A DNA stretch of 64,000 nucleotides from Arthrinium phaeospermum (lineage: Eukaryota > Ascomycota > Sordariomycetes > Amphisphaeriales > Apiosporaceae), in NCBI GenBank assembly GCA_006503535.1, contig QYRS01000005.1, forward strand, positions 496,001 to 560,000, read 5' to 3'. The translations under genes were made by a program, and so were the position numbers. Position 1 is the stretch's first letter. Each line of letters begins with the position of its first letter. This document shows positions 1-64,000 of the stretch, one piece after another. The notes under the pieces were generated by a model, which was not told the origin of the DNA, ran no database searches, and saw nothing but the letters and a program-made list of their open reading frames with translations.

Positions 1-112
1 ATGCGGGCATCTTTGTTGATATGATGCTGTAGAGTTACAAACTGTAGGGTGCGATCAAGTACAGAACAAGAAAGCCCAAGTGTGGGCCACTGTGATCTGA
101 CGTGACCGTATT

Positions 113-1291
113 TCACTCCATAGTGCTCACATCCGTCTCCTCGACCCGCCACATGTACCACATGAATACGCTGCGATAAGGGGTGAATCTCGCCGCGATC
201 TCTTCCATTTCCTTCTCGCTCATGTACTTCCACTTGCCCGCCTTGGACGCCTTCAGCTTGGCGATGTCGCGCCCCACGAAGGCCGCCATCCCCCGCTGGA
301 CGCCCAGATCGCCGAGGGAGAAGACGTCCATGCGCTTGAGCGCGAAGCACGCGAACATCTCGACGCTCCAGCGGCCCAGCCCCCGGACCGCCGTCAGCCT
401 CTCCAGGACCTCCTCGTAGGGGGCGTCGGCCAGCATCTGCGCGCTCAGCTCGCCCGCCGCGAACTTCTCCGCCAGGCCCTGGACGTACTCGGCCTTGCGC
501 TGCGAGAGCCCCGCCGTGCGCAGCGTCTCGATCTTGGTCGCGGCCACTTGCGACGGGTGCGGGAACCGGCGGCGGCCCGTCGCAGCCGTTGCACTCTGCG
601 TGCTGGGGTCCGACGGCGGTGAGGACGTGGTGTCGGCAAAGAGGTCCACAAACCGCTGCTTGATGGCTTTGGCGGCGGCACCCGAGACCTGCTGGGAGAT
701 GATGCCGCTGCAGAGCGACTCGAAGGGGTCGATCTTCTCGGCGAGCCCTTCGGGACTGAAGACTCGGCAGTGGTTGGCCTTGATCAGCGGCTCCATCCGC
801 GGGTCGACCTTGATGAGGTGTGTGCAGGCCTCGTCCAGGATGTTGGCGGTAGTGGCTTTCAGGCTGCTGGACTTTGTGGGCGAGAGGAACTCCACCTCTC
901 TTGAGGCGACGACTCGGGACGTCTCCGGGGATAAGAGGGTCGCGTTAGTTGCATTCGGGTCCGCAAGCCTTCTTACTGCTGCGGGCCTGGGCTTAGGTGT
1001 GGTCCCAAGGACAACAGGTTCGCCGAATAGTTTGGCATTGCCCGGAGTCGGGGTCACCGGGGGAAGACCTGATGTGCTAGCCTTCGCACGCCGCTTGTTT
1101 GGCGTGGACGGGGCTATCGCATCCGGAGCTGCTTCTGGGCCTCCTCCTCCACCTTCCTCCGGGACGGACGGACCCGCTGCGGCCTTCCTCTTGCGCGTCT
1201 TTTGAGCAGCAGGCGCAGGAGGTGCCATGGCTCCAGCCGGAGGTTTCGCTTCAGCAATTGCGCTGAGCCTAGCAGATTTGCGCGTTGACAT
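113..1291 (-). CDS. mag1: DNA-3-methyladenine glycosylase, HhH-GPD (AlkA/Mag1) family
   Basis: Monofunctional base-excision repair glycosylase that removes alkylated purines such as 3-methyladenine, acting in the nucleus. A single exon encodes 392 aa from the chosen ATG at 1291 (MSTRKSARL), which opens a basic, Pro/Ala-rich tail with nuclear-localisation character (KTRKRK). The catalytic domain occupies about residues 170-385. It shows GIISQQVSG, then the helix-hairpin-helix VRGLGRWSVEMF at about 302-313, then DVFSLGDLGVQRG, in which D328 is the expected catalytic aspartate, and the family's C-terminal PYRSVFMWYMWR. The first Asp of the usual DD pair is Gly here; the second is kept. The frame stays open upstream for 109 more codons to 1618, so a longer isoform is possible (see findings). 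No intron is needed. The identification rests on motif order and is firm at family level. Confidence 0.9.
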   Translation of the reverse strand: MSTRKSARLSAIAEAKPPAGAMAPPAPAAQKTRKRKAAAGPSVPEEGGGGGPEAAPDAIAPSTPNKRRAKASTSGLPPVTPTPGNAKLFGEPVVLGTTPKPRPAAVRRLADPNATNATLLSPETSRVVASREVEFLSPTKSSSLKATTANILDEACTHLIKVDPRMEPLIKANHCRVFSPEGLAEKIDPFESLCSGIISQQVSGAAAKAIKQRFVDLFADTTSSPPSDPSTQSATAATGRRRFPHPSQVAATKIETLRTAGLSQRKAEYVQGLAEKFAAGELSAQMLADAPYEEVLERLTAVRGLGRWSVEMFACFALKRMDVFSLGDLGVQRGMAAFVGRDIAKLKASKAGKWKYMSEKEMEEIAARFTPYRSVFMWYMWRVEETDVSTME

Positions 1292-3261
1292 CTTTTGAAT
1301 TGTTGAGAGGGCTGGGAAAATCGTGAAAGATGCAAGTCGAGGACGGATTCCACAACATGCAACGAGACTGAGTGGGCCAAGATGTGCTCGGATTGCCGAA
1401 CTCCCAATTGCTGGCGCACAGAGTGGTCGACTACAATGCTGATTCGCCGGGCCTTGTAAGTGCTTGCGGATGAGCGACGACGAGAGGCTTCTTGCGAAGG
1501 AAGACGTGCTGCAAGTTGCGATGCTCAGCGACGTTTTGAGGCGCGTATTAGACGTGGTCAGGCTAACGACCATATCAAGCTGGATACCATAGATGGCTCC
1601 AATAACAAGAAGATGCAAACCACAATATCACTAGGTCACACCGAAGAAATTGTCAATAATCTGAGAGCATCACGTATCATCAATGTGTATCGTATAGTAG
1701 GTATGCCTGGTGCTTGTGTGAAGACGGCAGGAGGATGTCATTTACGCCCTGCTTTGTCAGCAGATCTTGTCCGATGCCTGCCTAGAGAGATCGTCACAGC
1801 TTGGGGCACCTCATCTGAACCACCGTTCAGCCAGCGGGAGCGATGCACTAATCCAACATTGAACTGCTCAAGGTCAGGCCAACCAGCATGTTTCGTTCGG
1901 TCCTGGCCATTTTTTTGGTCTTCTTTTCCTTCCATGATGGTTTACTTTTTGTTTTACGTGGTTGGGATGCAGCGAAGTCCCTGCAAGGCCGGTGGCTACA
2001 AGTACGAAGATTGCGTTCTCTCCTTTATGCGTTTCTAGCTTTGGTTACTTTAGTGCTGTCACCTCCCGCCTCTCTGGCATTTTCTCTGGCCGCGCCACCC
2101 AATCAAAACCGCCTGGAGAGGCACTTATTGGAAAACCCCCCATCCCAAGACCATCTTCTGCATCGCGCTACTTGCTCACCAAGCTTTGTAGCCACGGCTG
2201 CGGCACGCATCCAATGGTGGCTTTGCTCAAGCGCGCTCAATCGCATACATTAGGTAGGATTGGATCACAGTAATACAGAAGAGCGTTTTATCTTCTACTG
2301 TGTCGCTGTATCTTAGTAAGACTGACTGCCCAAGTGCCCAGGTCCAGAGGGAACTGGAGTTCATTAATGTGCATACGGCGCCAGGTCATTGGTGCATTGG
2401 TGGATTGAGCTCGTAATGTCCCCATCCCAATCTATCTTTAATCTTGCCCGCAAAGTTAGACCTTCAATCTTGAAAATCCCTGGCGCCAAGGCTCAACTTT
2501 TAGGCCCTCGAGATTATTCTCTGCTACTCTAATGCACCTAATGCTGATGGGTACCTGGACTTGGACTTTGCCCTGGACCTGGACCTGGACCTGGATCTGG
2601 ACTCCGACCTGATAGTTGTTCAGTTCTCCCGGACCGATCTTCGCAACCCGCAATCAATTGGAAGCAGAGTATACACTGGTTTTCTCATTCTTATTCTCTT
2701 TCGATCTCAATTCAGCTCTTAGCGACTGGGCCGCTTCGTCTCTTCGGTTGATTATTGATTCCCTCATTCAAGCCTACATATTTATTACCTCTTGGGAGGC
2801 CGGAAGAGGTGCATGCAACTAAATCACTTTCGGATACACATTTGGCAGATACATGTAACACTGGTCTGCCAGCGCGTAATCCCGGTCGTTTACTCGTATT
2901 CCCCCGTTTCCTCCCTAGAGGGCTAGCGACCAAGGCCAAGGCCTAAACCAGGTGCTGTCTGTCCCTAGTGCTAGTCTCACAACCATCCGACCCTTCTATT
3001 CAGCTTGGACATTCATCCCCTGAAAAAACGAAGTTCTTGCTTAACGACCACCATACTGGACGGCTCTCGTACATCACCCTTATCTGCTTCAACCTGCATT
3101 GCTTAACGACACCGACATCAAGGTCGCGCCGGCTCGAATCGAACGTACCCCTTCGATCGACTGTCTGTCGTCCGAATCGACGACCTTCCTCCCTTTCAAG
3201 AATTCGCGTTTCGCTAGGCTAAGGGTCGTGTCGGAAGGCCACCCTTAAGAGCTCGCCCACC
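1292..3261. other. Intergenic, divergent 5' regions of mag1 and anp1
   Basis: No convincing coding frame. The interval should hold the promoters and leaders of both flanking genes. Its mag1-proximal 330 bases are open in frame with mag1. It also contains an imperfect hexanucleotide repeat near 2553-2610. Confidence 0.6.
2553..2610. repeat. Imperfect GGACCT hexamer tandem array
   Basis: Units of GGACCT/GGACTT/GGATCT repeat about eight times with point differences; the cleanest part is 2572-2601. The array is non-coding and upstream of anp1. It looks like an ordinary minisatellite. Confidence 0.8.
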
Positions 3262-4740
3262 ATGCTTCTCCCCAAAGGTGGCATCACTTGGAAATCCGCA
3301 AAGGCCCAATTACCCCCGACAAGAGCGATATGGGTGTTCCTGACCAAGACGCGTTTTCTCGTCTCCGTCGCCCTCGCCGGCATTATCTTATTACTATGGC
3401 GCGGCATTAGGACGGGCGCCAATGAGATGCAAAGGTAAGGAAATGCCCAACAGCCGCACAAAAGACACGCTGGATCTTTCGACTGACTTGACGCCTTTTT
3501 CGCGATAGCTTCTACTGCTGGGGTCCATCGAAGCCGCCCATGGACATGTCTGCGAATGAGCACAACGCTTGGCATGCGCACATGCAAACCCCCGTAATCT
3601 TCAACCACCACGCCCCGATCGAAATCAACTCGTCTACAATCGAGCATGTCAATCTGAACCCTATCAAGTCCACGCGAAACGGGGCCGCAAACGATGAGCG
3701 CGTTCTCATCCTCACCCCTCTGAAGGATGCTGCCCCATATCTGTCCAAATACTTCGAGCTCATCGCCGAGCTGACGTATCCCCATCACCTGATTGATCTG
3801 GGCTTCCTTGTGGGCGATTCGACCGATGACACTCTTGGAGCCCTGGCCTTGGAATTAAAGCGCATCCAGGAGCGTCCGGACAAGGTCCCCTTCAACAGTG
3901 CCGTGGTCGTCGAGAAGGATTTCGGCTCTCACCTCAGCCAGAACGTTGACGACAGGCACGGGTTTGAAGCCCAGGGCCCCCGGCGCAAGGCCATGGGCAA
4001 GGCCAGGAACTATCTTCTATCAGCTACTCTCAAAGCTAACCACTCTTGGGTTTACTGGCGCGATGTCGACATCGTTGACAGCCCCGAGAAGATTTTGGAG
4101 GATTTCATTGCGCACGACCGAGACGTCATCGTACCTAGTACGTTTTCCCTAACTTCCCGTGGGGATTTGCAGGTCGGAGTTCAAGAGGCTAACATGTTTC
4201 CCAGACATCTGGTTCCACCGTTACAACGATAAGAGGGAGGACATCGAGGGGCGATGTAAGTTGGCCTGTAGAGAAGACGAGGGTGAAATAGTCTACTAAC
4301 CCACGGTTATACAGTCGACTACAACTCATGGGTTGAATCCGAGAAGGCCTTGAAGCTTGCTGCCGGTTTGGACAAGAACGTTGTGCTCGCTGAAGGTAAG
4401 CTACACGGAACAGAAGTGATGCGCCGTTTGAGTGCTAACCCCTGGGCGTTTTATAGGTTACAAGCAGTATGATACTGGACGAAAGCACATGGCTCGTATG
4501 GGCGACTGGCGAAACAACAAAGACGATGAGATTGAGCTTGACGGCATTGGTGGCGTCAGCATTCTTGTCAAGGCTGATGTCCACCGGTCAGGTATCAACT
4601 TCCCTTGCTATGCCTTCGAGAACCAGGCGGAAACCGAAGGCTTTGCCAAGATGGCGAAGCGAGCGGGCTATGGCGTCTACGGTCTGCCGAATTACGTCGT
4701 CTGGCACATCGACACTGATGAAAAGCCTGGTAATGCATAA
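3262..4740 (+). CDS. anp1: Mannan polymerase II subunit, Anp1/Van1/Mnn9 family (probably Anp1)
   Basis: Golgi alpha-1,6-mannosyltransferase subunit that extends the mannan backbone of N-glycans. Five exons (3262-3434, 3509-4137, 4205-4255, 4315-4395, 4457-4740) encode 405 aa, and each junction keeps the frame. The start MLLPKGGITW is followed by one type II signal anchor (VSVALAGIILLLWRG, about residues 35-50), then a lumenal domain beginning FYCWGPSKPP. The glycosyltransferase core has ILTPLKDAAPYL, LGFLVGDSTDDT and the DxD-type metal site in YWRDVDIVDSP. The C-terminal half carries FDYNSWVES, LDGIGGVSILVKADVH and ENQAETEGFAKMAKR, hallmarks of the family. The YWRDVD form favours Anp1/Van1 over Mnn9, and the choice of Anp1 rests on the N-terminus. 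Intron 2 contains two GT...AG units back to back (see findings). Confidence 0.87.
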
Positions 4741-6132
4741 ACGGGAGCTGCCGTTGCCTCTGTGCTATTTCTTGTCTTATCATATACTTCCTGGACGTAC
4801 CGAATTGGGACAGACCGGGAAACGTAATTACTGTACGAAAGCTTTATGATCCACGCATACAACATATCTACGCCTACTATTCAGCATTCGGCAATCCACA
4901 TCGGCCGTCGCGCCTAAGAGGAGTTGGGGGAGGTACTCATTGCATTCTATTTTTCGTCTGAAACCGCTGGCACCACATGGACTTTGGCCCACAGTGGTGT
5001 GAAATTGGACCGGGAAGGTAGTCGCTCTGGCGTCGACAACTCCCAGCTTTCAGGTCTGATGAGTCGATCTTCATATCCCTCTGGCAAACCTCCTTGCTTT
5101 CTTCATCGGCCGAGACCGAAGCGCATTAGATTTGTCTTTTATTCTCCACGTGCCTGGCACGCCCCTGTATGCGCTAGGGGTGAGCACTCGCAGGTCGTTT
5201 GGGAGGGAACAGAGTTACCTGATAGAATTTTGGCTATCCTTATAGCAGCAGAGTTTAGTGTGTGTTTTTTGTACCTGGATGGGGCGGCGCGACACGGCAT
5301 GTATTTCGGGGGGTTGATGACACTGTACTACGTATTGGTGGTCGTTGGGCAAGTGCTTTGCCTATACCCTCTTTCCCCCTATAAACGAAAATGGAGGGAG
5401 AGGTGATCGGATGGCAAGTAAGCAGGGGCGTATATAGGATATGATGGATGGTGAGAAAGCCATACCACGCATTGGGAGGGGATGCATGTGATGCAGACAG
5501 GGTGAAGCTAATTATACCAATTTTCCACTTGACTTGCCGCTTCCATACATGATGATTTGGTGATTGTTCGGGATGACCGTGGATGTTACCTGACGTATTG
5601 TATAAGGGGCCAAAGTGTACATCACAATGGCGTAGTTCGTTGCACCCCCTTGCGGATAATCAGGGACTGTGACTTTGATATGCTATGATCCCCGTGAATT
5701 AGACATTTGTCGGTTAGAGACACGCCAACAGGCTCGGGGCTTGCACCAAGTCGAAGGTGGTATTGGCGAGGCGAGAACATGTTTTCTGTGTACAGGTGGA
5801 CCGCAAGTGCATTGAAGCAGTCTATTTATATATAGCTGTATTCTTCTTCTACCACCTTGCACAGCTGCTAAAGGGGGTCTCATAGCACACTCAAGCAAGC
5901 TCTTCTTCTGCCGCCTTCGTCTGCGGAGTACCTTGCGAGACAAATTGACGTTTTGGATGTCATCACGGGTAGGTTCTCTATTCCAGCCTATTGTACAAAG
6001 CTTGCTCGCTCGCTTCTCTGTCTTTAGTCTACACCTTCTCTCGGACTCATCCCAAGGTGCTGCTGCTGGTGTCCGGCCCACCTCTCTCGTTCCTTGAGCA
6101 CACCACGCATCTGGCGGGCCGTCAGAGGTGAT
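4741..6132. other. Intergenic, convergent 3' regions of anp1 and qcr7
   Basis: Holds the 3' ends of both flanking genes. The longest open frames (160 aa at 4924-5406, plus; 132 aa at 5683-6081, minus) lack any recognisable motif or splice support, and I do not call them. Confidence 0.6.
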
Positions 6133-6781
6133 TTAGTGGTTCTTGACAATGGTCAGGGAGTCGAGGTCCTCCTTCTCCTTCTCCTCGGCCTTGAGCTGCT
6201 CGATGAGAGGCTTCAGGTACGGCGTGTCCTGTGAATTGGGCAAGATTAGCATGCTGGCGAAACATCTTTTCATTCCCCGCGCTGATCGCTTCGTTCCGGC
6301 TTCGCAGGCGGAGCCCCAGAGGAGAAACGTAGGGAATGTCAGATAGGGAGTCTCACCTCCTCGGGCTTGGTCCACTGGTCCTTGGGCAGGATCTTGGCAC
6401 CGACGGAGCACTGCACCGCACGGCGGAGTCGGTAGACGCGGTCATAGGCCTCCTGGGGCGGAAGGCGCTTGAGGGCCTTGAGGACCTGCTCGTCCTCCTC
6501 GAGGATCAAATCATCGGCTCTGTTTCGGTGCAAAGGATTCGACAGTCAGCAATTGTACCCAATTCCTCGCCGTCCTCCTACCCGTTCGCATCCCAGCATC
6601 GTTTGCGCAGTGTGGCGGGCTCAATTGGTGGACGGATCGGACGGGGTCGGCAAAAAACGTACCTGAGGCCGAGCTGGCGGTAGCCGGCGGCGTTGGAGTA
6701 CCAGTTGGCGACGGGCTTCAGCATGTTGCGCAACCAGGGGCGCTTCATGACGAAGGGGGCGAGACTCGGGTAGGCGGACAT
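6133..6781 (-). CDS. qcr7: Cytochrome b-c1 complex subunit 7 (Qcr7)
   Basis: Nuclear-encoded accessory subunit of mitochondrial respiratory complex III, lying on the matrix side next to cytochrome b. Three exons (6663-6781, 6357-6519, 6133-6228) give 125 aa, matching the usual 120-130 aa. Exon 1 encodes [17 protein letters not shown] through GYRQLGL. Exon 2 carries the conserved core [20 protein letters not shown] and [14 protein letters not shown], then KDQWTKPEE. Exon 3 ends [12 protein letters not shown] with a charged C-terminus. Introns of 143 and 128 nt have GTACGT and GTGAGA donors; the first has a TGCTGAC branch site. No cleavable presequence is evident, as is normal for this family. 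The upstream neighbour, transcribed divergently, is another mitochondrial protein gene. Confidence 0.95.
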
Positions 6782-8305
6782 GATGGCGGTAGGTGGGGGG
6801 TTGATTGGGTGAATTGATGTCTCTCTAGACGAGTCGTTCGAGTGAGTGATATTGTACGTCTTTCAAAATCGCAGCTCGTATCAAAGCTTCTACTGGCGGG
6901 TAGTCGGAATCGGCAAATTGAGTACTAGGCGTGAGGCCAGCTGCTGTCAGCTGGCAAAGCAAGAGGCAATCAGCCGCGCTTTGTACATGTCAAGTGTAAA
7001 CCAGGTAATATGTATTATTCAATATACATTATTTGCAGTTCTACCGAACAGAATATAGGGATAATACATTATTACATAAATTAGAAGAATACTGTAATCG
7101 TTAACTGCCATCGCCTAATGTTCATCAGATGGATATCAATCGGATAGCCCAAAGAAGTCCCAAGTGGTGGCCTGTGTACACTGCTTGATTCCGTGTAATG
7201 CGATTATCCCACATTATGGCAAATGGTGCATTATTCCATTATGCCAATGTCAGCTGGGTGAGGTAAGCACGGAGAAAAGATCAGCAAGTCGGGTCCCTGC
7301 CAGTTAAGCCAATTTTATATGTACCTGCTAATGCTACCTACCTCATACTTGTACATGACCATTCGCCATTGCCCATGCGACCTTTTTTTTGATGAGATAG
7401 CGGAGCCATTGCGCGATGAGGTCACTTTCCTACCTGCATACCTACCTCCTAGACAGCTGCGTCGTGCGGGCTCTCTTGGTGAATCCATAGGTACATGTAT
7501 TAGTAGTATGTATATGCAGCAACTAGCTGAACACCTGATGGAGAGATGAATCAAGATAAAACCAAAGCTTAACTACCATTTAGTAGACAGATTGGACTGC
7601 CCTTTTACCTAACATTAAGTAGTAATCCTCTTGCCTCCTGCAAACACCAATTCTCACCAAGCTAAATTAGAAGCAGCCCAACATTCGTCAAGGGCTACTT
7701 ACTTTTACTACTTCCCCTGATTCAGCAAGCGTTCTATTACTTTCTTTTTTCGTTTCTGCCAGTTTTGACGGTTATCGCATACCCGGTAATCGCCGCACGC
7801 TGTCTGCCGGCACATACTTGACAACATTGATCAGATCCATTAAGAAGCAGGTACATACGCTGGGGCTGCTGGCGATTACCTCAGGGCGTCGGGTCTGGTC
7901 TGCTCTGGTCTGCTCTTTCTCCAGTTAGTGGTAGTCGCGAACTGAACTGAACTGAACCGAACTGAACTCCGCACTTTCTCTCAACCGTCAATTGCCTACC
8001 TGGTAGTTCACCTGCGCTACACCACTACTACTCTACTACTCCAACAACAACCAGCTTTCCACCCCTCACTTTGTTCGCGCTGCAACGCACCTCGTCGACT
8101 TTTTTTTTTTGCGCAGCCAGCTCCTCCCGTCACTTTGCCAATGGCCCTCGTCAAACGGTGACTTTCCTGTCGAAGCGGACTGGTGTGGGATTCCTCCCGC
8201 GCACACCGCACCGTCGCCTAACCCGGTCAATCAGAGTATGGGATTTTTGTTCGCCTTCCTCCATACGAATTCCCAGCCCACCCAAACAAACGGCGCCCAC
8301 TAGCC
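6782..8305. other. Intergenic, divergent 5' regions of qcr7 and the mitochondrial carrier
   Basis: AT-richer non-coding stretch with pyrimidine-rich sequence just before the carrier start, a run of Ts at 8101-8110 and a pentamer repeat at 7939-7968. No coding frame is supported. Confidence 0.6.
7939..7968. repeat. (GAACT)n pentamer tandem repeat
   Basis: Six units of GAACT, one with a C substitution, about 340 bases upstream of the carrier start. A short CTGGTCTGCT duplication lies just before it, at about 7895-7920. Confidence 0.8.
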
Positions 8306-9439
8306 ATGGCTTTGGACCGCCGAGATGATCTGACTCTGATGCAGAATTGGACGATCAACGCTTCCGACACCCAGTTCAATGCTCTCGCAGGCGCAATCGG
8401 TGGCTTCACTGCCGGTGTGGCCACCTGCCCGCTCGATGTGATCAAGACAAAGCTCCAGGCGCAGGGAGGCTTTATTGCCATGTCCAAAGGAGGCAACCAC
8501 CCAAGGATGTACAATGGACTAGCCGGCACAGCAAGAGTTATCTGGAGGCAGGAGGGCCTGAGGGGCATGTACCGAGGCTTGGGGCCCATAGTGCTGGGTT
8601 ACTTGCCGACATGGGCCGTGTGGTTCACCGTCTACAACGAGAGCAAAGAATATCTTACGCAAACGGGCTTTGTACGGCATCCGATCCTTGTCAACTTCTG
8701 CTCCTCCATATTCGCCGGTGCAAGCAGCACCATAGTCACAAACCCTATATGGGTGATCAAGACGCGGCTCATGTCTCAATCTGGCAGCACGCAATCCTAT
8801 CCGAGAACAGGCAATACCCCGACGGCACGGCCCCATGCCAACTCCCCATGGCATTACAACTCGACGCTGGATGCTGCTCGCAAGATGTATTCCACAGAGG
8901 GTTTGAGGTCTTTCTACTCGGGACTCGCGCCGGCGCTGCTGGGTCTCACCCACGTTGCAGTACAGTTCCCGGCATATGAGTTCCTACGCAAGAAGTTCAC
9001 CGGTCAAGGGATGGGCGAGACGAACGACAGCTTCAAGGACCAGTGGTTTGGCGTTCTGATGGCTTCGATAATGTCGAAAATCATGGCCAGCTCTGCGACC
9101 TACCCCCACGAAGTTATACGTACGCGGTTGCAGACACAACGAAGACCAACCCCAGGCATAGAGTACTTGCAGGGTCTAGGCGTCTCAGAGACTGCTAGCG
9201 GAGGAAAATCAGGCCCCGATGGGATTCCCGAGCCCAAATACAGAGGTATCGTGAAGACTTTCCGTACCATTTGGTTGGAAGAAGGTGGAAGGGCATTTTA
9301 CGCTGGTATGGGCGTCAATATGGCGCGTGCAGTTCCTGCTGCGACAGTCACAATGATGACTTACGAGTTCGTGATGAAGACATTGCACCATGAGAAGACC
9401 GAAGGTCGCAGAAAGAGGGACCTAGTTATGGAACCATGA
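8306..9439 (+). CDS. Mitochondrial carrier, NAD+ transporter type (Yia6/Ndt1-like)
   Basis: Inner-mitochondrial-membrane solute carrier, SLC25 family. A single exon encodes 377 aa from ATG 8306 in a good context (AGCCATGG). Three tandem carrier repeats are visible through their P-x-[DE/W]-x-x-[KR] signatures: PLDVIKTKLQ at about residue 42, PIWVIKTRLM at about 147 and PHEVIRTRLQ at about 267. GYLPTWAVWF in repeat 1 and Trp in the second signature (NPIWVIKTRL) are typical of the nucleotide-carrier branch that imports NAD+ in yeast (Yia6/Yea6) and of the related folate/FAD carriers. An insertion rich in Ser, Thr and Pro (about residues 157-182) separates helices in repeat 2. Substrate assignment is inference from the branch; family membership is certain. 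Confidence 0.87.
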   Translation: MALDRRDDLTLMQNWTINASDTQFNALAGAIGGFTAGVATCPLDVIKTKLQAQGGFIAMSKGGNHPRMYNGLAGTARVIWRQEGLRGMYRGLGPIVLGYLPTWAVWFTVYNESKEYLTQTGFVRHPILVNFCSSIFAGASSTIVTNPIWVIKTRLMSQSGSTQSYPRTGNTPTARPHANSPWHYNSTLDAARKMYSTEGLRSFYSGLAPALLGLTHVAVQFPAYEFLRKKFTGQGMGETNDSFKDQWFGVLMASIMSKIMASSATYPHEVIRTRLQTQRRPTPGIEYLQGLGVSETASGGKSGPDGIPEPKYRGIVKTFRTIWLEEGGRAFYAGMGVNMARAVPAATVTMMTYEFVMKTLHHEKTEGRRKRDLVMEP

Positions 9440-10967
9440 ACAAGCAGGATGGATTGGGTACAATATAGATCAACAGCTGTACGTTACGACAGGGTAGCAT
9501 AGAGGGGGGCGTGGGAGCGAAATCACGTAAGCCACCTTTATTTCAGGGATTTTTCCTTCTGATTCATTTATTCCAGAAACTGCCTATTCCTTAGTGGTAC
9601 TGATACTGTGAGTTAGAGGTGCATTTTACTCGTCAATAGGAAAGCGAATAGTCATCAGGCAGCACGGTTATGGCATCGAGGGGGTTCGCAGATACGATAC
9701 CCGTGTAGGCATAGACATACAAAGCCGGTTACGGGTCGCAATTGGCATGGCATTTTCGACATCACGAGTATTTTCTCGTTTTTTCTTATTGCAATGCTTT
9801 GTCACATATAGGCTTTTATGGAGGAGATACTCGGTAGCATTGGGGCGGCGCACGGTATCTGGTTGATTCATGGGGCAAACGAGTTGACTGCTTCTCATAA
9901 TCAGCATTGTGGAAGGGAGAGAATGTCCTCGGTCACGTTGGCAATGTTGCGGTAGATATCTTCACGTCAATGACAGTTTTCATGGCGTCACGTAAGGCCT
10001 GTTGAGGCTGGGCAACCGGTCTAGTCGCCATATCGTCTTGTCTCCCTGATTCTTCGTGTTCTTCTCGTGCCTCCTCTGGGTTTCTTCTGGCTGAAAAGAT
10101 TGGCAGTATGTAAGTTGCTGGGCTCAGCTCATGAATACCAAGAATTATCTCGGGAGGTCTTGTCCCCCGTTCGTTGCAACTACACAGCAATATAACATTG
10201 GGCAAGACAGGGAAGGGATCTGCCAACCTGGGTTGTCTGGCAAGGCTTCGTTCACTGGAAGCTGCCATGGCCAAGATTCCTAAGACTGACTACCTAGGTA
10301 TAATCCAAACCTCCATCTAGGCAGGTCAACTTCAAGTGAGCGGTGCGTGGAAACGGCGTTAAAGGTAGCCTACCTAAGGTATGTACTTTATCCACCCATC
10401 CGCCCACCTACCTACCTACCTACCTACCTACCTACGGTACATAGATAGGTAGTGATAGCATCAAGATCTCCCAACGAAAAAGAACAGCACCCGTGGTCAA
10501 ATTGGAAAAGCGCGAGACTTGAATTGTTCTGCTAACATCTACTCAGAAGGATACACCCTCCGCGCCCTGAGGGGACAAAAAAATGGGGACCTTTCAAGAG
10601 GTTCGAAACGCACAAGCGCTGGAGACATGGTCCCATGAGATACTGGTGATACAAAGCTGTCGTCAGTGTACCTGACAGAGCACGCCGTGGTGCGGCCTCA
10701 TTGAGGTTGCGATGGGGGCCGAGAGTACGGAGCAGTCAACACAAGCAAGTCAGAGGCGCAGGCCTTGGCGACTATGGAGGTAGATACCTCGCCTCAACTG
10801 AGTAAGTAAAAGAATATCCCTATCCTTCCAATTGATCACGGTGTTGTTCGCTTCGTACTTTTTTTTTCTCTTTTATCCTTTCCCGTTCTCCTTCCCGTTC
10901 ATCTTTTTGATTCACTTAGAATTTCTATCGACTTCGATTGATTATATCCAAAGACCTATCTGACTAC
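9440..10967. other. Intergenic, 3' regions of the carrier and med16
   Basis: Convergent 3' flank with several TACCTAGGTA-like motifs and a clean CCTA microsatellite. No coding frame is supported. Confidence 0.6.
10407..10435. repeat. (CCTA)7 microsatellite
   Basis: Seven uninterrupted CCTA units, with inverted GATAGGTAG just downstream (10444-10452). Confidence 0.9.
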
Positions 10968-13900
10968 CTAACCAATAAGCTCACCCTTTCCCAGAAGCGC
11001 AAAACGCGCACCACACGAGCAGTTCCTCTGCTGACTGAGCACAAACGTAATGCCAGGCTTGTTCGTCGGGACATCCTCCATGACGCTGGCGCATCTAACA
11101 CACCGCCGCCACTGCACCTGCTCGCCGTTGTTGCTGCCTCCCCCCGATGACTTTGTCCCTTCCTTGGCCCGGTAGATCTCGACCCGCTTGAACAAGTCGA
11201 CCCTGGCCCCCTTCTGCCGGCGCGCCGCCAGCGCCCGGGGGTCGTCATGCACCTCGAGGATGCCGTAGTCGGCGAAGAACAGCTTGTCCAGGTCCGTGTG
11301 TGTGCGGAACTCCTTGAGGTCCGTCTTGAAAAACTTGTTCACGACGTTGAGGAACGGCGGCGGCGGACTGCCCCCCAACAGCAGCGTCAGTTCGCAGTGC
11401 GTCTGCGCCCGCTTGACCGCCTCCTCGCCGGGGTTGAACTTGGGCGCGTTGGGAGCCTGCGGGTTGCTGGGCTGCTGCGCCGCCGACGCCGCGCGCTTGG
11501 CCAGCTCGGCGAACGACTCGCTGTACTGTTTGCGGATGTCGGCGCCGAGCGTCGTGAGCAGCTTGTCGAACTCGGCCACGCTGATGAGCGACGCGTTCGT
11601 GTAGCGGTACATCTTCTGGTACGCCAGGTGAAGGGCGGCGGGCGGCCCGTTGCTCTTGGTGCCCGGCGGGGCGTTGGGGTCCTTGGAGCCGCTGGCGTTG
11701 CGCGTCTCGTAGTACGTCAGGGCGCGCTGGGAGATACCCTGGAGCACGGCCATGCGGCGGCAGACGGCCGAGAGCAGCCCCCGGATCGCCGAGGAAAGCA
11801 TCATGTGAAGAGCGACCTCGTTCTTGGAGAGAAGATACGCCGTCATGTCGCCGAAGTTCTGGCGCGATTCCAAAAAGCTGAGGAATTTGGCGTCGTCCAA
11901 GAGATTGAAGAGGGAGTCGGCCAGCCAACAAAGGAGATCGATGGACCATTTGCAACAGCCGGCCAAGGCATCAACGACCTCTGTAATTGGCTCCGTTAGA
12001 GCGACTTGGGCTAAGCAAAGGGGAGGGGGGCGTGTCTTACCTGGCTCGTCTAGCGGCGAAGTATTATTCTTCAATTGGATCGATCCGTTACTTGCAATAG
12101 TAATGAGAATGACGATATTGCGCAAATGAAGAGCGAACATGGATAGCTTGCCACGGAAATTTCGTGGCTGATACTCTCCGTTCCATCCCAGGTTGTTCAG
12201 GGTACTGAGGCAGAGTTGTAATAGGTTGTTGCGCACTAGGCTATCGTGGTGTGCTTCCTCCGAGTAGTCGACGGAGATTCTCATCAAGCGACACATCTCA
12301 ATGACCCATTGCTCGGCGAATTCTATGGCAATGGTTAGGGGGAGGTTAGGAAGCCGGGTACTGGTTGACTTACTCTCTCTACCAACGAAATATCTTGCCA
12401 CCGCAAGGATGTCGTCAATGTTACTTTGTGTCGTGGCAGCCTGGGCTGTGGACATTGTGAGTGCGGCGACGACCGCTTGTTGTTGTGCTGCTTCACCATT
12501 AGACTTCATTATAGACTATGGTGAAACGGGAGCTTACCGTCACTCATTGCCGTGGGGTCTGCCATGTTGTAATGAATAGGATGCCACTTCACCTTGCCAT
12601 CCTCGCATAGCTGTACCACGGAGAAATGTGTCGGGGAAATAACTGTCTGTAAACCTGCGGGGCATAAGCAACCTGTTCACGCAATTGGCTTTTGTTGCAC
12701 CTACATGTCGGCTCTCCGCTCTGCGTGAAGCCAGCCTCATGGACAGAAGTGATGCGGTCCAGGTTGAACGAGTTCCAGGTCTCAGCCAGTGTGCCTCGGT
12801 CTCGATACTCTGTCGTTCCGTCTTGATACGTGAAGGCTATTATCGTGCCCATGCGAATTATATGGATACCTGTGACTATTTTGTTGACGACGATAGGATC
12901 GAGTCTCTTCATTCTCGGGCCCGTCTGCGAGTAGGTCAGCACTGGGAACGTGACAATGTTAAAGGTGGGGGGCGTACCGAGGGTGCAGCGCCAACACTGT
13001 TTCTTCTCGATCCCAGTTGCTCGAAGGAAGGATGGAGGGTTTGCGGCTGGTCAAAGGCAACTTCCCAACGGTCGATAATACTTTGCACCTCCTGGCTGTA
13101 CGGGCTGTCCGAAGGTGGCACAAAAGACCGCACGGTCAAAACAACGAGGGGGAAAACGTTCTTCGTCCCTTGATCAAATGCGCTGGGTAGCAACTTGATA
13201 TGAGACAGCTGCGTCATGGACGATTCGAGAGGGGTTTCATTATTTCCACCTGGGAGCCAACTGGAGACGACTACGTGTCTTGTCTTGAGCGTTGGGTTGA
13301 GTTGCAGATTACCTGGGGGGGCTCCTTTGTTGCCGGTAGCAGGCACTCCCCAGTCTAGCTGCATTTGAACCAGCTGGAGCTGCTTAGACGACGTGGCTAG
13401 GGCGACGAACATGCATTTCCCTGGACTTGGTCAGTTACTTGATGGCAGTGGCGGTTGGGAGGCTTACACCTTGGGTCAGAGCAGATGGCAGCGTGTGTGA
13501 CGAGGTCGTCTGCCGAGCCGACGCTCTCTAGTTCGTGAGGAGTCTCCTCGATCCTGCCGGTTTGCTGCGTCCAAAACATCTTCAACGACCCGTTTGTGGT
13601 AACACAGAAGAGGACAGATCTGGTAGGGTTCGGGTGGAAAGGTCCGTATTGATGGACGAGTGTTGTCTCAATCTGGTAGTTATTCCCATCCTTCACAATA
13701 GGGGCATGCAATGGATTTCCCTAGCACGCAGGTCAGTGATGACATGCAGGGGTTGGATGGAGAAAAGACGAGCAAACTCACGACACCCCTGTGTGACGGC
13801 ATCGGGTTCATCCAATAGGTGCCTACGACAGCGTGTAGATCGTCTACGGGGTCTGCGTCCCATTTACGGATCGGGAGCATCTTGTTGAGATTTGTATTGA

Positions 13901-14376
13901 AGTTGAGTATCAAAACCCGTCCAGCAGCGTCGATGACGGCCAACTCGGAGGACTGGGTGGGCGCCCAAGAGATGTGCACAATCGGGCCTCCAGAAAGATT
14001 TGGGGAGACTTCACAGCGTGTAGGCTCACTGAGACCCCAGGTTGCGTCCTTGGGGTGGGCGCGGATGTAGCGCAGGTCCAGGGATTGGCCATCGGGAGCA
14101 ATGGAGGCGATGGTGCCGGATTTGGACCATGCCAGGCCCCTGTCGCCAAGTCAGCCAAAGCCATCGTGCGAGGTGTCATAAGGGGACTACATACTGGCAG
14201 CTACCACGGTTCCGCAGCTCGTCGAGGCGAAGCAGCAAGCGTTTGGTCGGGGGCCGAGCCTGCAGATTCAGGGGGACTGAGTCGCCGAACAGATCATCCA
14301 CGTCACCCAAGTCGACCTGCATAGCCGCCCCTTCCATTGGGTTATCGAGGATCAAAGGCATCTTTTCCGAAGCCAT
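10968..14376 (-). CDS. med16: Mediator complex subunit 16 (Med16/Sin4)
   Basis: Tail-module subunit of the RNA polymerase II Mediator, linking activators to the core complex. Nine exons (14195-14376, 13782-14139, 13468-13720, 12978-13420, 12705-12924, 12538-12654, 12374-12487, 12041-12322, 10968-11980) join in frame to 993 aa. The protein starts MASEKMPLILDNPMEG with an acidic DVDDLFGD segment. The N-terminal half is a WD-like propeller, seen in GLAWSKSGTIASIAPDG, VHISWAPTQSSELAVID and FSVVQLCEDGKVKW. The C-terminal half is helical (EVVDALAGCCKWSIDLLCWL) and ends in a four-Cys cluster, RRCVRC then NCSCGARF, that could bind zinc. Exon 7 uses a CAG acceptor 50 nt after its donor; nearer AGs lead to stops. 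The last third is much more GC-rich than the flanks. Confidence 0.91.
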
Positions 14377-16149
14377 GGATGGAGCCAGTATCTGTTGGAT
14401 TTGAAGCGAGTATAGAAGATGTTGTTCTGCTGGGTTTCTTCAGCCTTATTTTTGGGGGTCAGCCTCCCTGCCCTTCACTGGCTAACAGAGATACATCCAT
14501 GCACCTCACAGAGTCCAGGCTATCCAAAGTCCAATAACCTGTGATGTGAGCAATTATTGAGCCAAAAGCAACGAGGCCTGGGATGCTAAAATTGATGTCA
14601 TGAAGGTCTCTCTGGTATGTAATGAGCATGAAAGCGCAAGGCTGAAGGGACGGGCCCTTAGCGTCTTAGCGTCTCACGCCGACAATTGATTGATTGAATG
14701 CGATACAGCGCGGTACCTACATCGCAAGCCACTGCTGGCATGGAGCATGGGAAATGGCAGGGGTGGACCGGATAGACACCTATCAGCGCCACATGCTTCT
14801 TCCATCGCGACCCACTCCAGGGTCATGTTTCCAAAGCAACGGACCCAGCGGTCTCTTTGGTCGTATCAATCTAGATTTTTCCCCTGGTCGCCAAATTGCA
14901 TCATTCTGTTCACAAAGTACATGATGTCTGTGCTACACTGCTGAGCTTCGGTTGACGACAGCCTCATCGCATCGTTAAGGTATTGCCGAGTACGCTTAGA
15001 GAGACCACGTTGAGAGTTTGGTGCTTCTTGGTAATATATAAGATTCGGCGAAAGAGTGGCCTAGGCAGCTGGCAGCTTTGAGGTCTCTTCCGCTAATCCT
15101 GGGTAGGTACCTGACAAGGTGAAGGAACGTATGGAGTGACGATCGCTTACCGATTACCGTTTTAACCTTTCATGCTTGCATGAGTACAGTACAGTCAAGT
15201 AGTCACACCGGCTCGACTGTACAAGAGTACAATCAGTCAGTCCGACCACTTCATGGTTAGTCGATCAGTAGGGCAGATATATAGAGAGAGAGAGATATAT
15301 ATATACTCATTAGCGAAGCTGTAATTTATGGCTTGATTCATGTCCATTCTTTGTGAAATAGTCTGTGGCTAAAAGGCAGGACTGTCGTAAGGTATTCAGC
15401 CAGAGTTCAATCACACATAGCCCTAGTTTGCGGGAGGGGGTTACTTGAGTAAAGCAGTTTCCGCGAATCAATCACGCTTTACACAAAAGGGAAGGGGACG
15501 GTCGCAGTAGCAAATGAAGTACGGATTTGATGCCAGAGTCTCGGTCTGATAGAAGGGCAGAAAGAAGGGGCAGTCAACAATAAATATGCCAGTCAAAGTC
15601 CTGCCCCCCCGTTCCCCCCAATATGCATGGCAGCGGCTGCTTGCTGTTGTCGGCGGATCCACACACACACCCTCCATGCCCATAACACGCAGATCTTCGC
15701 ACCCCAAACTATGTAACCAAGCCTAAGCAAAGGAGCCTCAGCACCAACTTCCAACTCTCCCTTCTCTTCACGCCGCCTAGTCCAAACGCTCATTCTGACA
15801 ACTACCACCACTCTGGTATATATGCGCATCCGTCTTGTGCGGTCGCAAAAAGAGCCCGCGACTTTGGTGTCCATCTCCCATTTTGGAACAACCGCGACCC
15901 AATGAGGTTTCCCGTGCCCAAGACCGGCTCGTCTTCCTTCATTTCCCGTCCTCACAGTGGGATAACCAACGCTCAATCCAGCGGCGCACCCACGTGAATC
16001 CAGAATCCCGCCCTTCTTTATTACGCGCCTCGATTGTTCCAGCGCCCGTTGCAACTAGCGGATTACTATTATTCGATTCTGTCGGCCTAGGAACAATCAA
16101 TCAATTCAATAACTGGCCCATTGTCGGCCTCAGCAACCAGCATAGAATA
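14377..16149. other. Intergenic, divergent 5' regions of med16 and hst4
   Basis: 1.8 kb of non-coding sequence with a GA/TA microsatellite at 15281-15305. The 315 bases before the hst4 start are open in frame with it, but no conserved residues support using them. Confidence 0.6.
15281..15305. repeat. GA/TA dinucleotide microsatellite
   Basis: An (AG) tract joins directly to a (TA) tract; low complexity and non-coding. Confidence 0.8.
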
Positions 16150-18203
16150 ATGACCATGGATTCTTCGTCTTCAGATCTGTCCGAACCTCCTTCGTCAGAA
16201 CCTCCGTCCTCTCCACTTTCCGAACTCTCCAAGTCGCCCTCGCTCTCTCCTGCGCCTCGCGCCGCCATTGCTCGATATCTCTCCCCCATTTCCACCGCGC
16301 CCTCGGGAAGCGCCTCGCCAATGAAGAACTCTTCCGACGCAGATTCTATCTGCGTGAATCCCAATGGCCCACCCCCCGCGAAGCGACGAAAGGTGGAGCG
16401 CAAGCCCCGGACCACGGAGCATCTGAATTTGAAGGCCGGCTACACAGACAGCCAGCAGGACGAAGAGCTCATAGATCGACTGAAGTCGTCCCTGCACAAG
16501 AAGAAGAAGATTGTTGTCATTGCTGGAGCTGGTATCTCCGTGTCCGCTGGAAGTAAGTACATGCATTCCTTCCACTCCCCCACTTCTCTGATCTTGCTTT
16601 TTTGCGACCACGCCCCGACTTGCGAACACCTTTGCTAACCTCCTACTCTTCCTGTACAGTCCCGGACTTCCGCTCTTCTGAGGGCCTCTTCCAGACGCTT
16701 CGCAAGGACCAAAAGCTCAAGGGCTCTGGAAAACAACTGTTCGACGCCTCAGTCTACAAGCACGATGAATCCACCTCTTCTTTTCACGACATGGTCCGAG
16801 AGTTGGCTCGTAAAACCAAGGACGCCCAGCCTACCCCTTTCCACCATATGCTTGCAACCTTGGCCGAGGAAGGTCGCCTTCTGCGCCTGTACAGTCAGAA
16901 TGTGGACGGGATCGATACTGCTATGAAGCCGTTGGCAACCCAGATCCCCTTGCCCGAAAAAGGTCCGTGGCCCAAGACGGTGCAGCTCCACGGAGGGCTC
17001 GAGCAGATGATATGCTCCAAATGCAGCCACACCAGCGAATTCGACGGTTCTCTTTTCCACGGGCCCGAGCCGCCGCCATGCAAAATCTGCGAGGAAATGG
17101 ACACTATCCGCACTTCCTACGCCGGTAAACGCAGCCATGGCATCGGTAAACTCCGCCCGAGAATGGTTCTCTACAACGAGTACAACCCTGACGAGGAAGC
17201 CATTGCCAATGTTGTCAAGGCGGATACGCGCGCGAGGCCGGATGCGGTCATTGTGGTGGGCACCAGTATGAAAATCCCCGGGGTGCGTCAAATCGTTCGC
17301 AACATGTGCAAAGTCACAAGGGAACGCAAGGATGGTATCGCTGTGTGGATCAATTTGGATCCCGAACCGGCCGGGGCGGAGCTGAGGGACTGTTGGGACA
17401 TCGTGGTACGGGGTACATGCGACGATGTGGCCAATCTGGTTGGGTTACCTCACTGGGACGAGAGTTACGGGGACGATGTCAAAGTGGATGCCCAGAAGTA
17501 CGAGAAGAGCATACGCAGCTCCCAGCTTGAGGTTCGGATTCCATCACCGAGCCTCTCGGCCTCGGAAACGGGTAAGAACGAATCCCGCGCCGTCACGCCT
17601 GTCGAGGCCAAGCCCAAGTCCATCGAGAAGATACAGGGCATCCCTACACCTACTGCTAGTCCCAAGATGCGGAACGCCTTGCCAACCGGAAAACCTGCGG
17701 CACGAACGAAGCAGAGCCGGCTCCTCTTCGCAGGAGACAAGACGGCTGCCTCAAGCGATGTCAAACCTGCTGTCAAGGGGGGCGCGAAGAAGCCCGCAGC
17801 AAGGAAGCCTAGGCAATGCAAGAAAACAGGCCAGAAAGCATCAGTGCCTGCAGCAACGGTCAAGACTTCGTTCAAGGCCACAAAGGCCGCGACTGCCGCG
17901 CCTTCCTCCAAGCTGCCGGCCAAGCGCCTGGCCGGTTCGGATAAGCCTAAGGACGCCCAGCCTGGTGATGTCCGCACGGAATTCACGCTGCGTCCGACGA
18001 CGACTCGGCAGAAGCGAATGGAGTCCGAGTACGATTCCAAAAAGGCACAGGACGATGTCAACTCGCAGCTCCAACAGGAGACCATCGCCCACCAATCCCC
18101 TCCGTCTACGCCGACGCAGTCATCGCGTCCGGGCTCGGCGCATTCTGGGATTACCATCAGCCCTCCATCGGTACCGCGAGGAATGGCGAACCTTATCGAG
18201 TGA
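16150..18203 (+). CDS. hst4: NAD-dependent histone deacetylase, Hst3/Hst4-type sirtuin
   Basis: Class I sirtuin whose relatives remove acetyl from histone H3 lysine 56 and protect genome stability. Two exons (16150-16552, 16660-18203; intron 107 nt with branch GCTAAC) encode 648 aa. Residues 1-105 are Ser/Pro-rich with a basic PPAKRRKVERK nuclear signal. The catalytic domain (about 120-420) has VIAGAGISVSAGIPDFRS, the NAD-binding QNVDGID, the catalytic His in QLHGGLEQMIC, two zinc Cys pairs (CSKC and CKIC), VLYNEYNP and VVVGTSMKIPGVRQIV. The intron lies within the GAGIS...AGIPDFR motif. The last 200 residues are a Lys/Ala/Pro-rich low-complexity tail, longer than in yeast relatives. ATG 16150 is followed by another two codons later; either could start the protein. 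Confidence 0.9.
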
Positions 18204-19208
18204 CTGGCTCTGCTCGCTCGTCGTCTCGGCTACTGACCCTGAGACTGGCTCTGCATCTTTTGCGTACATATATCGGAGCACACGTACTGTACATACGAGT
18301 TTATGCATGCTCCATTATTGCATGAGAGGATCCTCTACATTCTAACCGAGGATCCCATGGCGTTGTGTTGGCGTTTTACGGGCCGAAAACGGCCTTGGCG
18401 AAGGGGATATACCAAGTCCTGCTCTTCATCATATCATGCACATGGGAGTTTTGCTTTTTTAGGGGGGGATTCACGGTTGAGCGGGATCCAGGGCTCAGAA
18501 GCGCGAGCTATTAGACCATCGATAGAGTGAAAGGCGTATGGCTTCTTCAATCGACGGCAGCTGCCCTCGATTTACCTCATTTCAACAATGTTCCCCCTTT
18601 CGTGCTGCAAGATGATGTGAATAGTGAGGCTTGGAATGGTGGAAGCGTCGTGTCGGACTGACTGCTTATAGGCATGTGTATCATTGGTTAACGGAACGGG
18701 CCAGTCTTCCTCGGGGTGTGTGAAAGACGTCCCATTATCAGCCTTACCGTTCAAGCTTTACCTCTAACCTGGAAGAACGGTGGCCACCTGTTCGGAAAGA
18801 CGCTTGCTCAGCGCAAAGCCATGATGCCTTACTTGAGGCGAAGTTGACCTTGCGTCCTATTTGAAGCCCAACTCGTTTCGGTAAGCAAATGCCAGCAACA
18901 CGTGCGACAGCCTCTCTCCCCTCGCCAAGAAGCACTGACTATATAACAGTTTTCCCGTTCGCAAGACAGCATTTACGTTGGTCACTTTGTAGGATGAGAT
19001 TGCTACATGGTTGCTGTCTCGCTTGGTATATATGCCATCCTATCATGATTAACAGTCTGTGTGAGGCGCCTAGTCAGTCTCACCGAGGAGAACGTTACAA
19101 CAGCAGCATTCCATCTGTTCGAATTCTTCGCCCAACAACAGATAACCCCATCATCGATGGATATTCCTAAGGTTGCCAACACTCCCACCCACGCTCTCCT
19201 CTCCTTCA
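18204..19208. other. Intergenic, convergent 3' regions of hst4 and the GRF gene
   Basis: Non-coding 3' flanks. A TGTACATA Pumilio-like motif sits at about 18289, shortly after the hst4 stop. Nothing else is supported. Confidence 0.55.
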
Positions 19209-19598
19209 TCATATGATCCGGAGCCCGGCCATCTGGTCCACGAGGTCCTCCCCGACCCGGACCTGCGCGCCGCCGGCGTCGACAAAGGGCGCGTAGAAGT
19301 CGCAGGTGCCCATGCGGCAGACGTAGTGCAGCCGGCCGGTGCGGGCGGCGCGCTGGGTCCGGGACGAGTGGCCGCAGGGGCAGGGCGGGTTGCGCGGGTC
19401 GTTGCCCCGCTCGTCGGCGAAGCCCAGGAACTTGCCGCAGGGGACGCACTTGTGGTACGGCCGCCCCGCGTTGTGCTTGCGGTTCGAGCCGCGCGTCACC
19501 AGGCGCGTGCTGGGCCGCTGGCAGCGGAAGCAGGGGGGCGGCGTGGACGGGGCCGGGGCCAAGGGGGCCGGGCTGGCGAGGGACAGGACCGAGGCCAT
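19209..19598 (-). CDS. Small protein with two GRF-like zinc fingers
   Basis: A single-exon frame of 129 aa starting MASVLSLASP. After a Pro/Ala-rich leader, C23xxC26 and C51xxC54 bracket RGSNRKHNAGRPYHKC, and a second module has CPCG (C73, C75), GRLHYVC (C94) and C99 followed by DFYAPF. This spacing fits the GRF zinc finger, a single-strand nucleic-acid binding fold found in Top3-alpha, NEIL3 and APE2. No enzymatic domain is attached, so it may be a free-standing nucleic-acid binding adaptor; that role is inference. The coding strand is extremely GC-rich compared with the flanks. Upstream ATGs in the same frame (to 19694) are less likely because that stretch has no zinc-finger character. I cannot name an orthologue. 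Confidence 0.75.
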   Translation of the reverse strand: MASVLSLASPAPLAPAPSTPPPCFRCQRPSTRLVTRGSNRKHNAGRPYHKCVPCGKFLGFADERGNDPRNPPCPCGHSSRTQRAARTGRLHYVCRMGTCDFYAPFVDAGGAQVRVGEDLVDQMAGLRII

Positions 19599-20570
19599 TT
19601 TGGTCGTGTTTGTTGCGTAGGCGGGGAGGTATGATAGTAAGTAGCCTTGGCTGGCCTGCTTGCTTGTGGCTCTTTCGGGGTACGGACAGATCACGATGGG
19701 AGTAAGGACTTGCTTGGTGTCTGGCAGAGCCCTGTGTAAGCTGACTCACATCAGGTTCATGGCAAGAACCCCTTTGCAACAATCGTCCGCAGTAAGAATC
19801 AGAGTCCTGGGAAGAGGAGGTCGCTCACAAGCTGGGATGACCCTTCTATTTCTATTCGATCTGCTGAGTTGCATTGGATGGAAGGGCGGCCATATACAAC
19901 GATGATTGGCGTGTTACAGCCTCGCATGCGTTCCCCCCAATATGCCGGAGGCCCACCACACGAGAACATGGCAAGGCCAACCACGGCCCCCGAGCAGTAG
20001 CATCCGATCCTGACGACGAGGCTCCTGCATGAATCATACATACATCCAGAAACTACGCTGGTTTATCTCCATCTTGCCGGAAGGGCAAGTGATTGGAATT
20101 CTCAAGGCCAACGCTGTGTTGCCTCGCACTTTCCGGCCATCGGATACTGACCCCGTCGTCTTTTGAGCATATGATTGTAACACATCCGGTGTTGGTCTCA
20201 TTCCAACGAAGCAACGCAGTCAAAATGGGTTAGATCTTTTATTCAAGACTTTTGCGTTGGGAGTACCGTATCACGGCATATGCATCTGCAAGTAAGCCCA
20301 ATGCTGGAGTTGTCGAGGCATGTACATCAGACTACAATGGCCAAGTCCAACAATCTTACACCATCCATTGTCTTGTCTTTAGGGAGAAGAACATCCTCTG
20401 CCAGTGGAAAAACACCGACCCTCGACCTATTGAAATTCGTCATCTGCAAGAAACATATCGAAAGGTATGCGGAAAGCCACGGCCGGTAAAACAGCAATTG
20501 CAGCCACCTATCGCGGCACAGGCATGGCGATTCAGCAAGAGGTGGGAAGGTAATAGAAGGGAATTAAAAG

Positions 20571-20627
<57 letters not shown>
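20571..20627 (+). repeat. 57-nt A homopolymer with flanking short direct repeats
   Basis: An uninterrupted run of 57 A. AAAAACACCGA occurs both at 20408-20418 and across the end of the run at 20623-20633, so the 152 bases between plus the A-tract have the outline of a retroposed copy with a target duplication. The match relies partly on As and could be chance. Confidence 0.85.
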
Positions 20628-20628
<1 letters not shown>

Positions 20629-22259
20629 ACCGAACAGAACAACACCGTGGTCAATTGGAAGAGATATGAAGGGGGGATTGGATACTTACTCAACGGACGA
20701 ACTGTTTTGATGGGATCAAAGATGGATCAAAGATCAACATCGGGGATCGACATCGGGTTTTGGGGGGGGGCCTACCAACACCACGGCGTGCCGATGGACC
20801 CAAAACCCCTCCCTGCTGCTCCGTGTTCTCGGCAGGGAGTTCGAAGTTGGTGTGAAGCTACGATAGCTACGAGGCGAGCTATCAAGGTTGATTTTTTTTT
20901 TTGGTGAGCGGAAGGTAGATCCTACTCGGTGGGTCAGTTGGCGCAAGAGAGATGTCTACCTGAAAGAAGACATCGAGGTGTCCAGGGGAGTTTTGAACGG
21001 TTGCCTGTTTGATTAGGTTAGCAGACAATTCAAGTCTCACACTCTTCCAATTTGACCACGGTGCTGTTTCTGTCAGTTAGGATTTTCTGTTGCTATTGTG
21101 CTATAGGTAGGTACAATAGGCACTGGTCAACAGTTGGGTGGGCGTTTGGCTATTCAAGCACCTACGCGTCCAGATATTTGACCGGCCTTTCACCCACTGC
21201 TCACCTGCAAGTAGCCTACCTAACCGACATTCCAGACCCGGCCTCAATGACCTTACTTAATTCTATAAGGAACCACAGGTGCTGGGGACTCAAGATGCCA
21301 GAACACCAGGTAACATTGTACTGATCCTATCCAGTCCCCTAGATATCACCACCGCACCATCTCCATGGCCATAGGAGCCATTACTTGCAACTCAAAGGCA
21401 CGCCTCTCGTCACATCAAACCGATGCAGCGTCAGGTCCATTCTATACATCCCAATTGCGACTGTTCCCAATCCTGGCCAAAAACAAACCATCCCCTCGCC
21501 AGCTATTCAGCCGGTCGTGTCCTGCGAGAAGCTCAAACGAGACGGAGCCACCGTAATCATATTCTGGGATAATGGGGCCTTGCACTGACTGATTCAGGGG
21601 TAATGACTGCAGCCAGTTGCGATATCAAGTTGATTGGTACTGATCGATGCTCCAATCCTTTCCTCTCCGGACCACTATGAAGAAGAAACAGCTAACCCAC
21701 ATCATCGTTGCATACTGGTTCATGAGATCGACTATGCCGGAGATTAGACCGACTGCTGGCCTCTCCCCATCCTTCTCGTTATCCTGTCGTCTCCAAAAAG
21801 CGTGGCTTCAATGCTGTTCAACAAGATCCCCCCTTATTGACAACTGGACTGACACCATGAGTGGTTCACATGACGTTGCATCGAGTCACAGCCTCAGCCT
21901 TGAGCCAATTCTGGCCGACCCTATGTTGCGTACATAACCTCTGCCGTTCACCAACTTACTTTACCTGGCCGTAGCGATATTGGTGGATTACCCATACCCA
22001 GTGGATGCTGACGACTCATTCTCGGATGCCATGAACCGGACATGTTCCGACGACAAAAAATAAATTATTGGAAGTCAGAATCACCTATTGTGGGCATAGA
22101 CGACTGCACATACTGGTCTAATATTGGCAACTAGATGTAGATACGGGAAGAAAGAAAGAAATGACATCGTGTATAGGTGTGTAAGTAACTCAGCTAGAGT
22201 ATACACTTCGTAGATATCACCACTATGATAAAGGAGTAAAAGGGTGAAATAACAAAAAT

Positions 22260-22266
22260 AAAAAAA
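22260..22266 (-). terminator. RNA polymerase III terminator of tRNA-Glu
   Basis: Seven consecutive Ts on the coding strand begin nine bases after the tRNA 3' end, followed by a second T5 run (22254-22258). Confidence 0.8.
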
Positions 22267-22274
22267 TAAACACT

Positions 22275-22381
22275 TTCCGATGCGGGGAATCGAACCCCGG
22301 GCTAGTCGGAACTTATCACGACCTTCAGAACGAACTCAAGAGAATGAGAGCGACTAATGTTAACCACTACACCACATCGGA
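22275..22381 (-). tRNA. tRNA-Glu (anticodon CUC) with a 35-nt intron
   Basis: Read on the minus strand, a perfect 7-bp acceptor stem (TCCGATG with CATCGGA), a D arm (GTGTAGTGGTTAACAT), a 5-bp anticodon stem (AGTCG with CGACT), loop CTCTCAC with anticodon CTC, and a T arm of CGGGG-TTCGATT-CCCCG are all present, with discriminator A. The anticodon arm closes only if 35 bases (22310-22344) are removed immediately 3' of position 37, the canonical place for nuclear tRNA introns. Exons are 22345-22381 and 22275-22309. CCA is not encoded. A T-run terminator follows. Confidence 0.93.
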
Positions 22382-23311
22382 TGTCATGTTGCGTTATTGT
22401 TAGTTGCCGTTAAAAGCCTATAGGACGGGTGATGGGTGGAGTCTGCTGGCTGCAGAATTTTTTGCTCAAATCAGTGAGTGGGGTCTCAGCGGCCGAATCA
22501 AATGGTCCATGTCAAGGCTCGAGAATACTCAAGTCAGCCCACGTATGGGACCTACAAGGAGCTGTTCAGGCTATGTGCACAATGGATGTCAAGTATCACG
22601 GCAGTGTGGCAGGAAGAGACAATGTATGTATGCTATTAGTGATGACGATTTATTTTATGACAGTGTCTGAATCTATAACATTTCAGTCGCCGTTATCAAG
22701 CGAATAGGCTGGATTCTGTCCAGCCCCGAGATACAGCCCCTCTAGTGGCCTTTTCCCGCCACACCCAGCGAGCCCAAACCGACAGCAGAGCAAGGAAAGC
22801 AGTCCGCCCAAAAGCTAAGAGAATGACAAATACATACGATGTGTACCGATATTCTGCTTAGCTTGGCCACCACATTTTCCCACTACATGCCCGCATTTCC
22901 TTAACCACGTACTCTTCTTGGTGCCTTCAAGCCTGTGTGCCAATAGCTAGGGGGAGGCGCGCGACAAGCTCAGGCGACGGAAGCCACAACGACACAGCTG
23001 CTGCACGCTTGCTAATAGTACATGCCTGGCAGGATGCCCATGTTCGCCAAACCCCGCTGTGTGCTTCTCTGCTAGATAGATGGGTGCCAGTGCAGGGGAA
23101 ACAATAAATCAAACGCTGGATCCGCTGCTAGTCGCGGACCCTCCTAAAACGCCTCAAGTCCTATAAATCGATGCTTTTGCTGGGTATGTCATGTCGTAAT
23201 TCCAGACCGTGGGGAAGACGAGATCAATACGATACCAAACCGTAACGCCTGGAGATGCTTGCTGTGTTGCCGTGTTGCGACCAAAGCCGCTAGCCGGACG
23301 AGGAGTGATAA
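22382..23311. other. Intergenic between tRNA-Glu and the chd1 3' end
   Basis: Upstream flank of the tRNA and 3' flank of chd1. No coding frame is supported. Confidence 0.55.
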
Positions 23312-26300
23312 TTAGTGCTTAGATTTCGAGGACTCGCCTCGGGAAGACCCGTTGGCCACAGGCGCGTCTCCGTTCTTGGCCTTCGGAGCATCGCTCTGCT
23401 TCTCGGCCTGCTTCAGCTGCTGGTAGAGGCCAGCCAGACGGGGGCCCGTCATCCTGTTCGGATCGGGCCCGGCAGGTTTATCCTTGTCCGATTTGCCAGA
23501 AGGCTGCTTATCTTTGTCTTTGTCAGACGCCGGGATTCTCTTGGACACGAACCGCCTAGTCAAGTTAGCAAGTCTGAGGTAATACAGTCAGAGAGTAAAC
23601 AAGGGGCACTCACCAGAGTTTAGGCTTCAGGTCCGCGAGCTGCTGATCAGAAAGCCCCGAGCTCTTGTGCAGGCCTTCAATGAAGTTGCCGATAGCCGTG
23701 ATCTCATTCTTCAGGACCTTGGCTCTGGCCTTGGCGATAGGTATGTTGACCTTTGTGCACGATTCTACCTTCTCGACGTGCGACCAGATAGGCTGCATGA
23801 GAGCGGCAATGATGGGGGCGTTCCTCTTGTCATCGTCATCATCTGTTTCCGGGTCCCTCATGTCATCCTCGGCGCGTTTCTGCTCCTCCAATCTGCGGTG
23901 CTTCCGGTTCCGCTCATCCATATCACCGCTGTGCTTGCGCTTGGAATCGGGCCGTGGTGTGCCACCTTCACCAACATTGCTACGAGAGCGATGGTGCTGC
24001 TCACTGCGCGCGTGAGAGCGGTCATTGTCACGATCCCGATGGTGTGCAAGCTTCTTGATGATCTGGGGTGCCGGCGAGGCCGACGCGCTGGTCTTATCAG
24101 AGCGTCTATATCCGTTCGCCATGGCGTGAGCCGATTTCTTGTTGTTCCGGTGATGGTTCTCGACCACCTTCTGTGCATTCACATCGCCAGAGTGCACAGC
24201 AGTCAAGACCGAGAGGAGGTATTCCGAGCGGCGCACAAGATGCACAGCCCCTGGGGCCTTGGCAACCTTGGCTTCGGTATGCTCGCGTTCCTGCTTCTTC
24301 TCAATGCGGTGCTCTTCCAGGAAAAACTTGTCTTGCATGCCCAGCTCCCGGTCGTCCCTGATTTGGGTCCACGCCCCGAACCCGTAACGGTCGATGCCAA
24401 CAAGCAGCATGCCATCTTCTCTTGCACCCCACTCGCAGCTGTAATGAGCTGCCTTGGTCGCATCGACCAGTCTGAAATTGCGGAAATCAGATTGTTCCTT
24501 GACGACGCGGCGAAGCAGTCGCAGCTGAGGAGGTCGCTCGAGGATGGTCTCGGCATTGATCTTCTTGACCTCGCCAAAGTCGAACATGACCGCTTTGATG
24601 TCTTTCTTGGTCATCTTCTTCTTGGTCTGCTGCTCTTGAGCACGGATCTCGTCCATCTGCCTGTCCATAGCATCTTGAGCCGCCTGGAAGAGTGCGTGCA
24701 GGGTGTCGTTGATGAAGTCTCGGTCTCTATCGCTGAGTCGAGCATCGCGAAGGAGTTCGTCCGCTCGGTCATCCATGTGCCCAAAGCGCATAAACGCACG
24801 AATGAGGTTGCGAGTTTCCTTTTCGTTCAGCGGCCGTCTAGGGTCGGACAGCAAAGCACGCTGCTCCTCCAGCCGTTCCTGCTTCAGCTGCTCCCGCTCC
24901 CTTTTCTTAGCCATACGTTCAGCTCTTTCGGTATCGCCATCGTTCTTGACGCCTTTGAGAGCAGCCCGCCTCGGAGCGCTTTCCTCCACGACCTTAGCAA
25001 GGTACTCGGCATTCTTCTTTTTCTCTTCCTCGTTCTTGATCGCAGCGATCTCTTCGGCGGGAATGATTTGATCCCAGTCAAGATTGAGATCATCGACCTT
25101 GACATCGGTATACTGCATAAAATTGTCCCAGTCAATGCCACCTGTGCTAAGGTTCATCTTGTCGCTGAACTGGGTCTTGGTGATCTCAGCATTCTCAAGG
25201 ATGGAATCGATATCGAGCGTCTCTAGTTTTTCTTGGTTGCCTGACTGTTCGAACATCTTCTGCGAACGCATCTTGAGTACCCATTGGATATCGTCGGCCG
25301 ACTTGGCTTCGTCGATTTTCAGGCCTCGCTGCTTGGCCTCTTCTCTGAAAGCCTTGCCGTCGTCCGTGACACCGGCTTGGATCGCAAGGAATTCGAGCAG
25401 AAGCTTGTTGCGCGCACGCTCCAACACCTCCTCTTCGATTGTCTCCTTGGACACAAGACGGTACACGGTAACAGGCTTCTTCTGACCGATTCGGTGAGCA
25501 CGCGCCATGGCTTGCAGATCAGCCTGGGGGTTCCAGTCAGAATCGAAAATGATGACCGTATCAGCAGTCATCAAGTTGATACCGAGACCACCCGCACGGG
25601 TCGACAACAAAAAGCAGAAATCCTGGCTGTCTTCGGCATTGAAATGGTTGATGGCTAGCCGTCGTGGGCCGGCACCAATTGTACCATCAAGTCGCTGGAA
25701 TTGATAGCCACGCAGACGTAGATAATCACCCAAAATGTCCAGTACCTTGACCATCTGGCTGAAAATCAGGACGCGGTGGTTGTCTTTTCTCAGTTTTGTC
25801 AGCAGTTGATCGAGAAGCATCATCTTGCCACTGCTAGTAATGAGTCCTTTAATTTGATCCTCTCGGCGCTCACTACCACCGAGGACTTTTTCCTCAGCGC
25901 CTGGAAACATATAAGGATGGTTGCTGACTTTCTTCAGCTCCATGACAATGTTCAGCAATGACTGTTTCTGGCCGTTGTTGCCTTCGTTCAAGGCAGCATA
26001 GTTTCGCGTGAGAATGTTTTTGTAGTACTCGAGCTGTACATCGGATAGCTCGACGCGGATAATCTTCTCCGTCTTTGGGGGCAGGTCCGTCTCAACAGTT
26101 TCCTTGGTTCGCCGCAGGATGAAAGGAGCAATAGAGGCGTGAAGCTCTTGCAGTTTGGCTTGAGCATCGACATCAATCATACTCTCCAAGTCTTCATCGA
26201 TCACAACCTTCCCTGGGTTCAAGAAGTCAAGGAGAGCAGACAGCTCAGCCAAGTTGTTTTGAATCGGTGTGCCCGTGATGAGAACCTTGGCCGGGGCACC

Positions 26301-28320
26301 AAAGCTCATCAACTCGGCATAGAGCTTCGACTCCTTGTTCTTCAGACGGTGAGCCTCGTCCACAGCCAGAGCTTGCCATTTGATGGTGCGTAGAAAGTCG
26401 GCATCCGCGAGGATATACTCATAAGATGTAACAAGCACATTGAACTTCGGCTTTTTGGGGTTGTTGTTGACCATCAGCTCGTGTTCACGGATCGTGCTGC
26501 GTGCCTCAGCATTACCAAGGTACACAACATAGTTAAGATCCGGTGACCACACGTTGAACGTGTCACACCAAGCGGGAATAACACTGAGAGGCGCGACGAC
26601 AAGGAAAGGCCCCTCCTGCTTGCGCTCGTTGCGCAACCAGCTGAGGAAGGATACAGTTTGGACCGTCTTGCCTAAGCCCATTTCATCGGCCAAGATGACG
26701 TTGTTCGCGCGACACCAGTTCAGACCTAGGAAGTTCAACCCCGTAAGCTGAAAGCCCCTGAGCTCGCCGTTGGTGATGTAACTGGGCTGCTTATCGAGCT
26801 TCAGGAACTTTGTCCGAGTATTGGGGTTCGACTCGGATTTGTCCGACGTCCAGGAGCGTGACTGGCGGTCGAGGAACAGATCGATCTTGTCTTGGGCGTC
26901 GTCACGAATGAGTGTAGCAAGTTCCCAAGTACAGCATTCGTACGACAAGCCCTTCCACTTGACAAAGTATTCCTTACCCTCGTCGCCACTACGCACGGCG
27001 ACGATACGCTCGACCTTGGTGTAGTCATCCAGCGCGTCTTGCTCACGCTCCTTGTCTAACAAATACTGCTCGCGGGTCTCAGGTGGGATGTCATCACCAG
27101 CGAACTGGAGGTCCAACTCGTACTCGATAGTCCTCCTGTAGTAGTTCTCGAGCTTGCGAACTCCGCGATAGCCACGCAGTATGTCCATGGTATCCCATGT
27201 GTTGTGCAAGTGGGACTTGCCTTCCCATTTAATGTGATACTCGAAATCTTCCCGGGAAGAGTCCACAGCCATTTCGCCGCCGTCTTTGACTCGATGCCCG
27301 ACAACTTTCTCAATGTAAGGGGAGTCGTCGGCCATTTCTTCACCGCCTGCCCAGTGGTTGGGTGTCAACTCCTCCTCGTCCTCATCTTCATCAGATTCTT
27401 GGTACTGGACTTGACGCGTGGCAGCCCGACTTGACCAGCGTTTCTCGGCGTACAGATGCGATGTTTGGGGATGGCCCTGCTCACGACGAGCCTTTTTCTG
27501 GAAAGACCGCGCGCGTGCTCCGCCGTAAGTATCCGATTCGGAGTCGTCGGCATTGGCTTGTCGAATGGGGGTGTTTCTTTTTGAGGCTGTCAAACAGTTA
27601 GGCGGACTCTATGGTATGGACGGCGTGGTCGCCGGTACGGTCAATGGTGACAAGGTGGTGGGACTCACATTGTTGAGAGATCTGTTCCACTCGCCGTCTC
27701 TTGTTGGAGCGTCTATTGGTGGGAACATCAGACTCGGAATCGTCATCCTGGTCATCATCCGAATCGATCTATAATGTAAGTGTGTGCCACGACAGCGACG
27801 AGGGAGAGTAACTTACAACTTTGGGCTGCTTGGTCGGGCGAGACTATTGTTACGGTCAGCTATATTCAAGAGGGAGAAAAATTTTCAGCCAACGTACGCT
27901 TCTCCTCAGACCATAAAGCTCTGGGTTTGCGGCGATGTATTCATTCTCTCCAGCGCCGACCTTTCGTTTTGCGGCACGATGCGAATCATTGGACTCCGAC
28001 AGCTCATCCTGGGCGGCGTCACTGTGAGAGGCAACGGGGCTGTCTTCCATATCGAAGTCAGCGTCATCAGAAACCTCATTGTTCTCATCGGCGCTGGACT
28101 CGGCAGCTTTGTGAGACTCGGAATCTGGCTTCGCATCGTCGGAATCGTGATCGTGATCGAACGCGGATGGGGAGTCGCGAGGCCGGGCAATAACAACCGT
28201 CTCATTGACTTCGGAAAGATCGCTATCACTCTGAGCGCCATCGGCAGCAGGTGATATACTAGAGTCTTCCAATGGCGAGCCATGGCCATTGGCTAAGCTG
28301 GGCTCTGGCGAGCTCGACAT
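23312..28320 (-). CDS. chd1: Chromatin remodelling ATPase Chd1
   Basis: SNF2-family ATP-dependent nucleosome-spacing enzyme that works on transcribed chromatin. Five exons (27898-28320, 27817-27843, 27669-27768, 23614-27586, 23312-23555) encode 1,588 aa from MSSSPEPSLANG. The N-terminal ~250 residues are acidic and disordered. Tandem chromodomains follow (about 272-320, FEYHIKWEGKSHLHNTWD; about 370-410, YFVKWKGLSYECCTWEL). The ATPase has ILADEMGLGKTVQT (Walker A), AVDEAHRLKN (box II), ITGTPIQNN and the helicase C-lobe LSTRAGGLGINL with RAHRIGQ. A SANT-SLIDE DNA-binding region precedes a C-terminal CHCT domain (MQPIWSHVEKVESC). The arginine/histidine-rich linker at about 1,350-1,430 is low complexity. 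Exon 2 is only 27 nt. A GTG just upstream is in frame, but the ATG at 28320 is the obvious start. Confidence 0.96.
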
Positions 28321-30547
28321 GGTGGAAGTTGATAGCACTCTTTCGAGATGCCTAAGAGATGACTATGTCAGCAGGAGGCACGGTAAGAGCGGTCAAACAA
28401 GCACAAGCCATGGAAAACGACCACTGGCGATCCTATCAGGGCCATAACATGTGAAATTGAACGCGAATCAAGCTCTCGAGGGTCTCTGGCGCATATAGTG
28501 ATGGTTCCGGATGGATCGCGAGGCTGGTTGATGGAAGAGCAGACGCGAGCTATTACCGGCAAGACGGGGCAACAGCGCGTGTCTGATGGCTGCATAGCAT
28601 CGAGAACAGCTGAATCCATCGAATCCAGCCTCTTCAGAGAGCCCAGGAAGCTTGAAGCAGTCGATAGCAGGGTTACATGTGACAGTTTTCGCGATAGATA
28701 TTGCAAGTTGGACTGGACAGGCGGGAACAGCAGAGGCCAGCCTTGCCAACAGGAACGAGCACGCAACAGCCCAAGAGCAAGGAAAGCAACTTACAATTCA
28801 TCAACTAGACCACCTGAAGGGGTACAGCAGAAAGTCTAATAGCAAGACTTTCTTGGGGGAGTTTTTGTAGGGCAGGGGAGGCCCCGACGACACGAGAGAG
28901 TGTGTGGTGGTGATGTGTTGAGATTGCCTAGGTGCTGACTCCAGGGCGTTCTGTTCCAATTCTGGGGGCAATGGGTTTGGATCTTTTTGCTGGCAGGCAG
29001 GATCAATCAGATCAATTGAGCAGGTCTGCAGGGTGGGTAAGAGGAAAAGTCTCTAAGCCTAAACCGATCTAGCGGGGCTGCTCCAAATGCTGAGCTTGCG
29101 AGGTCTGAGGCTGCACTTTATCAGGCGGTTGGTGGGGAAAGTGCTTGCAACAGTGTCAATAGGGCACGTACAATGCGTGCTCTGCTCTTGGTCATCAACG
29201 ACTTGAACAAAGCTGGCCGCTTTCGAGTCAACCGCTCTCAACAGAGCAACAGAGCAACAGAGCAACCAACGGCCCCAGTCACTTCTTTATGGGCGAGATG
29301 TGTTATGTTTAGGTGCTGCTGTCTTCTTTGATCATCGACCAGGGACGAACCAGGTAGATACTTGTAGACGGGCTCGCAATAGACATGGACTACAATCTGG
29401 TGAAAGCCCCATTATGTTGCATGCATACCTCCGAAGCCAAGTCGGCTTGCTGGTTCTGGAGATAACTTCTAGCTCTTACAGAGAACGGGCCGCAGCCACT
29501 AAAGTGATGGCATATCCATTGTCCACGTGACCTCACTTCCCTCGGTGGTGACCAGGTGGTTGGTGAAGGTGGTATCAGACCAAGGTTTATGAAGATACTG
29601 TGCGTTCACAAATCAACAAAGAACCTAGGTTGGTATGCTTCAACGTCTCGGCCACAAGTCTACAGCTTCACGACTCTCATCTGCATCATGCGACTTTGAA
29701 TCTCCAGAGCTGATGTTCTCTGTGGATTTGTGAGATATCAACTACACCCTACTTACAAGACAGCTTTCTAGAATATGAATCATGAAACCTAGTAGTACAG
29801 GAAGACTGACCAAACGAGCCAACATGACCATTGGATAGCTGTTTTCGGTAAGAGTTCGTTGTTCATCATAAACATGTATGAACCAACCAACTAACATACC
29901 GGCCACCAGAGTCGAAGTTGTGCAAACATATTTGTTACAATAGCTCGCGGGATTATTTGAACAACAGCTAGGCATTGCATTTTGGCCAAGAGTCGCAAGC
30001 TGCTTACACGTGAGAGGCCACACAGGTACTAATGTTATCATTATAGAGTTATTGCATCTCGCAAAGAGGGAGACTGTAGAAATCATGCGTATACTTTAAT
30101 GTGTATAGTAGATTGAATACATTGATCATTGAATATACCTTATGTAAGTATACAGGTATTGGTCGTGGTCCAAATTTGAAGTAGGCAGGCAAGGTGAGCA
30201 AGGATCTTGCCTTGCGATCATCCCCAATCAGCAATACGTTTAAAGTGATTGGACACATCCAGCCCCCCACACCAAAAAGTCAGGCAGGTAGGTACCTAGG
30301 GCTTATGGACGTCGGAAAGGCATGCTGCATATTTCATTCTTCTCAGAACTTCTCCCATCCTTTGCGGCCAGTTGTGCGATACGCGAGACTTCGTCGTTCT
30401 TGAACAGCTCGCATCATCGCCCGCTGCGTGACTCAGTCCTGCCTCTTTGTCTTCTTCGCCGATCGCCGAGTGTGCCACGCGCATTTCTTCCTTCAACATT
30501 CGACTGTCCACCGGAATCCTCCAGGACTGACAAAAACTGCCAGCACC
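28321..30547. other. Intergenic, divergent 5' regions of chd1 and rli1
   Basis: 2.2 kb shared upstream region. Frames here (up to 132 aa) lack motifs. A leader intron for either gene is possible but I cannot place one with confidence. Confidence 0.55.
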
Positions 30548-32814
30548 ATGTCTGACAAACTCACCCGGTAGGTTTACCTCTGGACGTTCACTTTTGCTTC
30601 CCTCTCCCAGGCGGCGCATTCCAGATCGATCTTCACGGCCATAGACACTGTGCTAACCCTTCGTGACAGTATCGCCATTGTCAACTCTGACAAGGTAAAA
30701 ATCTCACCCCACCAAATCTTGAATTACCCCGCCATCGGGATGTGATGATGCTAATGCGACACGCACAAATTACAGTGCAAGCCCAAGGTATGAAAGGAAC
30801 ACCTTTGCTAGGCGCAGAGAAAATACTGACTGATCTGCTTAGAAATGCCGTCAAGAATGCAAGAAATCTTGCCCGGTTGTCCGCAGTGGCAAGCTGTGTA
30901 TCGAAGTCGCCCCGGATTCAAAGCTTGCATTCATCTCTGAGAGTCTCTGTGGTACGTATGCATTCGAGCCATTTCATTCCAAAGCCCCCTTGAGAAAACA
31001 AATGCTGACCATCGTGTAGTAAGTTGTTATAGTTCGCCAGATTCATTGCGAAACCTGTGTGCGCCGCGATTGCGATCGATGCCGAGTGCTAACATGTATT
31101 AGATCGGATGTGGTATCTGCCCTAAGAAGTGCCCATTCAGCGCCATCACGATTATCAACCTGCCGACCAACCTCGAGTCTCAAGTTACCCATCGATACTC
31201 GGCCAACAGCTTCAAGCTCCACCGTCTGCCGATGCCCCGACCTGGAAACGTTTTGGGTCTGGTTGGAACCAACGGTATTGGAAAGAGTACGGCATTGAAG
31301 ATTCTCAGCGGCAAGCTCAAGCCCAACCTGGGCCGCCACGAAAACCCCCCTGATTGGAACGACGTGATCAAATACTTCCGTGGCTCCGAGCTCCAGAACT
31401 ACTTCACCAAGATCCTCGAGGATGACCTGAAGGCCGTCGTCAAGCCTCAGTATGTCGATCAGATCCCTAAGGCTATCCGTGGCCCGGAGAGGTCGGTTAA
31501 GGGCCTTCTGGAAGGCCGCGCCTCGCTGAGCAACCTGGACGAGGTTTTGGATACTCTCGAACTCCGCCATCTCATGGACCGTGAGGTTAACCAGCTCTCT
31601 GGTGGTGAGCTTCAGCGATTCGCCATCGGAACCGTCTGTGTCCAGAAGGCCGATGTGTACATGTTTGACGAGCCCTCCTCGTACCTGGATGTCAAGCAGC
31701 GTCTGGCTGCTGCGCGTATCATTCGCTCATTGTCGCAGTCCGACAACTACATCATCGTTGTTGAACACGATTTGTCTGTTCTCGACTACCTCTCCGACTA
31801 CGTCTGCGTACTCTACGGTAGACCCGCCATCTATGGTGTTGTAACGCTTCCGCACTCGGTCCGTGAAGGCATCAACATCTTCCTTGACGGCCATATCCCG
31901 ACCGAAAACCTGCGATTCCGTGATGAATCTCTGACTTTCCGTCTTTCGGAGGGTGCCGATGACTTCATGGTTGACAAGGTCCGCGCTTTCAGCTACCCCA
32001 AGATGGAGAAGACCCTCGGAGGCTTCCACTTGAACATCGAAACCGGTGATTTCACCGATTCCGAAATCATCGTCATGATGGGAGAGAACGGAACGGGCAA
32101 GACCACTTTCTGTAAGCTTCTGGCCGGTGCCTTGAAGCCCGACGGCACCCAGAAGGTCCCAGAAATGAAGATCAGCATGAAGCCCCAGACTATTACCCCC
32201 AAGTTCGACGGAACTGTCCGCCAGTTGTTCTTCAAGAAGATCCGCCCTGCCTTCCTGTCGCCCCAGTTCCAGACTGATGTCGTCAAGCCCCTCAAGCTCG
32301 AGGACTTCATTGACCAGGAAGTCAAGAACTTGTCCGGTGGTGAATTGCAGCGTGTTGCTATCGTGCTTGCCCTTGGTATTCCTGCTGATATCTACGTCAT
32401 CGACGAGCCGTCTGCCTACCTGGACTCTGAGCAACGTATCATTGCTGCCCGTGTCATCAAGCGTTTCATCATGCACGCCAAGAAGACGGCTTTCATCGTC
32501 GAGCACGATTTCATCATGGCTACTTACCTGGCCGACAGAGTCATTGTCTTCGATGGCCAGCCCGGTGTCGACGCCCGTGCCAACACACCTGAATCGCTCC
32601 TGACCGGCTGCAACTCCTTCCTGAAGAACCTCGATGTTACTTTCCGCCGCGACCCGACCAACTTCCGCCCCCGTATCAACAAGATGAACAGTCAGTTGGA
32701 CCAGGAACAGAAGCTGAACGGAAACTACGTAAGCATATGCCCAAGCCATTTATATATCGCATGTCACTAACCAAAACCCAGTTCTTCTTGGAGGAGAACG
32801 AAGCAACGTCCTGA
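30548..32814 (+). CDS. rli1: ABC ATPase Rli1/ABCE1, ribosome recycling factor
   Basis: Essential cytosolic Fe-S ABC protein that splits ribosomes after termination and assists initiation. Coding exons are 30548-30567, 30670-30694, 30776-30787, 30843-30950, 31103-32728 and 32782-32814, giving 607 aa, the family length. The N-terminal domain has both 4Fe-4S Cys sets ([15 protein letters not shown] and [13 protein letters not shown]). The twin ABC domains show Walker [10 protein letters not shown] and GENGTGKTT, signatures [11 protein letters not shown] and [11 protein letters not shown], Walker [10 protein letters not shown] and IDEPSAYLD, and switch His in VEHD twice. It ends [10 protein letters not shown] after a short last exon. 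The four small exons encode the Fe-S domain. Between exons 4 and 5, canonical single-intron splicing breaks the frame; a twin intron restores it. An indel in the assembly is the alternative. Confidence 0.95.
30951..31102 (+). other. Spliceosomal twin intron (stwintron, D1,2 type) in rli1
   Basis: Exon 4 must end CTC TGT (30950) and exon 5 begin ATC GGA (31103) to give the invariant SLC-IGCGIC. The base after TGT is G (30951), immediately followed by a canonical intron GTACGT...TGCTGACC...GTGTAG (30952-31019, 68 nt). Removing it joins G30951 to TAAGTT (31020 on), creating a GTAAGT donor for a second intron with branch GTGCTAAC (31086-31093) and acceptor TTAG (31102), 84 nt. Two-step removal gives phase 0 and the conserved protein. 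Using GTACGT with the distal acceptor leaves one extra base and hits a stop within a few codons. Confidence 0.85.
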
Positions 32815-34198
32815 AGGGCGTCCCAAGACATAATGGCCACCGGGAAGACAGAGGCTTCGAGAACGATAACCAGCCAATGAACGCGCCTCTTTCTTCAAGC
32901 AGGTGTCTAGCCGTCCAAAGCAACAGTAAGTGCCGCGCCGCGGGCGGGCCCTGTGGATCGGACGATGTGGCTAGTGGCGAAGACGCAGACGAGCCGGATG
33001 GACATCCGACTGCGATAGTCATCTCCTGTTCCTGCCTGGTCCTGTGATTACTCTATATGCATGCTTCTCGAAGCGGGGAGGTTTACTTGGAAGAACTCTA
33101 GCCTAGAAGGATGTCAATGGATGCAGATTGAGGAACAGCCGGGTTGACGGATAGTTTTGGCTCGATGTAGCCCTTTGAGTGGCAAGAGCGTGGGAGAAAG
33201 ACGACGGGCAAAAAGCGTAGAGGCATAAACAGTTTTTACGAAGAAGACTACTTAGATTTTGCCCTGACAGCAACTCTTGCTTTATGGCACGAGAATACGA
33301 GCTGGATCTTTCCTACCTGCTATTCTATCAAGGAGCTGTAGTCACCCACCATCATGCCATGTGTCCCGCTTTATTACGGACTATCAGGCTCGGCATGTGA
33401 TGCAGAAAACCTCGTAGGCCAGCATGTAGCATGGTACGCGGCTACATAGTGACCAGAACACTGACAATGAGGTCTACGGGGGACATGATTGTTGGTTCAC
33501 TGTAAAAACGCGTGAATGGACATTTTACAGAATTTGAGCCAATTCACAATGTGATTAAACTATCTAGAGGTTTCGTACATGTATAGATGGGTGTACTTGT
33601 GATGGTCTGTCTGAACTGAGTAAAAGGGGAGGGGGGAAAAGAGTATACATACTCCTTTTTGGTTCTGTGGTTTTTTCCCCGAGCTTTTTTTTTAATTCGA
33701 AGAGAGAAATCGAGAGGAGAGAAGAAAGACAGTTCTGATTGCCAAAAGAGATGGCTGTAGAGCGAGAAAACGGATGAAAAAGATATGCCGGGCGTGCAGA
33801 GAGTGTTGACGGTGGCCGATTGGTCGAAGGAAAAACGTGATACGAGTTGAGTAGGTAGTGAGCGACTGACGTTGCGGTTTGTGCCGCCTCCGAAAACTCT
33901 CCCCCGTCTCTCTCTTGTTTCTGTCCGAATGTGTGCCAAGGTCATCATGTCCCAACAGATATAGCATAAATTTCGGGGTGCAGACACGTACGTCAAAAGA
34001 GTCTCTCCCCGAACGATTGAGCCGACGAAGAAATTCTCTCGGTAGAATAGAAATGTCTCCCCCGCTTTTGGGTTGTCTAATCGGTATTCGCGACGACGCG
34101 TTCTTTTAGCTCTCAAGAAAAAGGGATTGGGCCGAGGTAGCCGCCATAAGCAAAGACACCGGAGAGGGTGCAGGGTGTGTCGGTGGCGGTAGCATTGC
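32815..34198. other. Intergenic, convergent 3' regions of rli1 and prp40
   Basis: Non-coding 3' flanks. The 270-aa frame on the minus strand at 33544-34356 overlaps the prp40 3' end out of frame, has no family features, and is rejected. Confidence 0.6.
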
Positions 34199-36864
34199 CT
34201 AGTCTTCCTCGATCTCTCCCTCTTCACTCCCGGAATGGATGTTCTCTTCGACCTTGGGCTTGGGCGCCGCAGGTGGCGGGGCTGCTGCTGCTGCTGCTGC
34301 TGCTGGCGGTGGTGACCTAGTCTTAAGACGTGTTTCGCGTGGTGGGGAGCGCTCACGTGGAGTTCTTTCTCTTCTCAGTCTCTTCGAATCTCGAGATTCC
34401 CGGCGTTCAAAGTCATCGTCATCTTCGCGGCGGCGGCGAGAAGACGTTGGACGGTCGTCACCATAAGGCAACTCGTCAACCGGTGCTCGCTCCACGCGGC
34501 GGCGGTAGGAACGCTCGCGCTCCTCCTCGCGGTCTCGCCGTTCTCGGGCGTAGTCATCACGGCGAGGTCGGGGTGGATAGTCGCGGTCCCGGCTCCGGAC
34601 CCGCTCACGATCCCGATCCCGATCACGCTCACGATCACGGTCTCTTTCACGCTCGCGTTCACGTTCACGCTCGCGTTCCCGGTCCCGGTCCCGGTCACGG
34701 ACGTCGCGTGTATCACGCTCTCGGTAGGTATCCGATGCGCGGCGGTCAGACAGTAAGCTTTCGGCCATGCTTGACTTACGATAGTTCTTCTCACGCTCGG
34801 CAATTGCCTTGCGGCGGTCTGCTTCGTACGCATCTGGCTCAGGGCTGCGACTCGTGCGAGAGGGGCGCACACGATCACTACGGTGAGATCTGTCTCCTCG
34901 GTCTTTTTCTCGGTACGTACCACGATCTGGAGATCGCTCTCGTCGCTTTGGACGATCCCTATCTTCCTCCTCCCGATCCCGAACTCGGCGGAGCACTTTT
35001 TCAAATGCGCCGCGGCGGGCTTCTTCCGATATCACCGCCTTGAACTCGGGCGTTCTTACAAGACGAGGCCGTATCTTCTCCCAAGTATCCTCGGGCACGA
35101 TGGGAGGGTCCATGTGCTTGATGAAAGATCTGAGATCATCGATGGCTCTACGTTGCTGGCGTTCAGACTGTCTGTCGTCGTCCGAGCGTTTGCTCTTCTT
35201 TTCTTGCAGCTGTATATAGTGTCAGTCAAGAGGGTCTCGAGACAGGAGCTGGGATTGCCTTACCCGTTCAAAAATCAGATTGAGAATATCACGATCAATG
35301 TTAGCAGTCTTGCGATTGTTCTTGACAACGGGCAGAAACTCGTCGAACGTGGTTTTGGGGGTCAACTCAAAGCGGGAGTCCTGTGTTGATATTAGTAAAG
35401 GTCAGAAATATCAGTGGTTCAAAAAGACTTACATCCAAGATGTCGAGCACATCATTTCGTGTGGAACGAAGGGCTCGTTCCTCTTCTTCGACAACGTCCC
35501 AGAAAAGGTCGATGGGGGAAGACCCAGGCTGGCCGGTTGCCATGATATAGCGTTCATCGTTAACAATGAGGGGGTGGATTTGGCTCCATTTCGTGCCGGC
35601 CTTGATCTGGCCAGCTTTGCGCATTTCCTGCAGAAGGCCGACAAAGGCCTCGCGGTGCTTGCGTTCGATGCGTAGCTTTCTGTTTTTCTGGTCCTGGCGG
35701 GCCTCATTGAAGTTGCGCTCCAGAGCTTTGATATGGTTCTGGAAAGCTGTTAGGATATCGAAGTCGGACAGAGTCTTGTACTTCTCCTCCATTTGGAAGG
35801 GAGTGGTTGATTTGAGGAGGCCTTGAGCTTCCGACCAACGAGTGTAGGGTTCGAGGTTAAGCTTGGGGAGCAAGTCAATTAGCCCGTCCATTGCACTCTT
35901 ACGGAGGCTAGCTTGACGTTCAATGTGAGCTTTCTTGAGTTCGAGAATGTAGTCCTCAAACAACTGGCGACGCTCTTCGTCATTGTCAGTGGAGCGGAAG
36001 ATGGTCTCGCCTTCAATGATGGGTCTCGCCGTCTTCCAGCGAGTGTAGTGCTTGATCTCGGGATGACTACGAAGCATGGTGGCGAAGTCTGAGCGAAGCT
36101 TGCCCAAGCGTTCCTTTGCGCGCTCCTTGTCCTGGATGATCATGTCGTGGCAGTACTCCTCGAAGGCGACCTTCCTATCTTTGGGGTCCTTGATGGCACG
36201 GTACTGTGGGTCTTTGATAGTAGCTCGCATAGCCTGATCCCAGGTCCAGTCCGGTTGAACACCACAGCGTTTCAGCATCTTCATGAAAGCGGCTTCAGCC
36301 TCTTCAGGGGTGTCATACTCGGGGTCATTGCTGGCAGGCACGAACGACTGAACGCGGGGGTCATTACCAAAGGTCAACTGGCGCGATTCGGGGTAAACAT
36401 CGCGTTGGTCACGGTTGTGGTCATATCCCTGGTTTGAATAGTTGCCACGATCGCCACGATCGCCGCGGTCGCCGCGGTCGCCCCTGTCTCCCGAAGAGAA
36501 TGAAGCAGCCGGAGCCGCCGGAGTGGAGGGACTGCTGTTCTCATGGCCCAAAGCTCTCTTATAGACATCGGGCATCTCCCAGGAGCTCTGCTTCGTTTCG
36601 GTGTTGTACCAGTATTTGCGCCCACCTTCGGCCGTGTACTCTTTCCATGGCTGGTTTGCTAGAGCGCGCTGTTATGTTCTGTTAGCGATGCAAGGACATG
36701 TGATTCTTCTTCTGACTACATACCTCAGCGGGCGACAGCATCTCTTCGGGTTTCGTCCATTGCGTAACCTTGGTAAAAGGATTGTAGTAATAAGGACGCC
36801 CATCTGGAGTCTTGTGCTCCTGCCACGGGTTTGGCTGGCCAAAATGGCCGTCCATGCCGTTCAT
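34199..36864 (-). CDS. prp40: Pre-mRNA splicing factor Prp40 (WW and FF domains)
   Basis: U1 snRNP-associated factor that bridges the 5' splice site and the branch-site proteins. Four exons (36724-36864, 35433-36668, 35264-35380, 34199-35209) encode 834 aa from MNGMDGHFG. WW1 is NPWQEHKTPDGRPYYYNP (about 10-42) and WW2 is QPWKEYTAEGGRKYWYN (about 52-82). A disordered linker with a GDR repeat follows, then a series of FF domains from about residue 150 (EEAEAAFMKMLKRCGV, WDQAMRATIKDPQYRAIKD, KERLGKLRSDFATMLRSH). The C-terminal ~270 residues form an arginine-glutamate/aspartate alternating tail with an RS-like end and a polyalanine tract, resembling metazoan PRPF40 more than the short yeast protein. 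Start chosen at the first ATG before WW1; the upstream frame has no conserved content. Confidence 0.93.
34281..34304. repeat. (GCT)8 trinucleotide repeat inside prp40
   Basis: Eight GCT units on the plus strand; on the coding strand they encode the polyalanine tract near the Prp40 C-terminus, so the length may vary between isolates without a frameshift. Confidence 0.85.
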
Positions 36865-37688
36865 ATTGGCTGCGACGTGCGTCAAAACGAAGAAGGAAGG
36901 CAGTAGGAAAAGATCGAATGGGCGCGACGAGTTCAATACACGTAGCAGAACTACGTAAAAACGGCAGCGATCGGTATCGTGGTATTGATGAAAAGTCGAC
37001 GGTCCGGCGCGGGGGTGCGAAACGGTAGAAGAGGTCGCAGACAATCACTGTGCGTGACTCATCGACACCATTTCCCTTCAATGCTGGTGTGTGAAGTGAC
37101 AATGGCGAAGGTCGGAATCCAAAGTAGTAGGTAGTCGAGACAAATCCGGATGGGAGATGGCAGCGGCAGAAGGTTGTTCTGCGATGCGACGAAGAGCTAG
37201 GTTACTTCAAGGGTTAGCAGTAGCTTGCCTGCTAGTAGGTGATTGATTTTGCTTCCCTTAAATTGTTCAAGTGGCTGGAGCAACCAGCAACATGGAGGGT
37301 ACCGACCACCGACCTCGAACTTATTTATGGGTCCGCATTGGATGGGTCCCGCCCCCTGGTAACCTACTGCCTACATCCTAAGCTCTAAATCTAAACCGCC
37401 AAAGCGGCCAAGCTATGTGAAGTGGTGCATCCTTAATAGGTAACGTAGCGGGTGATGCTTCCGAATCCCATTCGAGGTCGCATTCATACTCCAGACCCAT
37501 TGCCTTACCTACCTACTTACTCCTTAATCTAGACCTAGATCTTGATCGCGAGGACGTCCTCTTCCGTTTGATTCCTTGTGCGCCAATGGAATCAACGGGC
37601 CTCTAACAGGCTTGTCTCTCCCGTGCACTACACTTCCTAAGACTGCCACCCCCGACCAAGGCTGGACCGCGCAATTCCCAGCAGCATC
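36865..37688. other. Divergent promoter region of prp40 and trs65
   Basis: 824 bases between two outward-facing starts; non-coding, with several CTACCTAC/TACCTAC motifs. Confidence 0.6.
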
Positions 37689-39589
37689 ATGGCGACGACT
37701 GCGGATTTCATCCAAGGGGCGACTCTGTCATACTTCATCCCTCTTGCCACCGACTTCCAGCTCCAAGACGCCCTCACGGCATCGGAGCTGTCTTTGCAAG
37801 AGAGCATCCAAGCCATCGAGCCTCGCGACGCTCTGTTCTTTGGTGGGTTAACCGCCCACTGCCCTGGGTGCCTGTCTCTCACATGCTTATTCGTAGATCC
37901 CCAGATGAAACCGTCGACGTCTACCTTTCCTTGAGATCACCCTACGTAGAAGAGCCCACGCTGAGGGCCTCTCTGCAGCGTCTGGTTATATCCTTAGAGG
38001 CCCATGTTGTCAACGGTAGCCACCCCGAACGCGATTCCCCGCCCGCCTCCGAGGTGATATTTAATGGCACACTGGAACAGGGAGAGGATCCCTTCATCAT
38101 AGCCGACAAAGATGACGGCGATGACGAGTCTAGCGATACGCGTTGGATATATGCGATATGGCGGCTGCCGCTGCTGCTTGGCCGCCCGAGGATGAGGTTA
38201 CAAGGGCCGTCTGTTGTGTTTACCGCCGCGGCCAGTATAAAGCCTGCCAGCCTAGGTCTTCCGGCCGGTTTGCCGGATGGTTATTTACCAAGTGGTATGG
38301 CTTCGGGCCTCAACCTGCTCGAATCTTTCGGCCACGACCCGGAACTGAACGGGATTCAACCGCGACTGTCGGCCCTGCGGGTATCACGCGTGGCGCCAGT
38401 CACCCAGCATACCAAAGACTTGTTGCGCCCTATCCCGGTATCGCCAAAACAGCTCGCCCTGCGTATATTCCCTGCTGTACACTCTCGCATCCGGTTTGCT
38501 CGGCCAAATACCACCCCGCCCAGTCCTGATATCATTGCCATGCTCGAGATCGACTTCACGTCGTTCTTTGACTGCGAGATAGCACTTACATCCATCTCTA
38601 TGACGGTGCCGGATGGCAGCGTGGAGGATCTCACTCGAGAGTCGGGCTTGTCTCTGCCCATGTCATGCGTTGCGCATGACCATATCACATTTTTATATCG
38701 CATCTCGCCAGAGGAAGTGGAGACGTTGGCTAAGAACCCCATGCGCGACCTCAGCATCGAGATTGCTGCGACTGCCCTTGTGCAGCCGGGGATTTGCACC
38801 CCCAAACTGCTCATGGCGTGGGCCACATCATTAGATTTTACTCTGCCTTTAAACCCGGGCTTTGGATCGGCTACCCAGCCCATCCAGCGGGCCCACCGGC
38901 CCAGTCAGCTATCGATTACCAGCATGACGTCTCTCGTAGCGCCGGCCGTGGCCAGACCGGATGCCCTCCCCTCTCTAGAGGCGGCATCGAACAAGACGGA
39001 AACGGCCCTGGACCTCGGCATCACCGTCACCTTCTCGGCCCCGCCGCGGACGCAGCGCATACGCCCCGGCGAAGAGTTTGTGTGGACCGTCTTCGTCGTC
39101 AACCGGTCGTCCCCGACCTCGACGTCCCCGCCCCGGAAACTGGCCCTGGTGGCGATCCCCCGGCGCCGGAGAAACGAGAGCAGGGTCAACCGGCCGCCGT
39201 CCATCTCGCACGTGCCGGCGGCGGCGGGCTCCGCGCACCAGCCCAAGCAGGTGGTGCGTGACCGCAGCGTGGCGGACGCGGTCATGGACGAGAACGTGGT
39301 GCACGCCATGCAGCACAGCAGCGCCGTCGACAGTGCCGAGATGGTCTGCCTCAGCGCCGACGTGCGCGTGGGGCCCCTGGCCCCGGGGTCGTGCCACGTC
39401 GTCGAGCTCCGGTTCTTGGCGCTCAAGTCCGGGGTCGTGGGCGTCGACGCTGTAAGAGTGGTCGATCTGGGAAGTACAGAGCACGTGGACATCCGGGACT
39501 TGCCCACCGTCCTCGTCGACGCGTGGGGTCCCGAGCCTGAGGCAGCAGCAGTGCCTACCGAGGATAGATCTGTAACAGTTGAGGCGTAG
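37689..39589 (+). CDS. trs65: TRAPPII complex subunit Trs65
   Basis: Fungal-specific subunit of the TRAPPII tethering complex and Rab11 exchange factor at the late Golgi. Two exons (37689-37842, 37905-39589; intron 62 nt, donor GTGGGT) give 612 aa starting MATTADFIQGATLSYFIP. The junction yields ALFFDETVDVYLSLRSPYV, in frame. No membrane segment or enzyme motif is present; the chain looks like successive beta-sandwich (Ig-like) modules. The conserved C-terminal block is SAEMVCLSADVRVGPLAP, CHVVELRFLALKSG and EHVDIRDLPTVLV, which fits the Trs65 Ig-like domain 3. The 3' half (39050-39470) is very GC-rich. Assignment relies on that C-terminal block and is good at family level. Confidence 0.84.
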
Positions 39590-40170
39590 AGCTTATTAAT
39601 ATCATGTCAAAAATCTAAGAGGGGGGAGAGCTCCCGATATCTTGTTCAACTAAGAAGCTAAGGCGAGGCAAGATCTAGAAAGTGCAGTCCGTTCCTGAGA
39701 GGCAACCTCTGTAGACGATATCCACATTACTGTAATAATATATCACAATAAGTTGCAGGACTGTGCTCAAAGGTACCAATGCGCCATCCGGCCGATCCTG
39801 GTGGTGTATCATCGTGCGCGTCTTTCATGAAACGAGGATTTCCTCGTATCTCAGTGCAGCAATACTAGTTCCTAAGGATGACTACATGATTCTGGAAACA
39901 TCGATGCATAGTGCAGAATACGGCGGTACGAAGTTGTTAATAGGGGCAAGAAAGTGCAGCATCGAAATCAGCTAAGTTTGTCTGCTTGACTGCACATTCT
40001 ACCATAACTATCTTAAACGAATGACAATTTAACATCACCAATCCTCGACTTCCTCTACTTTCCCATAGCGCAGAGCGTCCAAAAGAAAAAAAACGAGCGT
40101 ATTAACCCACGACGCGGGGTTCCCAACCTGACTAATGAAATCGAAATCACGCTCAAGGCCACCATTGGCC
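39590..40170. other. Intergenic, convergent 3' regions of trs65 and the copper pump gene
   Basis: Non-coding 3' flanks with several in-frame stops in all frames; nothing further seen. Confidence 0.6.
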
Positions 40171-43100
40171 CTAAACTCTAGCCCATCTCAAAGAGACGGC
40201 CACCAAGACGACCGGCAACACACTGACCAACTCGCCGAGCCCGGCATACTCAGGCGGGATCCGGACACCGGGGCCGCCGCTCTCGTGCGCCGCGGCGACG
40301 AACGCGCCGGCCGCGAGCAGGATGGCGAAGACGTTGTACACGAAGCTCCAGCCAAAGTTGAACCAGATGCGGCGCACCGCGGCCCGCGAGATGTCGAGCA
40401 TGTCGATGAGCCCCTCCAGCGACGAGCGCAGGAGCACCACGTCGGCTGCGGAAGAGGCGACGTCGGCCGCGGCGGTGGACGCGCTGGGCGGCAGGTGGAC
40501 GCCGGTGTTGGCTTGGGCGAGGGCGGGCGCGTCGTTGGTGCCGTCGCCGACGAATATAACATTGTTTGCGGGTGGGGAACTACCGAATTTCTTGCTCCTG
40601 ATGCCTCCGCTGATGGTGTTGCTGCCGACGGGTGAGGCTGAGGTCAAATCTTTGATATACTTGGCCTTGTCGGCGGGAGAGCACCGAGCCTTGACCATCG
40701 ATTCCGGGATACCAACGCTTTGGGCTACTCTGGCGACCGCCTGGAGTTCATCACCGCTGAGAACAGACACCGCGATGCCTCGTTTCTTCAGTTCCATGAC
40801 GACAGATACCGCTTCGGCACGCACCGAGTCGGATAGCCCGAACACTGCAATAAGTTGGGAATCAATGGCGACGCAAAGCGTTGTGAGGCCTCGAGCCGAC
40901 GTTTCGCGGACACTGTCGTTGGATTCGAGGCCGAGCCAGCGTGGATTTCCTGCTTGAATGCGGCTCTCTCCCATGAAGCCCTCCACGCCTTTACCTGTCA
41001 GTGACTTGATGTCGCGAATCGGGATGGGCTCCGAAACTTGGTTCTTGAGATGTGATGCCATAGCCACGGAGACCGGGTGCTTGATTCCATCGACCAGACC
41101 GAGAATGGCCGCTGCAGCCGAAGTAGGGCTGTCTTCTCCAAAGTACTCTTCCGCTGTTACAGAGAGTATACCCTCAGTAAGGGTGCCGGTCTTGTCAAAG
41201 ACGATATGCGTCGCCTTGTGTACGGTTTCAATGCCACTTGCCGACTTGAAGATGATGCCGCGCCGAGCGGCCATCCCACTTGCAATCACGATGACCATTG
41301 GTACCGCCAAGCCTATCGCGCAAGGGCATGATACAATGAGGACCGTGATGGCGTATGTGGTGGCTTGAATCGCCGACTCGGCCGGAGTGCGTTTCTGCTC
41401 ACAGATGCCAACACCGATCCATACCACGAAGACGAGAACTGTCAGGCCAACGACCAGAGGCACGAAGCGACTCGCCACGTAGTCTGCCATGCTCTGGAGC
41501 TGTGGCTTCGTGAGCTTGGCATCGTCAACCATGTCGGCAATCTTGCTAACGGTGTTCTCGTCGGGCAGTCGGGTAAGCCGGACAACCAGGTTCCCGGGGC
41601 CGTTCATGGAACCCGCCGCGATCAACGACCCGGGGTGCTTCTCGACCGGTCTGGACTCGCCGGTAAGCATGGACTCATCGACCTCGGATGACCCGGACAG
41701 AACTATGCCATCCGTGGGTGCACGGCAATCGGCCTTCAGCTTGAACACGTCGCCGTACTGTAATAGCCGCGAGTCCACGTCCCTGTCGGGCATACTGCCA
41801 TCGACGGACACCAAGGTCGCCTTGGACTCCTGAAGGGCCCGAATCGATATCGATTTGAGCGCCTCGTTGCGGGCAAAGGCACTGACAAATCGACCAACCA
41901 TGATCAGAGTGACCAGCAGCGTGCTCGTCTCGAAGAACTGGCCTGTGGCTAATGGAGTTCCCGCAGCCAAATAACCGAACGAAACGACCGAGAAAATGTA
42001 AGCTGCACTGGTACTGAGGACAATGAGGAGATCCATCTCGATCATTTTGGAGAAGAGGAGGCTCTTCAGGGCTGCGGGATAAAAGGGGCCGGCTACGGCG
42101 ACTTGGACAATGGTGGCTAGTGCCAACGAGACAGCGCCGTAGGTCACAGGTCGGTCGGGCAGGGGTGCCCAAGCCAGTACGAGAACTGGTATAGTCAAGG
42201 CTGCCGAGAAAACGGTCATGTAGCCCATGTGTCGAACATGCTTACTCCCAGCGTCTAGGCCAGAGTCCTGACGGATTGGGGCTAGTTCAAGGTGTGCACC
42301 GAATGCTCTCTCGATCAGATCTCTAGCCCCAACGACCTTTGGATCAAAGCTGATTCTGACTGTGCTATTATCTGTAGCCGTCATCGCTGTAACCCCCGAG
42401 GGCAGTGCTTGTTGTGCGAATTCCGGCACATCTCCAGTTGGGAGCACATCGATGGAGGCCCCTTTGGTGCTGATCTCCTCGCATGCAAACCCTGTCTTCT
42501 TCTCGAGTTGTCGGATCAAATCGGCTGCGGATATAGCTCTCGGGTCATAGTCGAATTCTGCTCGGGACATGATGAGACTTGTCTTGAGATTCTTCACGCC
42601 CTGGAAGGATCCCAAGGTGCGCACGAGTTTCGTTTCGCAACCTGTACAAGTCATCCCAGTGACAGAGACTACAGCATGCTCTACCCCTGCAAGGCCTCTC
42701 TCGACATCTATGTTGCTGTGCAAATCCTTGGCAGATTCTTGTAATCCAGGCTTCTTCGATGTACCAGCTCGTTTTCCTGAGCAGCACGCATCGCCCGAAC
42801 AGGACTTGGAAGGAGCTTTGGATGTGGCGCCACACGGCTTTCCTGGTGCTTTCGGAGCCGCTCGTTTCTTTGTACGGTTCTTGGCTTTGGGCGAGGAGGC
42901 ATCTTGGGGGCTTACGCAACAAGACTTCTGTCCCATTGCGATAAGTGCCCTACATATGCAGCCGATAGCAGCCAGTCTCTCCTCAAACTTGTTACGGGCC
43001 TGTCGTACATGATAGGCGCAAGGGGTTTCCGAGGACTCGCAGCCATCGATGCCTAGTAAAGGGTTAGCTACTTATACACCATTGAATAAGAATCATATAA

Positions 43101-43723
43101 CCAACCTCCCGCCGCATGTTCGGTGCGGCAGCCAGTCGAGTCGCTCGGTGTCTTCTCACATTCGCGCAGCGCGATGCGGTCGATGCAGTCATCTAACGAG
43201 TTGGTTAGTCATCGGCACCCTTGGTCCTGGCTTTTATCGTCTAATTCGTCTTACCATTGCAGCATGGTGACGGCTTTCCTTCGCAACAGACCGGAGTAAC
43301 GCTAGCTGCAGCATCGAGTACGTCCTCGCCTTGACAGCAAGGATCTGGGCATTGATCTAGATCCTCCGTCTTCGAACCGCTGGTCCCTGAGCACTTGGTC
43401 GCCGTCTTTGGATTTCCACAGCAACCATCTCCACCATCGTTGATGGGTGCCACGGGTTCCGAAGCGCAGCAACCCGTCTCTTTGGCGGCGGTTTTAGAGT
43501 CCGAGGCAGAACTGCATTTGCCAGCTTCGCCTGGGCAGCAACCCCCTCCTCGGGCCTTGGATGGTTCCTCCTCGGCTTCTGGCGTAGAGCGACTGCCGGC
43601 TCCATTCATTGAGCAACAGTCAGTCGTGGGATCCGAGCTCTCCCCGTTGCATGTTGCTGGCGGCCCCTCCACTAGTGGCTGGGTATCGCTACAGCAAGCA
43701 GACTTGCAGGTCGCGCCTGCCAT
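40171..43723 (-). CDS. crpA: Copper-exporting P1B-type ATPase with Cys-rich N-terminus (CrpA type)
   Basis: Heavy-metal P-type ATPase expected to pump Cu+ out of the cytosol. Three exons (43255-43723, 43106-43192, 40171-43052) join in frame to 1,145 aa. The first ~250 residues, from MAGATCKSACC, are packed with Cys: ten CC pairs overall plus many single Cys, ending in ERLAAIGCICRALIAMG before the ATPase exon. One canonical HMA follows (GMTCTGCETK), then a second HMA-like fold without CxxC. The pump has TGES, the metal-binding SCPCAIGLAVP, the phosphorylation site DKTGTLTEG, KHPVSVAMA and VGDGTNDAPALAQANTG. Read exon by exon, the 5' part looks like a separate metallothionein, but donors and acceptors fit and phases match. 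It is close to fungal CrpA copper-detoxification pumps; plasma-membrane location is inferred. Confidence 0.88.
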
Positions 43724-44220
43724 GTTAACTGTGTTTAGGAATTCCGAGTGGCTGGACCCATGTATGTCGCATCGATCGGCACCAAAAGGGATGTATGTTG
43801 AAAAGACCTAGAAAAAGAAAAGGGAGATGAGGTGCATCGTATGTGGCAGGAGGTATGTTATTTATCAGTGTTGTATGCCGTAAAGAGGGGCAACTGAGGT
43901 TACATAACATATGCATGTCGTGTCACACCATCGATCGTGGGGCGCGCTTGCCTGCCAGCCACAAATACGGTGTGAGAGGCAGAGATGGCGTCTCTCGTGA
44001 CCAACTGCATGTGAGTTCAAGCTGCACGAGAAACAACATCATAAACATCCCAAGACAAACCCGGTATTGCCGTGTTCAATTCGATCATCGCGTCGAGGTT
44101 AAGAACCCGGAAAAGGGGGGCATATGAGACTCGGTACCAGTACCATTCCAACATCAATCCCTATCTCAAAACTACATAAGTGTACATGCTCTACGATATT
44201 TATCAGGGTGTCCTTCGTGA
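43724..44220. other. Intergenic, 5' region of crpA and 3' region of the PTH11-like gene
   Basis: 497 bases that should contain the crpA promoter. I looked for a clear copper-factor site (TTTGCTC or GCTGA with the surrounding consensus) and saw none that I would call. Confidence 0.55.
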
Positions 44221-45437
44221 CTACTCATCTTGCTTGGTTGATTGGTGTCCGCCCACGGGCAATTCGCCCGCGTCGCCGACAAACAACCGCTCTGCGTGGT
44301 AGAACTTGATGGTATCCTGAATAGGGTCACCAACGTCCGGCTCAGGGGCATCCGTTTTGTGTTTGCGAACCAGGGCACCACTTGGCTCGCCGAAGTAACC
44401 CATGGATATCCTCGCGAGTGAGGGCACAGAGATGACTATCAAAGCCACACCACCCTCAATGTTTGACCAGATCATTAAACCGTGAAGTTTGTCTGTGCAA
44501 TTCGAACCTGTCAGCTCATACCCCTTGACGACTGTGCCGCATCCAAGCAAGGGGAGCCAGAGGGGAATCTTACAGAGCTCCTCGTGAGGTGCCTCGTAAG
44601 CATCAAACGACTGGAAGCGAGCCAACGGTGCGATGCTGGCGTAGACGGCGAGCCCGAATATAACAAAAAACGCCCACCTGGCCTGCCTCGAGAAGTCGTA
44701 TCGTTGGAGAACGCTCCAAGCAATCCAGACGCAGGAGATGTCGAGCGCAAAGGCGATGGCGGAACTGACGAGCATGCCGCTTGCTCCCGCAAGGAAGCGG
44801 TCGTGGCTACAGGTCCCGAGAGCCGGGTTCCACGTGGCAGAGATGGGCTCACATGTAGCAATGTCGTAGCCCATATTCCAGATGAAAACGCCCGCCGAGA
44901 AAGCAAAGACAAGCCACAGCTGAGGGACCAGGCGAGTCCCTTTGGTGAGGCCGAACAGCGTTGTCACGATTGCCCATCTCGCAAACAAAATGGTAAAGGC
45001 AATACAGACTTGCCAGTAGAACTGGTATTCCAGAGCTCGGATCTTGACGAAGTCGTCCAGTTCATCGTCTTGTCTTCCTACGCCGTACAGCGCGGACATG
45101 GCAGTGAAAATCGTGACCGGTATGAATGTGATCTAGTCCAAGGAAGGCTGGGTCAGCTACCCTCAACTCCCATCATACGCGGGACCAAGTGGTTGCTCAC
45201 GAAACCAAACACCACCAGCAAGTCATCGTAGCCCCAGGCAATTTCTCCTTGCGGCTCGAAGCTCCGCGTCAGTACTCGAGCCAGGACCCGCAAGGCAACG
45301 ACTAACGTGACTCCCGTGAGAAGCAGGGAGGTGATGACGACGAGACCCAGGGGCTTGCCAGTAAGGGCAATCGGGGGCTGAAGGTAGGCGATATCGGCCC
45401 GGTCACCTCCGGAGAGGCTGTCGAAACTGACATTCAT
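44221..45437 (-). CDS. PTH11-like seven-transmembrane protein (fungal rhodopsin-like domain)
   Basis: Integral membrane protein of the large Pezizomycotina family related to the receptor PTH11; ligand unknown. Three exons (45201-45437, 44574-45132, 44221-44492) give 355 aa from MNVSFDSLSGG. Seven hydrophobic spans are visible: LGLVVITSLLLTGVTLVV, the GYDDLLVVFGF-ITFIPVTIF pair across the first junction, QVCIAFTILFARWAIV, LWLVFAFSAGVFIW, the long MLVSSAIAFALDISCVWIAW, WAFFVIFGLAVYASIA and HGLMIWSNIEGGVALIVI. The motifs WGYDD after helix 1 and IWSNIEGG in helix 7 are typical. Removing 44493-44573 (donor GTAAGA, branch GCTGAC) gives EELYKLHGLMIWSN, better than reading through. No CFEM domain is present. 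The start could be the ATG at 45545 in the same frame. Confidence 0.76.
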
Positions 45438-48400
45438 CGAGTTGTTTGCTTTTGTCAAGCCAGGTGCGCTTAGAAGTTCCAGTCGTAACAAGCCAGACTT
45501 GGCTTCAACGATCGCATTGTAGATGATGAGATTTTTGTCGAACAAATCGCCCAGTCTGGGATTCGCAGATGATGTTGATCAGCGCTACTTGCCCCCGGAC
45601 GCTTACACCTTCGACAAGACCACACCAGTTCTTATATGAACATCACGAATATAAGACGCACATTGACCAAGTGTACATACAGTTTTATGGGCGGGCGGAG
45701 CCATCTCCGTGATTGCCAATCACAGCACAAAGAGTCGGGAGGGCTTCTGGATCGATCAGGATATCTGATGTCTTCAGACGGTGAGGGTTTACGCCATCGT
45801 GGACCTTCGGTTCTGTTGTTACCTTTGAAAATCAAGGGGAAGCCTCCAGATCTCGCCTGGCATGTTGCCTAAGCTCTAGGAGTAGAGATTAGCACCGACG
45901 TACCGAGTCATCCCATCTACTAGCCGCTTCTCACAGTTCTTTGCGAAATTTAATCTTGGTGTTTCATTCAGAAGCAGCGTCCCAGAAAGTGTCGCCAATA
46001 TCTAACGGCGGCAGAAACCTAAAGTTGCACGGCCACAGGGCTGCGTAGATTCAGAAACTACATAGACACCAGAGGCAACCGTATGAAAATCTTCTCATCC
46101 TCCTGTTGAATGACATGGAAGGGCCAATGGCTCATCACAGCCACTGAACGGGTCTCAAAGTCTCAGCCAGATGTTCTAGTAGCACACATCTGACCTTGAT
46201 AACCCATACGAAAAAGAAAAGGGCTGAGGTGCTCAGTGCTTCCGCAGCCATGCCATCGAGTCATGGGATGAGTTGGATGGGACAATGTTGCCCCTTTTCG
46301 GCCCAGTCGCGTACATCACGGCGATATACTCAACTTGCCGGACCTCCCAGACACCAGAAGCAGCCCAGAAAACCGGGATGCCAATGCTCCAAAACTGACT
46401 CTTGTTTCTATGATCAGTTCCAGCATGTCAAGGGTCGGAAGCTTGGCTCTGAAGAAGAAACCGTATAAACGACCTAGACTTGGCATGTAATACGAACTGA
46501 TAAAACATACTGGGTAGCGTGGGGAAGGAGATATGCTCTAGAACCATCGACACATAATGGAATCTGGGCATCACCATGTATCGCTTGGCAGTGCTAGTCA
46601 AGGTAAGGAACTTATTGCATGTGTTTTGTCCTATAATATTAGCATACTGCTAAGGTTATTGTATCGTTGAAACTCTGCCTCCATGCTGGCAGAGTTAGTC
46701 CTGACAATGATTCTTTGATATATGATACTGCAGCTAGACCACTACGGATCCACTGTTGATATAAGAACATTTTTATGTCCAGGTATCCAGCATGGACCCT
46801 TAAGTAGGGCTCACTTGTGCCAACATATACGCTTTCCAACATGATCCGGCGTAGCGGGAAACCGCCAGAGAAGAGATTGTTGGCCCCAAAGAAGTATGCA
46901 AAGCGACTCCCCGTACTGGAACAGTTGCATGACGGAAGACAAGTATACTAGACGGCCCGTCACGTGCAGTGTGTTATAGACAGACGGCTTATGGGAGATC
47001 AAACACCCTGTCGATCAAGGATGTAATGCTGACGATGATACCGGGAAACTCCAATACAGAGACCGGACTGCACAGAAATGGACCGACTGCAAGCACTTTC
47101 GGCGTCGTTCGGTGCGTTGTCCCACCGAATCTGCCACTTCAAGAGAAAAAAAAAACAAAACGTGGGCGTCTCGCCTGTGTGACAGAGAGTTTGCATCGTG
47201 GCACTGAGACAAGGTCCCGCTAGCGCTTTGATGCTCAGCATGTCCCAGTTGTTTGTTCTTCCAGTTCTATAGCTACCTTGGGTATAGAAACACCAGAACA
47301 AAGTCGATCAATCGATTAATTACTGTCTTTCAAGTTGCATATGGATCCGGATCTGGATGCTGATTTAAAAGATCACTGCAGGAAAGGAGGCTGGGTGCAG
47401 AGGAGGTGGCTCAGCCGCTGCCGCTGCCATGGCCATGCCAGTCATCAGGCCATACCAGTCATCATGGGGCTTTGTCCGCCCTAAAACGTACAGTAGTTGG
47501 CGGTGTTGTTGTTTGCCGGGCAATCTGAGGTTACGAGGTCGGGATCTATAGATTTGGCGATTACGAAAACCATTATGCCATGCCATGTATCGCCTGGGAT
47601 CTCGGTGAGGCTCTTGGGGGGTTCCTGGCACTAAACCCAATCCATAATTTGGGTGTGGAACAAGAGCACAGGGCTCCTTTGTTCACACAAGTTCGTCCGA
47701 CCTTTTGTCACCCCCTGACTGACCGGAGTGTCAGGTGTTCTTGGTCCTACCCTGTAACTTGGCTCTTTGACCCCAAATGAATACATTTCGACTCTGACTA
47801 CCGGGACTCCGTATGGGCGTAGCCGCTTGCCGTTACGAGTCTTGCGGGCGAACGAACGACTTTGTCTGTTCCCTGTTCGGCAACACGGCCAAGTCTGTGC
47901 ACCGCAACGGTCTTGCAAGCTGCCACCCTGTTGGGAGGAGAAAAAAGGTATCGTGAAATGCCCTCGACTCAAAATGGCCCAATGCTCTCACACTTAGCTA
48001 CTGCAGGTTGTAGCCGCCGCCGCACATTATTCCGTGTGCACACATGTAGTTGCGGGAGGATTCAACCAATGGTCTAGATTCTCCGGTTCAAAGATGGGTA
48101 CGTACCCCCGAGAGCTTGCGGGCGCAAATTTGGCATGCCATAGACGAAGCTACAGTGGCCGGGGCTGACAACGAGCTTTGAATGCGGATCCTCTTGACTC
48201 GGCGGCAAGAAATGGCGCTGGCAGAACCTGAACTGGACCCTTGGCATCATTACAGACCATCAGGCGAGTGAGAGTGACGAGGGCAGGTTTCAAATGGCTA
48301 CAGAATTTTCATTCTGCACTTTTCATATGTATCATGATCATGACGAATCAAAATGTATGAGCGACTGGCTTTTGCTGGGATCGGAAGCATCGCGCTTCCA

Positions 48401-50012
48401 TCATTGGATGATGTTGTTTCATGGCAAGGGTGTTTCTCGAAACATGGAGCCGCCAATGAGCGTACAAAAAAGGAATGTAAGTCATACCCTCCACCCTCTC
48501 ACCTCGCTGTCTGCCTACCCCCCGAGCCCCTTCTTTTTTTCTTGCGACCGACGAGTTAAAGTTGAGACGCGTCTTTTCAATCTTACCAATCTCTTTTTAG
48601 CAGCGTACTAATTCTTACCGCGCGCCATATCTGAGCTACGTCTACCTGCAGCTTGCCCGCCATTGACGTTCTGCAAGAAGAAAAGGGTAAAGGTGGGCTT
48701 ACCGCAAAAAGAAAGAATCGGCCAAGACCCGGGCTGTCCAGAGTCTGGAGCTGGCCGGCCGAAGACCCAAGACCCAAGACTCACAGATGCTCAGTTGGCA
48801 CTTGCTCATCTCAATCTCCAGCTTCCTTGTTCTGCTCCCCAGCTTACGACTGCATACCTACTACTACAATGCGAGAATGCTACGATTAAGAGCTGCAATA
48901 AGTGGCAGTACAGCTGCTCCACTGCTGCTGGCATGGGATCCTATCATCGATTGAATGGTTCATTGTTCAATGATTGATTGAACACCCCCGGATGCCAGAC
49001 TTCTTGATAAGGAACCCAGACGAGCATGATGAGGTGCAGCATGTCAGGGGGCGGGCAGCAAGGCCGACGGCAAGCCTCTGCCATGCATAGTTATTAGTAG
49101 AGGAACATGCCAGTCTGCCAACAAGGATTGCTTGCCCGTATTGATTGGGATCACTGTACTCCGTACTAGCCATGATTGTCAGTCAGCCTTCGAGCAGACG
49201 ACCGGCGGGCAGAACGGCGGATCTTGATCTTCCCCAGTCGGCCAGAGGCCAGTGGCCAGGAGCCAGTGAGTGGTACTCGTACCTGCAGCAGCTGCAGCAG
49301 CATGCAGGAGAAAGGAGCTAGCGGCCACCTCCATGATCCATCAGGGCCCATGCCAGGCACAGACACCAGAAACTAAACATCCAAGTACCCACTTGGCAGC
49401 GGCAGGGGTTGATAGACGATTGTGATTAGTTTGATTGCCTGCTTCCCAAAACGGTCGGCGGCGACCAGGAAAATCTGCAGGGGCAATTGGCTAGGCGGCC
49501 ATTCACGGCGCTTGGCCAGCGCCATGCAGGGAAGAGAGATTGCACTAGAAGTCCCACATGCCACCACCATCACCATCTTCCTATTCCAATCTAGCCAATG
49601 TCAGGATGGCCAAATTTCGTGCCTGCCTATCGCCTGACCGCTGCAACACTACCATTTGGATAATCCTGGTCAAGACCCCTGGTTCGCGGTCCATCGCCGG
49701 GCGGAAGAGCGGACGACAAATCGCTTCAATCGGTCGTTAATGTGTGTCTCTCTCTCCCTCCCACACCATCCACTTTCGCTGTGTGCTGTACTGGTTTTGG
49801 TCGTTGGCGCAGATTGCGCCCGTCTCGAAAGTATACCGCGAGACATTCACCCTCGCTTGCTTTGCTTGGCTACGCTGCGTTGGGTTGGAACCGGGAATCC
49901 AATAATCTCCCCTCCACATTCCCTTCCCTTGCCAGTCGTTGCATCGGTACATTTCGTCTGGTCGTCTGGTCTCTGGTCATGAGGGAGTCGACAAGGGCCG
50001 AACTAAACCAAC
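45438..50012. other. Gene-free interval of 4.6 kb
   Basis: The longest stretch without a supportable gene. Open frames stay below about 115 aa, overlap on both strands and carry no motif or consistent splice sites. No terminal repeats, transposase or reverse-transcriptase fragments were recognised. Part of it probably serves as leader and promoter for the coiled-coil gene; the rest could be non-coding RNA or decayed sequence. Confidence 0.55.
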
Positions 50013-53000
50013 ATGGAGCCTGTCAACGATCAATATGTTCCCCAGAGGCGCCCCTCTTTGACGTTGACTTCTGAGACCCTCGGTGCTTCATCTGATGTTT
50101 CTTCTCCTCTTCCTCCAAGTCTTTCTCGGGACCAGAGTACCACTGCTGCTAGAAACACACGGAACCTTGTGATTGACAGCTCGGTAATCTTGCCGTCGCA
50201 GAACCGCCAATCGATTCGCCGCAAGCCTCTGTCTTCCACAGCTTCGCCCATCGTCTCGAGATACTCGTCGGGTGCATACCTCTCCATCACAAGGGCCCTG
50301 CCACGACCCGAACAGAGGTACTCGAGGTCCTTCTCCTTGGACAGCCCTACCGTCTACGAGTTCCCGCTTGCCGTGAGGAAGGATAGGAAGACCCCCGTCT
50401 TGATAGACCTGCCACCTAAGACTGTGGCGCGTCGGACATCGGGCGACAGCAAAGGGTGAGTCAAATGTCTCATGGGGACGCCATCCAAACCCCAGGATGC
50501 CATCGTAGGCAGGAGTTGCTAAGTAATTAAAACAGGACATTTTCCATTCTTGAAGACTTCCCTCTGCCTATGCAGTCTGACCAGGCTGCCGGAGTGGGTG
50601 AATCCAAACAACAACCGAGGTCTCCTGACCACCACGACAACCCTGCAGCTCCTCAAACAGTGGCCACCACTGGGCTGACACAACCCGAGGACCTGCCCGA
50701 CTCTGAGGACCCATTGCCTGCTGATGCAGACGATGATCATTTGAGCGTCTTGGACGGCTACGATTCTGACTCGTCTCGTCAGTCTAATTATAATCAAAAT
50801 CCCGTGACTCCCGAGAGGAACATGTCACTCTTCGTCAACCGCAAACCACCACCACCACACCTGGCACTCAACCAAACTAATCCAGAGCCACACGCAGCGA
50901 CAACGCCGCCGCCCACTAATAGTAATCACGAAGTCAAGTCACCTAATACAGACAAACCACTACCCAAATCGCCCGGGTCTTCGTCTTCTAAGCTTGGAAC
51001 TTTCTTCAGCTGGGGGTCACCATCGCCTGCGACGACGGAGTTTTCGCCACTCCCCTCGCCATACGCCCCTCACAAGTCCATCACTTACACAGATGCTTCC
51101 CCGGTCACCACCATCCGACCATCATCTCTACTTGAAGCCCCAAAGGGATCCGCTAGTTCTAGGGCTAGTTCTAGGGAATACTGCGAATCATACCTTGCCA
51201 CACCACCTAACATTCTACCATCTCATCCCGCGGAGATCAAGGAGATGGAAGAAGAGCTGAAGGCCATCTCGGCCGAACTGGCCTCGTCCATTCGGCGGGA
51301 GATGGATCTCGAGGACCTCGTAGATAGACTTCAGTCAGAGAGGGACAACCCAACTTCCTCCTCTAACAACAAGAGGACCAGCGACTATTTCTCTGACTCT
51401 GGGTACAGCTCCACCAAGTTCAGTGACTATGACCAGTCCAGAGAGGAAGTTGATAAGATTCAGAGGAAAGCGGAGCAGGAAATGGCACAAGTCAGGTTAG
51501 AACTGACGAATAAGCTGCAAGATGAGAGATCAATGAGACAACAACTTGATGACCAGATCAAGGACCTGTCGCACAGAGCCTCTCAGATCGACCTGGAAAA
51601 GCTCAGCAATGCGGATGATTCTGACAGAGTCAAGGAGCTGGAAAATACTTGCGAGACACTACGACGCAAGCTGACTGAGGAGCGACAAGTCAAGGACAAC
51701 TTTGAGGACCTACTGACTGTTCTCAAAGACGAACTTCAAAATGCTGCCAATGAGCGCGATAACCTGCGCGACGAGGTCGTGCCGCAGCTTCGAGCTCGCG
51801 TCGAAGGTCTCGAGGCGCAGGCCACTGACCTGGAAAAAATGTCATACGAGTCAACGAAGATGCAACAGGAGCTCCAGTCCCTGAGGGAAGAGAAGGAAGA
51901 AAGGTCGATAGGCAGCATCGCCGAGGAATCTTCTCGTTTGTCGCGCTCGAACTCAGTCACGGGGCCGCCGCCATCTTTCCGACTACAACGGCCTCCGTCC
52001 ATGACGGCGAGGTCCCCTGCGCTGTCAAGGTCAACCTCGTTAACGAGGTCCAAGTCAGTCAAGACTACCGAGTCCCGCGACGCGCTATCGGATCGATTGA
52101 AGGATGTTGAGGAACAGCGTGATGCGCTTCACCGGGCCCTGAAGGCTCTTCTCGAGCGGCAGGAATGCCAAAACCGCGAGAATGAGAAGAAGATCCGAGC
52201 TCTCGAACTCGAGCGCGAGCGACTGCTCACTGGCTCTCCCCAAAGGGCCGGTTTCGTCAAGGAAGTCTCCAACTTGCGCGAGGAAATCAACGTTCTTCGC
52301 CGCCGATCGGAAGAGGCCCTCGAGCAAAGGTGGCAAGTCGAGAAGGGACTTGCGGGCATCAAGATGGATCTTGATCGCGCAGAGCAAGAGATCGCCACCC
52401 TGAGAAGCCTTCTCAGTGAAAAGGACATCCTCATCCCGGAGAACCTATCGCGCTCTAGCGCTGGTTCTGATGGCCCGGCCCAACCGGTCACCTCCGACTC
52501 CCTGAGAGCGGCCTACCGAGAGCTCCAGGAGGCATATGCAGAGTCGCTTGAGCGTCTTCAGAACGTCGATCCCAGCAACAATGCACATGACGAGAAGACC
52601 AAGTTAGCCATTGAGAAGCTTGAGCAAAGTTTGTCGTCCGCGGTCTCCGAACGCGATCTTGCCCTGCAGGAGGTTTCTGCCTACAAGGCCCAGCTCGATG
52701 CCTTGAAAGCTCAGGAGCAGACTTACCTGGAAAGTGAAAAGACTCTCGCCGATGAGCTTCACGAGTCTGCCCGGCGTGTCGAGGAACTGGCCCTCCAGGT
52801 TCGCCAGCAACTGGCCGCCAACCAGAACCTGCGTCAGCGTCTCACCGACACGGTTGCTAGAGGCGAAACATCGCAGAAGGCCAATGCGGATCACATCACT
52901 GCCCTTCAAGCTCGTCTGCGTACGCTCGAAGAGCAGGTTGTCGCTGCCCAAACTGCCTCGGAAGAGCGCGTATCTCGCCATGAGGATGAGATCTTGACGT

Positions 53001-53401
53001 TGAGAGAGAGCCACAGCCAGCAGCTGTCCCGTCTCAGCGGCAACCTATCGCCTCACTCGCCGCGCATGTTCCAGCCCAAGTCGCCGTTGTCTCCCATGTT
53101 CACGGCCGGAGCCAGATCGCCTCGCCTCGATGTGACTCGATCGGGCAGCGCAATGAGCGTGGCTGAAGAGACACAAGTTACCGCCCTTCGGGAAAAGGTT
53201 ACGGCCCTCGAGAAGGCACTCGCTGAGGCTGATAGCCAGATGCAAGAGGTAGTGAGCCGAATGAACACGGCTCAAATTGAGGTCTTGGAGCTGCAAGAGG
53301 AGCGCGAAGCTGCCGTCAACCAGGCACGCAAGCTGGAGAAGGCGCTGCAGGCCGAGAAGGTCCGCGCATTCGAGGACCGATTCAAGGCTTTACAAGCCTA
53401 G
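50013..53401 (+). CDS. Long coiled-coil protein, conserved in Pezizomycotina, function unknown
   Basis: Two exons (50013-50455, 50536-53401; intron 80 nt, donor GTGAGT) encode 1,102 aa beginning MEPVNDQYVPQRRPSL. The first ~370 residues are disordered and Ser/Pro-rich, with short conserved-looking islands (SVLDGYDSDSS, KLGTFFSWGSPSPATTEFS, ASSREYCESYLATPP). From about residue 380 to the end the chain is nearly continuous heptad coiled coil (EIKEMEEELKAISAEL, VDKIQRKAEQEMAQVRLEL, RVKELENTCETLRRKL, LQEEREAAVNQARKLEKAL), broken by Ser/Pro linkers near 610 and 1,000. It has no kinase, motor or membrane segment. Related ascomycete proteins are often labelled M protein repeat proteins, a name that only reflects the coiled coil. 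A scaffold or cytoskeletal role is inference. Confidence 0.8.
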
Positions 53402-54391
53402 AGCGAAGTCTACTATCAGTCGCAATTTTTGAGTTTCGGATGACTATACGTCCAAACTCGCATGTACGAATACGGCGCTTCGCCAGCATTTACACGGGAT
53501 TCGGAGGGGCATTTTCACGGGACATTTTTGGCTAAAGGTAGCCAGTGCTCGTCTCCTGTTTTCGGCAAAGGGAGTTTTGGGGGCAACAATTGAAACAACA
53601 ACGGCATCATGGAGGGACAGTTTTGTATCATGATCATTACATTAACACCTCGTACCCCATACTCCAGCGTGGTAGGGGAAAAAGCGCTTTGGCTAGGCTA
53701 TTTTGGTCAGCCGCTGTATAATGGGGGCTTATCTTTCTGGGAATATGCTTATCAGCTGCCTATATCTGAGGCCCTGCACTGTACTCTAATGTTTTCATAC
53801 TTTAGTACCACCCTGTATCTACTACAACCCCCACACATACACTCATATATATAGTATATACACATGATGCTCCATGTGCCTCTGACGAGAGGCCCTGGCA
53901 AACAAATATCACGCACAGCTTCAACGGGACTTGTTTTCATGACATATGAGCATCTCCAATGTTTTCTCTTCACCTGTGACAAATAGGGCAAGCATCGTGG
54001 TGGATGCTTCATTGCAGGTTAGTACGTCACGCAATGTACCCGTCCCAAGCTGTCAGGGTGAGGTGTGCTCCTGGAGAAGCAAGTATGGAGGCGGAGCCGC
54101 AGAGCACATGTCTTTCTTCAGTTGACAACTTCGAACCGAAACATGTCGCAAACTCAGAATAAAGTGTTGAAACTTTTATTACCCCCCTTTTATTCAGCCT
54201 ACGTGTTAACGTGTTTTAGTCAGTATGCAAGCATTGGTCCCGGATTCTCCGTCTCAATCACTGGTGTCTCTCATCAAGGTCCTGGGTATCTTCTTCTGTT
54301 ATTTGTTACATCTGCTTGAAGTTGGGGATTCTTTCAGACACACGGGGGGCCCATCCGCCAATGAATTTGCTGTTCTTGGGATATTCTTCGT
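53402..54391. other. Intergenic, convergent 3' regions of the coiled-coil gene and ade17
   Basis: Non-coding 3' flanks, AT-rich with a TATA-rich patch at 53846-53861. No gene is supported. Confidence 0.6.
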
Positions 54392-56306
54392 TTAATGGTG
54401 GAACAGTCGGATGTTCTGCTCGACAACGACAATACCCAGCTTCTCGGCAGTCTCGAAGACAGCTCCGTCGTTCTGGCTACCACCGGGTGCGGCAATGTAC
54501 TTGACGCCCGAGCGGGCTGCACGGTATACGTTGTCGACAAAGGGGAACTGTGATATAAGTAAGTACGTGGCTTTTACATGCCGTCTAGGGGGCTGGGGAA
54601 CTTACGAAGGCATCGCTAGACACGGCAACATCACCGAGCTTGGAAGACCACTCGTCGCGCTCAGCCTCGGTGAAGGCAGCAGGAACTTCCTCGAATACGG
54701 CCTCGAACAGGTCGCGCTCGGGCCCTCCCTTGGGAAGTTCACCGCTAACCAACAAGTCGATGGCGTTGCTCTTGTCGGGGCGCTTGGTGCCCTTCTTCCA
54801 CTTGATACCAAGAACCTTGGGGTGGAAGCGGAACCACCAGTTGTCGGCCTTGTCTCCGGCAAGGCGAGTGCAGTGGATGCGAGACTGCTGGCCAGCTCCC
54901 AGGCCGATGACCTGGCCGTTCTTGGCATAGCACACGGAGTTGCTCTGTGTGTACTTGAGGGCAATCGTAGCAACCGTGAGGTCTCGGGTGGCGGCCTCGG
55001 GCAGGCTGAAGTCCTTGGGGGTGACTGTTCGGCTGAACGATTTCGGGCTGATCTCAATATCGTTGCGGTGCTGCTGCAATGTCACGCCATAGACGGTTCT
55101 AGTCTCGGTGGGATCGGGCTGGTACTCGGGGTCCATCTGGAGAACAAGGTACTTGCCGCCCTTCTTCTTCTTGAGGATCTCCAGGGCAGCATCCTCGTAC
55201 CCGGGAGCAATCACACCATCAGACACCTCCTTGGAGATGATGCGGGCAGTGGGCACATCGACAACATCGCTGAGAGCAATCATGTCTCCGAAACTGCTCA
55301 TGCGATCAGCGCCTCGAGCTCTGGCATAGGCCTGAGCAAGACCCGAGGTCTCAATACCCTCAATGTCGTCGACAAAGTACACTTTCCGCTCCTCCGGGGT
55401 CAGGGGGACGCCAATGGCTGCACCAGCGGGAGAGACATGCTTGAAGCTGGCAGCAGCGGGCTTGCCGAGGGCGGCCTTGAGCTCTTTGACCAACGGCCAG
55501 CTGTTGAGGGCATCCAGCAGATTGATGTATCCCGGGGAACCGCAGAGAACCTTGAAAGGAAGCTCGGCCGAGCGCATGAAAGCGGCGGCGGGCTTCTGGT
55601 GGGGGTTAGCACCATACCGGAGGGTTGAGTGCTGAGCACCCTCGCCGGCGTATCGCGCGCGGAAGAATGCCGAGATGTGATCGTCGTAGTCAGCTGTGTG
55701 CTCGAAGGCCTTGAGGGCGTAACGGTTTCGGCTGGTCTCCTGGATCTCGCCGGCCTTGAGCTCCTTCAAGAACTCGGGGTAGTCCTTGGGGTCGCTCAGG
55801 ATAGTGACGCGCGAGTGGTTCTTGGCCGCGGCCCGAATGAGGGTGACGCCGCCAATATCGATTTCCTCTACAGCCTCGGGGACAGTAACATTGATCTTGG
55901 AGATGGTGTCTTTGAAGGGGTACAGGTTGCAGATAACGTAATCGACCTTGTCGATGCTCTGCTCAGCCAGGTCCTTTTCGTCCGACTCGAGGTTTCGTGC
56001 CAGTATGCCGGCGTGGACAGCAGGATGGAGAGTCTTGACGCGTCCAGCCAACATCTCGGGGGCCTTGGTGATGGCTGAGACATCCCTTTAGACCGGGAAT
56101 ATTTAGCAAGCTTCACAGGAGACGAGGAAGTGCATGCGTATGAACCCGAGCATATTTACTTACTCAACTGGGAAGCCAGATTCCCGGATCATACGGGCAG
56201 TGCCTCCGGACGCAAGAATGCGGACATTCTGCTGAACCAGGCCCTTTGCAAGGTCCAGCAAGCCGGTCTTGTCGTAGACCGACACAATGGCAATTCTCTG
56301 AGCCAT
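54392..56306 (-). CDS. ade17: Bifunctional AICAR transformylase / IMP cyclohydrolase (Ade16/Ade17)
   Basis: Cytosolic enzyme for the last two steps of de novo IMP synthesis: formyl transfer to AICAR, then ring closure of FAICAR. Three exons (56164-56306, 54606-56085, 54392-54547) encode 592 aa, exactly the usual length. The N-terminal cyclohydrolase (about 1-195) starts [20 protein letters not shown] with [37 protein letters not shown] and [17 protein letters not shown]. The transformylase domain has [15 protein letters not shown] with the catalytic Lys-His region, [36 protein letters not shown] and the C-terminal [12 protein letters not shown]...NIRLFHH. Introns have GTAAGT donors. It shares a 610-base divergent promoter with psf1. 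Identification is certain. Confidence 0.97.
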
Positions 56307-56916
56307 GCTTGTTTTGCTTGAATCCTAGGCAGCCAGCAGGTGTCAATTAACTTGGACGGCTTATATGCGCCGGGCTGCTAGACAGAGCGTTCTTACCGGT
56401 AGCTAGGTAGAGTTAATACCCAAGTAAAAGAATCCAATGAGGAAATGTTGGTATTCCAAATATAGGTGAGGAATATGAGAAAAAAAAAATGGTGCAAGCC
56501 ACCCAACGTCCTTAGCGATTTGGCGTGCTTTGGTTTGGTTTGGCTTGACTTGGGTATGATGCAAATGGCGGGGTAAACTGTCTGGCGCAAATAATTTTTG
56601 ACCCTAAATTAAGGTCAATCGCGGGGCAGCCCCATCCCATCTTCGGCCGTGTAGCCGTGGTCGCTTGCACTGTAAGGAGAGCGGCCAGTTGACTGCAAAG
56701 CTGATCAGTATAGTACAGTGCTCAGACTGTGCATTCTTATGTAAGAAAGTACCCATTCATTTGCTCCCATTTACGCGACGACGCGTTTCTTGAGTTGACC
56801 GCCGAACTCATCCGCCACAATATATTACACACCAACCCGGCTCTTTAACTCGCCTGGATCGGATTTCGGTGGCAGACAGCATAGACAGAACCTTTGCTGG
56901 TCCAAGAGTTGTTACA
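56307..56916. other. Divergent promoter region of ade17 and psf1
   Basis: 610 bases between two outward-facing starts. Contains a TTGG/TTTGG-rich tract at 56527-56555 on the ade17 side and an MCB-like element on the psf1 side. No open frame is supported. Confidence 0.65.
56771..56788 (+). promoter_or_regulatory. MCB-like (MBF) element upstream of psf1
   Basis: A palindromic ACGCGT (56781-56786) preceded by TTACGCGACG lies 131 bases upstream of the psf1 ATG. ACGCGT is the MluI cell-cycle box bound by MBF, which drives G1/S genes including replication factors in yeasts; its use here is inferred. Confidence 0.6.
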
Positions 56917-57687
56917 ATGTACGGAGATCTGGGAAACAAGCTGGTAAATCCTAATGCTGCAACTTTTACTCAACCACACACATAGAACCCCTATCAACTG
57001 TCGTGTCTATAGGTCCACCATGCCAAACGGGCACAGAATCTGGCGCACCTGCCGCCATACCAGACCGAACTGGTCCGCGCCGTGACCCGTGAGGTCCGGG
57101 ATCTTGAAAAAGACTTGGCCGATATGTTGGAGTCCTTTGAAGGCGGCTTTGACCCTCATGCTGACCAGGCCAAATCGTGTACCATGTTGGTCAACCACTT
57201 GTCCATCCGCAGGAACAAGCGGTGTCTGCTCGCTTATCATCGCACAAGAAGCGATAAGCTGGAGGAGCTCGTTTGGAAGGGCTACGACCTTGTCGATCTT
57301 CCGGGTCAACAGGTCTCGTCAAACAGCGGTTCGAACCTTCCCTCTACGGATAGCAGCTCCAGCAGCTTGAGCCCTCAGGAAGAAGACTATGTCCGTCAGT
57401 ACAGCGACCTTCTGGCTGCATACAAGGGCCAATGGACCGATATAGACTTGACTGGCAGTCTTGAACCGCCCCGCGACCTCTTTATCGATGTACGAGTTCT
57501 GAAGGACGCCGGCGAGATCCAGACAGAATACGGGTGAGTGGAAGATTACCCCCCTTTCTTGGGATATGCCCATGACTAAACTTGACTGTGCAGTGCCATT
57601 ACCTTGACCAAGAACAGTCAATTCTACGTTCGCCAGGGCGACGTCGAGCGGTTGATCGCCCAAGGATATCTCCAGAAGCTCGGCTGA
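56917..57687 (+). CDS. psf1: DNA replication complex GINS subunit Psf1
   Basis: Subunit of the GINS tetramer, part of the CMG replicative helicase with Cdc45 and Mcm2-7. Three exons (56917-56943, 57013-57533, 57594-57687) encode 213 aa, close to the yeast length. The 27-nt first exon gives MYGDLGNKL, continuing VHHAKRAQ. The alpha-helical A domain shows VRAVTREVRDLEKDLADML, LSIRRNKRCLLAYHRTRSDKLEELVW, then a Ser-rich loop and LSPQEEDYVRQYSDLLAAYKG. The C-terminal B domain, essential for Psf1, is PPRDLFIDVRVLKDAGEIQTEYGAITLTKNSQFYVRQGDVERLI, ending GYLQKLG. Splice sites are canonical and phases match. Confidence 0.95.
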
Positions 57688-60600
57688 ACACTGCCATACA
57701 AGCTACATAGCTATTACTATGAAACAGTGAAACAGGGAAACCGGCACTGGTCTTCGGCATTGATGCGTGAAAACATCCAGCAATCGACCACCTGGCATAC
57801 CAAGTCCATGGGCCATGGCATTGTTTCGAGGTCTTACCTTTACCCAACCGCCATGAGATCTGCAATAGCCCGGATAGCCGGCCAACTTGCAGTCGTCCTG
57901 ATTCGACCAGAGTCATTGCGACTAAGATCGGCTCGATGCACTTGGTCCAATCGAGTCATGGGCTCAGGATCTGGTCTGAGTATGCGAGCGCAAAAGTTGA
58001 CACAACCCCACGTTGTTTACCGAGCGGGTAGGAGTGGGAGGGAGCCTAGCGGCCGCAGGAATAAACCGTCTTAATTGTTCCACTTACTCTAAGGAATAAC
58101 AGCGGCATAAGCCAATACTACTGCCAATGCTACTGGAATAACAGGTGTGCTGTAGACCTGCTTATTCGTGAGGAGACTTGGCCGGTTTATTCTCGCAGGG
58201 GCCTGGGAGCCTGGCCAGTCGGCACCAACCGCACTGTCGCATTGGAACGACCGGGCAGGCTGCGACAGGCACTTGCATATGCACTCTTGTAGCAGCTATG
58301 GGGTAATGGGGGACAAGGCTTTGCTGCGGCACAGGGGCAAGAGGGGGCCCAGAAATGAAGTGCCCGACTCGACTGAGCCTGGTTTACAGGGCGGTTCGAC
58401 AGGAAAGTCGAAGGACCGGTTTGCGGTGCAATACCTAAATCCATCACATATCATGCTTGAACAAAACAACTCGTGACGAGTGCACAATATGTAATGCTAC
58501 TCCGTTTCCACTCCGGTCCATTCTATCAGACTCGGAGGCCCGGCCCGCTGGGCAACGACCCCACTGGTCTCCAGATGTGCCAATGTCATAGCTTGGAAGT
58601 ACGTAAGAAGAATTCGAATGGATGCAACCCATCTTTTCTTCTCTCCCGTCTCTTTCGATCTGGTAATGGGGGTTTAGTTGTAATATTGGTACTACATAAG
58701 TACCAATGCCTTTGTCAGTGAACGGCCCAAGGTAACAGTGGGCCTGCTTAAATTTGGAGATGAACTGGTTGACGGCACGCAGCACGAGTGGAGGGAGGGC
58801 AGGGGAACTATCTCTGGGCTACACAGTAGTATCTGCCACGGCATGATGGTTCTTTCGGTGGCTGGTGCAACGGGGTTACCTAGGGGTCATACAATAGATC
58901 CAACGGCATCTGCACAAGGTCGGTTGATTTGACGTTATTGGTGTGCGATGTGCAGCAAGGGAGGGGCTATGGTTGCCGTCTGTCGTATGTACTATAGCAC
59001 AGCAGTAGGTTTCACTCTTTCGAAAGCTCATCCCCACGTGGGACTGGCCAAAAGCAAAAAGGAGTCCACACTTCAGCCGCATAGGCGGATCGGATCAATT
59101 GCTTGGTCGCATTCCTTGGCCGCTAACGATGGTTGATGCCTTGAGGGGTGAAATGCAGCCACCGAACCATGTTAACATATGTACTTGTATGCCGGCAACT
59201 GGCTGTGGCGCCTCCTCGTCTCTACTTTCCTCCAACGGCATACACTTCGCAACGGGGCAATGCTGGAAGTTGATCAATACCGTTCAAGGTAGCTCGCGAG
59301 AAGGTTTGAATGTTCTCGTGAGAAATTGGAAGAGACTTAGCCTTAACTTTAGGTGATGCCCAGCACGCCTACTCGTATGCATGTTGTAGGTTGGCTGTAA
59401 ACCCCTTCCAATTTTGCACTGCCTGCAATGTCAGTAAGAGGCACACGAGAAAGAAGCCTCGACCTCGAAAATCTTCAGATCAAAAGCTACTGGCTACTGC
59501 TACTGCTAGGTCGGTAGTGGAGGCTTGTGGAGGATAACATCCGCTTCTTTGGCCTGGACTTTCCTTTTCGGTCGGACCACCTCCAACGACCAAGTGCCAA
59601 GGGCTCCAAGGGCTAGGTAGCAGTGCCAGTGCCAATTGGTCAATCGATAGCTGGGGGATTTCGATGCTGTACAACGTATGACATAGTTTTTGCACCGCCG
59701 GTTACAGAACATACAACTATGCTCTCACAAACGGGTGATATATCAAAGTAAATTCCGGCACAGATGCAACGAACGAGCGGTCCAACCCCGCCCCGCATGC
59801 AAATGAGTAATGAGATGGTGTAAGTTACTGTTTCGCTACAATTGGTCAAACGCCATCTCGTACTTGCGCAACTGTAGCTCGGCTTTCGTGTCCAAGCATC
59901 TTGCTGTCAGGACTCAGGACAGTCAGTAAGTACATAGATAGGTAGGTACGTAGAGGAACAGAGAGGACTTCTAATACCTACGGTTGGTTTGTTGATTGAC
60001 AGGGCTTATTGCCGACTTTTTTGTTCTTTTCTCTCTCTCTCTCTCTCTCTCTGACATTGATGTCCTCCTTCTCTTCTGCCCATGACGATTTCTATTTAGT
60101 ATTGATGGGCGGGCCATTCGCTCAGAGAGATAAGAACAAACCCCTGCCACCGGCCTCAAAGCGCAAGCGGCAGGGATCCCAGCTGCTGCATGATGAATAG
60201 TGCCTATCAATGTGACTAAGGTAAGGTGGTGGTGGGGCGTTAGCAGTCTGTAGGTCTGAATGTACCTCCAAAGTGCCAGCCTATCATTCCACATGCAAAT
60301 TTTGATCGAGGCCTGTTCTGGAACTCCTTCACGTCTGTCCAAACCTAGCTTCAATCCTATTCGCGCGCGGAGCCACTCTTTTGACGATGTATCATGGGTG
60401 TCTGTCTGCATGTAGTATGGCTTTAGCTTTCCTCCTGCCCAGGACCTTTCTCTGATATTCTCGGTTTGGTTTTTTTTTCTTTCCTACTCAATCTGAATTG
60501 ACGCATAACCAGTTTTCCCCCATCCATTTCTCCCGGCCGGGCTTTCTCCTGTGCAGTTTTGTTTTGCTGGGCCATTTATTCCATTACGTTTTAAATGCAA

Positions 60601-60767
60601 CCTGCATTCACTCGCCTGATCATGGTTCACGACGAAACCCCATCGGTCCTACTCATGACTTGAGCCCCTCCCGCTATCCCAGCTCGTGTCTTCTACAACA
60701 AGCTGCAGCTGCAATTAGTCTTCAGAGCTTCTCGCGCCCTGGCTAATGAGCGACCCATTCTCTGGCC
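57688..60767. other. Intergenic, 3' region of psf1 and 5' region of vsb1
   Basis: 3.1 kb without a supportable gene. Contains a CT microsatellite at 60031-60052 and pyrimidine-rich tracts before the vsb1 start. Open frames are under about 150 aa and without motifs. Confidence 0.55.
60031..60052. repeat. (CT)11 microsatellite
   Basis: Eleven uninterrupted CT units in the long vsb1 upstream region. Confidence 0.9.
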
Positions 60768-63700
60768 ATGTCCGCTCCCAACTTTGGCTTCTCCTCCTGG
60801 AGGAGGGCATCTCCCTCGGCGCCCTCGCAGCGCGAGCCGGAAGACATTCCCGTACAAAGCTCTCGCCCTGCCTTCGCTGACCCGAGGCTGCTGTCCTCTT
60901 CCGTCAATTCGAATGGCTTCCGCGAGCCCACGAGATCCTTCATCCCGGGCTCTGTGCGAGATCACCTATGTAAGCACCCACTGACTCCCCCTCCCCCTAC
61001 GACTTTGCCAAGTGTACATTGCTAACGCCCTCTCAGCTCCGGTGGATAGCGCTGGCTATGCACGAACCGTTCGCGAAGACACTGCGGAGCTCGCGTCGTA
61101 TGTGCTCTCCGACAAGAAGGACAAACGCAAGGCCTCGTTCCTGAGGCCTAGGGCATCCTCCTCTCCACACCCAAGCCATGACGGCCCGACGACACCTCAA
61201 CATGAATCTGGAGATACCACCGGGACTGCCGCAGATGGTGCTATACAGGAGGTCTCGGAACCTAGCTCCCCAGAAAGCGAAGAAGATTACACACCGCCCG
61301 ACGGACCATCCATGCTAGCCAATATGCTCAAACACTCGCCACCGCAAACAGACACCGAGACGGACTTGGACGACGAGCCCCGGATGGCAGAACCCCGCGA
61401 ACGACGAGCGAGACCTTTCTCTCGCCCATATCACAGTAATAAGGGATCGTCCGCTCACGATGTCGACGGGCCTTCGGAGAGCTCCCCACTACTGGGAGCG
61501 CGATCGAACGGTGCTCGTCCCATTGATAGCCCGGCCTCGAGCGTAATCGCTGACTTGGGTGATCTTGAGGCTCAGAAGCCACTCCAGTCGCGTTGGAGCA
61601 GCACATATGGCAGCATGAAGGGGGCAGCCACTGAAAGATTCCATGGGGTTGTTTGTGTGTTGAACCCCAAGACCTGGGATAGGAAAGCCATCGTGGAGGA
61701 GGCTGTTATGCACCCGATACGCTGCTTGCCCAGCGTCATTGTTGGTCTATTGCTCAATATCCTGGATGCGCTGTCTTACGGTATGATCCTGTTTCCGCTG
61801 GGAAACCCGGTTTTTGCTAGCCTTGGGCCAGCTGGAATATCCATCTTCTACGTCAGCACCATTATTGCACAGTTGACCTTTTCATGCGGAAGCATATTCA
61901 GGGGTGGTGTAGGGTCAGAACTGGTAAGTCCCCCTTTTCATTATATTTTGGACCGGCATAGCTGACTGGCCATAGATCGAAGTTGTGCCTTTCTTCCATA
62001 GCATGGCTGCTACCATCACATCTTCGATCGGAGAAGACCAGCCGGATGCCGTGATTGCGACTACCATTACGGCGTATGCCCTGAGCACCATGTTGACTGG
62101 CGTTGTCTTTTACTGTATCGGTAAATTCAAGTTCGGTTACATTGTAGGCTTCATCCCACGCCATATCCTTATTGGCTGTATTGGTGGGGTGGGCTGGTTC
62201 CTGATCGCCACTGGATTCGAGGTCTCAGGAAGGCTCGAGTCGTTCCATTACGACTTGGATACGCTCCGCAGCTTGATACAGCCGTCTACTTTGCCTCTTT
62301 GGATCATCCCCCTGGCTCTTGCGATTATCCAATGCTTCCTACAGAAGAAGATTACCTCGCAGCACTTCGTGTCAGTTTACATCTTGATGATACCCCTGAT
62401 TTTCTGGTTCTTTGTGGCCTCGATCGATGAGCTGCAGCCGAGCAACCTGAGGCATACGGGGTGGATTTTCGATGCGCCTCCAGCCGGAGAGCCGTGGTGG
62501 CACTTTTGGACACTATACAGTATGAATCCCCCCAATCAGATATCCCTTGAGAAGACTACTAACCGTCGCGCAGAATTCCACCTGGTTCACTGGGGGGTGA
62601 TTTTGGAGACGGTAGGGGCCATGTTTGCTCTTACTTTCTTCAGCTTGCTGCATGTCCCTATCAACGTGCCTGCTCTGGCCCAATCGACCGGAGAGGACAA
62701 CGCCGACCTGGACCACGAACTCATGCTACACGGCTACTCGAATCTGCTGTCGGGGTTCGCCGGAAGTATACAAAACTATCTTGTCTATGCCAACACCCTG
62801 TTCGTCATGCGATCTGGTGGTAACAGCAGGCTCGCCGGCTTCATGTTGGCAGCGCTTACTGCTACTATTATGGTCATCGGGCCCGTCATCATCGGCTTTA
62901 TACCAGTCATGATGGTGGGGACCTTGATTTTCGTACTGGGCATTGAACTGCTCTCGGATGCGCTCATTTCACCCAGGCACAAACTGAAGCGTTTGGAGTA
63001 CCTGACTGTAGGTGTCCCGCCAATGTCGCAAAACCCGACGAACGCTACTAACTTGATTTCAGATAATCGCCATTGTATTGACCATGGGTATCTACGACTT
63101 CGTGGCAGGTATCTTCCTTGGTATCGTGCTGGCATTTGGTTCCGTAATTGTGAACCAATCTCAAGTATCTGCCATTCGGGCAACCTACACGGGAGACCAG
63201 ATTGGATCGATGGTTCGGCGGAACCCTTCGCAGTACCACTTCCTTCAAGAAGTTGGCCGCCAAACCTACATTGTCAAACTATGCGGAATGCTGTTCTTCG
63301 GGACGATTGTTGGTGTTATTGAGAAGGTCCGGGCGCTGATTGCAGACGATCACTTCGCCGAACATCCCATCAGATATCTTATACTTGACCTGTGGCAAGT
63401 CACTGGGATCGATTACTCGGCCGCGGAAGGGTTCATGATGCTCAACCGGCTGCTGAATAAGAAAGGCATAGTCATGTTGATCAGTGGCAAGGATGCGGAT
63501 AGCAGAGTCGGTCGAGACCTCAGGGCAGTCGGGCTCGGCGAGGGTGAAAGCGGGACTGGGGTCAAATTCATGCCCGATCTCAACTCGGCGCTGGAGAGCT
63601 GCGAGAACGAGCAGCTGAAAACCTTCTATGCCCAGCAGGAAGCACTGCGGGTAACCCGCCCTGCACCGCATCCCAGCCTGGATGTTCCGGAGGCCAAGTC

Positions 63701-64000
63701 GGCGTCGCAGCCCTTGGAGTACCTCTCGCAGTCGCCAAGGCGAAACCAGCTGCATCAGGTCGCTAGAACCGTCTTGACTCAACACGAGTCGCAGCGGACT
63801 TCGCGTTGGCGCGGCATTAGCGAGCCATTGCGGCTGATGCTGCAGATCTTCCACGACATCAGCGACAAGAACGAAGACTTCTGGTTCCGCGCTAAGCCAT
63901 ACTTCCAGAGGCGCGACTACCGAGCCGGCACGGTGTTGTATCACCGGGGCGAGCCAGCCAATGGCTTTTATCTTCTTGAGCGTGGCGAACTGCGTGCCGA
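60768..64000 (+). CDS. vsb1: SulP-family transporter with STAS and cyclic-nucleotide-binding-like domains (Vsb1 type), 3' end cut by the window
   Basis: Membrane transporter resembling yeast YGR125W/Vsb1, which supports vacuolar storage of basic amino acids. Exons 60768-60969, 61037-61923, 61976-62519, 62574-63007 and 63063 to beyond 64000 give about 1,001 residues before the edge. Residues 1-310 are cytosolic, Ser/Pro-rich and acidic in places (SPESEEDYTPPDGP, TDTETDLDDEP). The SulP membrane core follows, with LLNILDALSYGMILFPLG, GSELIEVVPFFHSMA, GFIPRHILIGCIGG, LVHWGVILETVGAMFAL and GFIPVMMVGTLIFVLGIEL. A STAS domain has RYLILDLWQVTGIDYSAAEG and LNKKGIVMLISG. The visible end starts a cNMP fold (YFQRRDYRAGTVLYHRGE, NGFYLLERGEL). 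Vacuolar location is inferred from the yeast relative. All introns are 52-67 nt. Confidence 0.88.

Follow-up and report, generated by a model that had tools for sequence, protein, structure and literature searches.

PMC9024468 (section 3.3) counts more than 1500 [D1,2] stwintrons for the Hypoxylaceae, and the candidate described here from the rli1 gene therefore adds to a known type. By the account given in PMC9024468, two-step excision greatly predominates in this class, the distal sites are seldom used directly, and some members have an [A2,3] alternative; excision of the inner intron first is explained in the treatments of PMC7138796 and PMC12403724 by intron definition, with the nearest sites pairing. 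The rli1 element resembles the uniquely occurring Hypoxylaceae [D1,2] class, as presented in PMC9024468, in its geometry, its fit to the search formula, the failure of a genome search to find a similar copy and a position that is apparently common to related species. It differs from that set in its host (Apiosporaceae, Amphisphaeriales, versus Hypoxylaceae, Xylariales) and in being known from sequence alone. With the propagating sister [D1,2] stwintrons of PMC12403724 it shares the [D1,2] geometry and a Sordariomycetes host, but unlike with those described there no similar copy was found in the genome, and its fold (z score 0.10) is no better than that of shuffled sequences. The [D1,2] stwintron in lipS of Aspergillus and other Leotiomyceta, which PMC5639578 reports across three classes, likewise lies in a well-conserved gene and was likewise missed by automatic annotation; gene, position and age differ. 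In the article texts that we searched, no publication mentions a stwintron together with any of RLI1, ABCE1 and RNase L inhibitor; Table S1 of PMC9024468 may list an rli1 case.

The window, meaning the whole 64-kb stretch of DNA that was analyzed, covers positions 496001 to 560000 of its contig, and the genome searched comprises 48.4 Mb in 19 contigs. The six exons of rli1 (Table 1) encode a 607-aa Rli1, residues 1 to 602 of which align to yeast Rli1 chains. A Pfam search of this native form returned Fer4_RLI (PF04068), Fer4 (PF00037; marginal, at 22.8 bits against a cut-off of 21.1) and two ABC_tran stretches, so that with both Fe-S domains, two ABC ATPase stretches and a near full-length match to Rli1 the product is identified as Rli1/ABCE1. 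Rli1 is essential in yeast. Searched against the genome, the exon 5 protein matched only the rli1 of the window at E ≤ 1e-20. A 5.8S rRNA search gave three matches, of which one passed the cut-off, as a partial match. In a domain search of the genome, the sole Fer4_RLI match lay on another contig (C12:1000354-1000455); the domain is also found in Tsr3 proteins. That search gave no Fer4_RLI match at the window's own rli1, presumably because introns cut the domain.

Table 1. Features of rli1 and its proposed stwintron (window coordinates), and inserts in Apiospora Rli1 models
Feature	Position	Strand	Basis or remark
rli1 exon 1, start codon 30548	30548-30567	+	Alignment with yeast Rli1 starts at residue 1
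rli1 exon 2, 25 nt	30670-30694	+	Gene model
rli1 exon 3, 12-nt microexon (CKPK)	30776-30787	+	Residues also in yeast Rli1
rli1 exon 4, last codon Cys55 (Fe-S motif)	30843-30950	+	Gene model; yeast Rli1 alignment
Proposed complete [D1,2] stwintron	30951-31102	+	Match to published model A formula; 152 nt, phase 0
G1 of split outer donor	30951	+	Sequence; first residue of 7/7 Apiospora inserts is one with G-start codons
Internal intron, 68 nt, GTACGT...GTGTAG	30952-31019	+	Splice modeling; read-through resembles A. hydei insert
Internal-intron branch-point element TGCTGAC	31003-31009	+	Motif; 10 nt from branch to intron end
Weak donor GTGTAG	31014-31019	+	Form as in A. hydei model P0122
Preformed GTAAGT donor, wrong-order decoy	31019-31024	+	G common to inner acceptor; outcome computed
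Rest of external intron, TAAGTT...TTAG	31020-31102	+	84 nt when G30951 is counted
External-intron branch-point element GTGCTAAC	31086-31093	+	Motif; 9 nt from branch to intron end
rli1 exon 5, starts IGCGIC	31103-32728	+	Gene model; protein search
rli1 exon 6 and stop	32782-32814	+	Gene model
Apiospora sp. TS-2023a Rli1			Insert of 9 aa at C55/I56
A. arundinis Rli1 (P0003)			Insert of 8 aa at C55/I56
A. phragmitis Rli1			Insert of 9 aa at C55/I56
A. kogelbergensis Rli1			Insert of 7 aa at C55/I56
A. rasikravindrae Rli1			Insert of 12 aa at C55/I56
A. hydei Rli1 (P0122)			Insert of 21 aa at C55/I56
A. saccharicola Rli1 (P0123)			Insert of 3 aa at C55/I56

Between the codons for Cys55 (TGT, 30948-30950) and Ile56 (ATC, 31103-31105), rli1/ABCE1 is split in phase 0 by 152 nt (30951-31102) that start GGTACGT and end TATTAG. 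We consider it very probable that this segment is a genuine [D1,2] stwintron, in which a 68-nt U2 intron separates G1 from T2 in the donor of an 84-nt U2 intron. At the 5′ end a G is followed by a complete internal donor (G/GTACGT), the internal acceptor (HAG) abuts the U2RWGY of the external donor (TAG/TAAGT), and each intron has its own branch point and acceptor with a spacing within 4 to 20 nt. With the inner intron out, the outer donor reads GTAAGTT and the outer acceptor TTAG. The [D1,2] search formula given in section 2.1 of PMC9024468 produced one match in 264 kb of genome on both strands, exactly at 30951-31102, and one match in total in ten Markov simulations; a looser [D1,2] pattern had a single match in the 64-kb window, where 20 simulations averaged 0.1. 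With random interiors set between these ends, the combination of inner acceptor, branch point and donor-completing TRWGY appeared in 1023 out of 200000 simulations (0.5%), and it was found in 276 of 127754 real interiors from the window (0.2%).

Alternative intron models were enumerated from 30930 to 31140 with GT-AG introns only, of 40 to 200 nt, single or as two non-nested introns. None of the 57 open, in-frame non-nested models restored the native protein, and among the models enumerated the native reading frame was restored by consecutive excision only. Of three open single-intron models, only the one joining the 31014 donor to 31102 kept both LC and IGCGIC, and it adds 21 residues. Four nested models restored the native protein, with outer donors GTAAGT, GTTGTT, GTTCGC and GTGCTA (the last with an outer intron of 17 nt); the consensus donor, GTAAGT, arose only with the inner intron 30952-31019.

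To place the junction among relatives, 169 distinct Rli1 proteins were compared, drawn from the best 120 of 7992 and the best 120 of 2114 matches (proteins only). No insert was present in 162 of the 169 proteins among the matches listed, 161 of which read LC/IGCGIC and one (P0113) LC/IGCSIC. All seven named Apiospora proteins among these matches carry an insert of 3 to 21 aa exactly between C55 and I56 (Table 1), and the nearest named proteins listed belong to this group (Apiospora sp. TS-2023a, 600/607 aligned residues identical; A. arundinis, 588/607), which probably places the window's own species in Apiospora or very close to that genus. The first insert residue is G, E, A or V in all seven, i.e., residues with codons starting with G, as expected if simple introns cannot remove the segment and its first G stays exonic; the probability of seven such first residues is 0.311^7 = 2.8e-4 if they were independent, which those of related species are not. 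The A. hydei insert GTYALKPFHSRASMRRPMLTI is identical at 14 of 21 positions to the read-through of the window's inner intron, both start GTYA, and the likeness extends to the MLT codons, which hold the branch point in the window. The other six inserts are unlike the window intron, that of the closest relative (P0001) included, whose insert starts GTK where the window read-through has GTY; a GG start in those species is therefore only presumed. It is plausible that each of these six inserts represents the last part of the inner intron of its species, up to the shared G. A search for Rli1 relatives in viral contigs, where stray fungal DNA was sought, gave one pattern match and no relative.

A sequencing or assembly error could in principle account for the GG start with a single indel: without the extra G, 30952-31102 alone would be a canonical intron with a GTACGT start, a branch point and a TTAG end. 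However, this would make the inner acceptor, its branch point and the donor-completing TAAGT coincidental (0.2 to 0.5% in the simulations and interiors above), and it does not account for the odd junction in all seven named Apiospora models among the matches listed, or for an A. hydei insert that opens with GTYA as the window read-through does. We regard such an error as highly improbable.

It would take a similarly slim chance for the annotated form to be real, with the GTGTAG donor at 31014 spliced to 31102 and 21 extra residues retained in the Fe-S motif. In the window this form keeps an open frame, and it is the same as that of the A. hydei model P0122, but it parts Cys55 from Cys58 in a motif that is unbroken in yeast Rli1 chains and free of inserts in the 162 proteins counted above. 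Between A. hydei and the window, 7 of the 21 insert residues differ against 32 of 576 aligned elsewhere (Fisher P = 1.7e-4), a count that even takes in a badly annotated stretch of P0122; the insert is thus much more divergent than the remaining protein, as would be expected of non-coding DNA and not of coding sequence. The inserts of the six other Apiospora models differ as well. The Fer4 Pfam match (E ≤ 0.001) is missing in P0122, P0001 and P0007 and is present, marginally, in the native form and in P0002. The last of these, an insert-free JGI protein, equals A. arundinis P0003 minus its insert at 606 of 607 residues (the difference being at residue 565), and its 2338-nt contig suggests a transcript origin, although a genomic contig could also be of such a size. 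On the other side, the A. arundinis AAU 773 genome is described in PMC10999098 as annotated with RNA-seq through FunGAP; should P0003 derive from it, the insert would have survived an RNA-informed annotation, which counts against a stwintron. One-step excision of a noncanonical GG-AG intron would yield the native protein, but it is at least as improbable as these two, since it leaves a complete inner intron and outer donor without explanation and we know of no recognized fungal U2 class with GG donors.

The [D1,2] stwintron is thus the reading we retain. The preliminary description of this DNA had placed it at the same coordinates, with the GG start and the same splice and branch motifs, all of which were borne out on the sequence, and its interpretation as a [D1,2] stwintron is well supported by the anatomy, the failure of the non-nested models enumerated and the relatives. 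The indel that it had named as its refutation, leaving a single GT-AG intron, is made unlikely by the seven anomalous Apiospora models and by the like inner intron of A. hydei.

Several of the protein models compared are irregular elsewhere in the sequence. The CKPK microexon (30776-30787) is missing from three of the seven Apiospora models (P0004, P0005 and P0007), in which the preceding stretch is garbled, and Anthostomella pinea P0166 looks out of frame for about 40 residues from the microexon position on. Around the equivalent of window 31250-31350, the A. hydei (P0122) and A. saccharicola (P0123) models have lost the Walker A motif (GTNGIGKST) from their first ATPase domain and seem to read the next stretch in another frame, probably through a false annotated intron. 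The 1067-aa ABCE1 of Diaphorina citri (P0121) looks chimeric, with additional sequence at the N terminus and, beyond the Fe-S motif, a stretch that is repeated.

Stwintrons as a class are known to be spliced in two steps, and we infer from the sequence that the same would hold for rli1 in the cell. The spliceosome would take out 30952-31019 first, joining G30951 to TAAGTT and so creating the outer donor; the outer intron would be removed second, joining TGT to ATC and restoring CIGCGIC. This inner-then-outer order is predicted to be obligatory, because a ready outer donor overlaps the inner acceptor and the wrong order ends in a stop. By computation, if the 31019 donor is used first, GTGTA/ATC remains, the inner acceptor is destroyed and the frame runs into a stop after residue 77. 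Joining the distal sites directly (30952 to 31102) would leave a single G, and the frame would end after residue 62. With the outer intron retained the stop falls after residue 82, and with all 152 nt retained it falls after residue 77. Only use of the weak 31014 donor keeps the frame open, with 21 extra residues inside the Fe-S motif, so that four of the five non-productive outcomes computed end in an early stop. The downstream exon begins with ATC, and because exon 5 starts with A and not G, the [A2,3] alternative is unavailable.

Among the matches listed, the anomaly at the junction was restricted to Apiospora. The stwintron is apparently common to species of this genus, judging from their protein models, and we infer an origin that predates the divergence of the Apiospora species listed. 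The models of Neoarthrinium moseri (P0008) and Seiridium cardinale (P0009) are exact at the junction, which would be impossible for a GT-AG-only pipeline over a [D1,2] stwintron; gain within Apiosporaceae is therefore the simplest reading, although this is no proof. A DNA search of the genome, which passes over simple repeats and very common words, matched the stwintron only to itself at E ≤ 10, and no sister copy was found. Origin by intron duplication was considered and rejected: the look-alike stretch of the inner and outer introns, which is also a 14-nt direct repeat (79%), scored no higher than controls did (P = 0.18 and 0.17), and intron 1 was a better match to the outer intron than the inner intron was. 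A terminal inverted-repeat structure was likewise rejected: the ends pair in the predicted fold, but its z score is 0.10, and an equally good fold was obtained for 103 of 200 shuffles. With no sign of duplication, copies or unusual folding, the rli1 stwintron resembles the uniquely occurring, position-conserved class and not the sister class.

The preliminary description had also proposed that two-step removal might be a control point for rli1 expression. The results lend this no support: most of the non-productive outcomes lead to an early stop, but nothing in the data links their use to changing conditions. That the balance of productive and stop-generating splicing sets the level of Rli1 (for example, with iron or Fe-S supply), as an order switch kept across Apiospora, is very unlikely. 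Since four of the five non-productive outcomes computed truncate the protein, the locus offers a clean model of how the spliceosome chooses between overlapping sites. The rli1 stwintron, a proposed [D1,2] case in a highly conserved gene, appears to have led annotation astray in related genomes: the seven named Apiospora Rli1 entries among the matches listed seem to contain artefactual residues within the Fe-S motif, presumably because a stwintron is beyond what simple GT-AG intron models can represent. Inserts at one conserved junction across related proteomes could be a cheap screen for stwintrons.
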